DNA from: an uncultured Litoreibacter sp.
GTDB taxonomy: Bacteria > Pseudomonadota > Alphaproteobacteria > Rhodobacterales > Rhodobacteraceae
Length of the DNA: 64,000 bases
Direction: 5' to 3'
NCBI GenBank assembly: GCA_947494435.1
Contig: CANLUY010000002.1
Span: 248,001 to 312,000 of the forward strand
Made by a program: the position numbers and the translations under genes. Shown one piece after another: positions 1 through 64,000 of the stretch; position 1 is the first letter of the stretch; every line of letters begins with the position of its first letter. The notes below the pieces were generated by a model. It saw nothing but the letters and a program-made list of their open reading frames with translations, was not told the origin of the DNA and did no database searches.

Positions 1-618
1 GCGCAAGTTGCGGCCTTGGCGGATGACATCGCCTATAACAATCATGATCTTCATGACGGGCTGCGGGCGGAGTTGTTCTCGACGGATGAATTGGCGCAGA
101 TGCCACTGCTTGGTCCCTGTTTCGCGAAGGTTGATGCGCACTACCCGAACTTGAATTATTACCGTCGCCGCCATGAGGCGTTGCGCCGGTTCTTTGGGGT
201 CTTGGTCGAGGACGTTATTGCTGTTGCGCAGGCGCGGCTTGATGTGTTGGCACCCACCAGCGTTACCGACATTCGGGCGGCGGGGGATGCAATGGTGCAG
301 TTCTCGCCGGATGTTTGGGAGCAATTGAAAGTGATCCGGAAGTTTCTTTTTGACCGCATGTACCGCGCGCCTGCGGTCGTGGAAATGCGTGTGCAGGTAA
401 CCCAAGTCGTCAACGAGTTATTCCCGCTCTTTATGGAAGAGCCCGAGTTGTTACCAAAGCAGTGGCGTAAGGATGTCGAGGAGGCGAAAGGTGAGGTCGA
501 GCTTGCGCGCATCGTCGCCGATTACATTGCCGGGATGACTGATCGTTTTGCTTTGCTGACCCACAAAAGCATGATTGGCGGTGTAAAAGCGGACAGTTAT
601 GTGCTGGATCAGCCTTAA
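1..618 (+). CDS. dgt: dNTP triphosphohydrolase (dGTPase), 3' part
   Basis: The reading frame is open from the first base, so the gene is cut by the window edge and only the C-terminal ~205 residues are present. The visible part begins with ALADDIAYNNHDLHDG, the last metal-binding segment of the HD-domain dNTPase family (the D of LADDIAY ligates the metal). The helical C-terminal region typical of Dgt follows. The family hydrolyses dNTPs to deoxynucleoside and triphosphate in the cytoplasm. It sits just upstream of argS, an order common in Rhodobacterales. The TTG at 16 is not a real start. The N-terminal HD residues lie outside the window. Confidence 0.88.
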   Translation, partial: AQVAALADDIAYNNHDLHDGLRAELFSTDELAQMPLLGPCFAKVDAHYPNLNYYRRRHEALRRFFGVLVEDVIAVAQARLDVLAPTSVTDIRAAGDAMVQFSPDVWEQLKVIRKFLFDRMYRAPAVVEMRVQVTQVVNELFPLFMEEPELLPKQWRKDVEEAKGEVELARIVADYIAGMTDRFALLTHKSMIGGVKADSYVLDQP

Positions 619-700
619 AGGCTTGTGTTTTTCAGGCTGTGGGGGTGGACCGCTGGCGCGGGCGTGATACACCGCGCGCAACGTCTTGAGGAATTTCGTA

Positions 701-2443
701 ATGAACCTGTTTGCTGATATCCGTACGCTCGTGATCGCGTCTTTGGACGCGATGGTGGCCGAAGGTGCTTTGCCCGATGGCCTGGACTTTGCCAATGTGT
801 CGGTGGAGCCACCACGCGATGCGGCGCACGGGGATATGGCGACCAACGCTGCGATGGTCTTGGCTAAGCCTGCAAAGCAAAAACCACGCGATATTGCGGA
901 CAGTTTGGCTGCAAAACTGCAGGATGATCCGCGCATCGCACTTGCAGAGGTGGCGGGTCCGGGCTTTTTGAACTTGAGGCTTGAGACTTCGGTCTGGTCT
1001 GGTGTTGTGACAGCTGCACTTCACTCTGGTCAGGATTTCGGTAAATCCGCAATGGGCGCGGGCAAAAAAGTTAATGTTGAGTATGTATCTGCAAACCCGA
1101 CCGGACCGCTGCATGTTGGCCACACACGAGGCGCTGTCTTTGGTGACGCGCTGGCATCGCTGCTGGCCTATGCAGGGCATGAGGTCACGCGGGAATATTA
1201 CATCAATGATGGCGGCGCACAGGTCGATGTTTTGGCGCGGTCAGTGTATTTGCGGTATCTTGAAGCGCATGGTCAGGATGTCGCTTTTCCTGACGGCACC
1301 TATCCGGGCGATTATCTGATCAAGGTTGGTGAAGCGCTGAAGGCGAAGGTCGGGGACGCTTACCTTGAGAAGGGGGAGCAGTTCTGGCTGGACGACGTGC
1401 GTGAATTTGCAACTGAAGCGATGATGGATCTGATCCGCTCGGACTTGGATGCTTTGGGTGTCCGGATGGATACGTTCTATTCCGAAAAGTCGCTCTATGG
1501 GACTGGTCAGATTGAGGCCGCGATTGCTGATCTGGACGAGAAGGGCCTGATCTACAGGGGCACGCTTGAGCCGCCAAAGGGCAAGGTACCAGAAGACTGG
1601 GAGCCGCGCGAACAGATGCTGTTCCGGTCTACCGCGCATGGCGATGATGTGGATCGGCCTATCCAGAAATCAGATGGGGCGTGGACATATTTCGCGCCGG
1701 ATATCGCCTATCATTTTGATAAGGTTTCCAGAGGGTTCGACGCGCTTATTGATGTGTTTGGCGCCGATCACGGTGGCTATGTCAAGCGGATGAAGGCGGC
1801 TGTGTCGGCTTTGTCCGAGGGCAATGTCCCGCTTGATATCAAGCTGACCCAGTTGGTGAAACTGACCCGCAATGGTGAGCCTTTCAAAATGTCGAAACGG
1901 GCCGGGACGTTCGTCACGTTGCGCGATGTTGTCGATGAGGTCGGCTCTGACGTCACGCGGTTTATCATGCTGACGCGGAAGCAGGATGCGCCGCTTGATT
2001 TTGATATGGATAAAGTGCTGGAGCAATCGAAAGACAATCCGGTGTTCTATGTGCAATACGCGCACGCGCGGGTCTGCTCCGTTCTGCGCAAGGCGGAGGA
2101 GGCGGGTCTTGACGTGTCTGATGCAATACTGGCTGGTACAGACCTAACAGAAAACACGCATGAGGCCGAATTGACCTTGGCGTCAAAGCTGGCTGAATGG
2201 CCCCGTCTTGTGGAAATTGCGGCGCGGACAAATGAGCCGCACCGCATCGCATTCTACCTCTATGAGCTGTCAGGCGAGTTCCACGCCTTGTGGAACAGAG
2301 GGAATGACACATCTGAATTGCGTTTCCTTCAGGATGATATGGCCGCAGGGTTGCCAAAAATTGCACTCGCACGTGCCACGGCGATTGTTATTTCTGCAGG
2401 TCTTGGTATTCTAGGGGTAGTTCCGGCAACTGAGATGCGCTGA
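701..2443 (+). CDS. argS: arginyl-tRNA synthetase
   Basis: Class I aminoacyl-tRNA synthetase of 580 residues that charges tRNA-Arg. It shows the HIGH-type motif in ANPTGPLHVGHTRG (near residue 130), the KMSKR loop in EPFKMSKRAGTF, and an all-helical DALR-type C-terminal domain with YVQYAHARVCSV. The N-terminal Add-1-like domain is present, so the length is normal. ATG at 701 is chosen over an upstream TTG at 686 because TTGAGGAA lies just before it and MNLFADIR is the usual N-terminus. The SPOR gene follows after about 90 bases. Confidence 0.97.
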   Translation: MNLFADIRTLVIASLDAMVAEGALPDGLDFANVSVEPPRDAAHGDMATNAAMVLAKPAKQKPRDIADSLAAKLQDDPRIALAEVAGPGFLNLRLETSVWSGVVTAALHSGQDFGKSAMGAGKKVNVEYVSANPTGPLHVGHTRGAVFGDALASLLAYAGHEVTREYYINDGGAQVDVLARSVYLRYLEAHGQDVAFPDGTYPGDYLIKVGEALKAKVGDAYLEKGEQFWLDDVREFATEAMMDLIRSDLDALGVRMDTFYSEKSLYGTGQIEAAIADLDEKGLIYRGTLEPPKGKVPEDWEPREQMLFRSTAHGDDVDRPIQKSDGAWTYFAPDIAYHFDKVSRGFDALIDVFGADHGGYVKRMKAAVSALSEGNVPLDIKLTQLVKLTRNGEPFKMSKRAGTFVTLRDVVDEVGSDVTRFIMLTRKQDAPLDFDMDKVLEQSKDNPVFYVQYAHARVCSVLRKAEEAGLDVSDAILAGTDLTENTHEAELTLASKLAEWPRLVEIAARTNEPHRIAFYLYELSGEFHALWNRGNDTSELRFLQDDMAAGLPKIALARATAIVISAGLGILGVVPATEMR

Positions 2444-2530
2444 CGCCAAACGATCAGCCTCCACGTCGGAACTGCGAGCAGAGTTCAAGACAGACCACCC
2501 GGGCATCGAATTCGGGGGCGGAGAGGCGAC

Positions 2531-3517
2531 ATGGCAGACACTCAATATGACGCATATGGTGCGCATCCTTCAGCCTATCAGGGGCAGGAGCAAGCGGGTC
2601 CTCAATTTAGCATAATGGCAAAAGCCATGAGTTTTGTTGGTGCTGCAAGTTCTGTCGCGCTGGTGATTGGTCTTGGTGTCTGGGGGTATCAGCTGACTGT
2701 GCGGGACGTCACGGACGTTCCAGTGATCCGGGCTTTAGAGGGTCCTGCACGTATTCAACCTGCGGATCCCGGTGGCCAATTGGCTCAACATCAGGGGCTC
2801 GCAGTCAATAAGGTGCAATCAGAAGGGCAGGCTGAGGGTCCGACCCCGCAGGTGATTTTGGCGCCAGAGCCGATTGATTTGACGACAGATGATGTAATCC
2901 TCGCCGCACCAGCGGAGGGACAAACGCCCGCCGATGAGGTGGCCGAAGCTGTAGGCACAGTTGTTTCGCTGTCTTTGGAGGAGCAAAATCTGACCGTTGA
3001 GGAACAGGCCGAGCTGCTGGCGTCACGGTTGGCCATCGGTGAAGAGCCGTTGGAGCCCATAGAAGATGAAACTGGCGAGGCGCAAATCACGTTGGCGCGG
3101 GCGGAAATCCCAGCACTTGATCCGTCTATTCCCGGTGTGAAGCGGTCTCAACGCCCAGCGCAGCGCCCGAAGGTCAATCTGGCCAGTTTGCAGCAGCAAG
3201 CGGCTATCGCCGCGGCTGTTGATTCCGTCTTGGGATCGGCTGAGGTGAAGCCGGAGCAGGTTGCTGCGGGCACGCGCCTTGTGCAGCTTGGCGCGTATGA
3301 TGAACGCGAGCTTGCTGTTGCAGAATGGGACAAGATCGCCGCAAATTTCTCAGAGTATATCGACGGCAAAAAACGCTTGATCCAAGAGGCCAAAAGCGGT
3401 GGGCGGACGTTTTACCGGTTGCGTGCAGTTGGATTTGAAGATCTGAACGCGTCCAGACGCTTTTGCGCAGTGCTCGTTGCCGCAAATGCGGCCTGTATTC
3501 CTGTTCTCGCACGGTAA
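2531..3517 (+). CDS. SPOR-domain inner-membrane protein
   Basis: 328 residues. A short cytoplasmic N-terminus is followed by one membrane segment at about residues 33-53 and a long acidic, Pro/Gln/Glu-rich periplasmic linker. A C-terminal SPOR domain (about 250-328) contains RLVQLGAYDERELAVAEW and YRLRAVGF. SPOR domains bind glycan strands lacking stem peptides at division sites. The position between argS and nagZ is conserved in Rhodobacterales. GGAGAGGCGAC precedes the ATG. Role in division or peptidoglycan remodelling is inferred from the domain; no catalytic domain is visible. Confidence 0.9.
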   Translation: MADTQYDAYGAHPSAYQGQEQAGPQFSIMAKAMSFVGAASSVALVIGLGVWGYQLTVRDVTDVPVIRALEGPARIQPADPGGQLAQHQGLAVNKVQSEGQAEGPTPQVILAPEPIDLTTDDVILAAPAEGQTPADEVAEAVGTVVSLSLEEQNLTVEEQAELLASRLAIGEEPLEPIEDETGEAQITLARAEIPALDPSIPGVKRSQRPAQRPKVNLASLQQQAAIAAAVDSVLGSAEVKPEQVAAGTRLVQLGAYDERELAVAEWDKIAANFSEYIDGKKRLIQEAKSGGRTFYRLRAVGFEDLNASRRFCAVLVAANAACIPVLAR

Positions 3518-3569
3518 TATCGGAAAATCACAAGCCTGTCGTTCAGGTGATTTTTAAGGATCTGAGCTA

Positions 3570-4562
3570 ATGACCTCACATTCCATGATTTTCGGATGTG
3601 AAGGTCTGACGCTGACACCAGCGGAATATCGCTTTTTTGCAAGCGCGCAACCTTGGGGTTTCATCCTTTTCGCTCGTAATATCGAAGACCGCGCCCAATT
3701 GAAGCGTCTGACGAACGATCTTCGAGGCGCTGTTGGATGGAATGCGCCAATTTTGATTGATCAGGAAGGTGGACGTGTTCAGCGGATGCGGGCCCCTGAA
3801 TGGCGGGAGTATCTACCCGCTTTGGATCAGATGGAGCGGGCTGGCGCTGATGCCGCGCGTGCGATGTATTTGCGCAATCGGTTGATTGCCGAAGAGCTGT
3901 ATGACGTTGGCATCGACGTAAATTGTGCACCTTTGGCGGATGTGATCTGGCCTGAAAGCCACCCTGTTTTGCGCAATCGCTGCTACGGCTCTGATGTCGA
4001 CACCGTGGTTGCGATGTGCCGCGAGACGGTCCGCGGATTTTTGGATGGCGGCGTGTTGCCGGTCTTGAAGCATGTTCCGGGCTATGGCCGGGCTGTGGTT
4101 GATGGGCATAAGGATTTGCCGACCGTTGATGTTCCACTGGCCGAGCTTGAGGCGTTGGACTTTGCACCCTTCAAACAGTTGAACGATATTAAAATGGGCA
4201 TGACCGCCCACATCGTTTTCCCTGTTATTGATGATCTGCCGGCGACGACATCCCCGAAAGCGATGCGCATGATCCGAAATGAGATCGGGTTCGATGGGCT
4301 CATCATGACCGATGATATCTCAATGGAAGCGCTCAGTGGTACAGTTGCCGAGCGGTCTGCCGCGTCGTTGGCTGCGGGGTGTGATCTCGTTCTTCATTGC
4401 AATGGTGAGATGCCCGATATGGAGGCTGTTGCAGATGTTTGCGGCCGGATGGGGGCGAAGGCACAAAGCCGTGCGAAGGCGGCGCTGAAACAGCGCAAAA
4501 CCCCAATGGAGATTGACATTCCAGAGGTGATTGCCGAACTTGAGCGCCTTATTGGGGACTGA
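3570..4562 (+). CDS. nagZ: beta-N-acetylhexosaminidase (GH3)
   Basis: Cytoplasmic glycoside hydrolase family 3 enzyme of 330 residues that removes GlcNAc from anhydro-muropeptides during peptidoglycan recycling. Seen motifs: DQEGGRVQRM (substrate loop), KHVPGYGRAVVDGH (family K-H-x-P-G-x-G with the catalytic D-x-H dyad), and MTDDISMEAL, whose Asp is the nucleophile. The family usually has KHFPGHG, so V and Y are conservative local changes. AAGGATC precedes the ATG. The stop lies 10 bases before scpA, suggesting a SPOR-nagZ-scpA-scpB transcription unit. Confidence 0.94.
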   Translation: MTSHSMIFGCEGLTLTPAEYRFFASAQPWGFILFARNIEDRAQLKRLTNDLRGAVGWNAPILIDQEGGRVQRMRAPEWREYLPALDQMERAGADAARAMYLRNRLIAEELYDVGIDVNCAPLADVIWPESHPVLRNRCYGSDVDTVVAMCRETVRGFLDGGVLPVLKHVPGYGRAVVDGHKDLPTVDVPLAELEALDFAPFKQLNDIKMGMTAHIVFPVIDDLPATTSPKAMRMIRNEIGFDGLIMTDDISMEALSGTVAERSAASLAAGCDLVLHCNGEMPDMEAVADVCGRMGAKAQSRAKAALKQRKTPMEIDIPEVIAELERLIGD

Positions 4563-4572
4563 GGCCAAGGCC

Positions 4573-5382
4573 ATGTCAGAGACGGATGTAGAGGCGGACG
4601 CTTGGGAAGACCAAGGCGTCGAAGCGCGCTTGGCGGCGGAGGCCCTCATCGTCGATGTGGACGGCTATGAAGGTCCGCTCGATTTGCTGTTAACCTTATC
4701 TCGAACTCAGAAAGTCGATCTGCGCAAAATCTCTGTTTTGCAATTGGCAGAGCAGTATTTGGGCTTCATCGAGAAAGCAAAAGAGCTGCGGCTGGAATTG
4801 GCAGCAGACTATCTTGTGATGGCCGCGTGGTTGGCTTTTTTGAAGTCACGATTGTTACTGCCGCCCGATCCGACGGAGGAGGGGCCGTCAGGCGAAGAAC
4901 TTGCGGCGCATTTAGCCTTTCAGCTTGAGCGGTTGGCCGCGATGCGAGAGGCTTCTGCGAAACTGATGGCGCGGGATCAGTTGGGACGTGACTTCTTTGC
5001 GCGAGGCATCCCCGAGGACGTAACGCGGGTACGAAAGGTCACCTATACAGCAACGCTTTTGGACCTGATGCAAGCTTACGCGCGGATCAAAACCAAGGAT
5101 GAGTTCCGGCCCTTTGTCATGGATCGTGAAAAGGTTTTCACGATGGAACAGGCTCTCGACCGAATGCGCGGTTTGATCGGATTTGCGGGGGACTGGTCTG
5201 ATCTGACGTCTTGGCTGCCGGAAGGTTGGGAAACTGATCCGGTTAAACGCCGCTCAGCAACTGCGGCGACCTTCGCGGCGTCGCTGGAATTGGCGAAGGC
5301 GGGACAAATTGAATTGAGACAAGGTGACGTATTTGCACCTATTCAAATCCGGAAGAGGGCCGAGAGTGACAGACGAAGTTGA
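4573..5382 (+). CDS. scpA: segregation and condensation protein A
   Basis: Kleisin subunit of the bacterial SMC complex, 269 residues. The diagnostic N-terminal block YEGPLDLLLTLSRTQKVDLRKI is present, followed by AADYLVMAAWLAFLKSRLLLP. The C-terminal winged-helix part binds the SMC head. The ATG at 4573 (MSETDVEADAW) follows CAAGG; an upstream in-frame ATG at 4531 lies inside nagZ and is unlikely. The 3' end overlaps scpB by 17 bases, which points to translational coupling. Confidence 0.95.
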   Translation: MSETDVEADAWEDQGVEARLAAEALIVDVDGYEGPLDLLLTLSRTQKVDLRKISVLQLAEQYLGFIEKAKELRLELAADYLVMAAWLAFLKSRLLLPPDPTEEGPSGEELAAHLAFQLERLAAMREASAKLMARDQLGRDFFARGIPEDVTRVRKVTYTATLLDLMQAYARIKTKDEFRPFVMDREKVFTMEQALDRMRGLIGFAGDWSDLTSWLPEGWETDPVKRRSATAATFAASLELAKAGQIELRQGDVFAPIQIRKRAESDRRS

Positions 5383-6028
5383 GACCGAACAGGCGCCCGA
5401 AGAAAGCCTGTTCGAAGCCCCGCCAATGGCTGAGCAGGAACGGATGGTGGAAGCCATTCTTTTTGCGTCTGCAGAGCCTATCACGGTGCGCGAACTGACC
5501 TCTCGGATGCCGCATGGCTCTGATCCAGCAGAAGCACTGGTCTATTTGCGCAAGCGCTATGAGGGGCGCGGTGTGCATGTCGTCAAAGTCGACGACGCAT
5601 GGGCGATCCGGACCGCAGGCGATCTGGGGTTTCTTATGCAAAAAGAGACAGTTGAGACGCGTAAGCTAAGTCGTGCCGCGATCGAGACGTTGGCCATTTG
5701 CGCCTACCACCAACCTGTGACCCGTGCTGAGATCGAAGAAATTCGAGGTGTCTCTGTTTCCCGCGGGACTGTGGATCAGTTGATTGAAATGGAGTGGGTG
5801 CGTTTTGGGCGGCGGCGTATGACGCCAGGTCGGCCGGTCACCTATGTTGTAACACAGCATTTTCTTGACCATTTCGGGCTGGAAAACGCACGCGATCTTC
5901 CTGGTCTCAAAGAATTGCGGGCTGCCGGATTGCTCGACAATCGTCCTCCACCCGGCGCTGATGCGTTGCCTGATGATGACGACGAGGATGAAAGTCCAGA
6001 AGGCCAAAACGAGCTGTTTGAGGATTAA
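5366..6028 (+). CDS. scpB: segregation and condensation protein B
   Basis: Tandem winged-helix partner of ScpA in the SMC complex, 220 residues. The family core is visible: MVEAILFASAEPITVRELTSRMP, then AIETLAICAYHQPVTRAEIEEIRGVSV and PGRPVTYVVTQHFLDHFGL. The tail is strongly acidic (DDDDEDE). A GTG start at 5366 is preferred because GGAAGAGGG lies 7 bases upstream; the alternative GTG at 5324 would overlap scpA by 59 bases. Its start lies inside the end of scpA, a typical coupled pair. Confidence 0.94.
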   Translation: MTDEVETEQAPEESLFEAPPMAEQERMVEAILFASAEPITVRELTSRMPHGSDPAEALVYLRKRYEGRGVHVVKVDDAWAIRTAGDLGFLMQKETVETRKLSRAAIETLAICAYHQPVTRAEIEEIRGVSVSRGTVDQLIEMEWVRFGRRRMTPGRPVTYVVTQHFLDHFGLENARDLPGLKELRAAGLLDNRPPPGADALPDDDDEDESPEGQNELFED

Positions 6029-6074
6029 GGCCTGCGTGCTAAGTCCCGGATAGGGGGCAGGTTAGGAGCAGGCG

Positions 6075-6272
6075 ATGAATCAGATCATCAATATGGCTGT
6101 CCGCATGATTATGCGTAAGCTTATTACGTTGGGAATTGATAAAGGCGTCGATGCGATGGCGAAGCGCAATGGCCATAAAGAGGCAGATAGTGCCCAACAG
6201 GCTCAAACAGCCGAAAGCACAAAGCGGACAAAGCAATCCATCCGGATGATGCGCCGTCTCGGACGGTTTTAG
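6075..6272 (+). CDS. small basic conserved-type protein
   Basis: 65 residues, highly basic (many Lys/Arg, ending RMMRRLGRF), with an N-terminal amphipathic helix MNQIINMAVRMIMRKL and a Gln/Thr-rich middle. AGGAGCAGGCG precedes the ATG. It lies 46 bases after scpB, in the place where other Rhodobacterales also carry a small basic ORF. No domain is recognised and no function is proposed. The clear ribosome site and same-strand position make it more likely real than spurious. Confidence 0.6.
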   Translation: MNQIINMAVRMIMRKLITLGIDKGVDAMAKRNGHKEADSAQQAQTAESTKRTKQSIRMMRRLGRF

Positions 6273-6287
6273 GACCCTTCGTTAGGC

Positions 6288-7205
6288 ATGGCGGGTCCGC
6301 ATCTCTCACCTGTCACGCCGGATGTGGCCCAGCGCAGGAACGCTTCACTCAGAGGTATCGCATTGATGGCGGGCGGGATGTTTCTGTTTTCCGCCGTTGA
6401 TACGCATGCGAAGTTTTTGGCATCGAGCCTGCATCCGGTTCAAATCACATGGTCACGGCAATTAGGATTGCTGTTGGGTGTTTTTATTATCATCGCGATA
6501 AAGGGGCGGGGCGTGCTGCGCTCGAAACACCCTTGGTTGCAGATCGGGCGTGGCGCGATGGCCGTGTTCTCCGCCACCTTGTTCATTGCAGGCGTGACCT
6601 ATGTCCAGTTAGCTGATGCAATCGCAGTGACGTTCGTTGCACCCTTCATCGTGACTTTGCTTGGTGCTGCGATACTGAAGGAAAAAGTTGGTCTCAGGCG
6701 GTGGACTGCTGTGACCATTGGTTTTCTTGGGACACTGATTGTCATTCGGCCCGGCTTCGGTGCGGTCCACCCTGCCGTGATCCTCGTTTTGTTGGCGGCG
6801 ATTGCGTTTGCCTGTCGGCAAATTCTGTCACGGTTCTTGAGCGGTGACGATCCAGTTGAAACCACGTTGGCCTATACAGCCATCACCAGTGTGGTCTTGT
6901 TGACCCTTCCATTGCCTTTCGTGTGGAAGACACCTGTTTGGGGCACGGAGGTTCTGTTGTTGGTGACAATGGCGTTGATTGCGGCCTGCGCTGAGACTTT
7001 GGTCATCATGGCGCTTGAAGCGGCGGAGGCTGTTGTGGTCGCGCCGGTACATTATTCTATCTTAATCTGGGGCACCTTTTACGGCTGGCTCATCTTCGAT
7101 CATCTGCCAGATTTCTGGACTGTATTTGGTGCAATGATCATCATCGCGACGGGTATCTATACGCTCAACCGCGAGCGGGTCGTCGCGAAAGAGCGATCAG
7201 GCTGA
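6288..7205 (+). CDS. EamA/DMT-superfamily transporter
   Basis: Polytopic inner-membrane protein of 305 residues with two EamA repeats, about ten membrane segments by hydrophobicity. Repeat 1 covers GIALMAGGMFLFSAVDTHAKF to LIVIRPGFG; repeat 2 runs from VILVLLAAIAFACRQILSRFL to AMIIIATGIYTLNRERV. Members export metabolites or amino acids, or import S-adenosylmethionine; the substrate cannot be read from sequence. Its stop overlaps the convergent dcd gene by 9 bases. Confidence 0.88.
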   Translation: MAGPHLSPVTPDVAQRRNASLRGIALMAGGMFLFSAVDTHAKFLASSLHPVQITWSRQLGLLLGVFIIIAIKGRGVLRSKHPWLQIGRGAMAVFSATLFIAGVTYVQLADAIAVTFVAPFIVTLLGAAILKEKVGLRRWTAVTIGFLGTLIVIRPGFGAVHPAVILVLLAAIAFACRQILSRFLSGDDPVETTLAYTAITSVVLLTLPLPFVWKTPVWGTEVLLLVTMALIAACAETLVIMALEAAEAVVVAPVHYSILIWGTFYGWLIFDHLPDFWTVFGAMIIIATGIYTLNRERVVAKERSG

Positions 7206-8282
7206 CCGGAAGTGCTTGGAAAGCTTCAAGCCCTGTCCTTGGTAGTTCGACTTGATATCAATGCCGTAAAGTTGTTGTGGCACCTCTGACATGTGCTCGT
7301 AGACCAAACGCCCAACAACTTGGCCGTGCTCCAGCACAAACGGCGCTTCATGACACCTGACCTCCAGAACGCCACGCGAACCAGTGCCCGCACTACTATG
7401 ACCGAAGCCCGGATCGAAGAAGCCAGCGTAGTGCACGCGAAACTCACCAACCATCGCGAGATAAGGGGCCATTTCAGCGGCACAATGCGGAGGGATTGTA
7501 ATCGCTTCACGGCTTACCAGAATATAGAACGCGCCGGGGTCAAGGATAATGCGCCCTTCGCTCGTGTGGACTTCTTCCCAATAGTCGGATGGGGCGTAGT
7601 GGTTTAGCTTGCTCAGGTCGATAACACCGGTATGTGGCTTCGCGCGGTATCCAACAAGATCGCCTTGCGCAGGTTTCAGATCGACCGAAAAGCCAAGCCC
7701 GTCTGAGATGACCGCGTCGCCTGACACAATTGGCGTCTTAGCGTGTAACGCGCGCAGGTCGTCATCTTCGATGAGCGTTTTGCCAACTCGGAAGATGATT
7801 TGGTTCAACATCTGGCCGGTTTTGGCGACGACAGAGAAAGATCGCGGACAAATCTCTGCATAAAGCGGACCAGTGTAGCCGTCTGGCACGCGGTCGAATT
7901 CTATTCCATTGTCTGTGATGACGCGCGTCAGCATGTCGAGGCGTCCGATAGACGACTTTGCCGATGCTGCTCCGCTCATACCATGAGGCAGGACTAAGCT
8001 TTCTTGGAGTTCGACGACATAGACGCAGCCTTTTTCTAGAACAGCACCCTCTGATAAGTCCATCTGATGCATAGAAAAATCAGCTAGGCGATCTGTGACG
8101 GTGTTGCCTTTACCGGCCAAAAACGACGCGCGGACGCGGGTGGCTGTACGTCCTAAACGCAAGTCGAGAGATGCCGGCTGGACTTGACCATTTGCGATCT
8201 CAGTTTCAGCCTTGATCTGGCCTGATGCGATCATCGCGGTCATTTGCCGGTCAGACAGAACGCCATTTGGAAACTCAGCCAT
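7197..8282 (-). CDS. dcd: 2'-deoxycytidine 5'-triphosphate deaminase, long two-domain form
   Basis: 361 residues, about twice the length of E. coli Dcd (193). Two dUTPase-like folds can be traced. The N-terminal half contains SLDLRLGRTATRV and GMSGAASAKSSIGRLDMLTRVI, the dCTP-deaminase active-site-like block. The C-terminal half contains YVLVSREAITIPPHCAAEM-type residues and FDPGFGHS. The enzyme deaminates dCTP to dUTP for thymidylate synthesis. This tandem form is usual for many alphaproteobacteria. It reads convergently into the DMT transporter gene. Confidence 0.88.
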   Translation of the reverse strand: MAEFPNGVLSDRQMTAMIASGQIKAETEIANGQVQPASLDLRLGRTATRVRASFLAGKGNTVTDRLADFSMHQMDLSEGAVLEKGCVYVVELQESLVLPHGMSGAASAKSSIGRLDMLTRVITDNGIEFDRVPDGYTGPLYAEICPRSFSVVAKTGQMLNQIIFRVGKTLIEDDDLRALHAKTPIVSGDAVISDGLGFSVDLKPAQGDLVGYRAKPHTGVIDLSKLNHYAPSDYWEEVHTSEGRIILDPGAFYILVSREAITIPPHCAAEMAPYLAMVGEFRVHYAGFFDPGFGHSSAGTGSRGVLEVRCHEAPFVLEHGQVVGRLVYEHMSEVPQQLYGIDIKSNYQGQGLKLSKHFRSA

Positions 8283-8342
8283 GGATCACATCCCTTGATA
8301 CATGAAACGCTCGCGCCGCTTGGGCTACGAGCGTTTGATGAT

Positions 8343-8419
8343 TGGTCGGGCTAGCAGGACTCGAACCTGCGACCTTCCGTCCCCCAGACGGACGCGCTAC
8401 CAGGCTGCGCCATAGCCCG
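8343..8419 (-). tRNA. tRNA-Pro (anticodon GGG)
   Basis: On the minus strand a 77-base cloverleaf starts CGGGCTATGG and ends TAGCCCGACCA. The 7-bp acceptor stem CGGGCTA/TAGCCCG is perfect. The anticodon arm is TCCGT-CTGGGGG-ACGGA, giving anticodon GGG, and the T arm carries GGTTCGAGTCC. The CCA end is encoded. It lies between dcd and the MerR-type gene. Confidence 0.97.
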
Positions 8420-8505
8420 ACGAATGGCCCTTCATACGAGTTTTGAACCGGTACGCAAGGGCCGCAGTTTGATTTTCGCTGGACTGCGATGCGCCTCAAG
8501 TGACG

Positions 8506-9600
8506 TTAGCCCAAGCTTGATGCCATCTTCGCCCGCAATTCGGTCAGCTTCGCAAGCGCGGCTTGTCTGGTAGCGTCCTGACCCGAATGCAGGGCAGTTG
8601 ATCGTCTGAGCCGTTTCACGTTGTCGGCAAATGTCCTTTGTTGATCGGTCAACGTCACATCAGCAGGATCAGGGTCATCGGGGACGATGGCAGCTTCAAC
8701 AGGCTCAGCTGCCGGTGTGTCCGCTTCCGTCTCACTATGAACGGTGGGCTGTGGTTCGGGGATCGTAGAAACAGGTTGTGGCTCATCTTGTGATGTATCA
8801 GCCGCAAGGGGCTCATCAGCACGATGCACTGTCTCAACATCTTCATCGCTTTCAACGGTCGGGTGCGGTTGCCGCTTGAAAGTGCGTTCTGACGTTTCTT
8901 CAGCTTCAGCATCCTGGGTTGGGGCAGCGTCCGGCAGGTCAGGCAGTGGTGTCTCGGCGATGGCTTGCTCGTCAACAGGTGCATCTTGGTCAAACAGCGA
9001 CGCTGTCACAGGTTCTGGTTCAACGTCCTGCTCGGCGGGTGCAGATTGCGCTTCTGTTGAGGTGTCAACTTCTGGTTCAGTTTGAGCGGTCGCCTCGTCT
9101 GAGGCGCTCATCCCGGACAGGTCATCCCGTTCAGGGGTCATGGGCACGACGTTATCGCCGCCGGTTTCATTCTCTTCGATATGGACGAAGGGGGCTTCAC
9201 CCTCGGGAATGTCTTCCGCTTGCTTTGTGCTTTGTTGGTCTGGTTGGCGTGCCTCTTGGCGGGCCTGACGGCGGGCGCGGCGGGCTTGGCGACGGGCAGC
9301 GCCTTCTTCTTCGGTCGGCATATCGAGAGCTGGTGACAGCTCGGATACGGCTTTGACCCCGTCTTCCTTCAGCATTTTTTGCACGCCGCGTATGGTGAGG
9401 CCGTCGTCGTGTAGAAGCGTCTTGATGCCGCCAATTAACCTCATATCCGCTGGGCGGTAGTAGCGTCGTCCGCCTGCGCGTTTTACGGGTTTGATCTGCG
9501 GGAACTTACTTTCCCAAAAGCGCAGCACGTGGGCAGGGATATCCAGCCAGTTCGCAACCTCTGAGATTGTCCGAAACGCGTCGCGCGCTTTTTCTGCCAT
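8506..9600 (-). CDS. MerR-family regulator with long acidic C-terminal extension
   Basis: 364 residues. The first ~80 form a MerR-type winged helix ([25 protein letters not shown], then [11 protein letters not shown]). Instead of a metal or drug-sensing domain there is a Lys/Arg/Gln-rich segment ([17 protein letters not shown]). About 200 acidic, low-complexity residues rich in Glu, Asp, Pro and Thr follow. A conserved-looking C-terminus ends [12 protein letters not shown]. It lies directly behind ihfA, its usual place in Rhodobacterales and Rhizobiales. The effector is unknown. Confidence 0.87.
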
Positions 9601-9626
9601 AAGCCTGCTCTCCGCTTAGGTCGCGC

Positions 9627-9929
9627 TTAAGATTTGTTGCCGTCTGCGACGCGGTCTTTCATCAGGTGGGACGGACGGAAGGTCAGAACGCGGCGTGGAT
9701 GAATTGGCACTTCCTCACCTGTTTTCGGATTACGGCCAACACGGGCAGATTTTTCACGCACCGAAAATGTTCCGAATGATGAGATTTTGACCTGTTCGCC
9801 ACGGACCAACGCGTCGGACATATGTTGCAGCACACTTTCGACCAAATCAGCGGATTCGTTTCGCGACAACCCAACCTCACGGAATACTGCCTCGCTCAAA
9901 TCCATCCGTGTCAAAGTCTTTGCACTCAT
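9627..9929 (-). CDS. ihfA: integration host factor subunit alpha
   Basis: 100-residue HU/IHF DNA-bending protein. The N-terminal helices [23 protein letters not shown], the [21 protein letters not shown] arm and [11 protein letters not shown] match IHF-alpha; the Pro of the NPKTG arm intercalates in DNA. Gene order fabH-ihfA-merR is conserved in alphaproteobacteria and supports the alpha assignment. A gap of 109 bases separates it from fabH, so it may have its own promoter. Confidence 0.95.
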
Positions 9930-10038
9930 GTTGTCCCCCGACTGTTAAATACCTATTTTCCCGCCACGATAGGGCGCGCGTAAATTCAGAGTCAATATCA
10001 AGGGCTTGCAACACACCGTTTAAGCATGAAAACGACAC

Positions 10039-10995
10039 TCAGAGGCGCAAAACCACCGCGCCCCAAGCCAAACCGCCGCCAATTGCTTCCATAACGATGA
10101 CTTGGCCGGGTTTGAATTTGCCTTCTGACTTGGCAACAGACAGTGCCAATGGAATCGATGCAGCGGAGGTATTTCCGTGATCTTGAACCGTCATAACGAC
10201 ACGATCCATCGATACGCCCATCTTCTGAGCCGTCCGCGTGATGATCCGTGAGTTCGCTTGATGCGGGACGATCCAGTCCACATCATCTGAACTCAAACCG
10301 GCTTTTTCCAAAGCGGTCTCTGCTGTTTGCGCAAGCTTTTCGACCGCGTGTCGGAACACTTCTTTGCCTTGCATGACCAACACACCGGTTGTCTGGGTGG
10401 AGGACACACCACCGTCGACATACAGAAGGTCGCGATATTGCCCATCAGAATTCAGATCAGTCGACAGGATCCCTGCGTCACCGTCGCCGCCTTCAAGCAC
10501 GACGGCCCCGGCACCATCGCCGAAGAGCACGCAAGTGGTGCGATCTTCCCAATTCATAATGCGGGAGAACGTCTCCGCTCCGATCACCAAGACGCGGTTG
10601 GCTTGACCAGAAGTGATAAAGGCATTCGCCGTTGACATTGCGTATACGAAACCAGCGCATACGGCCTGCACGTCAAAGGCAAAGCCTTGTGTGCCCAATG
10701 CGCCCTGCACGATTGTACCGACGGAGGGGAAGGTTGTATCGGGGGTCGAGGTTGCAACGACGACTGCATCGATTTGATCGGCACTGAAACCGGCATCCTC
10801 TAGGGCGGCATTTGCTGCTTTGATGGCAAGATCGGACGTCAGCTGCCCTTCAGCGGCGAAATGTCTACGTTCAATACCGGAGCGGGACTTAATCCACGCG
10901 TCCGTGGTATCGACCATCGTCTCCATCTCGGCGTTTTCTACAACACGATCGGGCAGGTAGTGGCCGACCCCTCGCAGAATGGCTTTGCGTGTCAT
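10039..10995 (-). CDS. fabH: beta-ketoacyl-ACP synthase III
   Basis: Initiates type II fatty-acid synthesis by condensing acetyl-CoA with malonyl-ACP. 318 residues with the Cys-His-Asn triad: Cys113 in VQAVCAGFVYAM, His in VPHQANSRI and Asn in DHGNTSAAS. The C-terminus IGGGLAWGAVVLRL is typical. Its start overlaps the plsX stop by 4 bases (ATGA type), so the two are coupled, linking phospholipid and fatty-acid initiation. Confidence 0.97.
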   Translation of the reverse strand: MTRKAILRGVGHYLPDRVVENAEMETMVDTTDAWIKSRSGIERRHFAAEGQLTSDLAIKAANAALEDAGFSADQIDAVVVATSTPDTTFPSVGTIVQGALGTQGFAFDVQAVCAGFVYAMSTANAFITSGQANRVLVIGAETFSRIMNWEDRTTCVLFGDGAGAVVLEGGDGDAGILSTDLNSDGQYRDLLYVDGGVSSTQTTGVLVMQGKEVFRHAVEKLAQTAETALEKAGLSSDDVDWIVPHQANSRIITRTAQKMGVSMDRVVMTVQDHGNTSAASIPLALSVAKSEGKFKPGQVIVMEAIGGGLAWGAVVLRL

Positions 10996-12092
10996 TTGCT
11001 ATCCGTGTTGTCGTTGTTGTCCCTGGCCTCTGTGTCATCCTGAGGCTGGTCGTCACCTTGAACCGGGGTTGCAATGGATGCAACCCGAGCGGCAAGTTTC
11101 TCAGCAAATCCGGTTTGAGCGAGCGTGAAGCCAAGTTTGATTGCAGCCGCGACGCCAGTTGCATCGGCGGAGCCGTGCGATTTGACCACGGTCCCATTAA
11201 GTCCAAGGAAAACGCCACCATTGACCTGACGCGGATCGATCCGTTTCGACAGGCGTTTCAATGACGGATAAGCCAAGAGAGACGCAATGCGAGACAGCGG
11301 TGTATATTTGAAAGCCGCTCTCAAGAGTTCCGATATGAGGGATGCTGTTCCCTCGGCCGTTTTGAGGGCAACGTTGCCGGTGAAGCCATCTGTCACGATC
11401 ACGTCAACGCGGTCAGACGGGATGTCACCCCCTTCAACGAAACCGACATATTCGAAATCATTCACATCGGCAGCTTGCGCAATAATGTCATGGGCCACCT
11501 TAAGTTCAGCACGGCCCTTATGCTCTTCTGTTCCAACATTCAAAAGACCTACGCGAGGGCGTTTTAGGTCGAAACCGTTGCGCGCATAGGACATTCCCAT
11601 CAACGCGTATTGTAGCAAGTCATCTTGATCCGCACGGATATCCGCGCCCACATCGAGCATGATGTTGAATCCCGACGGATTACGGGAGGGCCAGAGGCAA
11701 GCAATCGCGGGGCGGTTCACCCCTTCGACCTTGCGCAACCTGATCATGGAGACGGCCATCAAGGCGCCTGTGTTTCCACAGCTGACGCAGACATCAGCGT
11801 CGCCTGAGCGCACACTTTCTATCGCCGACCACATTGACGTCTTTTTGCCGTGCCGCATGACGTGGGAGGGTTTTGCATCCATCGAGACGATTTCGTTTGC
11901 GTCTCTGATTTCGCAAATACGTTCGATCTTGCGTTTGGCGATCAAAGGCGCCAGCTCGGATTGTGGTCCGTGAACGATAAAACGGATGTCAGAATTCTTT
12001 TCCGCAGACTTAGACATACCGGCGACAATTGCCGCCGGTCCGCGATCTCCGCCCATGGCATCGATCGAAATAACTGTCTTGGATGTGCCCAA
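10992..12092 (-). CDS. plsX: phosphate acyltransferase
   Basis: Makes acyl-phosphate from acyl-ACP for the PlsX/PlsY route of lysophosphatidate synthesis; peripheral membrane enzyme of 366 residues. The motifs ISIDAMGGDRGP at the N-terminus, SCGNTGALMAVSM, RPAIACLWPS and GFTGNVALKTAEGTA are all characteristic. Gene order rpmF-plsX-fabH is conserved across proteobacteria. A 55-base gap separates it from rpmF. Confidence 0.97.
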   Translation of the reverse strand: MGTSKTVISIDAMGGDRGPAAIVAGMSKSAEKNSDIRFIVHGPQSELAPLIAKRKIERICEIRDANEIVSMDAKPSHVMRHGKKTSMWSAIESVRSGDADVCVSCGNTGALMAVSMIRLRKVEGVNRPAIACLWPSRNPSGFNIMLDVGADIRADQDDLLQYALMGMSYARNGFDLKRPRVGLLNVGTEEHKGRAELKVAHDIIAQAADVNDFEYVGFVEGGDIPSDRVDVIVTDGFTGNVALKTAEGTASLISELLRAAFKYTPLSRIASLLAYPSLKRLSKRIDPRQVNGGVFLGLNGTVVKSHGSADATGVAAAIKLGFTLAQTGFAEKLAARVASIATPVQGDDQPQDDTEARDNNDNTDSK

Positions 12093-12147
12093 CGGCTGCC
12101 TGCCCGAATTGTCAAACGTCTAGGTGACTGTTGGGCCAGACTATAGC

Positions 12148-12354
12148 TTAAGCCGCGTCGTCGTCCAGATCGACTTCGTCAACCATCGCAACAACTTCTT
12201 TGTCGTCGTAATGGCCGCAAGATGCGCATACGTGATGCGGGCGTTTCAGCTCACCACAGTTAGAACATTCGTTGCGCGAGTCGGCGCTCAGCGCGTCATG
12301 TGCGCGGCGGTTGTTGCGGCGCGACTTGGAAACTTTATTCTGCTGGACAGCCAT
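12148..12354 (-). CDS. rpmF: 50S ribosomal protein L32
   Basis: 68-residue L32 with basic N-terminus [22 protein letters not shown]. The four-cysteine zinc motif [18 protein letters not shown] is intact, so this is the zinc-binding form. An acidic tail ([10 protein letters not shown]) follows. The start at 12354 is preferred over upstream in-frame codons because MAVQQ is the family N-terminus and GAGGACGAG precedes it. It begins the block continuing into plsX and fabH. Confidence 0.96.
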
Positions 12355-12377
12355 CGTACTCGTCCTCGGGTTTGGGG

Positions 12378-12393
12378 GAGGGCCCAAGCCCTC
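12378..12393 (-). promoter_or_regulatory. hairpin in the rpmF leader
   Basis: On the minus strand GAGGGC-TTGG-GCCCTC forms a perfect 6-bp stem with a 4-base loop, ending about 24 bases before the rpmF start codon. There is no T-run after it, so it is not a standard terminator. It may be an mRNA structure affecting translation or stability of the rpmF-plsX-fabH message; this is inference. Confidence 0.4.
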
Positions 12394-12726
12394 GCGTGTC
12401 AAATTCGGGTAGGCTTATGAAGCCTGCTTCGGGCAGCGTCTAACGACTCAAATCGCGAGCGTCCAGCGCGTTTTCCGAAGGAAGCGTGCGATATACGCTG
12501 AATCTGTACTGTTGCAAGAAAAAACGCAGTTTTTTTGACCCGAAAGCTTCGTGGAATTGGGTTTGGCGAAGAAACTACGTCGCTATGTCTCAGAAGGAAG
12601 CGGCGAGCGCTCACCAATTTGCTTGACCTGTGCGCATCTTGGCATTGGTTTTCGAGCGGCTGTCCTTGATGACTTCAGCAGAGTTTTCCATGCGACACAT
12701 GCTGGCAGAATAGATGAACTAGGGAC
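12394..12726. other. intergenic region between yceD and rpmF
   Basis: About 330 bases with no convincing gene. The only ORF of note (12399-12617, minus) has no ribosome site or family-like sequence. The region contains a TTGACA (minus, 12397-12402) with no matching -10, and a near-palindrome AAAAAACGCAGTTTTTT at 12519-12535. The rpmF promoter most probably lies here but cannot be placed. Confidence 0.5.
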
Positions 12727-13269
12727 TTAGCCGTTGCCTTCCATTTTCTTCTTCAGGCTTGCCAAGCTTGCAAAGGGTTTCACCGTTTCTTCATTCAACG
12801 GCTCAATACCGGGTTCGGCGTGAACCATTGCACCCAGTTCCGCATCTTCGGCTCGCGGGTATGCAGGGATCGCGAGCGAGAGCGCTTCGGTAACAATCGC
12901 TAGAGCATCGATTTCAGCGCCAAGAGGTTCAGAGGTATCATCATCCGGCATTTCTGCTTCAACCTCTGCGGGATCTTGCCAGTCAGCAATAAATTGGCGC
13001 AGGACGTCTTCTTCAATGCGTGTTGTCACAGGGTCAAGCGTGACGACACAGGGCTGTATCACTGTTGCGCCCAACTGACCGGACAAAGCCCAATCGGTTT
13101 TGCCTACTGCTTTCAGCTGTCCGGAAAAGGTCAGTTTTTTGACTTGGTCGACGCCAAGCTCTTCGGCGAGCTGTTTGCGCAAGGGAGCATCCGCTTTCAA
13201 CGTGACTTCTGTGGGCCTCTTTTGGGGAAGGTCAGCAACACGAAAGGTCAAGGCTGGTGTTTCTGGCAT
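12727..13269 (-). CDS. yceD: YceD/DUF177 family protein
   Basis: 180 residues. The central part (QPCVVTLDPVTTRIEEDVLRQFIADW) and the acidic C-terminal region ending ASLKKKMEGNG match DUF177, encoded just upstream of rpmF in most proteobacteria and linked to 23S rRNA processing. The family cysteine pair is reduced to one Cys in QPCVVT. ATG at 13269 (MPETP) is preferred over 13287 because GGGAG lies 9 bases upstream. It is divergent from the BamE-like gene at 13359. Confidence 0.86.
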   Translation of the reverse strand: MPETPALTFRVADLPQKRPTEVTLKADAPLRKQLAEELGVDQVKKLTFSGQLKAVGKTDWALSGQLGATVIQPCVVTLDPVTTRIEEDVLRQFIADWQDPAEVEAEMPDDDTSEPLGAEIDALAIVTEALSLAIPAYPRAEDAELGAMVHAEPGIEPLNEETVKPFASLASLKKKMEGNG

Positions 13270-13358
13270 ATCTGATAGCTCCCGCATCTTTCTTGAACAG
13301 GCTGGGTTCCTTCTGTAAGCCTACCTTGAGCAAAAGAGCAAGACATGAGGTCGCAGGC

Positions 13359-13841
13359 ATGGCGGTGCAACAGAAACGGGCAAAGACCCAAGCACGCAAG
13401 ATGATGGTTCCGGCCGTGCTGTGCGCAGCAATGCTTGTGCTAACGGCGTGTGCCACGATTGTTCGTCAACATGGCTACATCCCGCCACAAGAAGACTTGC
13501 AAGCAATTCTTGTGGGTGTCGACACGCGGGACAGTGTTGAAGCGTCAATTGGCAAGCCAACGACGTCCGGTGTGCTCCGTGAGGGAAGTTGGTTCTACAT
13601 TGGATCGAAGGTTCGCCATTTTGGCGCTTTGAAGCCGAAAGAGATTGACCGCCAAGTGCTGGCGATCCGTTTTGATGAAGCGGGCACGGTTCAAAACATT
13701 GAACGCTTCGGTCTTGAGCGGGGGCAGGTTGTTGTTTTGTCGCGGCGCGTCACTGAAACGACAGTGCGCGACGTGACTTTCATTCGTCAGCTCATCCGCA
13801 ATTTCGGTCGGTTAGACGCCGGCGAAGCGTTTGGTGGGTAA
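13359..13841 (+). CDS. bamE: BamE/SmpA/OmlA-type outer-membrane lipoprotein
   Basis: 160 residues. A lipoprotein signal with lipobox LTAC follows a basic N-terminus (KMMVPAVLCAAMLVLTAC). The mature part has the SmpA/OmlA fold signature: VGVDTRDSVEASIGKPTTSGVLREGSWFYI, then LAIRFDEAGTVQNIERFGL. BamE is an accessory subunit of the beta-barrel assembly machine. The alternative start at ATG 13401 would leave a shorter signal peptide. It sits divergent from yceD, a common alphaproteobacterial arrangement. Confidence 0.88.
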   Translation: MAVQQKRAKTQARKMMVPAVLCAAMLVLTACATIVRQHGYIPPQEDLQAILVGVDTRDSVEASIGKPTTSGVLREGSWFYIGSKVRHFGALKPKEIDRQVLAIRFDEAGTVQNIERFGLERGQVVVLSRRVTETTVRDVTFIRQLIRNFGRLDAGEAFGG

Positions 13842-13855
13842 CATCGCGTTGGGCG

Positions 13856-14254
13856 CTAAGCTTCTTCTGCGTCAAACGAAAGTGACGCGCCGTTGATACA
13901 GTAGCGCAGGCCGGTTGGTTGCGGGCCGTCGGGAAAGACGTGACCTAGATGTCCGTCACACGCATTACAATGGACTTCGGTGCGTTTCATGAACCAGCTG
14001 TTATCTTGGCTTTCGCCTACCTGCTCATCCCCGATAGGTGCGTAGAAGCTCGGCCACCCTGTTCCGGAGTCGAATTTGGTTTCCGCGTCAAACAAAGGGG
14101 TGCCACATCCTTTGCAGAAATAGGTGCCGGGACCTTTCGGGAAATTGTCATTGCTGAAAGCACGTTCCGTGCCGTGTTTGCGCAGAATTTTATATTCCAT
14201 ATCGTTCAATTGCGCGCGCCACTCTTCGTCGGATTTGATGACTTTGTTGACCAT
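13856..14254 (-). CDS. msrB: peptide-methionine (R)-S-oxide reductase
   Basis: 132-residue MsrB that reduces methionine-R-sulfoxide in proteins. Zinc ligands are the CxxC pairs Cys47/Cys50 (FCKGCG) and Cys96/Cys99 (CNACDGHLGHVF). The catalytic cysteine is Cys119 in RYCINGASLSF, so it is the thiol rather than selenocysteine form. GTGWPSF is also conserved. It is cytoplasmic (no signal). It converges on the BamE-like gene with a 14-base gap. Confidence 0.96.
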   Translation of the reverse strand: MVNKVIKSDEEWRAQLNDMEYKILRKHGTERAFSNDNFPKGPGTYFCKGCGTPLFDAETKFDSGTGWPSFYAPIGDEQVGESQDNSWFMKRTEVHCNACDGHLGHVFPDGPQPTGLRYCINGASLSFDAEEA

Positions 14255-14397
14255 GGCTCTTCCTTTCCCTCTTTGGCAGTCAGATTGCGCCTCTTGAGGC
14301 TGGGCCTGCCGACTATGTTAGGTCATAGTTAGGCATGTCATCGCGACTGTCCAACAACCCGTCGCGATTGTGTGAACTGAGATCAAGGGTATGTCTA

Positions 14398-15147
14398 ATG
14401 TTACCGTCTCCGATGCGTTTGCAAAAAGGTCGCTATGTTGCGCGCTTTGCGGAGTGTGAGACAGATCTGTCGCAAGCGCTCCGACTACGCGCTGAGTTAT
14501 TTCGTCCTGGGGGGCAGACGAGCGATAGAGATAAGTTTGACGCGCTCAGCGCGCATATGCTGGTCGAGGACAGCGAAACCGGTGCATTGATGTGCTGCTT
14601 TCGGATGATGACTTTTGAGACAGGCAAAGACGCGACAAAAGGGTATTCCGGGCAGTATTATGACCTGACAAAGCTGGCGAACCAACAAGGACCTCTGGTC
14701 GAAATTGGCCGGTTTTGCATTGCGAACGGCGCGAATGATCCAGATCTCTTGCGTGTCGCATGGGGAGGCGTAACGCGCTATGTGGATGCTTTAGGCGTAA
14801 CTCTTTTGTTTGGGTGTTCATCTTTTGCAGAAGCATTGCCTCGTAAGCATCAGGAAACACTTATTTTTCTTAAGGATGAGTGCCTTGCGCCTGTGCATTG
14901 GGCACCCGGTTCGAAAGCTGCTGAAGTTTATCATTTTGCGCACCACCTGGCTGACCAATCTTCAAACAGACGCGCGGCTTTAAAAGGCATGCCAACCTTG
15001 CTACGGACATATCTGGGGATGGGCGGCTGGGTGAGCGACCATGCGGTCATTGATCGGGATCTCAACACACTTCACGTGTTCACAGGTGTGGAAATCGCAT
15101 CAATCCCTGCTGCACGCGCGCGCGCGCTGCGTGCTGTGATAGATTAA
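14398..15147 (+). CDS. OlsB-type acyl-ACP N-acyltransferase (GNAT-like)
   Basis: 249 residues of the ornithine-ACP N-acyltransferase/hemolysin-like family: YVARFAECETDLSQALRLRAELF, then DRDKFDALSAHMLVEDSETGALMCCFR and GPLVEIGRFCIA. OlsB makes lyso-ornithine lipid by attaching a 3-hydroxyacyl chain to ornithine. ATG 14398 is chosen because AAGGG lies about 9 bases before it. No olsA-like O-acyltransferase adjoins it, so whether it makes ornithine lipid is unproven; another amino-acid acceptor is possible. Confidence 0.8.
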   Translation: MLPSPMRLQKGRYVARFAECETDLSQALRLRAELFRPGGQTSDRDKFDALSAHMLVEDSETGALMCCFRMMTFETGKDATKGYSGQYYDLTKLANQQGPLVEIGRFCIANGANDPDLLRVAWGGVTRYVDALGVTLLFGCSSFAEALPRKHQETLIFLKDECLAPVHWAPGSKAAEVYHFAHHLADQSSNRRAALKGMPTLLRTYLGMGGWVSDHAVIDRDLNTLHVFTGVEIASIPAARARALRAVID

Positions 15148-15218
15148 TTTGTTCCTGACTTCGGACTTGAGGGAGGCCTGAAGGTTGCGCCGCGCGACCT
15201 TGCGTTGTAGGCGAGGCC

Positions 15219-17036
15219 ATGGCTAGAGCACCCCTTTTACAACTGACCGACATCTCCCTGACCTTTGGCGGAGACCCCGTATTTTCCGACCTTGGACTTA
15301 TTGTCCAGAAGGGCGACCGCGTGGCGCTTGTTGGGCGAAACGGCTCCGGAAAATCCACGCTCATGAAAGTGATGGGAGCATTAGTTGAACCTGACAGCGG
15401 CGCACGGTTTCTCGCGCCGGGTGTAACGACCGGATACATGCAGCAAGAGCCGGATTTGTCCGGATTTGCCACGCTTGGTGACTTCGCATTGAGCGAGATG
15501 GACCCGTCCGAGGAATACAAATTATTAAGTGCTGCTGAGGGTTTAAAGCTTAACCTTGAAGCTGATGTCGCAGCTGCTTCTGGCGGCGAACGGCGCCGTG
15601 CGGCTTTAGCCAAACTCTTGGCAGAAGCGCCAGAACTTATGCTTCTTGATGAGCCGACAAACCACCTTGATATTGAGGCGATTGCTTGGCTCGAGGATCA
15701 CCTGTCAACGACACGTGCGGCCTATATCCTGATCTCACACGACCGTGCGTTTCTGCGTGCGTTGACCCGCGCGACACTGTGGATTGATCGCGGCCAAGTC
15801 CGTCGCCAAGAGCAGGGATTCGATAAGTTTGAGGAGTGGCGGGACAAGGCGTGGGAAGAAGAGGATCAGCAGCGTCACAAGCTTAATCGCAAGATCAAGG
15901 CAGAGGCACGTTGGGCCGTCGAAGGTATCTCTGCACGCCGTAAACGTAATCAGGGGCGTGTGAGAGCCTTGCAGGACCTCAGGGCTGAAAAAGCAAGTCA
16001 GATCAAACGCCAAGGGTCTGCTGCTATGGCGCTGGAAGCGGGGCCGAAGTCGGGAAAACAGGTTTTTGTCGTCGATGGCGTTTCAAAGGCGTTTGGTGAT
16101 AAAACCATCGTTCAGAACTTCTCTCTGAAGGTGAACCGAGGCGATAGAATTGCACTGGTTGGACCCAATGGTGCGGGCAAAACGACCTTGCTCAAACTCA
16201 TGACAGGTGAGGTGGCACCTGACAGCGGTAGCGTCAAAATTGGAACAAATCTTGAGATGGCGGTATTCGATCAAAATCGTGCGGCCTTAAATCCCGAAGA
16301 TACGCTTTGGGCGGCGTTGACTGAGGACCCGGCCACGCGTGTACGTGGGATGGGGGATCATATCAGCGTGCGCGGCACTCCCAAGCATGTTGTTGGCTAT
16401 CTGAAGGACTTTTTGTTTGACGAGGCTCAGGCGCGTGCACAGATCAAGTCACTGTCGGGTGGAGAGAAGGCACGGTTGCTATTGGCGCGGATAATGGCGC
16501 GGGAAAGCAATTTGCTGATCCTCGACGAGCCAACGAATGATCTTGATATTGAAACGCTGGATTTGTTGCAGGAGTTGATTTCAGATTACGACGGTACTGT
16601 CATTCTCGTCAGTCACGACCGTGACTTCCTTGACCGTGTTGCGTCAACGACTGTCGCTTTGAAGGACGGTAAGGCTACAGTCTATGCCGGTGGTTGGACC
16701 GATTACCAAACTCAGGCGGCACAAGGTGGGACTGCTGCGGTTTTGTCTGAAAAGCCTGTGCAATCGCGCCGTGCCAAGGGCAGGGCGGAGGCAGAGGCGC
16801 AAAAGGCGGAGGGTTTGTCTTTCACTCAAAAGCATCGCCTTGAAGAGCTTCCCGCAGAGATTGAACGTCTAGAGGCAGAGATTGCCAAGCTGACCGAATT
16901 TTTGTCGGACCCCGATCTTTTCACGTCGCAGCGTGCAAAATTTGCGAAAGCCAGTGACGCTTTGGTGGAACGCAATACGGCGCTGCAAGAAGCCGAAGAA
17001 GAATGGTTGATGCTGGAGGAGAAATCCAATGCCTGA
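15219..17036 (+). CDS. ABC-F family ATPase (Uup-like)
   Basis: 605 residues, two ABC cassettes in one chain and no membrane segment. Walker A: GRNGSGKST and GPNGAGKTT. Signatures with Walker B: ASGGERRR...LLDEPTNHLD and LSGGEKARLLLAR...LILDEPTNDLD. A charged linker lies between the cassettes (EEEDQQRHKLNRKIKAEARW). A C-terminal coiled coil (HRLEELPAEIERLEAEIAKL) is typical of Uup. ABC-F proteins act on ribosomes or DNA structures rather than transporting. It overlaps the next gene by 8 bases. Confidence 0.92.
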   Translation: MARAPLLQLTDISLTFGGDPVFSDLGLIVQKGDRVALVGRNGSGKSTLMKVMGALVEPDSGARFLAPGVTTGYMQQEPDLSGFATLGDFALSEMDPSEEYKLLSAAEGLKLNLEADVAAASGGERRRAALAKLLAEAPELMLLDEPTNHLDIEAIAWLEDHLSTTRAAYILISHDRAFLRALTRATLWIDRGQVRRQEQGFDKFEEWRDKAWEEEDQQRHKLNRKIKAEARWAVEGISARRKRNQGRVRALQDLRAEKASQIKRQGSAAMALEAGPKSGKQVFVVDGVSKAFGDKTIVQNFSLKVNRGDRIALVGPNGAGKTTLLKLMTGEVAPDSGSVKIGTNLEMAVFDQNRAALNPEDTLWAALTEDPATRVRGMGDHISVRGTPKHVVGYLKDFLFDEAQARAQIKSLSGGEKARLLLARIMARESNLLILDEPTNDLDIETLDLLQELISDYDGTVILVSHDRDFLDRVASTTVALKDGKATVYAGGWTDYQTQAAQGGTAAVLSEKPVQSRRAKGRAEAEAQKAEGLSFTQKHRLEELPAEIERLEAEIAKLTEFLSDPDLFTSQRAKFAKASDALVERNTALQEAEEEWLMLEEKSNA

Positions 17037-18006
17037 AGTGACACTAGATCAGATCGAGACCGCGTCTTTTGAGGCTTTGGTCAAACACGGCGCGGCTGAG
17101 TGGATCGCGCGCGAAGTTGCTCTGGCTGTCCGTCGGGCCGAGGAAACCGGTAATGTGATCTGCGGGCTCTATTACCTCGAAAGCTATTGCACGCAGCTTG
17201 CAAGTGGGCGGGTTTCGGGAACGGTTGATCCCATTGTGACCCGACCGCGGGCGGGAGCGGTGCTGTCTGATGCAAGGTTCGGTTTTGCCCAACCTGCATT
17301 CTCCCGTGCGTTTGATACAACTTGCGCGGCGGCGAATGAAAACGGAACGGTGTCCCTCGCCGTTGCGCATGCCCATACCTGCACATCCTTAGGGTTTTTC
17401 ACTGAACAATTCGCACGCGAGGGTTTGATCGCAATTGGCATGACAAATGCCTCGCCAGTGGTCGCACCGCCTGGTGGCGATACGAAAACGATCGGAACGA
17501 ACCCGATTGCTATGTCAGTACCTGACAAAAATGGGGGTGTTGGGATGCATTTTGATTTCTCAACTTCGGCTGTTGCCTTGGGCAAGATAACCATGGCGAA
17601 GGCTGCCGGTGAAACCATCCCGCTTGGCTGGGCGGTGGACGCCCAAGGTACGGCTACGACCGATCCGGAGGCCGCACTTGGCGGGGCGCTTGTTTCAGCT
17701 GGTGGCTATAAAGGCTGGGGGTTCGGGTTGATGGTGGAATTGCTTGCAGCCGGTATGACAGGCTCCGTAAATTCGTTGGATGTCGGTGGATTGAAGCTGC
17801 CTGACGGACCACCGCATGGGCTGGGGCAGTTCTACATTGTGATGGACCCGACAACCTATACTGACGCGTTTTATGACAGGTTTGCGCGTGTGGCTGAGGC
17901 CGTCGGACCGCAGGAAGGCGCGCGCATTCCCGGAGCGGCTCGTGCTTTGATAGATCGGGTCAACGTACCGGATGCGCTTTGGGATAGTGTCGTCGCTTTG
18001 GCCTAG
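17029..18006 (+). CDS. malate/L-lactate dehydrogenase-family oxidoreductase
   Basis: 325 residues of the Ldh2/AllD/DpkA superfamily (NAD(P)H-dependent, fold unrelated to classical LDH). Recognised segments: IAIGMTNASPVVAPPGG with KTIGTNPIAMSVP (cofactor binding), FDFSTSAVALGKI, and GWAVDAQGTATTDPEAAL near the C-terminus. Members reduce 2-keto acids or cyclic imines such as delta1-piperideine-2-carboxylate; which one applies here cannot be read. The start overlaps the ABC-F gene. The stop shares CTAG with the convergent gene. Confidence 0.85.
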   Translation: MPEVTLDQIETASFEALVKHGAAEWIAREVALAVRRAEETGNVICGLYYLESYCTQLASGRVSGTVDPIVTRPRAGAVLSDARFGFAQPAFSRAFDTTCAAANENGTVSLAVAHAHTCTSLGFFTEQFAREGLIAIGMTNASPVVAPPGGDTKTIGTNPIAMSVPDKNGGVGMHFDFSTSAVALGKITMAKAAGETIPLGWAVDAQGTATTDPEAALGGALVSAGGYKGWGFGLMVELLAAGMTGSVNSLDVGGLKLPDGPPHGLGQFYIVMDPTTYTDAFYDRFARVAEAVGPQEGARIPGAARALIDRVNVPDALWDSVVALA

Positions 18007-18449
18007 TGACCTGCGATCTGGGTCAGGAACACACCGAACGCCATCACCGCAATACCAGCTGCGCGCGTCAACGTTATGGGCGTCTGATTTGCGCCAAACA
18101 GCCCAAAGTGATCAATTGCGGCAGCCGAGATGAGCTGTCCAAGCAAAACAAAGAAAACTGCGTTACCAATGCCGAAATGCGGGGCGATGTACGTGATCGA
18201 TAACACGTAAAACGCGATCAGGCACCCTGCGAGCAAAAGGTGCTTCGGGGCACCTGCCACTTTTGCAATCGCTTGCGGGCCTGTGACCAAGACGACGGCG
18301 AGTGATGTCAGAAATGCCACAACAAACAACACAACCGAGGCCGCTGCTGGCGCCGATATCGTTTTGCCCAAAGACGCATTGAGCGCTGCAAGAATAGGAA
18401 TTCCAATCCCAGCGGCCAGCATGATCAGGGCGTAGCTTGGTGTAGACAT
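18003..18449 (-). CDS. DMT-family transporter, DUF606/YdcZ type
   Basis: 148 residues with about five hydrophobic segments (YALIMLAAGIGIPILAALNASLG, then AASVVLFVVAFLTSLAVVLV and GNAVFFVLLGQLISAAAIDHFGLFG). GQLISAAAIDHFGLFG is the hallmark of the half-size DUF606 drug/metabolite family, which probably works as a dimer. The substrate is unknown. Confidence 0.84.
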   Translation of the reverse strand: MSTPSYALIMLAAGIGIPILAALNASLGKTISAPAAASVVLFVVAFLTSLAVVLVTGPQAIAKVAGAPKHLLLAGCLIAFYVLSITYIAPHFGIGNAVFFVLLGQLISAAAIDHFGLFGANQTPITLTRAAGIAVMAFGVFLTQIAGH

Positions 18450-18591
18450 CAGTTACAGGTCCTTTGGTTGCTTCCCTGTCAAACAGTGGCTCAAGCATCC
18501 GAAGAAAGAAAGTGCAGAGCGGCTGTGTGTTCATGCGAATAGCCTTTGTATCTGGTCGCGGTAGGATAGCCGTAATCCAAGGAGCAACCTC

Positions 18592-19194
18592 ATGCCAAAT
18601 GCCTATCATGAAATCGCATTCACATCGGCCGTCAAAGCACTGCAAGAAGACGCGGGTAGCCGTGATATCTATGCAAAATATGAAGCGTCGCCGATGCAAA
18701 TGAAGACTGAATTCAGCGAAAGCGAGATGAGTTATCTGGCCGAGCGCGACTCCTTTTATATTTCGACTGTGAGTGAGACCGGCTGGCCCTACATGCAGCA
18801 TCGCGGCGGACCTGCGGGCTTTGTTAATGTGCTGAATGAAAAAGAATTCGGTTGGGCCGAATATTTCGGAAACCGTCAATATATAACAACCGGTAACCTT
18901 TGCGGTGATGACCGCGTTTCCTTGTTTTTTATCGACTATGCGACCAAGACGCGGCTAAAAATCTTTGGTCATGCCCGTGTCGTTGATGCTGACAATCCAT
19001 TGATGACAAAGCTTACTGAAGGGAGCGTAGGGATCACGGTAGAGCGTGGAATGGTCATTAAAGTGGCAAGCTATGAATGGAACTGTCCAAAATACATCAC
19101 GGAACGCTACACCAAAGTAGAGGTACAACAAGCGCTAGCACAAATGGGCGCGCGCATCGCGGAACTTGAGGCGCAACTTGCTCAAAATGGCTAA
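18592..19194 (+). CDS. pyridoxamine 5'-phosphate oxidase-family flavoprotein
   Basis: 200 residues with a split-barrel FMN-binding fold: ERDSFYISTVSETGWPYMQHRGGPAGFVNVL, then GNLCGDDRVSLFFIDYATKTRLKIFGHARV. The C-terminus is a short coiled coil (VQQALAQMGARIAELEAQL), perhaps for oligomerisation. GGAGCAACCTC precedes the ATG. Family members include PNP oxidases and F420/FMN-dependent reductases, so the specific reaction is unassigned. It ends on a CTAA shared with the convergent SDR gene. Confidence 0.82.
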   Translation: MPNAYHEIAFTSAVKALQEDAGSRDIYAKYEASPMQMKTEFSESEMSYLAERDSFYISTVSETGWPYMQHRGGPAGFVNVLNEKEFGWAEYFGNRQYITTGNLCGDDRVSLFFIDYATKTRLKIFGHARVVDADNPLMTKLTEGSVGITVERGMVIKVASYEWNCPKYITERYTKVEVQQALAQMGARIAELEAQLAQNG

Positions 19195-19910
19195 TAGGTT
19201 GCGCGTCCACCCGACAGATCAAACACAGCACCCGTCGTAAAGCTGTTCTCGGCTGAAACAATCCAGGCAATCATGTTTGCGGCTTCCTCGACCTCCAAAA
19301 AGCGCTCCCTCGGGATCTTTGAGAGCATAAATTCGATATGCTCTTCACTCATCTGATCAAATATCGGGGTACGTGCCGCTGCAGGCGTGACGCAGTTGAT
19401 CGCGATGTCGCAGTCTGCGTTCTCTTTACCAGCGGATTTTGTGAAACCGATGACACCGGCTTTCGACGCTGAATAGGCCGATGCATTCGGATTGCCTTCT
19501 TTTCCAGCAATGCTCGCGATATTAAGGATCCGTCCATAGTTGCGCGCGCGCATACTGGGCAGCACCGCTTTGTTGGTGTTAAATGTGCCTGTCAGATTTA
19601 TCGCGACGATCTGCGCCCAAGCGTCCTCAGGGTATTCAGTTATGGGCATGTTTGGCCCCGCCACACCTGCTGAATTCACCAAGATATCAACCGGCCCAAG
19701 AGCGGCCTCGGTTGCTGCAAGGGCGGTCTGAACGGAACCCATGTCAGCAATATCGCAACGGGTCGAAAAATCGGCAGCATCACTGTCCTGCATATCCCAG
19801 ATTGCAACGGTGGCACCGTTTGCTTTCAAGCGATTTACGACGGCTAAGCCAATCCCTTGTGCACCCCCGGTGACGACGGCGGTTTTGCCGGTGAAATCTT
19901 GCTGTTTCAT
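19191..19910 (-). CDS. short-chain dehydrogenase/reductase (SDR)
   Basis: 239 residues, classical SDR. It has the Rossmann motif TGGAQGIG near the N-terminus, NSAGVAG, a catalytic Ser in ILNIASIAG and YSASKAG with the Tyr-Lys pair. The C-terminal FTTGAVFDLSGGRATY is typical of FabG-like and sugar dehydrogenases. ATG 19910 (MKQQDF) is chosen over 19958 because the extra N-terminal residues lie upstream of the Rossmann fold and overlap the neighbouring gene; AAGGAAG precedes it. The substrate is unknown. Confidence 0.87.
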   Translation of the reverse strand: MKQQDFTGKTAVVTGGAQGIGLAVVNRLKANGATVAIWDMQDSDAADFSTRCDIADMGSVQTALAATEAALGPVDILVNSAGVAGPNMPITEYPEDAWAQIVAINLTGTFNTNKAVLPSMRARNYGRILNIASIAGKEGNPNASAYSASKAGVIGFTKSAGKENADCDIAINCVTPAAARTPIFDQMSEEHIEFMLSKIPRERFLEVEEAANMIAWIVSAENSFTTGAVFDLSGGRATY

Positions 19911-19921
19911 GGGATCTTCCT

Positions 19922-20611
19922 TCAATCGCAGATGCCGGCGAGTTTCACATCTTTCCAAGGCAATACAACCGGTGTTTTTGGAAGGACTGCGCTGAGCTGC
20001 TGAATTGGAAACTCTTGTGCAAGCAGCTTTTCGAGGCGTTTTGTCCGAGACGCCTTAGGCGCTAACGTCGCACAGCACACATATTCCGCAGCGATTGCCC
20101 CTTGCTGCTCATACCCGTAATCCAGAAATTCAGCAGTATTATCAAGTTCAAATAGATAGGGGTCTGGGCTGGCTTGATGTTCAGCGGCGGCTTTGAACGG
20201 GTGGTAACGGGTTCGGCCGCGATGCTGCCATTGCCATGTATGAACAAGCTCATGCGCTAAAAACATTGCAGCGCGTAGGTTAGCCGCACGCGGCCATGCA
20301 GCCATGTAGTCACGAGCAAGCGCGTCTGGATTAACTGTGATTTTGTTAAACAGAACCGTCGCGGCAGGTGAACCCGTGTAAAATTCCTCTCCCGGCGGCG
20401 GTGGCGGCAAAGTCTTTTCCGCACAGGTTGTCCGTGGTGGGTAGGGAACTGTCGCGGTATAGAGCTTAATCGCCGGATTGCGGATGATGCGTACTTTTGA
20501 GGTGTCCAAGCCGTCGCCATGGAAAGCTCTCGCGAAGGCTTCTTCTCCTTCCGATAAGGGACGACCACATGCTGCGACACATAATAGGGATATCAAGGCA
20601 ACTGATCTCAT
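19922..20611 (-). CDS. putative HEXXH metalloprotease-like lipoprotein
   Basis: 229 residues. The N-terminus MRSVALISLLCVAACG reads as a lipoprotein signal with Cys15 in VAAC. HELVH at residues 120-124, within LAHELVHTWQWQHRG, is an HEXXH zinc-binding motif, and a downstream Glu (AAEYV) could be a third ligand. A poly-Pro stretch lies near residue 70. The family is not recognised; similar hypothetical proteins with LAHELVHTWQ occur in this order. A periplasmic or outer-membrane location and peptidase activity are inference. Confidence 0.65.
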   Translation of the reverse strand: MRSVALISLLCVAACGRPLSEGEEAFARAFHGDGLDTSKVRIIRNPAIKLYTATVPYPPRTTCAEKTLPPPPPGEEFYTGSPAATVLFNKITVNPDALARDYMAAWPRAANLRAAMFLAHELVHTWQWQHRGRTRYHPFKAAAEHQASPDPYLFELDNTAEFLDYGYEQQGAIAAEYVCCATLAPKASRTKRLEKLLAQEFPIQQLSAVLPKTPVVLPWKDVKLAGICD

Positions 20612-20672
20612 GCAGAATAGACTGACGCGCGATTTTACTAAGGACAAGCAAGAAACGATCACTGCCTTCGGC

Positions 20673-21776
20673 TTAGGCTAGGTCTTCTTCTGCTTTAAGA
20701 CGCGCGACACCTTTGTAGAGAGCTGCGACAATCTCCGCTTCTGTGATGCAAAAGCGCGCTGATGGCGAAATGTCGACTGTCCCGTCTTTCCCTATGGGCG
20801 TATGTTCTCCGCCAACTCCACGTACAGCCAGACCAAGCGGTTTGGCAATTTCTTTGACACGTTCTGCAGTGCCATCCGCGGTTAGATTTGGCAGCGGCAA
20901 GTGAACCGACGCACGCATCGCTGTTCCAAGATTTGTCGGGCAGGAGGTCACGATGCCGTAGTCTTGCGATTGGGCGAAAGCCAGACCATCAATGGCGGAC
21001 ACGACATCCAAACCATGTTTGAGGCGATCAAATACCCGATTTAGAACGGTGCCGCGCTCCATGCACATAATGCGAAGATGATCTTCCTCCCCGACCCAAA
21101 TAATGAAGCTGCGGTCTTCAGACACGTAACACCCGCGACCAAATGGCCAGTCAGCTGAAATACCAGCTGCGTTAAGGAAGCGATCATTGCTCATATCTTT
21201 GAACATGATGTGGTCATCAATGAGTGCCCGGTAAACATCCTCGCTGATTTGATTGGGGTGGCCGGGTGTAAGGGAGTAATACGCGCCACCGTAAGACGGG
21301 TCGGCGGCTAAATGAGCGAAGGCAAGCATCATTTGCGCTTCTAGCTTGATGCGGTCTTCCCGGCGCATTGCGGCTGGCATCGGAAAATTCGCCAGATTGC
21401 GTCCTACCCGCACACGCATGGAGAGCGCAGGCAACCCAAGGATCGCAAAATCCAGTTGGTTGTTTTCTGGCATGCCCGTGACGGACGCTAGAGACCAATT
21501 GTTTTCGTGCCGTGCGTTCTCACTGACGTCGTGATGAACAGCGAGCGCTTGGGCAAAGAAGGGCCGCAAGTCATCATAGTCATTGGGTTGGCAGGCATAA
21601 CACCCCATCTCGCTATCGGGGTTTTCAATCCCAGACTTCATACAGTACAGGACGCGCTTTTGAAGGTTTTCCGTCAGGCTTCGAAAGTAATTTGCATCGA
21701 AGCACTGGAGGGCAATGTTTTGCGGGTGGTCGGCCGCAAGTGCTGAAATCTGGTCAATTTCGGTTTCGAAAGCCAC
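20673..21776 (-). CDS. arginine kinase (ATP:guanido phosphotransferase)
   Basis: A complete 367-residue phosphagen kinase, the length of animal enzymes. The N-terminal domain carries the guanidino-specificity loop (SGIENPDS, residues 48-55). The catalytic domain has MRVRVGRNLANFP (Arg121/Arg123), IDDHIMFK, WVGEEDHLRI (Glu231, matching Limulus AK Glu225, and Arg235), the signature CPTNLGT with Cys279, RASVH (Arg288) and RGVGGEHT (Arg319, Glu324). All nucleotide-phosphate arginines and the Glu-Cys-Glu substrate set are therefore present. It is not McsB, which lacks the N-terminal domain. The reaction is ATP + L-arginine to phosphoarginine, as an energy buffer. The neighbours give no metabolic partner. 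Confidence 0.93.
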   Translation of the reverse strand: MAFETEIDQISALAADHPQNIALQCFDANYFRSLTENLQKRVLYCMKSGIENPDSEMGCYACQPNDYDDLRPFFAQALAVHHDVSENARHENNWSLASVTGMPENNQLDFAILGLPALSMRVRVGRNLANFPMPAAMRREDRIKLEAQMMLAFAHLAADPSYGGAYYSLTPGHPNQISEDVYRALIDDHIMFKDMSNDRFLNAAGISADWPFGRGCYVSEDRSFIIWVGEEDHLRIMCMERGTVLNRVFDRLKHGLDVVSAIDGLAFAQSQDYGIVTSCPTNLGTAMRASVHLPLPNLTADGTAERVKEIAKPLGLAVRGVGGEHTPIGKDGTVDISPSARFCITEAEIVAALYKGVARLKAEEDLA

Positions 21777-21797
21777 GACGACATCCCTTCAAACACT

Positions 21798-22523
21798 TTA
21801 TCCAGAGCTTACACAGTTCGGTGTGATGCCGATGGCAAGAACGGGGCAGCCGCCATTGCGGCCCGCGTCGAGGCGATAAAGCAGCTTGCCCATCCAGGTC
21901 GTGGAAGCTCCAAATTTCTTATAGACGTCGTCGGCGCCTTCGGTGCCGTCCTTGTTGAGGACTTTACCGAGGGTTCTGAGGTATTGGCTATCTAGCGACG
22001 TGCCACGGGTCAGGATGATGCCCACGTCAATCGCGCCTGCGTCGTAGAAAGCAGAGAAGGCGGAGAGATCACGGTCATAGGTTTGATCCTTGCTGTTCCA
22101 TTCCAGATCCAGCGCGACCTTGCCTTTGACAAAGTCGATCCGGTGCCCGTCAAGGAAGCCGTGGCGGGTGTAGTGCGACAGGGTTTTGGAGGGTTGTTTG
22201 GCGTGGATCAGGCGGACGTTGAGATCGGCGGAGATGCGGGTTTCTTGCCATGCATCGCTGAACAGCGTGTCGACATAGCTCGCAATCGGGCCTTTGGAGC
22301 CGCCGGGGGTGCGGATCATGGTCTTGGTGATGTCGAAATTTTCGAGAGCTGTGGTGAGTTCCGCGAATTGCTCGGGGAAGCCGCCGTTCAGGATGGTGGC
22401 GGCGTTTCTATAGCTGAAAATCTCGAACTTCTTGTTCAGCGCATCGGGGAAAAGCTTAGCCACATGTGCGGCGTCGTCGGCGACTTTACCGGCGGAGATT
22501 TGGTCGTCGAACAGGTCTTGCAT
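21798..22523 (-). CDS. BglII/BstYI-like type II restriction endonuclease
   Basis: 241 residues. The likely active site is Asp130, then Glu141 and Asn143 in IDFVKGKVALDLEWNSKD. It is a PD-(D/E)xK variant with Asn where Lys is usual, as recalled for BstYI (BglII has Gln). Downstream, YDRDLSAFSAFYDAGAIDVGIILTR and the C-terminal VLAIGITP also fit the family. It starts 2 bases after the methyltransferase stop, so the two form one modification-restriction unit. The recognition site is not readable; relatives cut AGATCT or RGATCY. Confidence 0.82.
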   Translation of the reverse strand: MQDLFDDQISAGKVADDAAHVAKLFPDALNKKFEIFSYRNAATILNGGFPEQFAELTTALENFDITKTMIRTPGGSKGPIASYVDTLFSDAWQETRISADLNVRLIHAKQPSKTLSHYTRHGFLDGHRIDFVKGKVALDLEWNSKDQTYDRDLSAFSAFYDAGAIDVGIILTRGTSLDSQYLRTLGKVLNKDGTEGADDVYKKFGASTTWMGKLLYRLDAGRNGGCPVLAIGITPNCVSSG

Positions 22524-22525
22524 CT

Positions 22526-23158
22526 CTATTCTGCAGCGACGCCGGAATTGTATTTATAGGTGTCCCATGTGGGTTTGTAATCATCATCGGCCTGATTGCC
22601 CCAAACGGTCCATTTCTCGCGCTTGCCGCGCCCGAAGAGTTCCAGATACGGCCCCCACGAACAGCTTTCGATGATGTCATATTGCTCGTCAGGTTTGCGC
22701 GAATGTTCGCGCTTGCGGGTGCCGAACAGGTTCACCTGCGTGCGGCCGGGCTGCAGGGTGCGGGCGTTCTTGCCGCGCACGCCGAAGAGCAGGATTTCGG
22801 TGACATTGCGGAAATAGAAACCGACGCCACGCCCGTCCGATCCGCCATCTTTGCGGATCTTGTGCCAGATGATGTTGGATTTGTAATTGAACCCCCACGC
22901 ATCCAGAACCTGTAGCCCCTCTGGTAGCAGGGCGTTCGGGACCCAAAGGTAGCAATGCGCGGTGTCTTCGAGGTGATCGGCGACGGGCAGGTCGCAGATA
23001 TCCCGCAGCTCCATCGTGGGGTATCTTGCCAGACGTTTGTGTTCGGGCGCGACCTTGCCGGTGCGGTTGGTGAAACGCCAAGGTGGATCAGCCATCACGG
23101 TGGCGAATTTCTGTCCGTCGAGGAAACCCGTCAGATCTTTGTTTGCTTCGTTGGACAT
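22526..23158 (-). CDS. MT-A70 family DNA adenine methyltransferase
   Basis: 210 residues with the N6-adenine catalytic motif DPPW at 24-27 (VMADPPWRFTNRTG). The MT-A70 landmarks CYLWVPNALLPEGLQVLDAWGF, NIIWHKIRKDG and EILLFGVRG follow, ending ELFGRGKREKWTVWGNQ. It is expected to protect host DNA from the adjacent BglII-like nuclease. It is the first gene of the pair, so modification precedes restriction. Possible palindromic control sequence lies upstream at 23228-23245. Confidence 0.88.
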   Translation of the reverse strand: MSNEANKDLTGFLDGQKFATVMADPPWRFTNRTGKVAPEHKRLARYPTMELRDICDLPVADHLEDTAHCYLWVPNALLPEGLQVLDAWGFNYKSNIIWHKIRKDGGSDGRGVGFYFRNVTEILLFGVRGKNARTLQPGRTQVNLFGTRKREHSRKPDEQYDIIESCSWGPYLELFGRGKREKWTVWGNQADDDYKPTWDTYKYNSGVAAE

Positions 23159-23544
23159 GGCGCGCCTATGCAGTGAGGTGGGATCATGTAGATCAAATTT
23201 GCCGGCGAATCACAAGATTTAGTTAAGGTGATTGTTTGCAATCACCCGTTACGGCAGGGCATCTTCTGGGATGCCCGAGAAGCACGCCCCAGTGGCCAAA
23301 GGCGAATACCGGTTTTTCTTTTCACCCCGCGCGGAAGCAAGGGCGAAGCCCGCCGCGCATCGCCGTCACGCCCCCCGGGGCGGCGATATTGTTGATGTAG
23401 GTGTAACGTTTGCTCGAGGGGATGTGATTGGCAGCCATAAAGCGATTGCGGCCCAGAGGGAGGATCGCTTCCCCGCGTGACGGCGATGCGCGGCTTGGGT
23501 TTGTTTGGTGAGGGTGGTGGGCAGAATTGCATCGCCGCCACTTA
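23159..23544. other. intergenic region upstream of the methyltransferase gene
   Basis: 386 bases without a supported gene. It holds an 18-bp palindrome GTGATTG-TTTG-CAATCAC (23228-23245), a hairpin GGGCATC-6-GATGCCC near 23256-23275, and the 19-bp inverted repeat listed separately. Small ORFs here (for example 23232-23480, plus) have low-complexity, non-protein-like translations. The promoter of the methyltransferase/nuclease pair should lie here. Confidence 0.5.
23353..23493. repeat. 19-bp perfect inverted repeat, arms ~100 bp apart
   Basis: CCGCGCATCGCCGTCACGC at 23353-23371 is the exact reverse complement of 23475-23493. The 103 bases between the arms contain no ORF of note. The position is the junction between the McrB_N-HNH gene and the methyltransferase/nuclease pair. 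It could be the remnant ends of a small non-autonomous element or a recombination site; no target-site duplication was recognised. Confidence 0.6.
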
Positions 23545-24507
23545 CTAATTCACTCTGTAAGAGAATTTAATAGTCTGTCTGAGGCGATCTAGGTCGGCAG
23601 TATTTTCTTGTTTGTGGATCATTCGATGGCATGTCGGACACAGCACTAAGAAATCGTCAGGAACTTTGTACCGCCTCGTTTCTCCCTCAGCCAATCCACT
23701 GATTGGTTTGGAGTGGTGAATGTCTAACGGCGTATGCTGGAGTTTCCCTTGATAGTCGTAGTGAATCGCAGGATCTAGACCGCATCCCTGACATATTGGC
23801 GCGGTTACTTTCAGGACCTCTTTTCGAACATTCTCTGAGCGTTCAATCCTTCTTGAAAGAGCATATCTGCGGGTTTCTTCGATATTTTTTGTACCTGATT
23901 CCTCTTGCATGATGTCAGTTGGGGTTGACCCGCCTCGGTCGATTAATGCCTCATAGGCATAGATCATGTTTTGCAGGTCTTCATAAAACAATGCCTCGTC
24001 AATCGCTCTTGCCTTATACTTCCTACCAAAGGAGTGGCCTGCCATATATCCGGATGGAAGCGAAGCGATTGAACCAAGATCGATAGGCGCGTTTTCAAAT
24101 TTCTTTGAGTATTCGGGAATACGAAAAGCCATGTCTTGCGCGCGACGCTTAAGAACTTCGCGGCCTCGTTTCTCTCCAAATTCCTGGTAGACCTGCGTGG
24201 TGCCTTGGTTCAATGAAAGATAGATATCCTCTGTCTGGGGATTGATGAGATAAACAATATAGAAACCAGTCGTCGCACTTTTTGTGATAAGTGGATCAAA
24301 GAACCCTAGCCAGGGGACTGCGGCCCAAACACCGGCCCCCACACTCGCTTTTACCGTCAATGTGAAAGGGAGGTAGATAAGTTGTTTCTTTGCTTCGGTC
24401 GCGATGTCATTGCGAACAAAATTGCCTAGTTCATTGTCCGCGAATGGTTTCCCGCGTGCATAGACAAACTCTTTTGCCAAGCGAGCGAGCATTTCATGGA
24501 GCATCAA
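23545..24507 (-). CDS. McrB_N-HNH endonuclease (modification-dependent type)
   Basis: 320 residues. Residues ~10-185 match the McrB N-terminal (DUF3578) base-recognition domain: VPWLGFFDPLITKSATTGFYIVYL and IYLSLNQGTTQVYQEFG. Residues ~236-300 form an HNH nuclease: Cys239/Cys242, IHH (264-265), and CPTCHRMIH with Cys290/Cys293/His294/His298. McrB_N reads modified cytosine in E. coli, so a type IV-like enzyme cutting modified foreign DNA is inferred. It starts 26 bases after parE. It appears more A+T-rich than parE, consistent with acquisition. Confidence 0.85.
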   Translation of the reverse strand: MMLHEMLARLAKEFVYARGKPFADNELGNFVRNDIATEAKKQLIYLPFTLTVKASVGAGVWAAVPWLGFFDPLITKSATTGFYIVYLINPQTEDIYLSLNQGTTQVYQEFGEKRGREVLKRRAQDMAFRIPEYSKKFENAPIDLGSIASLPSGYMAGHSFGRKYKARAIDEALFYEDLQNMIYAYEALIDRGGSTPTDIMQEESGTKNIEETRRYALSRRIERSENVRKEVLKVTAPICQGCGLDPAIHYDYQGKLQHTPLDIHHSKPISGLAEGETRRYKVPDDFLVLCPTCHRMIHKQENTADLDRLRQTIKFSYRVN

Positions 24508-24533
24508 TCGCTCCGATAATTCTTCCTTTCGCG

Positions 24534-26486
24534 TTAAACATCCACATCCTCAACGAACCGGGCGTTCTCCTGAATATACTCGAACCGTAGCTCCGGCTTC
24601 TTGCCCATCAACCGCTCGACCAGATCACCGGTCTCGCCGGGGACGTCCTCGTCGACTGTCACGCGTATCAACTGCCGTGTTTTGGGGTTCATCGTGGTCT
24701 CTTTGAGGTCCTTGGCGTCCATTTCGCCCAAGCCCTTGAAACGCTGGACGTCGATTTTTCCTTTGCCGCCAAGGCCTTTCTCCATCATCCGGTCTTTCTC
24801 TGCGTCATTGGGGACGTAGATGCGGTGGGCGCCTTGGGTGAGGCGGTAGAGGGGCGGGCAGGCGAGGTAGAGGTGGCCTTGGTCGATCAGCGGGCGCATC
24901 TGGATGAAGAAGAAGGTCATCAGCAGCGAGGCGATGTGGGCGCCGTCGACATCGGCGTCGGTCATGATGATGATCTTCTCGTAGCGTAGGTCGTCGGCGT
25001 TGAATTTTGCGCCCATGCCGCAGCCCAAGGCTTCGCAAAGATCGGAAATCTCGGCATTGGTGGTCAGCTTGTTTGAGGCCGCGCCCAGCACGTTGAGGAT
25101 TTTGCCTTTGAGCGGCAGAAGCGCTTGGGTTTCGCGGTTGCGCGCGCCTTTGGCGGAGCCGCCGGCGGAGTCGCCCTCCACGATGAACAGCTCCGTGCCT
25201 TCGCGGCTCTTGGCTGTGCAGTCGGTGAGCTTGCCGGGCAGGCGGAGTTTCTTGGTGGCGGATTTGCGCGCGGTTTCCTTTTCCTGACGGCGGCGCAGGC
25301 GTTCTTCGGCGCGCAGGATCAGGAAGTCGAGGATGGCACCGGCGGATTTTGTGTCGGCGGCGAGCCAGTTGTCGAAATGGTCGCGCACGGCGTTTTCGAC
25401 CATGCGTTGGGCGTCGACGGTGGCAAGGCGGTCTTTGGTTTGGCCTACGAATTCGGGATCGCGGATGAAGCAGGAGACCAGCGCGCCTGCGCCAGTGGTC
25501 AGGTCTTCGCGGGTGATGGTGCCGGCCTTTTTGTTGTTGGTTAGCTCGCCGTAAGCTTTGATGCCCTTGAGGATCGCGGCCCAAAAACCGGCCTCATGCG
25601 TGCCGCCTTCGGGGGTGGGCACGGTGTTACAGAAAGACTGCATGAAGCCGTCGCGCGAGGGGGTCCAGTTGATCGCCCATTCGACCTTGCCGGGGGCGTT
25701 GAACTTCTCGAATGAGACGGAGCCTGCGAAGGGCTGGTCGGCGTAAGTGGTTGACCCGCCGAGCGTTTGCATGAGGTAGTCGGAGAGGCCGCCGGGGAAA
25801 CGGAACTTGGCTTCCTTGGGCGTGTTGCCGTCGTCGATGCCGGATTTCCAGCGGATTTCGACGCCGGAGAAGAGGTAGGCTTTGCTTTCGGCCATCTTGT
25901 AGAGGACGGCGGGTTTGAGTTTGAGGGGGCCGAAGATCTCCGCGTCAGGGTGGAAGGTGACGGCGGTGCCGCGGCGGTTGGGGGCGGCGCCGATTTTTTC
26001 GAGCTTGCCTTGCGGGACACCGCGGGAGAATTCCATGGCGAAGAGTTCTTTATTGCGGGCGACTTCCACGCGCAGATGGTCGGACAGCGCGTTAACGACA
26101 GAGGAGCCCACGCCGTGCAGACCGCCGGAGGTCTGGTAGCTGTCGCCGGAGAATTTGCCGCCAGCGTTGAGCGTGCAGAAGATGATTTCCAGCGCAGATT
26201 TGGACGGGTCTTTGGGGTGCGGGCCGGTGGGGATACCACGGCCATTATCGCGGATGGAGACGTGGCCACCATCATGCAGTTCGACCTCGATCCACGTGGC
26301 GTGCCCGGCGACGGCCTCATCCATGGAGTTGTCGATGATCTCGGCGACCATATGGTGCAGCGCGCGCTCGTCTTTGCCGCCGATATACATGCCGGGGCGC
26401 AGGCGGACATGCTCCATATCCTCGAGCACCTCGATAGAGGAGGCGTCATATTGATCGGCGGATTCTGTTTTCAGAAGGTCGGACAT
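24534..26486 (-). CDS. parE: DNA topoisomerase IV subunit B
   Basis: 650 residues, the ParE rather than GyrB length. GHKL ATPase motifs: EIIDNSMDEAVAGHA, DNGRGIPTGPHPK, GGLHGVGSSVVNALS. The TOPRIM region has EGDSAGGSAKGARNRETQALLPLKG-type residues and IIMTDADVDGAHI. The C-terminus has QRFKGLGEMDAKDLKETTMNP. Start at 26486 (MSDLLKTES) because upstream residues are not family-like. ParE with ParC decatenates daughter chromosomes. G+C at third positions is visibly higher than in the neighbours, which produces long antisense ORFs. Confidence 0.96.
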   Translation of the reverse strand: MSDLLKTESADQYDASSIEVLEDMEHVRLRPGMYIGGKDERALHHMVAEIIDNSMDEAVAGHATWIEVELHDGGHVSIRDNGRGIPTGPHPKDPSKSALEIIFCTLNAGGKFSGDSYQTSGGLHGVGSSVVNALSDHLRVEVARNKELFAMEFSRGVPQGKLEKIGAAPNRRGTAVTFHPDAEIFGPLKLKPAVLYKMAESKAYLFSGVEIRWKSGIDDGNTPKEAKFRFPGGLSDYLMQTLGGSTTYADQPFAGSVSFEKFNAPGKVEWAINWTPSRDGFMQSFCNTVPTPEGGTHEAGFWAAILKGIKAYGELTNNKKAGTITREDLTTGAGALVSCFIRDPEFVGQTKDRLATVDAQRMVENAVRDHFDNWLAADTKSAGAILDFLILRAEERLRRRQEKETARKSATKKLRLPGKLTDCTAKSREGTELFIVEGDSAGGSAKGARNRETQALLPLKGKILNVLGAASNKLTTNAEISDLCEALGCGMGAKFNADDLRYEKIIIMTDADVDGAHIASLLMTFFFIQMRPLIDQGHLYLACPPLYRLTQGAHRIYVPNDAEKDRMMEKGLGGKGKIDVQRFKGLGEMDAKDLKETTMNPKTRQLIRVTVDEDVPGETGDLVERLMGKKPELRFEYIQENARFVEDVDV

Positions 26487-26623
26487 GGTTGGCTGCTCTG
26501 CTCTTTTGATTGCGGGCAAGTATGCCAGAGGGAGCGGAGCGGGGGAAGAGGCGGCGTGGTTCAAAGGTGTCGTCGAATATGCACATAAGGTAGGTCTTAG
26601 GTTATCGAACAATAGTAGCCGCT

Positions 26624-26959
26624 TCAGAGTAATTCTTTAGTGCCAATGAAATTCTGGAAATTTGTTGTCGTTTCGGTCAACTCCGCTTCCATGTGCGCGA
26701 TCATGTCCATCGCTGCCGGCTCAATGTGCTTGTTCCAAACGGGTCCATCGTAGAACGCGTCCTTAATTCTTTCGCGCTCTTCCATCGACGTAAATGCCCG
26801 AATCCAGTGTACTTTATCTTTGTTTTCTAGATCACGAAGTGGCCCGAATACGAGCATACCGGCATCACACAGAGCTTGCCGGTTGCTTTCTTCAAAAAAC
26901 TTGATGAACTCTTCGCGTCGACCTGCCTTGATCGTGTAGTGGCGAATTTCCATAATCAT
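26624..26959 (-). CDS. NIPSNAP-family protein
   Basis: 111 residues of the dimeric alpha/beta-barrel NIPSNAP family: MEIRHYTIKAGRREEFIKFFEE at the N-terminus, then VHWIRAFTSMEERERIKDAFYDGPVW. These small proteins have no agreed bacterial function; several are annotated as monooxygenase-like or catabolic accessory proteins. GGGGGCAG lies before the ATG at 26959; an in-frame ATG at 26953 is the alternative. It is followed by parE after about 137 bases. Confidence 0.8.
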   Translation of the reverse strand: MIMEIRHYTIKAGRREEFIKFFEESNRQALCDAGMLVFGPLRDLENKDKVHWIRAFTSMEERERIKDAFYDGPVWNKHIEPAAMDMIAHMEAELTETTTNFQNFIGTKELL

Positions 26960-27189
26960 CGCTCTGCCCCCAAACTTATCTGGTTAGACTTTCGCCGCGC
27001 CGCATTGTTTTTACAAGAAGGGCTCGAAGCGGATATTTGCCTTATTACGGTCCGGGTCTGCCGCCAGTTGACGAAGCTGGCATATTGAAAAGCTGACAGC
27101 GTATTTGATCGAGCGCCGTTGTATCGGGGGTTGCAGCTTTATGTCCTGTCGCGTCATGTGAGGCGAAGGTAGTCAAGGAGGAAGCCACC

Positions 27190-28128
27190 ATGTCGGAATG
27201 GGTCACATTGGATTGCAACGGTGCGCCGCATTGCAGACATGAGAACGGATTTGCGTGCTATCAGGGCAAGTTCTACCTGTTTGGAGGATGGCGTGTGCAG
27301 CCAGTAGACGTTTTTGATCCTGACACGCGGACATGGACGCATGGGGCGCCGCCGCCGATGGAGATCCACCATTTTCAGCCGGTGATTGTGGGTAAGCAGA
27401 TTTGGCTGCTCGGAACGATGACGGGGGTATTTCCGCGGGAGACGCCGTTGGAGACCGTGTTCATTTACGAGCCTGAAGAAGACCGGTGGTTGGAGGGGCC
27501 AGCGATCCCTGAGGGGCGGCGGCGTGGGGCGTCGGGATGTGCGTTGCATAGCGATGGCTGGATATATGTCGTAGGTGGCATTGTGGACGGGCACCACGCG
27601 GATACGCAGGCTTGGTTTGATCGCATTAACCCCAAGACGGGCGAATGGCAGGTTTTGCCGGATGCGCCCAACAAGCGCGACCACGCGCCCTGTGCGATCG
27701 TGGGCGATAAGCTGTATTTCTTTGGAGGGCGTGAGACCGGACGGCACAATGGGACGGATTATAACCAGTTGTTCTTTGATACGATTGGCGATGTGGACGT
27801 TTTTGATTTCGTGTCTGGCGCATGGTCGATCCATGAAGAGCCGTTGCCTATTCAAACCGCTGCGGGTGGAACTGGCGTGTTAGGCGGCAAAATCCATTAT
27901 GTTGGAGGTGAGGCCGGAAGGGCCGAGGCCTTCACGGAAACGCAGGTATTTTCACCCGAAGCGGGCACATGGTCCATGGGTCCACATTTGAACCGGGCGC
28001 GTCATGGCACAAATTGCTGCGTTCATGATGGGAAACTTTGGATTGCTGCGGGCAGCGGTGCACGCGGTGGGGAACCTGAACTCACTTCCATCGAGGTGCT
28101 TGTTGTTGATGACGGTTCCCGCAGTTGA
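27190..28128 (+). CDS. kelch-repeat beta-propeller protein
   Basis: 312 residues with five to six kelch repeats, seen as recurrent GG-x-Y/W units: YLFGGWRVQPVDVFDPDTRTW, YVVGGIVDG, YFFGGRETG, YVGGEAGRAEAFTETQVF, and a final LWIAAGSG. No signal peptide is visible, so it is probably cytoplasmic. A strong AAGGAGG precedes the ATG. The ligand or enzymatic role is unknown; some kelch proteins are sugar mutarotases or oxidases, but no such residues are evident. Confidence 0.83.
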   Translation: MSEWVTLDCNGAPHCRHENGFACYQGKFYLFGGWRVQPVDVFDPDTRTWTHGAPPPMEIHHFQPVIVGKQIWLLGTMTGVFPRETPLETVFIYEPEEDRWLEGPAIPEGRRRGASGCALHSDGWIYVVGGIVDGHHADTQAWFDRINPKTGEWQVLPDAPNKRDHAPCAIVGDKLYFFGGRETGRHNGTDYNQLFFDTIGDVDVFDFVSGAWSIHEEPLPIQTAAGGTGVLGGKIHYVGGEAGRAEAFTETQVFSPEAGTWSMGPHLNRARHGTNCCVHDGKLWIAAGSGARGGEPELTSIEVLVVDDGSRS

Positions 28129-28334
28129 TCTTGGCCCTTTGGTTTGACTTGAAACATCCCTTCCGCAATGTCGTCGACAGGGTTGGCTCAGGATCGACAG
28201 ACTGAATCTGGAATATAGCCGCGGAAGCGACTCTTGTCGGAAATCGAGGTTGGGTTGTCGGGTCTCGGGACGCGGTTTCTTGCGTTGAAGCGCTAACTCA
28301 CATCAGAATACAAACCGATAAAGTGACCAGAAAA

Positions 28335-29210
28335 ATGAAAGATAACCGATTGATAGATGGCGTTGTTGTTAAGAAGCGCATCATTGAAGAGGTCGCAAGA
28401 TACACGGCAGACAAAAAAGATATGCCACGCCTCGTTTCCATTTTGGTCGGGGATACGCCGGAGGCAGATGTATATGTGCGCAACCAAGTTCGTGGCGCGG
28501 AGCAAGCCGGACTGCCATTCGATCAATTGAACTGGCCGTCGGACATTACGCAAAACGAGTGCAAGCAGCGTATTCTTGAGATGAATGATGATCCCACAGT
28601 GTTAGGGGTCATCCTTCAAAGACCACTTCCGGCACATATTAACGTCCGGTCTTTGCAATCTGCTATTCACCCTTTGAAGGATGTCGAGGGGATGAACCCC
28701 GCGTCCATCGGAAACATTGTGTATTCAGACATTGCTCTGGCTCCTTGTACTGCTGCTGCCAGCGTTGAGTTGGTGAAAGAGACAGGGCTTCCCTTGCAGG
28801 GGCTGGAAGTGGTGATGATTGGCCATTCTGAGATTGTTGGAAAACCGGCTGCAATGATGCTTATGGCGGAGGGTTGTACGGTGACGGTTTGTCATCACAT
28901 GACGCGTTCGGTAGCCATGCATTCGCGGCGTGCTGATGTCGTTGTGGTCGCGGTAGGAAAAGCGCACATGATCGGGCCTGATATGGTTAAACCTGGCGCT
29001 GCGGTGATCGATATTGGGATCAACCAAATCGAGACTGAAACGGGGCCGAAAATTGTTGGTGATGTCGACACTGAAGCGGTCAAAGAGGTCGCGTCTTGGA
29101 TCAGTCCTGTACCCGGCGGTGTCGGGCCCGTGACTGTTGCGATTTTGATGCGTAATGCGATGATCGCGCATCAACGGCAGCTTAGTGCTGGATGGCTTGT
29201 TGCTGAGTAA
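28335..29210 (+). CDS. FolD-like methylene-THF dehydrogenase lacking the catalytic Lys
   Basis: 291 residues aligning along the whole FolD family. Conserved: ILVGDTPEADVYV, ILQRPLP (Gln95), LKDVEG (Asp116), GHSEIVGKP (NADP site) and PGGVGPVTVA. The catalytic lysine of the Y-x-x-x-K motif is Gln51 here (VYVRNQ against E. coli IYVASK). PCTPRG is changed to PCTAAA and KDVDG to KDVEG. In human FolD, as recalled, Lys-to-Gln abolishes cyclohydrolase but leaves dehydrogenase. This is therefore probably a specialised paralogue. No clear ribosome site; GTG 28323 is an alternative start. Confidence 0.82.
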   Translation: MKDNRLIDGVVVKKRIIEEVARYTADKKDMPRLVSILVGDTPEADVYVRNQVRGAEQAGLPFDQLNWPSDITQNECKQRILEMNDDPTVLGVILQRPLPAHINVRSLQSAIHPLKDVEGMNPASIGNIVYSDIALAPCTAAASVELVKETGLPLQGLEVVMIGHSEIVGKPAAMMLMAEGCTVTVCHHMTRSVAMHSRRADVVVVAVGKAHMIGPDMVKPGAAVIDIGINQIETETGPKIVGDVDTEAVKEVASWISPVPGGVGPVTVAILMRNAMIAHQRQLSAGWLVAE

Positions 29211-29249
29211 ACCTCCTTCGCCAAGCCTAACCGAAATACTTGGCCGCGG

Positions 29250-30572
29250 CTAACTTGAGTCGGGAAGGTTGCCCTTAATTTCAATGATGCGCCTTGGATA
29301 TGGCATCTCGATTCCTTCAGCCTTCAAAGCGTTCCAGATAAGAAAAAGGATGTCGGAGGTGTATTTCTTGTCACCGTCATCCAGCCCATTCACCCAAAAT
29401 TCGCACGCAAAATCAACACCGCTTTCGCCAAAGCCCCGCAGTTCACAGTCTGGCGGGTAGGGCAGTTGCAGCACATCGGGATGGGTAGAGACAGCGGCCT
29501 CGACGATATCGGGGACACGGTTGATATCGGTCTCATAAGTGACAGAAAACGGTGCCTCGAAGCGGTTGGCAGACCCTGAATCTGAATAGTTAATGACGCG
29601 CGTTGTGATGAAATCCTCGTTCGGCACCACAACCCAACGTCCGTCGAATGTCTCCAAGATTGCGGCGCGTGCCATCATCTTGACGATCTTACCTTGTTCG
29701 CCGCCATCAAGTTCGACGTAGTCTCCGACAGTCGCTTGACCTTCCAGAAGGAGGATCACACCAGAAATGAAATTCGATGCGATCTTTTGAAGACCAAAAC
29801 CCAAACCAACACCGATGGCACCACCCAGAACCGCGAGCGCCGAAAGGTTGATCCCCATAATGTTCATCAGCAGAAGGAAGGCGACACCGAAGATCATGAA
29901 TTCGACGACCTTGATCGTGAGCGTTCTCAACGATGGACGCATATCCTGTTGGGTCAGGTAGTCCGTCGATTGTTGGTTCGACCAGCCACCTAGCCAAAAC
30001 AGAATGGATCCCGCAATGACGCCGCGCACGATGGCCATGAGGGAGAAACCGATATTCCCAATCTGGACGCGGGTTTCTTCCAGAAGCACAGAGACGTCAT
30101 CCAACAGTCCAATCGCGTAAAGCGCGGCGATTGGGAGGAGGATGTATCTTCCAAGCAGTTTCAGGAACGGGATTTGCAAGATATCGCGCACAAAAATTCG
30201 AGCTGCGATGAACATGAAGACGCGCTTGCCGAATGCGATGACCTCTCCGGAACCAAAAATCGACCGTGTGACTTGTTCCCCAATGCCCGTCAGCGCAAAA
30301 GCGATGAGTGGCAACAGCAATGGCAAAAACATCATTACAAAGCGGCGCGTCTTGGACAGCAACGTTTCGCTGTCATCCGAAGGTGACAGAAAGCGGGAGA
30401 TGCGCGGTACGATAATTCGGGTGATCAGGACGGCTATAACGTAGGAACCGACCAATACTGCGAATTGTGACCAAGCGGCAGGGGACAAAAGCCAGCCTTT
30501 CGCGAGTTCAACGCCTTGCGTCAAAATCTCCAAAGCTTGCCCAACAAACGGGGGGAGCGCTTCCATGTCCAT
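29250..30572 (-). CDS. MscS-family mechanosensitive channel
   Basis: 440 residues: about six hydrophobic segments, then the MscS pore helix and beta domain (LSALAVLGGAIGVGLGFGLQKIASNFISGVILLLEG, then VGDYVELDGGEQGKIVKMMARAAILETFDGRWVVVPN). The C-terminal alpha/beta domain ends PYPRRIIEIKGNLPDSS. It releases solutes on osmotic downshift. It is larger than E. coli MscS (286), with extra N-terminal membrane helices as in the YbdG/MscK-type groups. AGGAAG lies 5 bases before ATG 30572. Confidence 0.92.
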   Translation of the reverse strand: MDMEALPPFVGQALEILTQGVELAKGWLLSPAAWSQFAVLVGSYVIAVLITRIIVPRISRFLSPSDDSETLLSKTRRFVMMFLPLLLPLIAFALTGIGEQVTRSIFGSGEVIAFGKRVFMFIAARIFVRDILQIPFLKLLGRYILLPIAALYAIGLLDDVSVLLEETRVQIGNIGFSLMAIVRGVIAGSILFWLGGWSNQQSTDYLTQQDMRPSLRTLTIKVVEFMIFGVAFLLLMNIMGINLSALAVLGGAIGVGLGFGLQKIASNFISGVILLLEGQATVGDYVELDGGEQGKIVKMMARAAILETFDGRWVVVPNEDFITTRVINYSDSGSANRFEAPFSVTYETDINRVPDIVEAAVSTHPDVLQLPYPPDCELRGFGESGVDFACEFWVNGLDDGDKKYTSDILFLIWNALKAEGIEMPYPRRIIEIKGNLPDSS

Positions 30573-30736
30573 GATATCTTCCTGCCGCCGCACTGATCGC
30601 CTTTCTTAGCAAGCTTGGCGGATGGATCAAGTAAAGCTTCTCCGACCCTGAACCTGCGTATTTCCTGCTGAAAAGAGAGACGAAGGGCTGTAAGCCGGAC
30701 TTGCTGAGGTGCGCGCTCAGGCGTAGGGCTGATGGG

Positions 30737-32086
30737 ATGACATACCCACAACACCTTCGTGCTATTCTGGTATTAGGTCTGCCTTTGATCGGCAGTCACC
30801 TCGCACAATTTGCCATACATTTGGTCGATACGGTCATGCTGGGTTGGTATGATGTCACAGCACTTGCAGCATCGGTTCTTGCGACCTCGTTTTTCTTCGT
30901 TGTCTTTATCATGGGGTCTGGTTTCGCTTTCGCCGTGATGCCGATGGTCGCTGAAGCCGCCGAACAAGACGACGCACTGCGTATTCGGCGGGTGACGCGA
31001 ATGGGGATTTGGCTGTCCGTCATCTATGCGGCTGTATTTTTGCCAATGATGATTTGGTCTGCGCCGCTTTTGGAATTGGCGGGCCAAACACCAGAATTGT
31101 CTGAACTGGCGCAGCAGTATCTGCGGATCGCCGGGATCGGCTTATGTCCGTCCCTTCTGGTTATGGTACTGAAAAGCTATTTGGCGTCGATGGAGCGAAC
31201 GCAGGTCGTGTTGTGGATTACGGTGGGGGCAGTGTTCGTCAACACGGTGCTGAATTGGTTACTCATTTTTGGCAATTGGGGCTTGCCCGAATTGGGATTG
31301 CGCGGCGCTGCGCTTGCATCTGTGCTGACGCAGGCCGCAACACTAGGTGCGTTGGGGCTTTATGCTGCGAAATCCGAAGGGCTGCGCGAACACAGGTTGT
31401 TTCAGCGCATTTGGCGGCCAGACCCGGATGCAATGAAAGAGGTGTTTCGACTTGGCTGGCCGATTGGGCTGACCAATCTTGCAGAATCCGGAATGTTCAG
31501 CGCGTCTGCCCTGATCATGGGTTTGATCGGTAAGCTCCCTCTGGCAGCGCATGGCATCGCATTGCAAATTGCCGGTGCCACTTTCATGATCCATATCGGC
31601 TTAAGCCAAGCCGTCACGGTAAGAGCAGGACGTGCCTTGGGCAGAGCCGATGTTGAAGGGTTAGGGCGCGGTGCTGTTGCTGGCGTGGGTTTGTCTCTTG
31701 CTGTGGTTGCGCTGACAATGATCCTGTTTCTGGGGTTTCCAGAAATCCTGTTGCGCGGTTTTATCGCGCCTGATGAAAGCCAAAAGGATGAAATCTTGCG
31801 CATTGGCGCGGCGCTGCTTGCAGTGGCAGCTGTCTTCCAACTGGTTGACGCGGGGCAGGTGATGGCATTGGGAGTTCTGCGTGGAATACAAGACACCCGT
31901 ATTCCGATGATTATGGCTGCCTTCAGCTACTGGCTTATGGGGATTCCTGCCAGTTACCTTATTGGCATTACAATTGGTCTTGGCGGTGTAGGTGTCTGGG
32001 CGGGGCTTGTCATCGGCCTACTCTTTGCGGCCGTTTTACTTTGGTGGCGTTTCTGGCGGTTATACCTCGAAATGAAGCAGGCTTAG
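30737..32086 (+). CDS. MATE-family multidrug efflux transporter
   Basis: 449 residues with twelve predicted membrane segments in two homologous halves. Typical features: LGLPLIGSHLAQFAIHLVDTVMLGWYD at the start of helix 1 and LRGIQDTRIPMIMAAFSYWLMGIPASY in the second half. It uses a sodium or proton gradient to export cationic drugs. It resembles NorM in size and arrangement. ATG 30737 is used because upstream residues are polar and lie before helix 1. The stop shares TTAG with the convergent gene. Confidence 0.92.
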   Translation: MTYPQHLRAILVLGLPLIGSHLAQFAIHLVDTVMLGWYDVTALAASVLATSFFFVVFIMGSGFAFAVMPMVAEAAEQDDALRIRRVTRMGIWLSVIYAAVFLPMMIWSAPLLELAGQTPELSELAQQYLRIAGIGLCPSLLVMVLKSYLASMERTQVVLWITVGAVFVNTVLNWLLIFGNWGLPELGLRGAALASVLTQAATLGALGLYAAKSEGLREHRLFQRIWRPDPDAMKEVFRLGWPIGLTNLAESGMFSASALIMGLIGKLPLAAHGIALQIAGATFMIHIGLSQAVTVRAGRALGRADVEGLGRGAVAGVGLSLAVVALTMILFLGFPEILLRGFIAPDESQKDEILRIGAALLAVAAVFQLVDAGQVMALGVLRGIQDTRIPMIMAAFSYWLMGIPASYLIGITIGLGGVGVWAGLVIGLLFAAVLLWWRFWRLYLEMKQA

Positions 32087-33057
32087 TCCTGCGGCCCCTC
32101 GATAATTTCAACCGGCAAGTTCAATCGCGCTGATACTTCATTTGCAAAAGCGTCGAGAGCATGTGGATCGCCATACATATCGCAAAGCGTCATTGTCCGA
32201 GCTGCGCGTTCCACTTGCCCCGACGGGCTGTATTTCAAAGTTAGAATGGCCTCTTGGCCGCCGCGTCCTCCGGTGATGCGTGCCAAGCAGACCGCGCGTA
32301 TCCAAGGGCGCGGTAGAATGTCGATCAGGGTAGGCGTAATCCGCTTGATGAGAGTTTGTTCATTTGCGCTTAGGTAAAGGCCAGTTTCAAATTCGGGCAG
32401 CGCGCTTGGCCAATTGTAGGTAAGTGCTCCTACAGCAATCAGCCGTTTCGGCGGCGCGGCTGGCGCGGGTAAAACGCGTGCTGTTTTACAATCCTCAATA
32501 AATCGTTGGGGGAGGTTTGTGCGGTACGCTGGTGATATCCAGATCGAGGCTTCTGTCTTCGTTTCGGGGAAAACCTCATGGCGTCTATTGCGACCGGGCG
32601 CTTGCGATTGTGGAGGCCAAACTGTGCAACTCAGCGTCGCATGGCCAAACTGCCAGTCACGTGACGCAGTATTGCTTGCCTTTCCAACCGTCCCTTCACC
32701 GAAAAGTGGACGCAGTGCCGCAATAGCCTTTGCGTAATTTATTCGGTGGTCGGGCGAGGCTTGTACTACACAAAAAAGCGCGTTTGGTGGTTTCAACAGG
32801 TCCGTCTCAGGGCCGAACTGAAACGCCGGAGGATGTGCGAGACCGGGAATGAAATCGAGTTTGCTTTCTAAGGTGCAGATCTCTAGCTGTTCGGACCAAA
32901 TAGCTGGCTTAGAGCCATAGCGCTCGATCAATTCGATCATCGGCTGTCGAAAGTCGAGGCCACATCTGTCGAGCCGGTCCCAGAGTATTTGCTCCGTTTT
33001 GGTGGAAGAGCGGAATTTCGGGAGGCGCAGGCCACGAAGGGATTTAAGCGGGAGCAT
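32083..33057 (-). CDS. hypothetical protein
   Basis: 324 residues, no signal peptide or membrane segment, and no recognised domain. It begins with a basic segment MLPLKSLRGLRLPKFRSS. It contains Trp-rich elements (DILPRPWIRAVCLARITGGRGG, SRDWQFGHATLSCTVWPPQ) and ends LNLPVEIIEGPQD. Codon use looks native. Function unknown. It lies between a MATE transporter (convergent, 4-base overlap) and another hypothetical gene on the same strand. Confidence 0.75.
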   Translation of the reverse strand: MLPLKSLRGLRLPKFRSSTKTEQILWDRLDRCGLDFRQPMIELIERYGSKPAIWSEQLEICTLESKLDFIPGLAHPPAFQFGPETDLLKPPNALFCVVQASPDHRINYAKAIAALRPLFGEGTVGKASNTASRDWQFGHATLSCTVWPPQSQAPGRNRRHEVFPETKTEASIWISPAYRTNLPQRFIEDCKTARVLPAPAAPPKRLIAVGALTYNWPSALPEFETGLYLSANEQTLIKRITPTLIDILPRPWIRAVCLARITGGRGGQEAILTLKYSPSGQVERAARTMTLCDMYGDPHALDAFANEVSARLNLPVEIIEGPQD

Positions 33058-33148
33058 CGTGGTAATATGCGCTTAAAGAGCAGTCTTTGCCAAGCTTGCG
33101 GTTAAGTCATCAACGGCTTGTCGAAATGACATTCCGTTTTGTCGAACT

Positions 33149-33556
33149 TTATTCTCGATCTTTAAGAAGACGGTCGGCCTTTTTGCGTACCAGAACTGAC
33201 CGCAAGTCATGCATGGCGAGCAGCAAACCGTCCGTCACGTCTTCTAGTTGCTCTTCATCGGCGCGGGTTTGGGCCCAATGCGTTGTCAGGTTCAGGTAGT
33301 CAATCGCACGGTATATGTCATCAAGGTCGCGCGTCGCCATTACCGCAAGCCGCTCATCCGCCCAGTCCTGGATAACCTCTAGCTCGTCGCTTGTGAGTTC
33401 GTGATCTCCGTGCGGTTTAATCTGGCCGTTCTTGATATTAACGACTGCAATTTCTGACATGTCGATACGGCGCTGTCTGTTTTCGGTATCAACACGAAAA
33501 ACAGTTGCGCCGTTTTCCCGCACGCGGAAATAGAATTCAGGAAGTTCGCCTGCCAT
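33149..33556 (-). CDS. hypothetical protein
   Basis: 135 residues, acidic in the middle, soluble. The sequence MAGELPEFYFRVRENGATVFRVDTE and IQDWADERLAVMATRDLDDIYRAIDYLNLTTHWAQ looks like a conserved protein of Rhodobacterales. The first 50 residues could be a small beta domain followed by three helices. No function recognised. Upstream 33557-33699 holds nothing evident. Confidence 0.75.
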   Translation of the reverse strand: MAGELPEFYFRVRENGATVFRVDTENRQRRIDMSEIAVVNIKNGQIKPHGDHELTSDELEVIQDWADERLAVMATRDLDDIYRAIDYLNLTTHWAQTRADEEQLEDVTDGLLLAMHDLRSVLVRKKADRLLKDRE

Positions 33557-33699
33557 GTCTGCTCAGGTGCCTGTGACGTTCACGTTACGCGTTGCTAACA
33601 CAGGTTCATGCCATCCGTGAACAGGGATTTATCAACTTGTTTTCACCCTTATAGTCATCGTGCTGCAGTCGCATACACGGTTGTCTCAAATGTGTTGGC

Positions 33700-34830
33700 T
33701 CAAGCGGCCAGGACGGAGGTTTCCGCGGCCTTCAGATTTGAGTCCAAGTCAGGGTTGTGATGCCGAACTATGTTCAACTGGTTTTTCGACTTTTTGAACG
33801 TGTCCAGACGCGCCTTCGCATGTTTTACAGGATGGCATGGCAAAGCCGGTTGGAAATCTGTCTTTCCGGTGACCCTCATGCCCAATGCGCTGCCGATCTC
33901 CCTTCTTTGTTGGGGAGAGAGACTATTCGCGATCTCGGGACCAAGCAGAAGCGTTTCCGATACAACGCCGTTTGCCGCGATAAGTTGATGTGTATCACAC
34001 AAAATATGGTGCCACGTGATGTCCCGCTTTCCGGTCATGTACCGGATTTTGGGCATCTGCGTCAGCGCTTTAGCTGGAACCAGACAAGGCATTTCGAATG
34101 CGTCTAGGAGTTGGTTCGCCCCCCCCGCAACGACGCGGTGTTGGCCTGAGACGATTAGGTCTTCACTGGGACAAGATCGCCCGAGAGCATGTTTCTTGAT
34201 CAGAATTGGTTTGTTCTGTTTAGGGACAAGACCTAACGGTTCGTGCCCCTTCCAAACCCAACGGATCGTGTGTGTGACCCCCGCTTCTGAAACCACTTCA
34301 TCGCCGACCCTCAGCGTTTCGATTTTCCGGTCTCCGTAAGGCGTTTTGATCAGTGTACCGGGTGCGTAGCAGGCCGGGATCGTGCCAGAATTTGGGTTGC
34401 TTTGATTATAGTATGTGCTGCCGCGATCATCCGACTGCATGGATTGACCAACGGCCGTTATGTTTCCGGAGTCTGTGCTGGTTTGACCTGCAGCTGGGCC
34501 GTTGGTAGCTGAAACCGTATTCCCTTCCCAAGAGACGAACTGAACAACATTGCCGTTGTCGTCCACGAGAGCAATTGCATCATCGGGGTAGAAATTACCC
34601 ATTTCGTCTGATGTCGTAAAACCGCTGATGGAGTCGTCGAGCACATATACGTCTTGGCCGTCCATTGTTCCTTGAAACGAACCAAGACTAAAATTGGCGT
34701 ATTGCTCACCATTGGACATATAAAATGCCAAGGAATAGCCGGATGGGTCTGTTCCAGTTGGAAGCGCGACTTCTACGAACTCTTCACTGGACGTTCCGTA
34801 GTATTTGAATTCTGAGATATAACCTGACAC
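33700..34830 (-). CDS. LTD-like/Hint-domain protein
   Basis: 376 residues in two parts. Residues 1-150 (ISEFKYYGTSSEEFVEVALP, then SGYSLAFYMSNG and DAIALVDDNGNVVQFVSWEG) resemble a lamin-tail-like beta-sandwich. From Cys154 (ACYAPGTLIKTPYGDRKIETL) a Hint_2 (hedgehog/intein) module runs to ~residue 300 with SGQHRVV and ILCDTHQLIAANG. Such Hint proteins are frequent in Roseobacters and often secreted by type I systems; autocleavage at Cys154 is possible. A run of eight G in the coding strand (34119-34126) interrupts the VAGGAN segment. Confidence 0.85.
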   Translation of the reverse strand: MSGYISEFKYYGTSSEEFVEVALPTGTDPSGYSLAFYMSNGEQYANFSLGSFQGTMDGQDVYVLDDSISGFTTSDEMGNFYPDDAIALVDDNGNVVQFVSWEGNTVSATNGPAAGQTSTDSGNITAVGQSMQSDDRGSTYYNQSNPNSGTIPACYAPGTLIKTPYGDRKIETLRVGDEVVSEAGVTHTIRWVWKGHEPLGLVPKQNKPILIKKHALGRSCPSEDLIVSGQHRVVAGGANQLLDAFEMPCLVPAKALTQMPKIRYMTGKRDITWHHILCDTHQLIAANGVVSETLLLGPEIANSLSPQQRREIGSALGMRVTGKTDFQPALPCHPVKHAKARLDTFKKSKNQLNIVRHHNPDLDSNLKAAETSVLAA

Positions 34831-34943
34831 GTGACACCCGTTAAGCGGAAGGTGTCACTCTCTAGCTGTGTGCCGATAAACGGGTCCTAAACGTCTCCGG
34901 AAAGTTGCTTAGGCTTTTAGTAAAATGCGTCCGTTACTCCTTG

Positions 34944-34974
34944 CCGTCCCGCCCATTCATTTCAAGCGGGACGG
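34944..34974 (-). terminator. hairpin downstream of the aminotransferase gene
   Basis: CCGTCCCGC (34944-34952) and GCGGGACGG (34966-34974) form a perfect 9-bp stem with a 13-base loop, 26 bases beyond the aminotransferase stop at 35000. No T-run follows on either strand, so it may be an mRNA 3'-end stabiliser or factor-dependent terminator rather than a classical intrinsic one. Confidence 0.5.
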
Positions 34975-34999
34975 GCAGGGTCACGAAGATAGCATTGCC

Positions 35000-36688
<1,689 letters not shown>

Positions 36689-36973
36689 ATGCGTGAAGAA
36701 CCCCGCCACGACGAACCCCGTGCGCTCCGGATCAAGCGCCTCAAGCTGCGGTCAATGCGTCGTGGGATCAAGGAAATGGACTTGATCCTCGGCAGCTTTG
36801 CGCGATCCGGTCTTGACCAGCTTAGTGATGATGATCTTGCGCTTTATGATGAGATGCTGAGTGAGAACGATCATGACATGTACGCTTGGGCGTCGGGTCA
36901 GGTTGGGGCACCAGAAAAGTTCGCAGAATTGATGAGCCATGTTGTGACAACGGGCGGCGCTTTGCGGAGTTAA
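36689..36973 (+). CDS. sdhE: succinate dehydrogenase FAD assembly factor
   Basis: 94 residues of the SdhE/Sdh5/YgfY family, which promotes covalent flavinylation of SdhA. The core RIKRLKLRSMRRGIKEMDLILGSFA contains the conserved RRGxxE motif, and LYDEMLSENDHDMYAWASG is the second family block. The start directly follows the stop of the XRE gene (zero spacing), indicating coupling. The sdh genes themselves are not in the window. Confidence 0.93.
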   Translation: MREEPRHDEPRALRIKRLKLRSMRRGIKEMDLILGSFARSGLDQLSDDDLALYDEMLSENDHDMYAWASGQVGAPEKFAELMSHVVTTGGALRS

Positions 36974-37076
36974 CTGTTTTATAACGAAAAATTTTCTCAA
37001 ACCTGTTGTTCGTTTAACCGATTATTCAGCCCTGCGGCCTACTCAAGCTTCAAAGAGCAGTTAAGCCACGGAGCAA

Positions 37077-37577
37077 ATGATGAGTATTCAGCAAAGGTTC
37101 ATGCAAACAGATGCGCATGATTTTATGGCAGGTTATCTTGAAAGCCTCGCCTTGGTAGAACGACTTCACCGACTTCTGCTGGATGTGATCAAAGATGAAT
37201 TTGAACGGTTGAGCCTGTTGGATATCAACGCGGTGCAAGCTCTGTTGCTGTTCAATATCTCCGACAACGAAGTGACAGCCGGCGAGCTAAAGTCGCGTGG
37301 ATATTACCAAGGCTCCAATGTCTCCTACAACCTCAAGAAACTGGTAGAGATGGGGTATATGCACCATCAACGCTGTGAGATTGATCGCCGCTCAGTGCGT
37401 GTCCGGTTGACGCCAAAAGGACGTGAGGTGCGGGATCACGTGCAAGACTTGTTCTCCCGACATGCCGAAGGCATGGAAAAAAGCGGTCTGTTAGGGAGCA
37501 CCGGCATAGAGGAGATTAACGGATCTCTACGTCGGATGGAGCGGTACTGGAGCGATCAAATCCGCTACATCTACTGA
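37077..37577 (+). CDS. MarR-family regulator (LdtR-like)
   Basis: 166 residues with a MarR winged helix: LSLLDINAVQALLLFNISDNEVTAGELKSRGYYQGSNVSYNLKKLVEMGYMHH, then the wing CEIDRRSVRVRLTPKGREV. The GYYQGSNVSYN recognition helix and overall length resemble LdtR, which controls an L,D-transpeptidase gene in Rhizobiales; this subfamily call is by recollection. Two adjacent in-frame ATGs (37077, 37080) follow GGAGCAA; the second has better spacing. Confidence 0.86.
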   Translation: MMSIQQRFMQTDAHDFMAGYLESLALVERLHRLLLDVIKDEFERLSLLDINAVQALLLFNISDNEVTAGELKSRGYYQGSNVSYNLKKLVEMGYMHHQRCEIDRRSVRVRLTPKGREVRDHVQDLFSRHAEGMEKSGLLGSTGIEEINGSLRRMERYWSDQIRYIY

Positions 37578-37640
37578 TTACAGGCCCTTCTGGCATCATG
37601 ACGTACCGGCCTGATCATGCGCCTTTAGTAGATAAAAGTT

Positions 37641-37673
37641 AGAAAACCGCGGAGCTAGACTTCGCGGTTTTCT
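37641..37673. terminator. bidirectional terminator at the marR/ccmD junction
   Basis: AGAAAACCGCG (37641-37651) and CGCGGTTTTCT (37663-37673) form a perfect 11-bp stem with an 11-base loop. Reading from ccmD (minus) it is followed by TTTTCTAACTTTTA; from marR (plus) by TTTTCTACTTTCT. The right arm and loop overlap the last codons of ccmD, so the terminator is partly coding. Confidence 0.78.
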
Positions 37674-37801
37674 ACTTTCTCAAGCTGTCTTTTAGTCGAC
37701 TTCGCCCGCCAAACCATGAAAGCGACAAGGCCAAAAAGCAGGAACAAAGACAGGCCGTATGCCGAAAGAACGGCGTCTTGGTATTTACCGAGTTCTGGCA
37801 T
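37655..37801 (-). CDS. ccmD: heme exporter protein D
   Basis: 48 residues: MPELGKYQDAVLSAYG, one membrane helix (LSLFLLFGLVAFMVW) and a basic tail RAKSTKRQLEKVENREV. Tyr of the LGKYxxxVxxAYG pattern is typical of CcmD, which helps release holo-CcmE from CcmABC. It starts 2 bases after the ccmC stop, and its 3' end lies inside a terminator hairpin. Confidence 0.88.
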   Translation of the reverse strand: MPELGKYQDAVLSAYGLSLFLLFGLVAFMVWRAKSTKRQLEKVENREV

Positions 37802-37803
37802 TC

Positions 37804-38571
37804 TTAGCTTTCTGCATGCAAGTTTTGCTGATTTGAAGTCTCGCGCCTCATCTCGCGATTTTGAAGCGCCTTCAGGCGTCGCGCACGAATTTCTGTGCGC
37901 GTACCAAGCAACAGAAGGGCGATAAAGAGAAAAACGAAGCCTGCCATGCTTATTGCGAGCGGTATGAAGAAGACGTCTGAGATGGATCGACCGCCTGTCG
38001 CAACGGGAACGGAGGTGCCCTGATGCAAGCCTTGGTTCCAGAAATTCACGGCGTAACGGCTCAGTAAAGCAAAGACTGAGCCGACAAGACATAGGACGGA
38101 TGTGAGGTCCGCTGCCACGTCTTGGGTTTCAATAGCTTGCCACAAAGCGATGTAGCCTAGGTAAAACAGGAATAGGATCAGGAACGAGGTCAGCCTTGGG
38201 TCCCATGCCCAGTAGGTTCCCCACATCGGTTGTCCCCAAATCGCTCCGGTCAGAAGTGCAATCACCGTCATTACGAGCCCTAGCGGTGCTGCTGCTTTCG
38301 CGGCAAGCGCTGAGACGTGATGGCGTCTGATCAACCAGATCAAGGACGCTACCAGCATCATCAACCAGCCGTTTATAGCCATTAGCGCCGATGGGACATG
38401 AAGATAGATGATCTTCACAGTGGAGCCCTGTCGAAAGTCGTCCGGTGTAAAGAAAAAGCCCCAGATCAGCCCGGTTGCGACGCACACGGTTGCGAGCACA
38501 CTGAAAAGCGGCAACATCCAGCCGGATGTTTTCATGAACTGTGTGGGGTTTGCGTATTTCCAGATCGACAT
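37804..38571 (-). CDS. ccmC: heme exporter protein C
   Basis: 255 residues with six membrane helices. The tryptophan-rich WWD heme-handling motif is present as WGQPMWGTYWAWDPRLTS, flanked by periplasmic His residues (YLHVPSALMAINGW and a second His later). CcmC transfers heme to CcmE in system I cytochrome c maturation. It lies between ccmB (62-base gap) and ccmD. Confidence 0.95.
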   Translation of the reverse strand: MSIWKYANPTQFMKTSGWMLPLFSVLATVCVATGLIWGFFFTPDDFRQGSTVKIIYLHVPSALMAINGWLMMLVASLIWLIRRHHVSALAAKAAAPLGLVMTVIALLTGAIWGQPMWGTYWAWDPRLTSFLILFLFYLGYIALWQAIETQDVAADLTSVLCLVGSVFALLSRYAVNFWNQGLHQGTSVPVATGGRSISDVFFIPLAISMAGFVFLFIALLLLGTRTEIRARRLKALQNREMRRETSNQQNLHAES

Positions 38572-38633
38572 AGGCTCTATCTATGGCAGCATCAGACAGG
38601 CTGCAATGCTGCCCAAGGCCGCACACGCGGAAG

Positions 38634-39290
38634 TCATCGTAAGTTCATCCTAAGTGCAGCAGACGTTGCGAATGGTAGTAACGCGACGCAACCAGCAGAG
38701 ATACCTGCCATCAGGAGGAGGGGTGTCGTTGCATCCAGCCCTTCAGCACCACGGCGCGCTGCGTCTGCGCCAAACAACAGCGTTGGCATATAGAGGGGCA
38801 AAACGAGCAGAGAGATTAACAGCCCACCTCGTTTCAAACCGACGGTGAGTGCAGCACCAAAAGTGCCAATCACAGACAGCGCAGGTGTGCCGAGTGCCAG
38901 ACCGCATACCAGCCAAAACACTGCATCCTGCGGTATATTCATCAACTGGCCCAAGGGCGCAGCGCCAAGTGTTAAAGGCAGACCTGTTGTCAGCCAATGT
39001 GCCAACGATTTGATTGTCGCGACGCCCTCCAGCGGCAGTGGGGATGTGGCGAGCAGGTCGAGTGTTCCGTCTTCGAAGTCTAGTTGAAAAATGCGATCAA
39101 GTGACAAGAGGCAGGCCAGCAGCGCGCCTACCCACAAGATACCGGGCGCGATGCGGGCCAGGAGGTCCGGGTTGGGTCCGACGCCAAAGGGCACCAGAAT
39201 GCAAAGGATCAAGAAGAACGCGAGGCCAAGCCCAAACCCACCGCCAGCACGTATGGCCAACACAAGGTCACGACGTAGCAAGGCAATCAT
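38634..39290 (-). CDS. ccmB: heme exporter protein B
   Basis: 218 residues, six hydrophobic helices, membrane component of the CcmAB ABC complex that drives release of holo-CcmE. Family features: the N-terminal LLRRDLVLAIRAGGGFGLGLAFF and the FEDGTLDLLATSPLPLEGVATIKSLAHW segment. The start overlaps the ccmA stop by 4 bases. Confidence 0.93.
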   Translation of the reverse strand: MIALLRRDLVLAIRAGGGFGLGLAFFLILCILVPFGVGPNPDLLARIAPGILWVGALLACLLSLDRIFQLDFEDGTLDLLATSPLPLEGVATIKSLAHWLTTGLPLTLGAAPLGQLMNIPQDAVFWLVCGLALGTPALSVIGTFGAALTVGLKRGGLLISLLVLPLYMPTLLFGADAARRGAEGLDATTPLLLMAGISAGCVALLPFATSAALRMNLR

Positions 39291-39910
39291 AAGAAGGCCT
39301 CGTCCAAAAATGGATCAGTCTCAACGGTCTCTTCGGCTTGAAATGTGCCAATATCGAGAACAGCAGCGTTGTGGAGGCCAAGCTCAATATGTGTTGCGAT
39401 AATCGCTGTACCGCCAGCCGACAGGTGGGTCTCGACCGCTCTTGCGAATTGCGAGACCGCATGTGCATCTAAGGATACCGTTGGTTCATCCATCACCCAG
39501 ATCGCGCGTCTCGTCAAAACCATCCGCGCAAGAGACAAGCGCCGTTTTTGCCCAGCGGACAAGAATTGTGTTTTGCGGTCGAGGAGCGATTTCAGATCAA
39601 ATGCCCCGACGGCAGGCATTATGTCAGCTGCACCGTAGACCTTGCCCCAGAATTCAAGCGTCTCTGCGACACTCATTTGAGATTTTAACCCGTCGGCATG
39701 GGCACTGTAAGCCACATCGTCTGGTGAAAATGAAAGAGCACCAGTGATCGGCGGTGTAAGTCCGGCGAGACATCGCAAAAGGGTCGTCTTTCCCGCTCCA
39801 TTCGCGCCACGTAAAATCAATGCCCGACCAGATTTTACATGAAACGAAACATTCGACAGAACAGTTCTGTCGCCCCGGGAACATGATACATTTTCTATTT
39901 TGACGTCCAT
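39287..39910 (-). CDS. ccmA: heme exporter ATP-binding protein A
   Basis: 207-residue ABC ATPase. Walker A is GANGAGKTT, the signature LSAGQKRRLSLARM (S-A-G-Q, characteristic of CcmA), and Walker B WVMDEPTVSLD. It powers the CcmABCD complex. It is the first gene of ccmABCD; ccmE, ccmF, ccmG and ccmH are not adjacent here. Confidence 0.94.
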   Translation of the reverse strand: MDVKIENVSCSRGDRTVLSNVSFHVKSGRALILRGANGAGKTTLLRCLAGLTPPITGALSFSPDDVAYSAHADGLKSQMSVAETLEFWGKVYGAADIMPAVGAFDLKSLLDRKTQFLSAGQKRRLSLARMVLTRRAIWVMDEPTVSLDAHAVSQFARAVETHLSAGGTAIIATHIELGLHNAAVLDIGTFQAEETVETDPFLDEAFL

Positions 39911-40029
39911 TCCGAACCGCTTAGCCGATTGGTTGAAGGCAGGGAAGGGGGGGCAGCGTCGGACGTCTTAATCATAACTTGTGTTCAATTGGCTCTGTTA
40001 GTTCGGCGAGGAACCTTGATCCGCCAGTC

Positions 40030-40056
40030 GCGTTGACGGTACATCAACGCTATAAT
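40030..40056 (+). promoter_or_regulatory. candidate acnA promoter/operator
   Basis: An inverted repeat GCGTTGA-7-TCAACGC (40030-40050) is immediately followed by a perfect TATAAT (40051-40056), 35 bases before the aconitase ATG. The TTGACG inside the left arm sits only 12 bases from the TATAAT, too close for a standard -35. The repeat is more likely a regulator site overlapping the promoter. The regulator is unknown. Confidence 0.4.
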
Positions 40057-40090
40057 TTGTCAGTGCCACATCCCAAAAGGAAAGCAGCCC

Positions 40091-42778
40091 ATGACCGTTA
40101 CAGTCGGACACGATACGTCAAAAACCCGCAAAAAGCTGAAAGTTGGCGATAAGTCTTATGCCTTCTATTCCATCAAGGCTGCAGAGGATGCAGGACTTGG
40201 CGACTTTTCCAGATTGCCCGCCGCACTGAAGGTCGTGTTGGAAAACATGCTTCGCTTCGAAGATGGCAAGACAGTACATGTCGACGACATCAAGGCCTTT
40301 GCTGACTGGGGTAAGGCTGGCGGTAAAAACCCGAAGGAAATCGCCTATCGCCCCGCACGTGTCTTGATGCAGGATTTCACCGGCGTGCCAGCAGTGGTTG
40401 ATCTCGCAGCAATGCGTGATGGTCTGGTGGCTTTGGGCGGCGATGCAGAGAAAATCAATCCGCTTAATCCCGTGGACTTAGTCATTGACCACTCCGTTAT
40501 GATTGACGAGTTCGGCAATCCGCGCGCGTTCCAGATGAATGTCGACCGCGAATATGAGCGCAACATGGAGCGCTATACCTTCCTGAAATGGGGCCAGTCC
40601 GCGTTTAACAATTTCCGTGTTGTGCCGCCTGGCACAGGAATTTGCCACCAAGTGAACCTTGAATATCTGGCGAAGACGGTGTGGTCCGACACTGACCAGA
40701 ATGGCGAGATGGTAGCTTACCCGGATACGCTTGTGGGCACCGACAGCCACACAACGATGGTCAACGGCGCAGCCGTGCTGGGTTGGGGCGTTGGTGGGAT
40801 TGAGGCGGAAGCCGCGATGCTGGGCCAACCGATCTCTATGCTGATTCCGGAAGTCATTGGATTTGAACTAACCGGTGCGATGGTCGAAGGCACGACAGGG
40901 ACAGACCTTGTGTTGAAAGTCGTTGAAATGCTGCGCGCTAAAGGCGTTGTCGGCAAATTTGTTGAATTCTATGGTGCAGGGCTCGATGGCCTGCCGTTGG
41001 CAGATCGTGCGACGATTGCAAACATGGCGCCCGAATATGGCGCAACTTGTGGGTTCTTCCCAATTGATGGAGAGACACTTCGCTACCTTACCAATACCGG
41101 TCGAGATGAGGAAACGATTGCGCTCGTTGAAGCCTATGCAAAAGAAAACGGTTTCTGGCGGGACGCGAATTATAGCCCGATCTATACCGACACTTTGAGC
41201 CTCGACATGGGGACGATTGTACCGGCGATTTCTGGTCCAAAACGCCCACAGGATTTTGTCGCCCTGACAGAAGGTGGCAGCGCATTCCGTCGTGAAATGG
41301 AAGAAACGTTCAAACGCCCGATGGGCAAAGAGGTGAGTGTTGCTGGCGAAGATTACACAATGGAGAGCGGCAAGGTCGTGATCGCTTCAATCACGTCCTG
41401 TACCAACACATCAAACCCTTACGTGATGATCGGAGCTGGCCTAGTCGCGCGCAAAGCCCGGGCGCTTGGTTTGAACCGTAAGCCTTGGGTGAAAACGTCT
41501 CTGGCGCCGGGTTCGCAAGTGGTGTCGGCTTATCTCGAGGCTGCAGAGCTGCAAGATGACTTGGACGCGATTGGATTTAACCTTGTGGGATATGGGTGCA
41601 CGACCTGTATCGGAAACTCCGGCCCGATCCAAAAAGAGATCTCAGACGCGATTGCTGAAGGCGATCTGGTGGCAACGTCTGTGTTGTCGGGCAATCGGAA
41701 TTTTGAGGGCAGGATCAGCCCGGATGTGCGGGCCAACTATCTGGCTTCACCACCACTGGTCGTGGCATATGCATTGGCAGGCACGTTGGATATCAACCTT
41801 GCTGAGGATGCAATTGGCACCGACAAAGACGGGAACGACGTTTTCCTGAAAGATATCTGGCCGACCTCTCAAGAAGTCGCTGAATTGGTCGAGCGAACTG
41901 TGACACGCAAAGCATTCATGGAAAAATATGCGGAAGTCTTTACAGGTGACGAGAAATGGCAGGGTGTCGAGACAACTGATAGTTTGACCTATGACTGGCC
42001 TGCGACTTCGACATATGTGCGAAATCCCCCATACTTTCAGGGCATGTCCCCTGAACCCGGTGTAATCGCCGATGTCAAAGGTGCAAAAGTGCTGGCGTTG
42101 TTAGGTGATATGATCACAACGGATCACATCTCACCCGCTGGTGCGTTCAAGGAGTCTACGCCCGCAGGTCAATATTTGATCGACCGTCAGGTTGCACCAC
42201 GCGAGTTCAACTCTTACGGATCGCGTCGCGGTAATCATGAAATTATGATGCGCGGAACCTTTGCCAACATCCGGATCAAGAATGAAATGCTAGATGGCGT
42301 CGAAGGGGGGTATACTAAGGGTCCAGATGGTGAGCAAACTTCCATCTTTGACGCGGCCATGGCTCACCAAGCGAATGGCACGCCTTTGGTCATCTTCGGA
42401 GGGGAGCAGTACGGGGCAGGGTCGTCACGAGATTGGGCAGCGAAAGGCACTGCACTTCTGGGTGTGAAAGCCGTCATTGCGGAGAGCTTTGAGCGGATCC
42501 ACCGTTCCAATCTCGTTGGGATGGGCGTTATTCCATTTGAATTCACTGATGGAGATAGCCGCGACTCGCTGGGCCTTACAGGCGACGAGACGGTCGATAT
42601 TACAGGGCTAGAGGGTGATCTGAAGCCGCTTAGCGAGGTGCCCTGCAAGATCACCATGGCGGATGGCACTGTTAAAGAAATTTCCCTGAAATGTCGGATC
42701 GATACTGCAATCGAGAAAGAATACATCGAACACGGTGGCGTTCTTCATTACGTTCTGCGCGATCTGGCTGCAGCTTAA
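40091..42778 (+). CDS. acnA: aconitate hydratase A
   Basis: 895-residue [4Fe-4S] aconitase that isomerises citrate to isocitrate in the TCA cycle. Cluster ligands are Cys437 (ITSCTNTSNP), Cys503 and Cys506 (GCTTCIGNSGP). The GTDSHTTMVNG substrate loop and the C-terminal swivel domain (YGAGSSRDWAAKGT, EFNSYGSRRGN) are intact. Length matches the AcnA/IRP type. AAAGGAAAGCAGCCC precedes the ATG. An intrinsic terminator follows. Confidence 0.98.
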   Translation: MTVTVGHDTSKTRKKLKVGDKSYAFYSIKAAEDAGLGDFSRLPAALKVVLENMLRFEDGKTVHVDDIKAFADWGKAGGKNPKEIAYRPARVLMQDFTGVPAVVDLAAMRDGLVALGGDAEKINPLNPVDLVIDHSVMIDEFGNPRAFQMNVDREYERNMERYTFLKWGQSAFNNFRVVPPGTGICHQVNLEYLAKTVWSDTDQNGEMVAYPDTLVGTDSHTTMVNGAAVLGWGVGGIEAEAAMLGQPISMLIPEVIGFELTGAMVEGTTGTDLVLKVVEMLRAKGVVGKFVEFYGAGLDGLPLADRATIANMAPEYGATCGFFPIDGETLRYLTNTGRDEETIALVEAYAKENGFWRDANYSPIYTDTLSLDMGTIVPAISGPKRPQDFVALTEGGSAFRREMEETFKRPMGKEVSVAGEDYTMESGKVVIASITSCTNTSNPYVMIGAGLVARKARALGLNRKPWVKTSLAPGSQVVSAYLEAAELQDDLDAIGFNLVGYGCTTCIGNSGPIQKEISDAIAEGDLVATSVLSGNRNFEGRISPDVRANYLASPPLVVAYALAGTLDINLAEDAIGTDKDGNDVFLKDIWPTSQEVAELVERTVTRKAFMEKYAEVFTGDEKWQGVETTDSLTYDWPATSTYVRNPPYFQGMSPEPGVIADVKGAKVLALLGDMITTDHISPAGAFKESTPAGQYLIDRQVAPREFNSYGSRRGNHEIMMRGTFANIRIKNEMLDGVEGGYTKGPDGEQTSIFDAAMAHQANGTPLVIFGGEQYGAGSSRDWAAKGTALLGVKAVIAESFERIHRSNLVGMGVIPFEFTDGDSRDSLGLTGDETVDITGLEGDLKPLSEVPCKITMADGTVKEISLKCRIDTAIEKEYIEHGGVLHYVLRDLAAA

Positions 42779-42803
42779 CTCTCACTTTCTAGCCAGCTTC
42801 AAG

Positions 42804-42831
42804 AGCCTCCGGTTGCCGCCGGAGGCTTTTT
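42804..42831 (+). terminator. intrinsic terminator after acnA
   Basis: AGCCTCCGG-TTGCCG-CCGGAGGCT (9-bp perfect stem) is followed by a T-run, about 25 bases after the aconitase stop: a textbook rho-independent terminator on the plus strand. Confidence 0.92.
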
Positions 42832-42880
42832 GCGTATTGTTAACCCTCTAACGGCACGAGGGGGCGCTGGAGCATACGCA

Positions 42881-43327
42881 ATGAAGGGTTTTCCCGATCT
42901 ACCACCAATCTGGCTGGTGTTATTCTTGGTTCTGAATTGGGCAATGGCATCAGCTGTACCCGGTTTTTACGTGGGCCCATTCACCACCGGTCTGAGCTGG
43001 GGATTTATCGGTTTGGGTTTGGCGGTCATCGGATGGTCTGCCTTTTGGTTCTGGAAGCGAAAGACCACGATTGAACCGCATCACATGCCCGAAAAATTGA
43101 TCAATGAGGGACCATTTCGACTATCAAGAAATCCAATTTATTTGGCGATGGTAATAATTCTGATGGGAGCAATCTTTGGAAGGGGTCAGCCTATCAATTT
43201 GATATTGCTTCCAGTTTTTGTCGTGGTGCTTTCTATGCGCTTTGTCATTCCCGAGGAAGTCAGCCTTAAGAAAGCATTCGGTGCAACAGCCGAGGAGTAT
43301 TTTGCTAAAACACGACGCTGGATATGA
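42881..43327 (+). CDS. isoprenylcysteine carboxyl methyltransferase-family membrane protein
   Basis: 148 residues with four hydrophobic helices. The SAM-dependent ICMT/phospholipid methyltransferase signature is present: INEGPFRLSRNPIYLAMV, then FVIPEEVSLKKAFGATAEEYFAKTRRWI. ATG 42881 follows GGAG. Bacterial members methylate small molecules or lipids, or are uncharacterised; the substrate is unknown. Confidence 0.85.
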   Translation: MKGFPDLPPIWLVLFLVLNWAMASAVPGFYVGPFTTGLSWGFIGLGLAVIGWSAFWFWKRKTTIEPHHMPEKLINEGPFRLSRNPIYLAMVIILMGAIFGRGQPINLILLPVFVVVLSMRFVIPEEVSLKKAFGATAEEYFAKTRRWI

Positions 43328-43406
43328 CAAATGCTCGCAAAGGTTTGATTGGTAAAGGCAAGCTTGGCTCGCTAGTTGATAGCGGACCACTCAAAAGGAA
43401 GAGTTC

Positions 43407-44096
43407 ATGCGTAGAATTTTAGTCGCGGCATCTGCCTTGTTTTTAGGAATGAGCCCGATCCAATCGGCCTCCGCTGATGTCGTGGTCGAGCTTTTTACGT
43501 CTCAAGGATGCTCGTCCTGCCCGCCCGCTGACAAACTGCTTGGCGAATTGGCAAAGCGAGATGATGTAATCGCGCTGTCACTGCATGTTGATTACTGGGA
43601 TTACCTCGGCTGGAAAGATCAGTTTGCTAATCCTGCCTTCACGCAACGGCAAAGAGGCTATGCCGCACACTCTGGGTCTTCGATGATCTATACGCCACAG
43701 ATGATTGTTGGCGGCGTTGATAGCGTCGTCGGGACCCGGAGCATGGAATTGGCCGACGCCATTAACAAACACTTGTCCCAGAAGCCTTCCGTACAAATGG
43801 AAGCAAAACGATCCGGCAATGTGATTACGGTGCGCGCAGAAACAAAATCACAACGACGCATGGTTGTACAACTTGTACAATACTCACCGAAAGAGACTGT
43901 TTCGATCAAACGCGGCGAGCTTGCAGGTCACCAATTAACGTATCACAACGTGGTGCGGGGCTGGACAAAGATCGCAGATTGGGACGGTAACACCCCGCTA
44001 AGTTTTGATACAAAGACTGCAAGCGATACGCCCGCCGTCATTATTATCCAGGATGGTATCTCCGGCCCGATTTTGGCGGCCCAGAAAGTTAACTAA
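43407..44096 (+). CDS. DUF1223 thioredoxin-like secreted protein
   Basis: 229 residues with a signal peptide (MRRILVAASALFLGMSPIQSASA, cleavage near residue 23). The start of the mature protein is VVVELFTSQGCSSCPPADKLL, a CxxC in a thioredoxin-like fold, then LSLHVDYWDYLGWKDQFA. This is the DUF1223 family, whose periplasmic function is unknown. AAAAGGAAGAG precedes the ATG. The stop shares CTAA with the convergent acyltransferase gene. Confidence 0.88.
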   Translation: MRRILVAASALFLGMSPIQSASADVVVELFTSQGCSSCPPADKLLGELAKRDDVIALSLHVDYWDYLGWKDQFANPAFTQRQRGYAAHSGSSMIYTPQMIVGGVDSVVGTRSMELADAINKHLSQKPSVQMEAKRSGNVITVRAETKSQRRMVVQLVQYSPKETVSIKRGELAGHQLTYHNVVRGWTKIADWDGNTPLSFDTKTASDTPAVIIIQDGISGPILAAQKVN

Positions 44097-45013
44097 CCAC
44101 GTCCCATTGATGCTCGGAGGTCTGCTTGCTCAGGTTTCCAGCGCCGGTGTATCCAAAACCACTGATCCATGTGTTTTCGGGCCAAGGCTTCGAGTGAATT
44201 GTTCAGTGCCTGGGTCATTTCCTCTGGCGTGCTATGTGCGATTGGCGCTTCACATACGACTTCGAAGTCCAGACCGTTAGGCTGACGAATTCCGTAGGTT
44301 GGAACGACAAGCGCGTCATACTTCAGAGCGAGTTCTGCTGCGGACAGCGCAGTCGGTGCTGTTTTGCCAAAGAACGTCAGATTGGCCCCGTCAAACATAT
44401 ATTGGTCAATAAGGAAGCCCCCCATATTTCCGGCGCGCAAGAACTTGATCAGGCCTGACAGGCCACGTCTGCTACGTGGAAAGACTGGGGTTCCTATTTT
44501 GCTGATTGCCGCGACATAGTGTTCATTGAAATAGGCGTTATTCATCTGGCGGTAGAGTGCGCCGACGTTAAACCCCTTTGCAATGAGCGCCGCCCTTGGG
44601 GCGTCATAGTTCCCAAAATGGCCCGTGACCAAAACGACGGGGCGCTTATTCTTATGCGCGTCTTCCAGCGCCACGACACCAGGACCAGTAAGCGGCGCAT
44701 CGACAAAGCGATCAGTGAACCCTTTGCCAGAATAGATTTCGATCAATGTACGGCCAGCATTGTCTGGGACAGCATGCATCAAGCGACGAACTTCTTCATC
44801 TGGCAGATCAGGGCAGACATAGGCAAGATTGTCTTTCACCCGTTTGGAGTAGCCCGCCAGCGGGGCCACTATTCGTGAGACGATCCAACCGGCCATTGGT
44901 ACGCGGAATTTGTAGGGAACAAGCATCGCTAAGCCGATCACCAAACGAATGGCTATGTTTGAGATGAACTCGACGGGGCCTTTGCGTCCGCCTGCTGTTT
45001 CGCCTAGTGCCAT
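44093..45013 (-). CDS. lipid A biosynthesis-type acyltransferase (LpxL/HtrB family)
   Basis: 306 residues. A hydrophobic N-terminal anchor (FISNIAIRLVIGLAMLVPY) is followed by the H-x4-D catalytic motif HFGNYD, then YRQMNNAYFNEH, FPRSRRGLSGLIKFLRAGNMGGFLIDQY and HRRWKP near the end. It transfers a secondary acyl chain to Kdo2-lipid IVA or related lipids at the inner membrane. It is transcribed on the same strand as the nitrile hydratase-like operon, 66 bases behind it, and may be read through. Confidence 0.88.
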   Translation of the reverse strand: MALGETAGGRKGPVEFISNIAIRLVIGLAMLVPYKFRVPMAGWIVSRIVAPLAGYSKRVKDNLAYVCPDLPDEEVRRLMHAVPDNAGRTLIEIYSGKGFTDRFVDAPLTGPGVVALEDAHKNKRPVVLVTGHFGNYDAPRAALIAKGFNVGALYRQMNNAYFNEHYVAAISKIGTPVFPRSRRGLSGLIKFLRAGNMGGFLIDQYMFDGANLTFFGKTAPTALSAAELALKYDALVVPTYGIRQPNGLDFEVVCEAPIAHSTPEEMTQALNNSLEALARKHMDQWFWIHRRWKPEQADLRASMGRG

Positions 45014-45079
45014 TTGTGGATGGGCTTTCGTGCCGTTTCAACTTTTCCGACATAAGAGGGTCGGTGGACGATCACAAGC

Positions 45080-45724
45080 TCACGAGGCTGGAAGGGGTAG
45101 GCCCGTCCCGATCATTGCGTCGCGTGTGACGAGCTCCGCCAACTGCTCTTGGCTCCAACCATCTGTACCGGCTGGCCGCGCGGGGAGAACGATGTACCTC
45201 ATATCAGCCGTGCTGTCGTGCACGCGGCAAGCCACGTTTTCAGGCAAGTTTACCCCAAACTCGGCCAGCACCTTACGGGGCTCTTTTACTGTGCGTGAAC
45301 GGTACTCACGCGTTTTGTACCAGTCTGGTGGCAAACCGAGAAGATTGCGTGGGTAGCAACTGCACAACGTACAAACGATAACATTATGCACGTCATCTGT
45401 GTTCTCGACAGCGACAAGGTTCATGGGGCCAATGTCGAATCCCATTTCTTTCGTGGCTTTGGCTCCATCTTCAAGCAATGCGGCCTTGAAGTCAGGTTCA
45501 TCCCATGCACGAGCAACAACTTTCGCTCCATTTGTGGGGGTGCGAGCGTCCATCGCGTCAATCTGAGCATTGATTTCTGTAGACGTGACTTCGCCTTTCT
45601 CAATCAGCAGTTCGCGAATGGCGATTTCCATGGTCTGCCAGTAGGTCAGCGCTTCATCGTTGTCTTGCCGGTAGGGATGACCAGACGGGGAGAGGTGATC
45701 GTGGTCGTGATGATCATGGGGCAT
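45080..45724 (-). CDS. cobalt-type nitrile hydratase alpha / thiocyanate hydrolase gamma-like subunit
   Basis: 214 residues. The metal-binding claw is CTLCSC at residues 118-123 (IVCTLCSCYPRNLLGLPPDWYK); Thr at the second position marks the cobalt type (iron enzymes have Ser). The family segments MGFDIGPMNLVAVENT and YRSRTVKEPRKVLAEFG are present. The N-terminus is unusually His/Asp-rich (MPHDHHDHDH), perhaps for metal acquisition. It lies last in a six-gene operon, 3 bases after the split beta C-half. The substrate could be a nitrile or thiocyanate. Confidence 0.88.
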   Translation of the reverse strand: MPHDHHDHDHLSPSGHPYRQDNDEALTYWQTMEIAIRELLIEKGEVTSTEINAQIDAMDARTPTNGAKVVARAWDEPDFKAALLEDGAKATKEMGFDIGPMNLVAVENTDDVHNVIVCTLCSCYPRNLLGLPPDWYKTREYRSRTVKEPRKVLAEFGVNLPENVACRVHDSTADMRYIVLPARPAGTDGWSQEQLAELVTRDAMIGTGLPLPAS

Positions 45725-45727
45725 AAC

Positions 45728-46012
45728 TCAAACCTCGATCCAATGTTCGTAGATTTCTGCGTCGAGCGTGTCATGCGGGTTTTCCGCGTTACCGCCCCAA
45801 AGTTCTTCCATCGTGAAGCGTACGCGATAAAGCTGCTTCTTGGATGCGGGTAAGCAATAGGCGCGCTGTTCGGGGTTCTCATATGGACCCAACGCCCGTT
45901 CAATCACGCCGGACTTGCCACGCAGATATTTTGGTGTCCGAACATGGCCGGGTGGTGACATGTCGCGGATAGTAACTGGGAGACCGGGCTCAAGCATCTT
46001 GAGCAGATCCAT
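45728..46012 (-). CDS. nitrile hydratase beta C-terminal half / thiocyanate hydrolase alpha-like subunit
   Basis: 94 residues equal to the SH3-like C-terminal domain of nitrile hydratase beta: GLPVTIRDMSPPGHVRTPKYLRGKSGVIE, then YRVRFTMEELWGG and a terminal IYEHWIEV. ATG 46012 (MDLLKMLEPG) has GGGGAG six bases upstream and overlaps the N-half gene by 23 bases. An upstream in-frame start at 46075 would add non-family residues. In ordinary nitrile hydratases this domain is fused to the N-half; here it is a separate gene, as in thiocyanate hydrolase (scnA) and toyocamycin nitrile hydratase. Confidence 0.85.
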   Translation of the reverse strand: MDLLKMLEPGLPVTIRDMSPPGHVRTPKYLRGKSGVIERALGPYENPEQRAYCLPASKKQLYRVRFTMEELWGGNAENPHDTLDAEIYEHWIEV

Positions 46013-46328
46013 ACGTATCTCCCCGTGCTTTAACCTCTTCCATCTTGGCGCCCAACTCCTCCAAGGAGTAGACACCTGCTTCGATTAGGTTCTGGTTTAC
46101 GGAAGCGACCCACCGCTCATAGTAGGTCATTTCTTCAAATGCTTGCTCGCCCATGTCTTCGAGGCAGCGCCGCAAGCCGTCAACGGTAAAGTGCCCACGC
46201 GCAGAGCCCAAGATCATAAGCGCATCGACACGCTTTTCCCATAAGGCAAAGTCATGTTGGTCGTTGGGCACGGGACCAGCGGCATCGCCGCCCATATCGT
46301 GCCATCTGTGATCTGGTGATTTGCTCAT
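45990..46328 (-). CDS. nitrile hydratase beta N-terminal half / thiocyanate hydrolase beta-like subunit
   Basis: 112 residues matching the helical N-terminal half of nitrile hydratase beta: HDMGGDAAGPVPNDQHDFALWEKRVDALM, then MTYYERWVASVNQNLIEAGVYSLEEL. Co-type activator proteins (NhlE/P14K) are built on the same fold, so an activator role is the alternative. The companion C-half gene, however, supplies the rest of a beta subunit. It starts 9 bases after the rhodanese-loop gene, all in one operon. Confidence 0.83.
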   Translation of the reverse strand: MSKSPDHRWHDMGGDAAGPVPNDQHDFALWEKRVDALMILGSARGHFTVDGLRRCLEDMGEQAFEEMTYYERWVASVNQNLIEAGVYSLEELGAKMEEVKARGDTYGSAQDA

Positions 46329-46337
46329 TATGTCAGG

Positions 46338-46766
46338 CTAGGATGCTGAATTCTGAGACGCAAGCATCTCTAACTGGCTGCGCAATTGCTCCATGGGATA
46401 TCCTGCGTTTTCCATAGCAGCTAAAATGTCATCGACGGGCATAGAGTTGGCTTGGGACAAAGCCCACAACACCGCTGATCGCGTCCCAGATGCACAATAT
46501 GCCAGAACTTTTCCGTCTGCGCGCTGGTCGTCGATCATCTCCATTGAAAGTTGTCCGCCTGTCATGGGGTTGTCCGTCCAGCCCAAGCCGGCTTCCATTG
46601 CTGCCTTGCCAATGTTTTCGGGAGAATCCTCGGGTGCACTTTCAAAAGCGGGGCGATTGCAGATGATGTGGGTGAAGCCTTGCTCTTTCAATAGCGCTAC
46701 GTCGTCTGAACGAATTTGTGGGGCAACGGCGAAATCGGAAGAAAGTGGGCGAATATCCATGGTCAT
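46338..46766 (-). CDS. Blh/TIGR01244-type sulfur transferase-phosphatase-like protein
   Basis: 142 residues: MDIRPLSSDFAVAPQIRSDDVALLKEQGFTHIICNRP, EAGLGWTDNPM, then the active-site loop CASGTRSAVLW, a rhodanese-like CxxGxR. Homologues in the BigR operons handle persulfide with a dioxygenase; no such dioxygenase domain is fused here. The ATG at 46766 overlaps the stop of the YeeE gene (ATGA), showing translational coupling. Its place between sulfur permeases and the nitrile hydratase-like genes suggests a sulfur-handling role. Confidence 0.85.
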   Translation of the reverse strand: MTMDIRPLSSDFAVAPQIRSDDVALLKEQGFTHIICNRPAFESAPEDSPENIGKAAMEAGLGWTDNPMTGGQLSMEMIDDQRADGKVLAYCASGTRSAVLWALSQANSMPVDDILAAMENAGYPMEQLRSQLEMLASQNSAS

Positions 46767-47191
46767 TGGATAACTTTTGTAACGGCGTTTGTCACGTATG
46801 GTTGTAAGCTCATTGCAAACGCCATGGCGACAAAAAATATCCATGATGACCCGCCACCAAACCCCAATGATGCCATGGCAGGACCGGGGCAGAGGCCGGA
46901 TAACCCCCAGCCAATGCCGAAGAGAATCGACCCAATCGCTAGACTCGATGTGATGTCAGGGTCTGGTCGCTGTGGAAAGGCATCGCCAAATCGTGGTGTG
47001 GCTTTCTGCCGAGACAATTGCCATGCGATGGCCATTGGTAAAATCGCGCCTCCCATGACAAAGGCGAGTGTGGGGTCCCATGCTCCCGTCAAATCAAGCC
47101 AACCTTGAACTTTTTTCGTGTTGGTCATCCCACTGAGCAGAAGACCCATACCAAAGACGCCACCGACGCAAAACGATACCAATCCGCGCAT
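46763..47191 (-). CDS. YeeE/YedE-type sulfur transporter, second half-size subunit
   Basis: 142 residues with four to five hydrophobic helices. The family cysteine motif is GWGLSGLCPGPAMASLGFG, with GVFGMGLLLSGMTNTKKVQGWLD near the start. YeeE/YedE proteins take up thiosulfate or related sulfur species through conserved Cys residues. The start codon overlaps the upstream gene's stop by one base (TGATG). It corresponds to PmpB of BigR-type operons. Confidence 0.88.
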   Translation of the reverse strand: MRGLVSFCVGGVFGMGLLLSGMTNTKKVQGWLDLTGAWDPTLAFVMGGAILPMAIAWQLSRQKATPRFGDAFPQRPDPDITSSLAIGSILFGIGWGLSGLCPGPAMASLGFGGGSSWIFFVAMAFAMSLQPYVTNAVTKVIQ

Positions 47192-47619
47192 CAGATTAAC
47201 CCTAGAAGATGACGACCCACGTAGACGCACAGAACCCCAGCGCTGACATAGATTGCGGTTGCAATAATGCCCCTTACGGACAATCGGGAAATTCCACAGA
47301 CTCCATGTCCCGATGTGCATCCGTTGGCCAGTCTGGTACCAAATCCTACGCAGAGCCCGGCAATAATCAAGACGGCGGTGTTCGATATGAGATGTGTGTC
47401 AGGTGCCCCCACAACAAGATGCCAGATGAAGGGAACTCCGACCAAACCAGAGAGAAAAAATAATGCCTCGATGCGCGACTTGCCTTGGGTTGAGCGGTCG
47501 AGCACGCCACTAAGAAGGCCAGATGCTCCCATTATTTTGCCGTTGAGCAATAAGTAGGCGGCTGCAGCGGTCCCTATCAACAACCCGCCGACTAGTCCCC
47601 AAATCCAATCTAAAGGCAT
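47191..47619 (-). CDS. YeeE/YedE-type sulfur transporter, first half-size subunit
   Basis: 142 residues, four to five helices, carrying the hallmark RLANGCTSGHGVCGISRLSVRGIIAT with the transport cysteines. ATG 47619 (MPLDWIWGLVGG) has GAGGAAGGA upstream; the extension to 47688 is not family-like. It pairs with the next gene and is equivalent to PmpA. It is the first gene of the six-gene operon, and a palindrome lies 48 bases upstream. Confidence 0.9.
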   Translation of the reverse strand: MPLDWIWGLVGGLLIGTAAAAYLLLNGKIMGASGLLSGVLDRSTQGKSRIEALFFLSGLVGVPFIWHLVVGAPDTHLISNTAVLIIAGLCVGFGTRLANGCTSGHGVCGISRLSVRGIIATAIYVSAGVLCVYVGRHLLGLI

Positions 47620-47666
47620 TATGGTCCTTCCTCTTTTGCGACTTTCCCGTGCCTGCTCGGTTGGCG

Positions 47667-47684
47667 GACAATGTATGCATTGTC
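47667..47684. promoter_or_regulatory. palindromic operator candidate of the sulfur/nitrile operon
   Basis: GACAATG-TATG-CATTGTC is a perfect 18-bp palindrome in the divergent region between the YeeE-type gene (start 47619) and the small gene at 47797. Position and symmetry fit a dimeric repressor such as an ArsR-type (BigR-like) protein. No regulator gene lies next to it, so the protein would act in trans. Confidence 0.55.
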
Positions 47685-47796
47685 TCAATTTTAGGCATTT
47701 CTTGTCTTATTGGTTAATATGAGTGCATTTTCCTATCGGCGGTCCATGCGTTGTGATAAGTTTCTAACGCAGCCAACTTATTTCTGGGAGGACGTC

Positions 47797-47988
47797 GTGA
47801 CCCTTAACGGCCATGAAGACCTAAGCACTATTCTAGATACTCTTATTGAAGACCCTAAAAAGCTTGACGATGTAAAGGATATCCTTTGGCGCAAGCTGAA
47901 TGAGACGAAAACGCAGTCAAGAAAACACATCAGACCAGCCCGAGCGGTTGCCGATGATGAAGACTACTTTGACAACGTTCCTGTTTGA
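47797..47988 (+). CDS. small hypothetical protein
   Basis: 63 residues from a GTG at 47797 with a strong GGGAGGACGTC ribosome site. It has an acidic helix (LNGHEDLSTILDTLIEDPKKLDDVKDILWRKL), a basic middle and an acidic tail (DDEDYFDNVPV). In-frame ATGs at 47719 and 47731 would give a 90-residue form but lack a ribosome site. Soluble; no domain recognised. It is divergent from the sulfur operon and convergent with the acyl-CoA dehydrogenase gene. Confidence 0.6.
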   Translation: MTLNGHEDLSTILDTLIEDPKKLDDVKDILWRKLNETKTQSRKHIRPARAVADDEDYFDNVPV

Positions 47989-48004
47989 CGCGTAACCCAG
48001 CCTT

Positions 48005-49225
48005 CTACATTTTTTCTTGCGTATATTGACGCAACTCTGCCCGCGCAACCTGTCTGCGGTGGACCGCATCCGGTCCATCGGCAAGTCTCAACGTCCGCAG
48101 ATGCGCCCATTGTCGCGCAAGCGGGGTGTCCTGGCTGATCCCTTGCGCGCCGTACATCTGGACAGCCTGATCTGTAATCTCCAGCGCAATGCGTGGCGCT
48201 TCAACTTTGATCTGGCTAATCCATGGCGCTGCGGCGCGCGCATCTCCCTGATCCATCATCCAGGCGGCTTTAAGGCACAGAAGACGTGCCTGCTCGATTT
48301 GCATGCGGGCATTGGCGATGTAGTCGAAATTGCCCCCGAGTTGTGCCAATGACTTACCGAATGCTTCGCGAGACAATGCGCGGCGACACATCAATTCCAA
48401 TGCGCGTTCCGCCATGCCGATTGCACGCATACAATGGTGAATGCGGCCGGGTCCCAGTCGGCCCTGAGCAATTTCAAACCCTCGCCCTTCGCCAAGCAAC
48501 ATGTTCTCTGCTGGCACACGGACGTCGGTGAACCGGATATGCATGTGCCCGTGCGGGGCCTCGTCATCCCCGTACACTTGCATCGCGCGCAGTTTCTCAA
48601 TGCCGGGCGTATCGGATGGCACTACAATCATAGAGTGCTGTTGATGCTTCGGTCCGTCTTGCGCCGTGCGCACCATTACAATGTAGACCGCGCAACGTGG
48701 ATCACCGGCACCAGTGGCCCACCACTTTTCGCCGTTCAGAACGTATTGGTCACCGTCGCGAACACAGCTCAAAGATATATTCGTTGCGTCGGAAGAAGCG
48801 ACCTGTGGCTCTGTCATCAGATAAGCAGATCGAATTTTCCCTTCGAGTAGTGGATTGAGCCATTGCGACCGCATCTGAGGTGATCCGTATTTTTCAAACA
48901 CCGCCATATTGCCGGTGTCAGGCGCATTGCAATTGAACGTCTCAGGGCCAAGATGCGCTTTGCCCATTTCTTCAGCCAAATAGGCGTATTCAACCGTTGA
49001 CAACTGATGACCTGTTTCAGATGACCACAGGTTCCATAGGCCAAGGTCTTTCGCTTTGGATTTCAGGCCTTCAAGGATATCGACTTGTTTTTCAGTAAGT
49101 TCCCAGCGATCGCCAACCTCAACTTCCGCGAAGTATTGCTCCTCCATCGGCGCGATTTCATCACGAACCATTGCGATGACGGCATCGCGAATGGGGTGGA
49201 GACGGTCAGTGGGGCCGAGGTTCAT
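48005..49225 (-). CDS. acyl-CoA dehydrogenase of the ACAD10/11 (LvaC-like) group
   Basis: 406 residues with the full flavin-dependent ACAD fold: RSAYLMTEPQVASSDATNI, YVLNGEKWWATGAGDPRC and QMYGAQGISQDTPLA. The C-terminal LRLADGPDAVH puts Asp where ordinary ACADs have the catalytic Glu (YEGT). This hallmark is shared with ACAD10/11 and bacterial LvaC, which eliminate phosphate from 4-phosphoryloxyacyl-CoA. The start is uncertain (49225, 49243, 49252). It is divergent from the APH-type kinase gene 85 bases away. Confidence 0.88.
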   Translation of the reverse strand: MNLGPTDRLHPIRDAVIAMVRDEIAPMEEQYFAEVEVGDRWELTEKQVDILEGLKSKAKDLGLWNLWSSETGHQLSTVEYAYLAEEMGKAHLGPETFNCNAPDTGNMAVFEKYGSPQMRSQWLNPLLEGKIRSAYLMTEPQVASSDATNISLSCVRDGDQYVLNGEKWWATGAGDPRCAVYIVMVRTAQDGPKHQQHSMIVVPSDTPGIEKLRAMQVYGDDEAPHGHMHIRFTDVRVPAENMLLGEGRGFEIAQGRLGPGRIHHCMRAIGMAERALELMCRRALSREAFGKSLAQLGGNFDYIANARMQIEQARLLCLKAAWMMDQGDARAAAPWISQIKVEAPRIALEITDQAVQMYGAQGISQDTPLARQWAHLRTLRLADGPDAVHRRQVARAELRQYTQEKM

Positions 49226-49309
49226 GACAGCAGGATCCTTCATTGGTTTCATGCAGCCTATGGGGGAGGGAGCGCTTGTCAATCAGCCAGACGCGCGTAA
49301 AGGTACGCT

Positions 49310-50347
49310 ATGGGTTCTACGACCGAAATTACGCTTGATGTTTTGCGGCCTTATTTGCGTGATGCAACGCCTTGGTTGGGATCACTCAAAGAGATCACCA
49401 AATTTGCAACCGGTCAGTCCAACCCGACTTACAAGTTGACGACGGATACGGCGTCTTACGTTCTACGTTCAAAGCCACCGGGGCCGTTGCTGAAGTCGGC
49501 TCATATGGTGGAGCGCGAGTTTCGGGTCATGGCTGCGTTGTATAGTAGCGATGTGCCGGTGCCACGCATGATCCATCTCGCAAATGATGACGCATCTCCG
49601 ATCGGACGCGCGTTCTTCATCATGGAGATGATGGAGGGCAGGATTTTCTGGGATCCATCCATACCGGAAGTCTCTAAAGCTGCACGTGCTGAGCTTTACG
49701 ATCAGATGAATATGACGCTGGCGTCGCTTCACAACCTCGATCTGGAAGCTGCGGGATTGCACGATTTTGGCAAACCCGGAAATTATTTCGACCGCCAGAC
49801 AGACAGGTGGTCGCGGCAATACCTCGCCTCAAAAGTCACAGACAATGCAGATATGGACAGACTGATGGACTGGCTGGCCGCGAATATGCCGGCAGATGAT
49901 GGCCAAGTGGCTTTGGTTCATGGCGACTATCGGCTCGACAACATGATCTTCGCACCAGAAACCTCTGAAGTGATTGCGCTTTTGGACTGGGAACTGAGTA
50001 CGCTCGGACACCCTTTCGCAGATCTAGCCTATCAATGCATGCAATGGCGTCTTCCTTATGAAGGCGGAATGCGCGGCCTTGGCGGGCTGGATCGGAACGC
50101 TTTGGGCATCCCGTCTGAGCAAGAATATGTCGCATCTTACTGTTCTCGCAGAGGCATCAAGCAACCAGAAAACTGGCCATTCTATTTGGCCTTTTCTTTC
50201 TTTCGGCTCGCCGCAATATTGGAGGGCGTGGTACGGCGTGCCTTAGATGGCAATGCCTCCAATCCGCAAACCGCTCGCAGCTACGCGGCGGCAATTCCCC
50301 TTTTGGCGGCGGAGGCAGTCGAGATTATTAATGGAACAAGGCCATGA
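49310..50347 (+). CDS. APH-type phosphotransferase (4-hydroxyacyl-CoA kinase-like)
   Basis: 345 residues of the aminoglycoside phosphotransferase/choline kinase-like fold. ATP-binding loop FATGQSNPTYKL, then YVLRSKPPG (Lys), catalytic loop VHGDYRLDNMIF and metal Asp in LLDWELSTLGHPFADLAY. The kinase domain of ACAD10/11 and LvaA have this type. It probably phosphorylates the 4-hydroxyl of an acyl-CoA for the neighbouring dehydrogenase. It overlaps the next gene by 4 bases (ATGA). Confidence 0.87.
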   Translation: MGSTTEITLDVLRPYLRDATPWLGSLKEITKFATGQSNPTYKLTTDTASYVLRSKPPGPLLKSAHMVEREFRVMAALYSSDVPVPRMIHLANDDASPIGRAFFIMEMMEGRIFWDPSIPEVSKAARAELYDQMNMTLASLHNLDLEAAGLHDFGKPGNYFDRQTDRWSRQYLASKVTDNADMDRLMDWLAANMPADDGQVALVHGDYRLDNMIFAPETSEVIALLDWELSTLGHPFADLAYQCMQWRLPYEGGMRGLGGLDRNALGIPSEQEYVASYCSRRGIKQPENWPFYLAFSFFRLAAILEGVVRRALDGNASNPQTARSYAAAIPLLAAEAVEIINGTRP

Positions 50348-52407
50348 AACATCCAGTCCGGCTTGAGCGTCAAAGCGGTGTCGCAGTTATTGCAATCGAC
50401 AATCCACCAGTAAATGCGCTTTCAACTGCGGTGAGACGGGGCATTCTTGGTGCGCTTGAGGCTTGTCTGTCAGACGAGAGAATTACGGCGATCGTTCTGG
50501 CGGCGAATGGCCGTACGTTTCCAGCGGGCGCAGATATTTCAGAGTTTGGACAACCCCTGCAACAACCCGGGCTGCCGGACCTGTGCGATCTTATTGAAGC
50601 GTCAGACAAACCAGTCATTGCGGCCCTTCACGGCACGACATTGGGCGGCGGGTTAGAACTGGCTATGGCCGCACATTACCGCGTTGCACATGAAGACACT
50701 CAACTGGGGCTGCCGGAGATCAACTTAGGCATACTACCGGGCGCCGGCGGCACTCAACGCACGCCGCGATTGGTGGGTGTAGATGCGGCGCTCGACCTGA
50801 TGTTGAGTGGAAAGCCTATATCCGCGCAAAAGGCGCTGGAAATCAGGTTGATCGATGGTGTGGTCGGTGACGATTTACGTGAAACCGTCAAGGCGCTGGC
50901 GGCTGACACCGATGAGACGAAACCAACACGTGACCGTCGGGATTGTTTGGCAGACGGGGCGCATTACATGTCCCGCGTGTCAGAAAGACGGCGCCAGAAT
51001 GATCACCGATTTGCGGCAAAGAAGATCATTGACTGCGTTGAATCCGCATTGCTTTTGCCCTTCGATGTTGGCATCGAGGTAGAGCGCGACGCGTTTTCCG
51101 AATGTTTAGCGTCACGAGCCTCCGCTGGCTTACGGCACGCTTTTTTCGCTGAACGCCGTGCACCGAAATTTCCTGAATTGAAGCAAGCCAGTGCAAGACA
51201 GGTCGACCGTGTGGGTGTCATCGGCGGTGGGCTGATGGGGTCTGGAATTGTCATCGCCTGTTTGAGTGCGGGGTTGCCTGTAACACTCGTCGAGGAGGGT
51301 GAGACGGGCGTGAACGCTGCCCTTGACCGTATCGGTGAGCACTACAAACGTGCGGTCTCAACCGGTCGAATGACACAAGGTCAAGGGACCAGCGCGCTCA
51401 ATTATTTGAACCTGACCACTGAGATTGATGCGCTCCGCGATGCGGATGTGATCATTGAGGCCTTGCCTGAAGATATGGTTCTGAAGGAAGCCGTGTTTGC
51501 CAAGCTGGGGCGTTTGGCCAAGTCTGGCGCAGTCTTGGCAAGCAATACGTCTTATCAGAATGTCAAAGACCTTGCCGATGCGGCCGGCCGCAAGACGGAC
51601 GTCGTTGCCATGCATTTCTTTGCCCCTGCACACCGGATGAAGCTCGTCGAAATTGGCGTGACAGAGGATACCGATGCTACTGCTGTCGTCACCGCGCATT
51701 CTTTGGCCAAAGCGTTGGGAAAAATCCCTGTGCGCGCAACAGCGCAACCGGCATTGCTTGGCAATCGAATTCTTCAAGGCTACCGTAAAGTTGCGGACAG
51801 GTTGTTACTGTCAGGTGCGACACCCGCTCAAATCGACACGGCTATGCGGGACTTTGGGATGCCGCTTGGTCCTTACGAAGCACAAGACCTAAGCGGTCTA
51901 GACGTTTCTTGGGCCTTGCGGCGCAGAAATACCGACTGGCCCGCACCGCTTGACTTGGAGCTTGCGGACCGGATGTGTGAAGCAGGGTGGACCGGACAGA
52001 AGGCAGGGCAGGGATACTATGTCTATCCGGATGGGCGAAGAACCGGGGAACCGAACCCCGATATGCTCAAAATGCTTGCAGATGAGCGTGCGGACAAAGA
52101 ACGAAGTGTTTTCGCATTTACGGGGCAAGACATCCGCGACAGGTTGCTTTGTTCGATGATTAACACCGGCGCACAGCTTCTGGAAGAGGGCGTGGCGTCC
52201 TGCGCATCAGACATTGATGTTGTTATGCTTCATGGATTTGGGTTTCCGCGAGAGAAGGGTGGCCCCATGCATCAAGCCGATGCGCTTACACCTCATCACG
52301 TCGCGCGTCTTATTGAAGGGCTGGCTGAAGTCGATCCAGACCTTTGGTCACTCTCTCCGCTGTTGTCAAAGCTTGCAACCGAGAGACAAAAATTCGAGCA
52401 GCTTTGA
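50344..52407 (+). CDS. enoyl-CoA hydratase/3-hydroxyacyl-CoA dehydrogenase (FadB/FadJ type)
   Basis: 687 residues. N-terminal crotonase domain: ANGRTFPAGADISEF, GTTLGGGLELAMAAH and LPEINLGILPGAGGTQR with catalytic Glu. The central NAD-binding domain has VGVIGGGLMGSGI and AMHFFAPAHRMKLVEI with catalytic His. The C-terminal domain has NRILQGYR. It converts 2-enoyl-CoA to 3-ketoacyl-CoA in beta-oxidation. No thiolase gene adjoins. Coupled to the kinase gene, it would process the product of the kinase plus dehydrogenase steps. Confidence 0.94.
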   Translation: MKHPVRLERQSGVAVIAIDNPPVNALSTAVRRGILGALEACLSDERITAIVLAANGRTFPAGADISEFGQPLQQPGLPDLCDLIEASDKPVIAALHGTTLGGGLELAMAAHYRVAHEDTQLGLPEINLGILPGAGGTQRTPRLVGVDAALDLMLSGKPISAQKALEIRLIDGVVGDDLRETVKALAADTDETKPTRDRRDCLADGAHYMSRVSERRRQNDHRFAAKKIIDCVESALLLPFDVGIEVERDAFSECLASRASAGLRHAFFAERRAPKFPELKQASARQVDRVGVIGGGLMGSGIVIACLSAGLPVTLVEEGETGVNAALDRIGEHYKRAVSTGRMTQGQGTSALNYLNLTTEIDALRDADVIIEALPEDMVLKEAVFAKLGRLAKSGAVLASNTSYQNVKDLADAAGRKTDVVAMHFFAPAHRMKLVEIGVTEDTDATAVVTAHSLAKALGKIPVRATAQPALLGNRILQGYRKVADRLLLSGATPAQIDTAMRDFGMPLGPYEAQDLSGLDVSWALRRRNTDWPAPLDLELADRMCEAGWTGQKAGQGYYVYPDGRRTGEPNPDMLKMLADERADKERSVFAFTGQDIRDRLLCSMINTGAQLLEEGVASCASDIDVVMLHGFGFPREKGGPMHQADALTPHHVARLIEGLAEVDPDLWSLSPLLSKLATERQKFEQL

Positions 52408-52571
52408 GGCTCATGCAAAAAATTAGTCTTGCAAAGACGCGTTGGGATTGCCAACCTACGGGCAGCTGCTGCGAGAATACGTATTCATAACCTAAGAACT
52501 GCGAATTTCAGCGGCAAAAGAGATGTCGGGCTAGGGATGTTTCCAAGGGCCTAATACACAGGGAGAAGAAC

Positions 52572-53828
52572 ATGAAACACTTCAAAACAGCGCTAATGAG
52601 CGGTGTGGCTGTTGCAGCCTTCGCGACGGCAGCGATGGCTGATGGTCACGGATGCAAAGTCACCGATGGGCGTGTCAGCATTATCGGGAATGAATTCCCG
52701 GCCATTCAAACAGTTGGTGCCGGAGCTCAGGCTTGTGCGGGTGACAACGTGACGGTCGAGAGCAACTTGACCGCCGATCACCAGAAGATCAACCTCGCTG
52801 GTATGCAGGGCAACCCTGCTGAATACACGACAGCAATCATTGCGAACTCTTCTATCGTTGCGTTGATGAACAATGACGTGATCCGTCCATTGGACGATCT
52901 GATCGCAAAGCACGGTGGCGATCTGCAGAAAACTCAGATCATTACGATCAATGGAAAAGCAATGGCTGTCGCATTCATGGCCAACGCGCAGCACCTCGTC
53001 TACCGCGCGGACCTCTTGAAAGAAGCTGGTCTTGAAGTGCCAACGTCCTATGAAGACATGCTGTCTGCAGCCAAAATGCTGCGCGAAAAAGGCCTGTCCG
53101 AGAACCCTGTCGGCGGCGCATACAAAGCTGGTTGGAACCTTGCGCAGGAATTCAACAACATGTTCTTGGGGTATGGCGGTCAGCACTTTAAGGACGGCTC
53201 TGCCGAGCCAATGGTCAATTCTGAGGCTGGCGTAAAAGCGCTCGAAATGATGAAGTCGCTGTCAGAATACATGAATCCTGACTTCCTGACACATGACTCC
53301 AACGTCACGAATGGTGAATTCCGTGCAGGCAACGTCGCACTGATGAACATGTGGGGCTCCCGCGCCGCCACAATGACGGATGCAGATGGTGTCCCTCAGG
53401 AGGTTATTGATGGTTTCGCAATCGCTGGCCCGATGACTGTTGGTGGTGGCTCAGTTCCGGCTACAACACTGTGGTGGGATGGCTGGACTGTCGCGAAAAA
53501 CATCAGTGACGCTGATGCGGAAGCGACGTTCCTTGCGATGATGAACGGTATCAATCCAGACCGTATCCTCAGCGATGACGAGACTGCAAAGCAAGCCGTT
53601 TGGTTGCTTGAAGGGTATGAGCCGACCCCATCTGCGGAAGGTGTTTTTGCGGCGGCCCAAAGTGGTGCGATCCCTTACCCAATGCTGCCATACATGGGTC
53701 TGATGCACACAGCCCTTGGTGCTGAACTGACAGACTTCATGCAGGGCAAAGAAAGCGCAGAGCAAGCGCTGGGTGACGTAGAAGCGGCTTACCGTGCAGC
53801 TGCAAAAGAGAACGGCTTCCTGCAATAA
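52572..53828 (+). CDS. carbohydrate ABC transporter substrate-binding protein
   Basis: 418 residues, family 1 extracellular solute-binding protein. Signal peptide MKHFKTALMSGVAVAAFATAAMA. Characteristic segments: NAQHLVYRADLLKEAGLEVPTSYEDMLSAAKML, GEFRAGNVALMNMWGSRAA, TLWWDGWTVAKN, with a C-terminal TDFMQGKESAEQALGDVEAAYR. GGGAGAAGAAC precedes the ATG. Two permeases and an ATPase follow. The ligand is probably an oligosaccharide or glycoside but is not determinable here. Confidence 0.92.
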   Translation: MKHFKTALMSGVAVAAFATAAMADGHGCKVTDGRVSIIGNEFPAIQTVGAGAQACAGDNVTVESNLTADHQKINLAGMQGNPAEYTTAIIANSSIVALMNNDVIRPLDDLIAKHGGDLQKTQIITINGKAMAVAFMANAQHLVYRADLLKEAGLEVPTSYEDMLSAAKMLREKGLSENPVGGAYKAGWNLAQEFNNMFLGYGGQHFKDGSAEPMVNSEAGVKALEMMKSLSEYMNPDFLTHDSNVTNGEFRAGNVALMNMWGSRAATMTDADGVPQEVIDGFAIAGPMTVGGGSVPATTLWWDGWTVAKNISDADAEATFLAMMNGINPDRILSDDETAKQAVWLLEGYEPTPSAEGVFAAAQSGAIPYPMLPYMGLMHTALGAELTDFMQGKESAEQALGDVEAAYRAAAKENGFLQ

Positions 53829-53849
53829 TCTGCAGAGCTTAAAAAAGCT

Positions 53850-53872
53850 GGAGGGCGGTTTGCCCGCCCTTC
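53850..53872 (+). terminator. stem-loop between binding-protein and permease genes
   Basis: AGGGCGG-TTTGC-CCGCCCT forms a 7-bp GC-rich stem, extended by a G-T and a G-C pair, 22 bases after the binding-protein stop. No T-run follows. Such hairpins in ABC importer operons stabilise the binding-protein mRNA and lower read-through to the permeases. Confidence 0.6.
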
Positions 53873-53929
53873 AGCCAAATGCCCGAGACGCTGAATTATG
53901 CTGCGTGACGGAGCAACGGGGGACATTCC

Positions 53930-54955
53930 ATGAAACATAGAACCTTCTTCTGGTTCTTTCTGCCGACCGGGCTGGCGATGTTGGTGTTTATCGCTTTTCC
54001 CATCGTTTCAGTTTTGATGCAGTCGGTCTTCTTGCCGCATGAGGCAGTGCTCATTGAGACCGAAAACTGTGGACCCTTTGGCTGTAAAGTCGAAACGGCA
54101 ATCGACCAGGAAGCCACGAATAAGCTGCGTGAAGCGGCCCCACTTGGCCGGTTTGCTGGTCTGGAGATTTACAAAGATCGTGGGCATTTGGCATTTTCCG
54201 AGGTTGGCGAAGCTTGGCGGACAACCGACAGCCTTGGTGCGTTCTTTAGTGAACTTGGCGACCTACCATTTTACCGCGCAATGGCATTTACACTGACCTA
54301 CACCTTCGTTTGTACACCACTTCTGATCGCACTCGGATTTGCAGTCGCCGTAGGTGTCAACTCTTTGAACCAAAGGCTGAAAGGGTTGGTCATCTTCTTC
54401 TCTTTGTTGCCGATGATTGTCACGCCACTGGTAGGGTCGCTGATCTTGTTTTGGATGATCGATAGCAGGGGGGTCTTGGGCAATTTCATCTCGTACCTCG
54501 CCAACGATCCAAGCTTGAGCCTTAAAGCGTCTACTCCGCTGATGTGGATATCGCTCATTATCTACGGGATTTGGTCCTCTGCACCCTTCGCGTTTGTCGT
54601 GTTCTATGCAGGGCTGCAAACGGTGCCTCAAGATACGCTTGAATCCGCACAGATTGATGGTGCGACGCGCTGGCAACGCATTCGGTATGTTGTGATCCCG
54701 CACCTGATGCCGCTCGTCACTTTCGTCGCGCTCATTCAACTCATGGACAATTTCAGGGTGTTTGAGCCCATCGTAGGTTTCAATGCGGAAGCGCATGCAA
54801 CCTCACTTAGCTGGATCATCTTCAACGATCTCAGCGGAGAAACGCAGCAGCTATCAGCTGCCGCAACAACATCTGTTCTGACCATATTAGGCGTTGCTGT
54901 TCTGCTCTCGCCGGTCCTCGTGCGCACTTGGCGCGACTTCAAAGGAGGGCATTAA
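53930..54955 (+). CDS. sugar ABC transporter permease (MalF type)
   Basis: 341 residues. An N-terminal helix (LPTGLAMLVFIAFPIVSVLMQSVFLP) is followed by a ~95-residue polar insert including NCGPFGC, then five further helices. The permease EAA loop is LESAQIDGATRWQRIRYVVIPHLMP. The insert recalls the periplasmic loop of MalF and could contact the binding protein. The next gene starts 1 base after its stop (TAA-T-ATG). Confidence 0.92.
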   Translation: MKHRTFFWFFLPTGLAMLVFIAFPIVSVLMQSVFLPHEAVLIETENCGPFGCKVETAIDQEATNKLREAAPLGRFAGLEIYKDRGHLAFSEVGEAWRTTDSLGAFFSELGDLPFYRAMAFTLTYTFVCTPLLIALGFAVAVGVNSLNQRLKGLVIFFSLLPMIVTPLVGSLILFWMIDSRGVLGNFISYLANDPSLSLKASTPLMWISLIIYGIWSSAPFAFVVFYAGLQTVPQDTLESAQIDGATRWQRIRYVVIPHLMPLVTFVALIQLMDNFRVFEPIVGFNAEAHATSLSWIIFNDLSGETQQLSAAATTSVLTILGVAVLLSPVLVRTWRDFKGGH

Positions 54956-54956
54956 T

Positions 54957-55838
54957 ATGAGTTCGATTTCTCAGCGGAGGCCACTTGGCCTGCAGATATT
55001 TCTTGCTGCCTTTATTGTCATTTGGCTGATCTGCGCAGCATTCCCGTTTCTTTGGACGCTTTGGGGAAGCTTTAAGGTTGAGCTTGATTTCTTCTCCGTC
55101 AACGACTGGACGGATGCTCTGACCGGTGATCGAACTAAGGCAACGCATGGAAGCGCGTTCACTGCGGCTGGGTATAAAGGCGCGTGGATCCAAGAAGAGT
55201 TCTGGCGCAACGTGATCAACACCTTTGTCGTTTGCCTTTTTGTTGTGACTACGTCGCTGACGATCGGAACGCTTGGTGGTTACGCGCTTTCGCGATCCGG
55301 ATACAAATATGTCTTCTGGCTCTTAATCATTGCGCTCATGTTTCGCGCGCTGCCGCAGATCACTCTGGTCTCAGGTTATTTGCCGGTCTTCTTCGACTGG
55401 AACATTTGGGGGTTCCTCCCGACCGCGATTATCGTGCTTGTTGCGATCAACCAACCTTTTACCTTGTGGATGCTTCATTCGTTCTTTGAATCCATTCCAA
55501 AGGATTTGGACGAGTCCGCAAAAGTCGATGGATGCACGCAGTTTCAGGCCTTCCGGCACGTCATTATTCCAGTGATGTGGCCGGGCGTGATTACAACGGG
55601 GCTGTTCTCTTTCTTGCTGGCCTATAACGACTTTGTGGTCACCGCGCTGGTTTTGCAGGAAAGCAACCGTACCATGATCCCAGCCATTGCGGCTTTCCTT
55701 GGTACGACGCAAACAGAAGGTAACGTTATGTTTGCCGTTGCCGCCGTTGTTTCCGCCACTGCACCTCTTTTCGTTATGGTGCTCTTCTTCCAACGTCAAA
55801 TTGTCAGCGGCCTGACCGCAGGCGCCGTGAAAGGCTGA
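54957..55838 (+). CDS. sugar ABC transporter permease (MalG type)
   Basis: 293 residues with six helices and the EAA loop LDESAKVDGCTQFQAFRHVIIPVMWPG near the C-terminus. The typical MalG start (RPLGLQIFLAAFIVIWLICAAFPFLWTLWGSF) is present. A periplasmic segment of about 70 residues (KVELDFFSVNDW onward) lies between helices 1 and 2. AAAGGAGGGC precedes the ATG, overlapping the end of the previous gene. Confidence 0.93.
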   Translation: MSSISQRRPLGLQIFLAAFIVIWLICAAFPFLWTLWGSFKVELDFFSVNDWTDALTGDRTKATHGSAFTAAGYKGAWIQEEFWRNVINTFVVCLFVVTTSLTIGTLGGYALSRSGYKYVFWLLIIALMFRALPQITLVSGYLPVFFDWNIWGFLPTAIIVLVAINQPFTLWMLHSFFESIPKDLDESAKVDGCTQFQAFRHVIIPVMWPGVITTGLFSFLLAYNDFVVTALVLQESNRTMIPAIAAFLGTTQTEGNVMFAVAAVVSATAPLFVMVLFFQRQIVSGLTAGAVKG

Positions 55839-55842
55839 TCCC

Positions 55843-56886
55843 ATGGCAGAAATCAAACTCAAAAACGTCAATAAGCGCTGGGGCAGCTTTGTCGGGGTCA
55901 AAGATTTCGATCTTACGATACCGGATAAGGAATTTCTTGTGCTGCTAGGCCCATCTGGCTGCGGGAAAACCACAACCATGCGCATGATCGCAGGGCTCGA
56001 AGACCCGACCGAAGGTGAGATCTGGATAGGGGATCGTATCGTCAATGATATCGAACCCAAGGACCGCGATATCTCGATGGTGTTTCAGTCTTACGGTCTT
56101 TATCCGAACATGACGGTTTATGAGAACATTCGGTTCCCTTTGAAGGTGCGTAAAGTACCGGAAGCGGATCATCATGAGCGCGTGATGCGGGCCTCCGCTA
56201 TGGTAGAGCTAGACGATTTTCTTGATCGCAAACCTGCGGCTCTGTCCGGCGGTCAGCGTCAACGTGTTGCGCTGGCACGCGCGATTGTCCGAAAGGCAGA
56301 AGTGTTCCTGATGGACGAACCGCTGTCAAACCTTGATGCAAAGTTGCGCGTCTCTACACGAGCGCAGATTAAGAACCTCAGCCACGAGTTGCAGGCGACG
56401 ACCATTTACGTGACCCATGACCAGATCGAAGCAATGACCTTGGCGGACCGCGTTGTCGTGATGGAGAAGGGGATTGTGCAGCAGGTCGGCACACCGACAG
56501 ACATCTATGACAACCCGGCCAATACATTCGTTGCAAGCTTTATCGGTAACCCCGCGATGAACCTTGTAGACGGGACCCTTTCAGGCGGCACATTCACAGC
56601 AGCTAATATTGAGATCAAGGGCCTGACAGGGCCAGATGGTCCAGTGACCTTAGGGTTCCGTGCAGAAGATGCATCCGTCGCAGCCGGTCCTGCCGAGTTG
56701 GGCGCGCCGGTTTACTCAATGGAACTTCTGGGCGATGCGACAATGATCACAGTGCGGTCGGGAAGTGCTATGCTTGCGGTCAAGGCTGACAAGGAATTCC
56801 GAGCTGAAATCGGAGATAGTTTCAGTGCAAACGTTCCCGCATCAATTTGTCATCTCTTTGATAAGACAACAGGCGCACGGCTCTAA
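55843..56886 (+). CDS. sugar ABC transporter ATP-binding protein (MalK/UgpC type)
   Basis: 347 residues. Walker A GPSGCGKTT, Q-loop FQSYGLYPNMTV, signature LSGGQRQRVALARA, Walker B FLMDEPLSNLD and switch His in VTHDQ. A C-terminal regulatory OB-fold region follows (GFRAEDASV, SMELLGDATMITVRSGSAML). It is the energising subunit of the upstream importer, with 4 bases between genes. UgpC-like ATPases can serve several importers. Confidence 0.95.
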   Translation: MAEIKLKNVNKRWGSFVGVKDFDLTIPDKEFLVLLGPSGCGKTTTMRMIAGLEDPTEGEIWIGDRIVNDIEPKDRDISMVFQSYGLYPNMTVYENIRFPLKVRKVPEADHHERVMRASAMVELDDFLDRKPAALSGGQRQRVALARAIVRKAEVFLMDEPLSNLDAKLRVSTRAQIKNLSHELQATTIYVTHDQIEAMTLADRVVVMEKGIVQQVGTPTDIYDNPANTFVASFIGNPAMNLVDGTLSGGTFTAANIEIKGLTGPDGPVTLGFRAEDASVAAGPAELGAPVYSMELLGDATMITVRSGSAMLAVKADKEFRAEIGDSFSANVPASICHLFDKTTGARL

Positions 56887-56893
56887 GAACGCT

Positions 56894-57382
56894 ATGAATT
56901 TGCGTCAGGCCACGACGGCTGATCATGAAGGGATATGGGACTTGTTACGCCCTGTTTTCCGTCTTGGTGAAACCTATGGCGTCCCGCGAGATATCACACA
57001 GCAAGCCGCGCTGAAGATGTGGTGTGAGCTTCCGGCGGCGACCTACGTCGCTGAGGCGGATGGCAGGCTATTGGGCACTTATTACATCAAGACCAATGCT
57101 GCAGGCGGAGGGTCGCATGTTTGTAATTGTGGCTATGTGACGGATGAAGCCGCACGTGGTCGAGGTATTGCCGGTCAGATGTGTCGACACTCACAACAAG
57201 TTGCACAACAACTTGGGTACAAAGCCATGCAATTCAATTTGGTTCTGTCGTCAAATATCGGTGCAATCGCGCTTTGGCATAAGCTTCAGTTCGAAACGGT
57301 CGGAATATTACCCAAAGTGTTTGATCATCCAGCGCAAGGTCTTGTGGATGCGCATGTGATGTACAAGTGGTTGGCGGATTAA
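56894..57382 (+). CDS. GNAT-family N-acetyltransferase
   Basis: 162 residues: MNLRQATTADHEGIWDLLRPVFR, YVAEADGRLLGTYYIKTN, then the acetyl-CoA loop NCGYVTDEAARGRGIAGQMCRHSQQ and LVLSSNIGAIALWHKLQFETVGILPK. The R-G-x-G-I-A segment is the pyrophosphate-binding site. It starts 7 bases after the ABC ATPase stop, so it may belong to that transcript. The substrate is unknown. Confidence 0.9.
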   Translation: MNLRQATTADHEGIWDLLRPVFRLGETYGVPRDITQQAALKMWCELPAATYVAEADGRLLGTYYIKTNAAGGGSHVCNCGYVTDEAARGRGIAGQMCRHSQQVAQQLGYKAMQFNLVLSSNIGAIALWHKLQFETVGILPKVFDHPAQGLVDAHVMYKWLAD

Positions 57383-57594
57383 CTCAGCAAGATCCCCGCG
57401 ACCACCATCATGAGGCCAATGGCTGACAAAAACAGCGCGCCCATATTCAGTGGAACGGTTGCCTGCATTACAGCGCGAAGGTCATCATCAGACAGTCCCG
57501 CTTTTCGGGCTTTCGCAATACGCACAATACATACCATCAAAAGGACCAAGCCGATCATCGTGATGATTGCCCCTGCTGGGATCAGATATGCCAT
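57379..57594 (-). CDS. small two-helix membrane protein
   Basis: 71 residues: helix 1 (LIPAGAIITMIGLVLLMVCIVRI), a basic/acidic loop (AKARKAGLSDDDLRAVMQATVPLN) and helix 2 (ALFLSAIGLMMVVAGILLS). This looks like a conserved small inner-membrane protein of the order; function unknown. Its stop shares TTAA with the convergent GNAT gene. Confidence 0.7.
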   Translation of the reverse strand: MAYLIPAGAIITMIGLVLLMVCIVRIAKARKAGLSDDDLRAVMQATVPLNMGALFLSAIGLMMVVAGILLS

Positions 57595-57707
57595 GAAAGC
57601 GGGTCCTTACATTTTGGTCTGCTTAGACCGATATTCGACGCTTGAAGCCCGCGCCGTGCGCCTATATCTCATGAGGCCTATTTGATTTCAAGGAAGGCGC
57701 AGAACCA

Positions 57708-57968
57708 ATGTCCGATACCTCTGTAGTAGACACAACCTATCGCGTCACCGCCGACGAATTGCGCCAATTCGTAGAACGCTACGAGCGCCTTGAAATGGAA
57801 AAGAAAGACATTGCAGATCAACAAAAAGAAGTGATGGCAGAGGCAAAAGGCCGTGGTTACGACACCAAGGTATTGCGCAAAGTCGTGGCTCTTCGCAAAC
57901 GTGATCCACAAGATATCTCTGAGGAAGAAGCTGTGCTTGACCTCTACAAAGAGGCGCTTGGAATGTAG
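57708..57968 (+). CDS. gapR: GapR-like nucleoid-associated protein (DUF2312)
   Basis: 86 residues nearly filling the family: [53 protein letters not shown], ending [10 protein letters not shown]. In Caulobacter GapR clamps overtwisted A+T-rich DNA ahead of replication and stimulates topoisomerases. AAGGAAGGCG lies upstream of the ATG. Convergent with the next gene, 5 bases apart. Confidence 0.93.
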
Positions 57969-57973
57969 TGCTC

Positions 57974-58849
57974 CTAGGGAGCGATGAACGTCACGCCTGG
58001 AATGTCTCCGATCAACGCGACGTCCGCGTCATATTGCGTGGAAAGATGATCAACGTATTCTTCCGTCCATCCCGGGACATCAATCTCTTCTTCCAAAGCG
58101 TCTTCCATCGCGAACTTGTCAAGGAAAGCGGAAACGATTCGTCGACGTTGCATCTCGTTCTGGGGAGGGTGCGACTGTAAATAAGACTGCATCCGAACGA
58201 GACCGGTTTTTGTCATGATCTCTCCTAAAAAGTCGTCACGACCGTCGAGCAGAGTAAACTCATCATGGCCGCTCATGCGTTTTAGGATGTCATGCCAAAT
58301 CAGCGGGGTATCCTCGTTACACCAAACGGTGACGGGCGCATCTGGCACGGCTTGACGCAAGCGTGCGATCATATCGGACCAGCGCAGCAACGCTGGGTCC
58401 GACCCCTCAATAAACTTTGCAAAGTCCGGTTCTTTCGCGCGACCAAACGCAGCTGGAATAAAGGTGGCGGGGTTGCGTAGTCCCACAAAAAACTCAACCT
58501 GTGAACTGGCGAACAGGTCTCTGAGACGAGGGGCACGTTTCGGCACCATTGTGTAAAGCTCGTTATTCTCAACCGCTCGTCCCGGAACGCCCAAAAAACT
58601 ATCGTGACTTAAAAAGATGCGTACAGCGTCATCATCATCGACCAGGGCATCCAGCAGGGTTTGTTGCATTTCCTCAGGCGCACTATCGCCTTGAAGAACC
58701 TGCAATGCTTCGCGAATGACAGGGCGGTAGCGACCAGTTTCTGGGATGACTATACCTTCTTCAGCCAATTTATCGGAGTTTTGCAAAAGGCACTTCAATA
58801 GCCGATCTTCATCAGTGCAATGGACACCAAGGTGAAGGGCAATTTGCAT
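57974..58849 (-). CDS. hypothetical protein, degenerate sulfotransferase-like
   Basis: 291 residues, soluble. The start MQIALHLGVHCTDEDRLLKCLLQNSDKLAEEGIVIPE has the layout of bacterial sulfotransferases (LHIGxHKTGTTSLQ, N, L, GI-x-P). The PAPS-binding K-T-G-T-T is replaced by CTDEDR, so PAPS binding is doubtful. EFFVGLRNPATFIPAAF echoes the family's R-N-P block. Probably a conserved, catalytically altered paralogue; this is inference. Confidence 0.7.
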   Translation of the reverse strand: MQIALHLGVHCTDEDRLLKCLLQNSDKLAEEGIVIPETGRYRPVIREALQVLQGDSAPEEMQQTLLDALVDDDDAVRIFLSHDSFLGVPGRAVENNELYTMVPKRAPRLRDLFASSQVEFFVGLRNPATFIPAAFGRAKEPDFAKFIEGSDPALLRWSDMIARLRQAVPDAPVTVWCNEDTPLIWHDILKRMSGHDEFTLLDGRDDFLGEIMTKTGLVRMQSYLQSHPPQNEMQRRRIVSAFLDKFAMEDALEEEIDVPGWTEEYVDHLSTQYDADVALIGDIPGVTFIAP

Positions 58850-59093
58850 AAGGTCGTTTCTCCGGTTTGGGCTCAGGCATTGGCCTTTGCCACTTATATA
58901 CAGATCGCTGAACGGGCATAGCGCTATTCCGATCTACCACTTGTACCCTAATCTAAACACCATTTCGTTGTTTACTGTTGGCCTACAAATTGCAGATCCT
59001 TGAACAAACTGTTGCCACATTGATGCATATTAACTGGCGCCGAGGGGCAGATCACTTTTGCCCAGAAAAGGTTAATTTTTGGCTGAGGGGCCA

Positions 59094-60098
59094 ATGGGCA
59101 GGTTTGAAATGAAACAGTCGGCAATCACATACAGTTTTGTGATCCCCTTCATGAATGAAGAAGCCGTCTTACCGATGTTGTTTGAGCGACTGACAGCGTT
59201 GCTTGATGATATTGATGGTCCAAGTGAAGTTTTGCTTGTCGATGATGGCAGTAAAGATAGGGGCGCGGTTCTCGCTGCGGAACAGGCCCAGCGCGATCCA
59301 CGCTTCAATCTCATCAGGCTCAGCCGCAACTTTGGCCACCAGATTGCTGTGACAGCTGGTCTAGACGCCGTGCAAGGTCAGGCCGTGATTATCATGGATG
59401 CCGATCTTCAAGATCCGCCCGAACTTGTTCACGAAATGATTGCGAAATGGCGCGACGGCTACCAGATCATTCATGCCCAACGCCGTCGTCGCGATGGCGA
59501 GACGTGGTTTAAGCGGGCCTCAGCCAAGATTTTCTATCGCGGACTATCCAAGCTATCTTCTGTTGATATTCCACAAGACGTCGGTGATTTCAGGTTGGTC
59601 AGCGGCGAAGTCGTCCGTGCCATCCAAGCGATGCCAGAGCGGGACCGCTTCCTTCGCGGTATGTTTGCTTGGGTTGGCTTCCGCCAAACCTTCGTTCAAT
59701 TTGATCGCCCGGAACGCGCAGCGGGCGAGACGAAATACCCGCTTCGCAAAATGCTGCGCCTCGCATCTGACGGGGTGATTGGATTTTCAGACGCACCATT
59801 AAGGATGGCGTTGTGGATTGGCTCACTGGTCTCACTTGGCGCTATTGCATACGGAATTTACATCAGCTTGCTCGCACTCTTCACGGATGGCCTTGTGCAA
59901 GGTTGGGCGTCCACAGTTGTCATCTTGGCGTTCTTGTCTGGCGTGAACCTTTTGATCAGCGGCGTGATCGGTCTTTACGTGGGTCGTATCCATGCTGAGG
60001 CAAAACAACGTCCACTCTATATCGTTTCTGAAAAAGTAAGTGCCGCTGGTATCGGACGGATCAGTCAACCTAACGAGGTCGCATATGCCCAGGGATGA
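59094..60098 (+). CDS. GtrB/DPM1-like membrane glycosyltransferase (GT2)
   Basis: 334 residues. GT2 domain: YSFVIPFMNEEAVLPMLFERL, LLVDDGSKD, LSRNFGHQIAVTAGLDA, DADLQDPPEL (the D-x-D-type metal site) and DFRLVS. Two C-terminal helices anchor it (GSLVSLGAIAYGIYISLLALF, VVILAFLSGVNLLISGVIGLYVG). The family makes polyprenyl-phosphate sugars. ATG 59094 follows GAGGGG closely; ATG 59109 is an alternative. It is first in a four-gene operon with overlapping ends. Confidence 0.9.
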   Translation: MGRFEMKQSAITYSFVIPFMNEEAVLPMLFERLTALLDDIDGPSEVLLVDDGSKDRGAVLAAEQAQRDPRFNLIRLSRNFGHQIAVTAGLDAVQGQAVIIMDADLQDPPELVHEMIAKWRDGYQIIHAQRRRRDGETWFKRASAKIFYRGLSKLSSVDIPQDVGDFRLVSGEVVRAIQAMPERDRFLRGMFAWVGFRQTFVQFDRPERAAGETKYPLRKMLRLASDGVIGFSDAPLRMALWIGSLVSLGAIAYGIYISLLALFTDGLVQGWASTVVILAFLSGVNLLISGVIGLYVGRIHAEAKQRPLYIVSEKVSAAGIGRISQPNEVAYAQG

Positions 60099-60777
60099 AT
60101 TCGACGCGTATCGCGACAACTATGTTGAAACTGTTGAGCAATCGATCAACTTCTCCGGTTTGTCACACGATTTCTTTCAACAGTCGAAAGCGCTCATGCT
60201 GCAAGACATCTTGGAGCAGCGTCTAAGTAAACACCCAGCGAAAAGACTGTTGGACGTCGGGTGCGGAGTAGGTGCCTTGCACCCTTACATTGCTCCGATG
60301 TTTGACCACGTTCATGGCGTTGATGTTTCGGTGGAAAGCATCGACCGTGCCCGTTTGGACAATCCAGCACAAAGCTATGACAGCTATGATGGCATCAGGT
60401 TGCCTTTTGAAAACGACAGCTTTGACATGACGCTTGCGATTTGCGTCATGCACCATGTGCCGACAGAGCAATGGACGAACTTCATGTCCGAGATAGCGCG
60501 CGTCGTGACACCAGGTGGTGTTGTTTGTCTGATCGAGCACAATCCAATTAATCCCGCAACGCGCCTGTCCGTTGCGCGATGCCCTTTTGATGCCGACGCA
60601 GTCTTACTAGGTGGCAAAGACATGCGCCGCCGGATGCGCGCCGCTAATCTTGAAAACGTGGCCACGAAGAACTTCGTCTTCTTCCCTTCAAACAGGCCCG
60701 CAATACGCGCATTGGAAAAGAGACTCCACTGGTTACCGTTGGGCGCACAATACGCAGCCGTAGGCCAAGTGAAATAG
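60085..60777 (+). CDS. class I SAM-dependent methyltransferase
   Basis: 230 residues with motif I LLDVGCGVGALHPY, acidic end of strand 2 in HGVDVSVESI, and LAICVMHHVPTEQW for motif IV. It overlaps the GT2 gene by 14 bases and is followed by gtrA-like after 2 bases, so it acts in the same pathway, perhaps methylating a lipid-linked sugar. The ATG at 60085 starts MPRDEFDAYRDNYVE. Confidence 0.88.
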   Translation: MPRDEFDAYRDNYVETVEQSINFSGLSHDFFQQSKALMLQDILEQRLSKHPAKRLLDVGCGVGALHPYIAPMFDHVHGVDVSVESIDRARLDNPAQSYDSYDGIRLPFENDSFDMTLAICVMHHVPTEQWTNFMSEIARVVTPGGVVCLIEHNPINPATRLSVARCPFDADAVLLGGKDMRRRMRAANLENVATKNFVFFPSNRPAIRALEKRLHWLPLGAQYAAVGQVK

Positions 60778-60779
60778 TC

Positions 60780-61151
60780 ATGCCCTTGCAGCTAGATCAG
60801 ATTATCCGTTTTTGCGGAGTAGGGGGCGTCGCATCGGCACTCTACTTTCTATTTGCAACATGCTTAAATGCGGCATTCGGTTTGGCGGCGACACCTGCGT
60901 CTGTCTTGGCCTATTTTGGTGCTGCAGTCTTTGCCTTCAACGCACATAGACGGATCACATTCCGCGGGTCCGACAACGTGACAGCGGAACTAATCAAATT
61001 CGGGATGGCCACAGGCATTGGTTTGGGCCTCGCCTTGTTGATCCCTCTGGCGCTTACCGCCTTTGCTCCGGTTGTCTCATTCCTTGCTGTCTTGGTAATC
61101 GTACCAAGCTGCTCTTTCCTCATGATGAAATTCTTTGTGTTCGCCCAATGA
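60780..61151 (+). CDS. GtrA-family membrane protein
   Basis: 123 residues with four hydrophobic helices: IIRFCGVGGVASALYFLFATCLN, ASVLAYFGAAVFAFNAHRRITF (the NxxRxxTF motif of GtrA), then two more, ending FLMMKFFVFAQ. GtrA-type proteins are thought to flip polyprenyl-phosphate sugars made by GtrB. The stop overlaps the next start by 4 bases. Confidence 0.88.
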   Translation: MPLQLDQIIRFCGVGGVASALYFLFATCLNAAFGLAATPASVLAYFGAAVFAFNAHRRITFRGSDNVTAELIKFGMATGIGLGLALLIPLALTAFAPVVSFLAVLVIVPSCSFLMMKFFVFAQ

Positions 61152-62623
61152 TACGTGACCTTTCCTTCCCGTTCCTGTTCTTGGTCCTCGCAGCGTTCAT
61201 GTTGTTTGGCACTCAGCTTAGCCATGACGTCAGCTGGTATCTGATCTCAACCAGATGGTGGCTCAACGGCGTCCCTGTTTATCAGGAAATCCTGGAGCTG
61301 AACCCGCCATTGGCGTTCTATCTAACTGTGCCCCCTGTCTGGATGGCAGAGCGTTTTGGTCTGTCTGACACACTGACCTATCAAGCATATGTGTTTTTTC
61401 TGAGCTTTATGTCGCTCCTTATGACGCAGCGCATTATGAGCGGGGATCGATCGCTACCTGATTGGATGCGCATTGGTTTTCTGACCTCTGCAGCATTGGC
61501 GCTGGTCATTGTCCCGATGGGCGACTTCGGACAAAGAGAGCATCTTTTTGTCATTTTCCTTCTGCCTTATCTGGCATTGGTCCTCGTCAACTACAGGGCG
61601 TCAAAATCTCAACGGCTGTTGATAGCGGTTTGGGCGACGTTTGGCATCGCGCTCAAACACTACTTTGTATTGATCCCGCTGGTGCTGCTGATCCATCGTC
61701 TGATTGTGGAGCGTTCGTTCAAACCGATCCTTCGCATTGAATATACGGTCCCAGCTTTGCTCTTGATCCTCTATGTCGCGGCATGCTTCATTTTTCACCC
61801 AGCATATTTTGCTGATGTGATCCCGCTTACATTCCAAGTGTATGGAGCTTACGATATTCGATTCGCAGTCGTCTTGGCGCAAATTGGTTTGACAGGCGCC
61901 GCGCTTTTGGGATTGTTGCTCCTCAAACTTTTAAATGGCGGAGGAACACAAAAGACGACGTCTCTGCTTCTCGTTGTTTTCGCCGCTTTGGCCATCTACC
62001 TTATCCAATCCAAAGGATGGCAGTATCATCGTATTCCGTTCGCCGTTTGTAGCACGCTAGCGTTAAGTTGGGCTGCTTTGGAGTTTGCGCGGTTGAGACA
62101 GCATTGGTGGCCATTTGTCCCGGCAGTATTGGCGTTGGGACTCTTCTTGGTTCCGGTCATCAACCATGGCCCCTATCGCAATGCGACTTTCTATCATGTT
62201 GCGCAGCATTTCACTTGCCCAGCCGGGGCACGGACTGTTCAGGTTTTCAGCGCAAAGGTCTCTCATAGTTTTCCAATGGCGAATTATGCACAAGCCGAGC
62301 CGTCCAACCGAGCGCCAGCGCTTTGGCTATTTCCCGGCGCTGCTCGCCTGTTAGAGCAAACGTCCGATCCGGTGATGCAGCAGCAATATCAAGCCACACT
62401 TGATCAGGCTCGCGATCTCGCACTTGAAGACTTTTTCCGCACCAATCCACAGCTAGTTGTCGTGGATACAAGAGCAGACAAAACTTACTTCAATGGTGCA
62501 AAGTTCGAGTATCTCGACTTTTTCACAGAGGTGCCCGCCTTTTCGGACGCATGGAATAAGTATGAACTGGTCGGTAAAGTCTACGACTTAGAAATCTACC
62601 GACGCCCAGGATGCGACGTGTAA
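61148..62623 (+). CDS. polytopic membrane protein, GT-C-like candidate (Gtr type)
   Basis: 491 residues with around ten helices and a large C-terminal soluble part (from about residue 340). The first loop after helix 1 (LSHDVSWYLISTRWWLNGVPVYQEILELNPPLAFYL) has acidic Asp and Glu residues placed as in GT-C transferases. A C-terminal segment reads LVVVDTRADKTYFNG. With GtrB, a methyltransferase and GtrA upstream, a periplasmic transferase decorating a surface glycan is inferred. No exact family is recognised. Confidence 0.72.
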   Translation: MIRDLSFPFLFLVLAAFMLFGTQLSHDVSWYLISTRWWLNGVPVYQEILELNPPLAFYLTVPPVWMAERFGLSDTLTYQAYVFFLSFMSLLMTQRIMSGDRSLPDWMRIGFLTSAALALVIVPMGDFGQREHLFVIFLLPYLALVLVNYRASKSQRLLIAVWATFGIALKHYFVLIPLVLLIHRLIVERSFKPILRIEYTVPALLLILYVAACFIFHPAYFADVIPLTFQVYGAYDIRFAVVLAQIGLTGAALLGLLLLKLLNGGGTQKTTSLLLVVFAALAIYLIQSKGWQYHRIPFAVCSTLALSWAALEFARLRQHWWPFVPAVLALGLFLVPVINHGPYRNATFYHVAQHFTCPAGARTVQVFSAKVSHSFPMANYAQAEPSNRAPALWLFPGAARLLEQTSDPVMQQQYQATLDQARDLALEDFFRTNPQLVVVDTRADKTYFNGAKFEYLDFFTEVPAFSDAWNKYELVGKVYDLEIYRRPGCDV

Positions 62624-62750
62624 TCTTGCTTCCTGATTTCAAGTCGCAGGGAGCCAAAATATTCCCTGAATTTTTCAACTTTCCAGACTTGCGTTGCGAT
62701 TTTTCAAGCGCTATACGACGCAAACTTAGGGCGCTATGCGGTCTAGGTTT

Positions 62751-62783
62751 ATCGTAGAATGAAGCCAAGCTAAGTTCTACGAT
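62751..62783. repeat. 9-bp inverted repeat abutting tRNA-Thr
   Basis: ATCGTAGAA (62751-62759) and TTCTACGAT (62775-62783) are exact reverse complements, separated by 15 bases; the right arm ends one base before the tRNA 5' end. It could be a leader hairpin of the pre-tRNA, a control site, or an att-like remnant. Confidence 0.5.
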
Positions 62784-62784
62784 T

Positions 62785-62860
62785 GCCCCTATAGCTCAGC
62801 TGGTAGAGCAACTGATTTGTAATCAGTAGGTCCGCGGTTCGAGTCCGTGTGGGGGCACCA
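62785..62860 (+). tRNA. tRNA-Thr (anticodon TGT)
   Basis: 76 bases starting GCCCCTATAGCTC and ending GGGGGCACCA. Acceptor GCCCCTA pairs with TGGGGGC (one T-G wobble). The anticodon arm ACTGA-TTTGTAA-TCAGT gives TGT, and the T arm carries GGTTCGAGTCC. CCA is encoded. 62861-62990 downstream holds no gene. Confidence 0.97.
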
Positions 62861-62990
62861 TCTTACCTACATCGGCAAAATCGAAGACAGCATTGCCACC
62901 CTCTTTTTGAGTGCTCGTATGTCTTCTTAGCAGTCGAACAGTGTATCTGCCGATCCATACCAGTCTCAACGCTAGTTTGGACAGTTTGGC

Positions 62991-63488
62991 CTATTTTGGA
63001 TAGTTCAAAACACTGATCGTGTCCCAGATCCGACTGTTGAGTTCAGAAAGACGGCTGATGGTTTCTTCAACTTCTGTAAGAGCGGCGTTGTCAATTTGGG
63101 TGGCTTTGCCTACTTTTATGTCGCGTTTGCGGTCCGCGATGCGCATCAGAATAGCGCTTGCCGCGCCGCTTTCAGGATCAAATGCGTAGATTGAGTGATT
63201 GTATTGATTGCGCAGTTTGGACAGCTTCAGCATCTCACGGGTAAGCTTGAGAACCGCCTCTCGCTCCGCATCTTCGACGCTGTCCATCTTTGCCAATCGC
63301 TCGACAAGGTCTACGCGCGCGCGCATAGTGTTAAGTGTGAGGAAAATCACAACTGCCGTATCTTTGGTTGTCTTGGACAGTCCTGCAATGAAATGGATCA
63401 GCAAGCTTTCAGTATTTGTCCATGTGTAGTTCAGCCGCCCCAGCAACAGCAGAAGCCGCTCGAAGCTCTCGTTGCTCTTTTCAGCCAT
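62991..63488 (-). CDS. hypothetical helical protein
   Basis: 165 residues, mostly helical and soluble: ESFERLLLLLGRLNYTWTNTESLLIHFIAGLSKTTKDTAVVIFLTLNT, then RARVDLVERLAKM and LRNQYNHSIYAFD. The N-x-x-N-H pattern and size recall HEPN-like or MAE_28990-type helical proteins, but no catalytic motif can be assigned. ATG 63488 overlaps the stop of the LuxR-type gene by 8 bases, so they are one unit. Confidence 0.65.
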   Translation of the reverse strand: MAEKSNESFERLLLLLGRLNYTWTNTESLLIHFIAGLSKTTKDTAVVIFLTLNTMRARVDLVERLAKMDSVEDAEREAVLKLTREMLKLSKLRNQYNHSIYAFDPESGAASAILMRIADRKRDIKVGKATQIDNAALTEVEETISRLSELNSRIWDTISVLNYPK

Positions 63489-64000
63489 TGACTGCGCTTG
63501 CTGTCGACGCCCGATGCGTGGCCAAGGATGCGTGGTACCAAGCGGAGGCAGCGGTCCGGTTGCTGACGCCGAGCTTGCGGATGATATTGTGAATATGCAG
63601 CTTAACTGTATGTTCAGAGATCGAAAGATCGCTGGCAATGATCTTGTTTTGCTTGCCTTGGGATGCCGCAGAGAGCACCTCATATTCCCGCGCAGTAAGT
63701 GTTTCGTCATCAAAGCGCGTTTCCGACGTTTCCAGATCGTGCTGCTCTGTGCTTCCGACGACCTCAGGGGCCTTTTGCTGTTTCTGTGTGGCGAGTAACT
63801 CCGGCGGCAAATAATCTTCGCCGCAGATCAATAAACCAGTGATTGCCAGCCATGCATCCAACGGACGATCCATGGGCAGGAAGCCGACCGGAAGAATTTC
63901 TGTGCCGGGTCGCATAGCGTCAAATGTGCGTTTTACGACCGTTTCGTCGCTGTAAGAGAGGACCATCCGTGCGCCATTACACGCACGGCGAAGGAGATGA
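63481..64000 (-). CDS. LuxR-type response regulator, 5' truncated by window end
   Basis: The frame stays open to base 64000, so the N-terminus lies outside. The visible part has a receiver-like segment (NGARMVLSYSDETVVKRTFDAMRPGTEILPVGFLPMDRPLDAWL), a linker and a GerE/LuxR helix-turn-helix LTAREYEVLSAASQGKQNKIIASDLSISEHTVKLHIHNIIRKLGVSNRTAAS. An ATG at 63966 is internal and not preferred. It controls transcription; the signal is unknown. It overlaps the following hypothetical gene. Confidence 0.87.
   Translation of the reverse strand, partial: HLLRRACNGARMVLSYSDETVVKRTFDAMRPGTEILPVGFLPMDRPLDAWLAITGLLICGEDYLPPELLATQKQQKAPEVVGSTEQHDLETSETRFDDETLTAREYEVLSAASQGKQNKIIASDLSISEHTVKLHIHNIIRKLGVSNRTAASAWYHASLATHRASTASAVNG

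What the first reader, a model, noticed from the sequence alone, without database searches (positions are those of the whole stretch)
20673..21776. Complete animal-type arginine kinase in an alphaproteobacterium
Sequence shows a full-length phosphagen kinase: N-terminal specificity loop SGIENPDS, Glu231 in EEDHLRI, signature CPTNLGT with Cys279, Glu324 in GGEHT, and all ATP-phosphate arginines. Known: phosphagen kinases are mainly animal/protist enzymes with scattered bacterial cases (for example Myxococcus, Desulfotalea). Inference: a phosphoarginine energy buffer acquired by transfer, lying beside a defence island. No arginine-uptake or metabolic partner lies beside it.
Basis: partly seen in the sequence, partly recalled or inferred. 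Interest (0 to 1): 0.8.

Follow-up and report, generated by a model that had tools for sequence, protein, structure and literature searches.

The report
Bacterial arginine kinase, ciliate-type lineage
A bacterium carries what looks like an intact gene for arginine kinase, the enzyme many invertebrates and protists use to bank energy as phosphoarginine; it belongs to a rare bacterial lineage that resembles a ciliate enzyme more than animal ones, and it sits at a spot where related bacteria carry different genes.

Summary
The ORF at 20673-21776 (minus strand) encodes a 367-residue phosphagen kinase with the catalytic residues expected of an arginine kinase (E231, C279, E324; R121, R123, R235, R288, R319). 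It is not McsB.

The label 'animal-type' does not hold. The closest solved structure is arginine kinase 3 of the ciliate Paramecium. The window protein and 18 bacterial relatives share with it a five-residue insert and a Ser-Pro motif that are absent from the 14 other phosphagen kinases compared (8 animal, 2 McsB, 4 other bacterial rows). Trees agree, but support falls when four long-branched rows are removed, and AU tests do not settle where the ciliate row goes.

Relatives are rare: 0 of 20 other genomes of the genus, 3 of 197 of the family. In 15 same-genus genomes examined the site beside parE lacks the kinase and mostly holds other genes; one has the same BglII restriction-modification pair without it. 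So the gene looks like cargo at a variable site, not part of a defence system.

Most likely it makes phosphoarginine as a fast ATP buffer. Arginine as substrate is inferred; His81, at a known specificity position, leaves doubt. Bacterial arginine kinases are already known: a new member of a known kind, with a corrected lineage.

The parts
20673..21776 (-). arginine kinase gene, ciliate/bacterial-type lineage, 367 aa, GTG start
   Evidence: PF00217 177.7 bits; best single-domain PDB match 7ews, 248 bits; model m0785e16f5406; residue map
21597..21614 (-). codons of S55-Y60 (SEMGCY), equivalent of the carboxylate loop
   Evidence: alignment to Limulus 63-68; role of the loop recalled
21531..21536 (-). 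codons of His81-His82; His81 is at the guanidino-specificity position (95 of Danio creatine kinase)
   Evidence: meaning of the position from PMC3836730 passages
21798..22523 (-). BglII-type restriction endonuclease, 21 bp upstream of the kinase (context, not part of it)
   Evidence: PF09195 139 bits; no PADLOC match
22526..23158 (-). MT-A70 DNA methyltransferase, presumed partner of the BglII-type enzyme (context)
   Evidence: PF05063 96.3 bits; PADLOC MTase_II 299.4 bits
23545..24507 (-). MrcB_N domain plus HNH, restriction-like gene (context)
   Evidence: PF12102 155 bits; HNH 19.7 bits, below its cut-off of 21.4; weak PADLOC mREase_IV 22.8 bits
24534..26612 (-). parE, conserved border of the variable site
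   Evidence: match of 77% identity or more in 19 of 21 genomes of the genus, own included; G591 has a 68% fragment and G590 only a 41% paralogue. Name by eye, no family search
19922..20662 (-). uncharacterised gene, conserved other border of the site, 10 bp after the kinase
   Evidence: present in 14 of 15 same-genus regions; no Pfam family

Best explanation
The gene encodes a working single-domain arginine kinase (ATP + L-arginine <-> ADP + N-phospho-L-arginine) of the lineage shared by certain Pseudomonadota and the ciliate Paramecium. The cell most likely uses it as an ATP and phosphate buffer: charging arginine when ATP is plentiful and returning the phosphate to ADP during sudden shortage. 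It reached this species by transfer between bacteria, after the genus split, into a variable site between parE and a conserved gene, beside an R-M pair with which it may share a transcript but not a function. Shown: family, intact active site, lineage marks, patchy distribution, variable site. Inferred: arginine as substrate, activity, buffering role, transfer from a bacterium, shared transcript.
For: Heterologous expression of a Trypanosoma cruzi phosphagen kinase in E. coli or yeast raised resistance to oxidative agents, as stated in a passage of PMC3679164.
Against: No activity measured here. Position 81 is His, where Limulus, shrimp and Paramecium have Tyr and where cytoplasmic taurocyamine kinases have His (PMC3836730 passage); 6 of 19 family rows have His, 11 Tyr, 2 Phe. 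The same paper gives Tyr for trematode taurocyamine kinases, so the residue is no sure guide either way. G64 and V65 of Limulus are Glu and Met here. Apart from argB, the neighbours scanned in relatives show no plain link to arginine or energy. Ciliate affinity is 99/96 with 34 rows but 88/90 with 30 rows, and AU does not reject the ciliate joining the animals (p 0.27). GC (0.53, window 0.536) gives no sign of recent arrival. No eukaryote genome could be searched, so closer eukaryote relatives are not excluded.
Confidence: 0.6

Rival explanations
1. A phosphagen kinase for another guanidino compound (taurocyamine, glycocyamine, agmatine or similar), with the same chemistry but a different buffer molecule.
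For: His81 at the specificity position, as in cytoplasmic taurocyamine kinases; E56 and M57 in the loop; one relative (G385) lies by a betI-type regulator of choline/betaine metabolism.
Against: E324, C279 and Y60 as in arginine kinases; loop of arginine-kinase length; 11 of 19 family rows have Tyr at position 81; one relative lies beside argB.
Confidence: 0.18
2. A protein-arginine kinase (McsB-like) that marks proteins for degradation.
For: Homologous catalytic domain; five NCBIfam McsB models match, at up to 106.5 bits.
Against: All five score far below their cut-offs (106.5 against 385, 96.5 against 500). McsB structures align only within residues 117-365, so the N-terminal domain here has no McsB counterpart and McsB's C-terminal part none here. 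The two McsB rows form a separate 100/100 group; an AU test of family plus McsB, which is the same split as ciliate plus animals, is not rejected (p 0.26).
Confidence: 0.03
3. Transferred directly from an animal (the source that the first reader's 'animal-type' suggests).
For: Same fold; 26-32% identity to the animal structures among the 50 matches listed. Animal genomes could not be searched here.
Against: 18 bacterial relatives at 48-72% identity; animal rows form their own group (96/96 in 30 rows) and lack the insert and Ser-Pro motif. Other bacterial rows, not this one, score best against animal-type kinases.
Confidence: 0.03
4. The kinase is a functional part of the neighbouring restriction or defence cluster, for example sustaining or draining ATP during phage attack.
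For: 21 bp downstream of a BglII-type endonuclease on the same strand; the site holds an AbiU2 HEPN gene in G580.
Against: G593 has the same R-M pair without the kinase; no PADLOC model matches the kinase; none of 15 near neighbours scanned in other loci was named a defence gene by Pfam or NCBIfam; no relative found in two IMG/VR scans, and the 8 phage matches are partial and distant.
Confidence: 0.04
5. A decaying passenger gene without function.
For: Rare single copy; end branch 0.33, longer than the median of 0.2; selection on the window gene itself could not be measured.
Against: Full-length, catalytic residues kept; low dN/dS among relatives.
Confidence: 0.04

Closest known systems
Paramecium tetraurelia arginine kinase AK3 (PDB 7ews)
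   Same: Best single-domain sequence match (248 bits) and best structural match (E 3.2e-34, TM 0.86); five-residue insert and Ser-Pro motif shared
   Different: 35% identity; loop is SQVGIS, not SEMGCY; Tyr, not His, at the specificity position
Known bacterial arginine kinases (Desulfotalea psychrophila, Sulfurovum, Moritella, Myxococcus xanthus)
   Same: Arginine kinase in a bacterium; list and open question of origin from passages of PMC6429109
Animal arginine kinases (1bg0 and 1rl9, Limulus by recall; Litopenaeus 4bg4)
   Same: Catalytic residues, loop length, fold
   Different: No insert, Ser-Asn in place of Ser-Pro, lower single-domain scores (173 bits or less), separate group in trees
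McsB protein-arginine kinase
   Same: Homologous catalytic domain
   Different: Different domain architecture, scores far below curated cut-offs
Taurocyamine kinase (Schistosoma 4wo8)
   Same: Fold and catalytic set
   Different: Schistosoma loop is shorter and has Arg at the Y60 place; the cytoplasmic form of other worms shares His at the specificity position (PMC3836730 passage)

Membership tests
Phosphagen kinase (ATP:guanido phosphotransferase) | PF00217 catalytic domain over its cut-off | tested here: met
   177.7 bits against 22.4
Phosphagen kinase (ATP:guanido phosphotransferase) | N-terminal substrate-loop domain (PF02807) | tested here: inconclusive
   24.8 bits, just below 25.7; the model has a helical N-terminal part and aligns over nearly its whole length to arginine kinases
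Arginine kinase | Catalytic Glu, Cys, Glu and five phosphate-binding Arg (roles recalled) | tested here: met
   E231, C279, E324, R121, R123, R235, R288, R319
Arginine kinase | Short guanidino-specificity loop with Tyr68 equivalent (role recalled) | tested here: met
   No four-residue creatine-kinase insertion; Y60 present
Arginine kinase | Tyr at Danio position 95 | tested here: not met
   His81; Tyr in 11 of 19 family rows and in the Limulus, shrimp, sea anemone and Paramecium rows. It bears on substrate preference, is not exclusive to arginine kinases, and lowers the claim of arginine specificity
Arginine kinase | Phosphorylates free L-arginine | not testable with these tools
   Needs enzyme assay
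Ciliate/bacterial-type arginine kinase group | Five-residue insert (SLTPGHP-like) and Ser-Pro in the ISPSAR motif | tested here: met
   20 of 20 rows of the group, 0 of 14 others; the group was defined here, not taken from a paper
Ciliate/bacterial-type arginine kinase group | Forms one clade with Paramecium AK3 | tested here: inconclusive
   99/96 with 34 rows, with long-branch warnings; 88/90 with 30 rows and AU p 0.27 for the ciliate with animals
McsB | Curated McsB model over cut-off, McsB architecture | tested here: not met
   Best 106.5 bits against a cut-off of 385; architecture differs
Taurocyamine kinase | Shorter trematode loop | tested here: not met
   Loop keeps arginine-kinase length
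Taurocyamine kinase | His at position 95 (cytoplasmic form) | tested here: met
   His81; meaning from PMC3836730; a single residue, not decisive

The most novel reading that the evidence does not exclude
The ciliate phosphagen system came from bacteria: Pseudomonadota hold the older, more diverse reservoir of this kinase lineage, the Paramecium enzyme branches inside it (as in both trees here, weakly), and animal-type and ciliate-type kinases are both at home in bacteria, even side by side in one Chromatiales assembly, so phosphagen buffering would be a bacterial trait that eukaryotes acquired more than once.
Probability: 0.2. Interest if true: 0.65.

Novelty: new member of a known kind. Interest (0 to 1): 0.38.

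Why it matters
Whether bacterial arginine kinases are ancient or borrowed from eukaryotes is described as still debated (PMC6429109, passage). This family adds members titled as Alphaproteobacteria and Gammaproteobacteria to a lineage with clear shared marks and a ciliate relative of solved structure. Two of the 14 contig records are titled as strains (Aliiroseovarius subalbicans N1Y82 and Rhodobacteraceae EL129), which may allow work on live cells. It gives a way to test the direction of transfer and whether bacteria run a phosphoarginine buffer.

Tried and rejected
Viral carriage: two scans of IMG/VR, one with the protein and one with the 21-row alignment, confirmed no relative. Phage records gave 8 matches covering 41-68% of the query at 28-30% identity, the part that McsB shares; none of the 8 is annotated. 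Plasmid records gave 21, of which 20 were listed: one (Candidatus Bandiella) covers over 80% of the query; the 19 others are partial matches in Listeria, Clostridioides, Bacillus, Paenibacillus, Monoglobus and Acetoanaerobium, 16 of them annotated as protein arginine kinase.

Foreign base composition: GC of the gene 0.53, window 0.536, no signal. Kinase remnant in the 15 relatives' sites: none; best tblastn E 2.7 over 25 residues. dN/dS for the window gene itself: saturated in 9 of 9 pairs. Conserved neighbourhood: none with the window; genes that look by eye like dnaX and recR lie near the kinase in L002, L008, L009 and L014. Conserved content of the variable site: besides ORFs similar to a cytochrome-c-like gene (11 ORFs in 9 of 15 regions; one tested by Pfam) and four smaller sets of similar ORFs, 18 ORFs of 150 aa or more each occur in one region only, over 14 of 15 regions; these are mechanical ORFs.

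Literature: searches. No paper holding 'arginine kinase', 'alphaproteobacteria' and 'phosphoarginine' together was found, and the four papers holding 'arginine kinase' and 'Rhodobacteraceae' look by their listings to be about other things. The key papers on bacterial arginine kinases are not held: Bragg 2012, Suzuki 2013, Andrews 2008; I saw only their titles in a reference list.

Sampling limits: one genome-contig scan was allowed and it used short peptide patterns of this protein, so distant members are missed. Only one ciliate sequence and no Desulfotalea, Sulfurovum, Moritella or Myxococcus sequence could be included. No eukaryote genome was searched.

Full report
What is there. The ORF at 20673-21776 on the minus strand starts with GTG, is open for 367 codons and has a modest purine-rich stretch (GAAGGGA) before the start. 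Pfam gives PF00217 at 177.7 bits (cut-off 22.4) and the N-terminal PF02807 at 24.8 (cut-off 25.7). No other PF00217 match exists in the genome. The start agrees with several relatives, whose proteins align from the same column.

Active site. A 34-row alignment read in Limulus numbering puts E231, C279 and E324 on E225, C271 and E314, and R121, R123, R235, R288 and R319 on the five phosphate-binding arginines; the functional labels of the Limulus residues are recalled. H82, H189, H292 and H325 match Limulus H90, H185, H284 and H315. Two departures matter: Glu and Met stand where Limulus has Gly64 and Val65, and His81 stands where Limulus has Tyr89. That position (95 in Danio creatine kinase) is reported to be Tyr in arginine kinase and Arg, Ile, His and Lys in creatine, glycocyamine, taurocyamine and lombricine kinases, though trematode taurocyamine kinases have Tyr (PMC3836730, passages). 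In the window's family of 19 rows it is Tyr in 11, His in 6 and Phe in 2. Arginine is therefore the likely but not the certain substrate.

Structure. AlphaFold with a 15-row alignment gave mean pLDDT 89.0 and pTM 0.86. [quoted passage not shown]

Lineage. By sequence, 7ews is the best single-domain match (248 bits; the next single-domain chain scores 173; the two two-domain chains score more only as a sum, 160-167 per domain). All 19 family rows and 7ews share a five-residue insert (SLTPGHP-like) and a Ser-Pro where others have Ser-Asn: 20 of 20 against 0 of 14 (8 animal, 2 McsB and 4 other bacterial rows). A 34-row tree places the family with 7ews at 99/96 and the animal rows, together with two divergent bacterial rows, in another group at 95/97; the program warns of long branches, that of 7ews among them. 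Without the four long bacterial rows the figures are 88/90 for family plus ciliate and 96/96 for animals, and AU does not reject the ciliate joining animals (p 0.27), the family plus animals without the ciliate (p 0.0503) or the family alone (p 0.27). A first AU test on 34 rows gave p 3.9e-05 against family plus animals, but that grouping also shut out the four other bacterial rows, so I do not lean on it. In both trees 7ews branches inside the bacterial rows, with weak support (87/50 and 83/82). So 'animal-type' is wrong on the shared marks and the scores, while the exact branch of the ciliate and the direction of transfer are open.

McsB. Five McsB models match well below their cut-offs. McsB structures align within residues 117-365 only, which leaves the N-terminal domain here and the C-terminal part of McsB unmatched.

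Distribution. Genomes with a PF00217 match, own genome included: genus 1 of 21, family 4 of 198, class 2 of 385, phylum 4 of 398; draws overlap. Other than the window: genus 0 of 20, family 3 of 197, class 1 of 384, phylum 3 of 397. Two further families, chosen because a match was known in them: 2 of 6 in that of G214, 2 of 74 in that of G805. A scan of public genome contigs found 14 loci: 13 with a protein of 56-72% identity to the window's (one cut at its N-terminus by the contig end) and one 55-residue fragment. They are titled as Rhodobacteraceae or its genera, Hyphomicrobiales, Rhizobiaceae, Anderseniella, other Alphaproteobacteria, and in three cases gammaproteobacterial, one of these Chromatiales. 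Twelve of the 14 are titled as metagenome-assembled or uncultured, and such labels can be wrong.

The site. A parE of 77% identity or more is present in 19 of 21 genomes of the genus, own included; G591 has a fragment and G590 only a paralogue. I took 15 regions of the 20 other genomes. The conserved gene at 19922-20662 is found in 14 of 15 and the SDR after it in 14 of 15. Between parE and these, G593 has the MT-A70 and BglII-type genes (91% and 79% identity) and no kinase; G592 has the MrcB_N-HNH gene; G580 has an AbiU2 HEPN gene and G597 a BRCT gene; a cytochrome-c-like ORF recurs in 9 of 15 and is not seen in the window, and 18 ORFs of 150 aa or more occur in one region each. tblastn of the kinase against the 15 regions gave nothing below E 2.7. 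PADLOC recognises the methyltransferase and, weakly, the MrcB_N-HNH protein, but neither the BglII-type enzyme nor the kinase, nor six ORFs of other species' sites. The site is a place of gene exchange with some defence-like cargo. The kinase is one item of it.

Neighbours elsewhere. In L002, L008, L009 and L014 the kinase lies near genes that look like dnaX and recR (named by eye), a different place from the window's. In two family genomes (G387, G477) it lies beside a trpA-like gene (trpA confirmed for G477); in G385 beside betI; in G654 it is followed 6 bp later by argB. I scanned 15 different near neighbours (each, 5 in both) and only argB has a plain arginine link.

How it works. Most likely as a reversible arginine kinase that buffers ATP. 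A passage of PMC3679164 says that a Trypanosoma cruzi phosphagen kinase expressed in E. coli or yeast raised resistance to oxidative agents; this suggests that such an enzyme can act in a bacterium without special partners. Activity, substrate and role here are inferred.

Novelty. Arginine kinases in bacteria have been described (PMC6429109 passages name Desulfotalea, Myxococcus, Moritella and Sulfurovum). I did not find an alphaproteobacterial one in print with the searches, in an open-licence library that lacks most subscription papers. It is a new member of a known kind, worth moderate interest for the lineage question.

Noticed in passing
L003:6752-9110: A Chromatiales assembly has two phosphagen kinase genes in tandem: an animal-like one, in which the catalytic Glu225 equivalent is Gly, overlaps by 11 bp the start of a window-type one. 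A bacterial parallel to the two-domain animal arginine kinases, if the assembly is right.
   Followed up: partly
L024:3830-4927: The plasmid of Candidatus Bandiella woodruffii, sampled with the ciliate Euplotes, encodes a phosphagen kinase annotated as hypothetical protein; it scores higher against animal-type enzymes than against the ciliate one.
   Followed up: partly
L048:5480-6628 and L049:4758-5771: Two small genomes (1.3-1.4 Mb, one family, same class as the window's genome) carry divergent phosphagen kinases. In G214 the Limulus R229 and H185 positions are Thr and Gly and position 95 is Arg, as in the creatine kinase rows, so its substrate or activity may differ.
   Followed up: partly
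L047:5428-7440: In G654 a window-type arginine kinase is followed 6 bp later by argB, acetylglutamate kinase.
   Followed up: yes
L022:1501-1632 and L023:1501-1602 (G654:C37:46028-46260): G654 also has two short adjoining PF00217 fragments on another contig, perhaps remains of a second kinase.
   Followed up: no
window 19922-26612: The stretch downstream of parE is a variable site in this genus, with R-M, MrcB_N-HNH, AbiU2 HEPN, BRCT and unassigned ORFs in different species.
   Followed up: partly
L013:4136-7919: In the Rhizobiaceae locus two alike pairs of ORFs that look like an insertion sequence lie in opposite orientation just upstream of the kinase gene.
   Followed up: no
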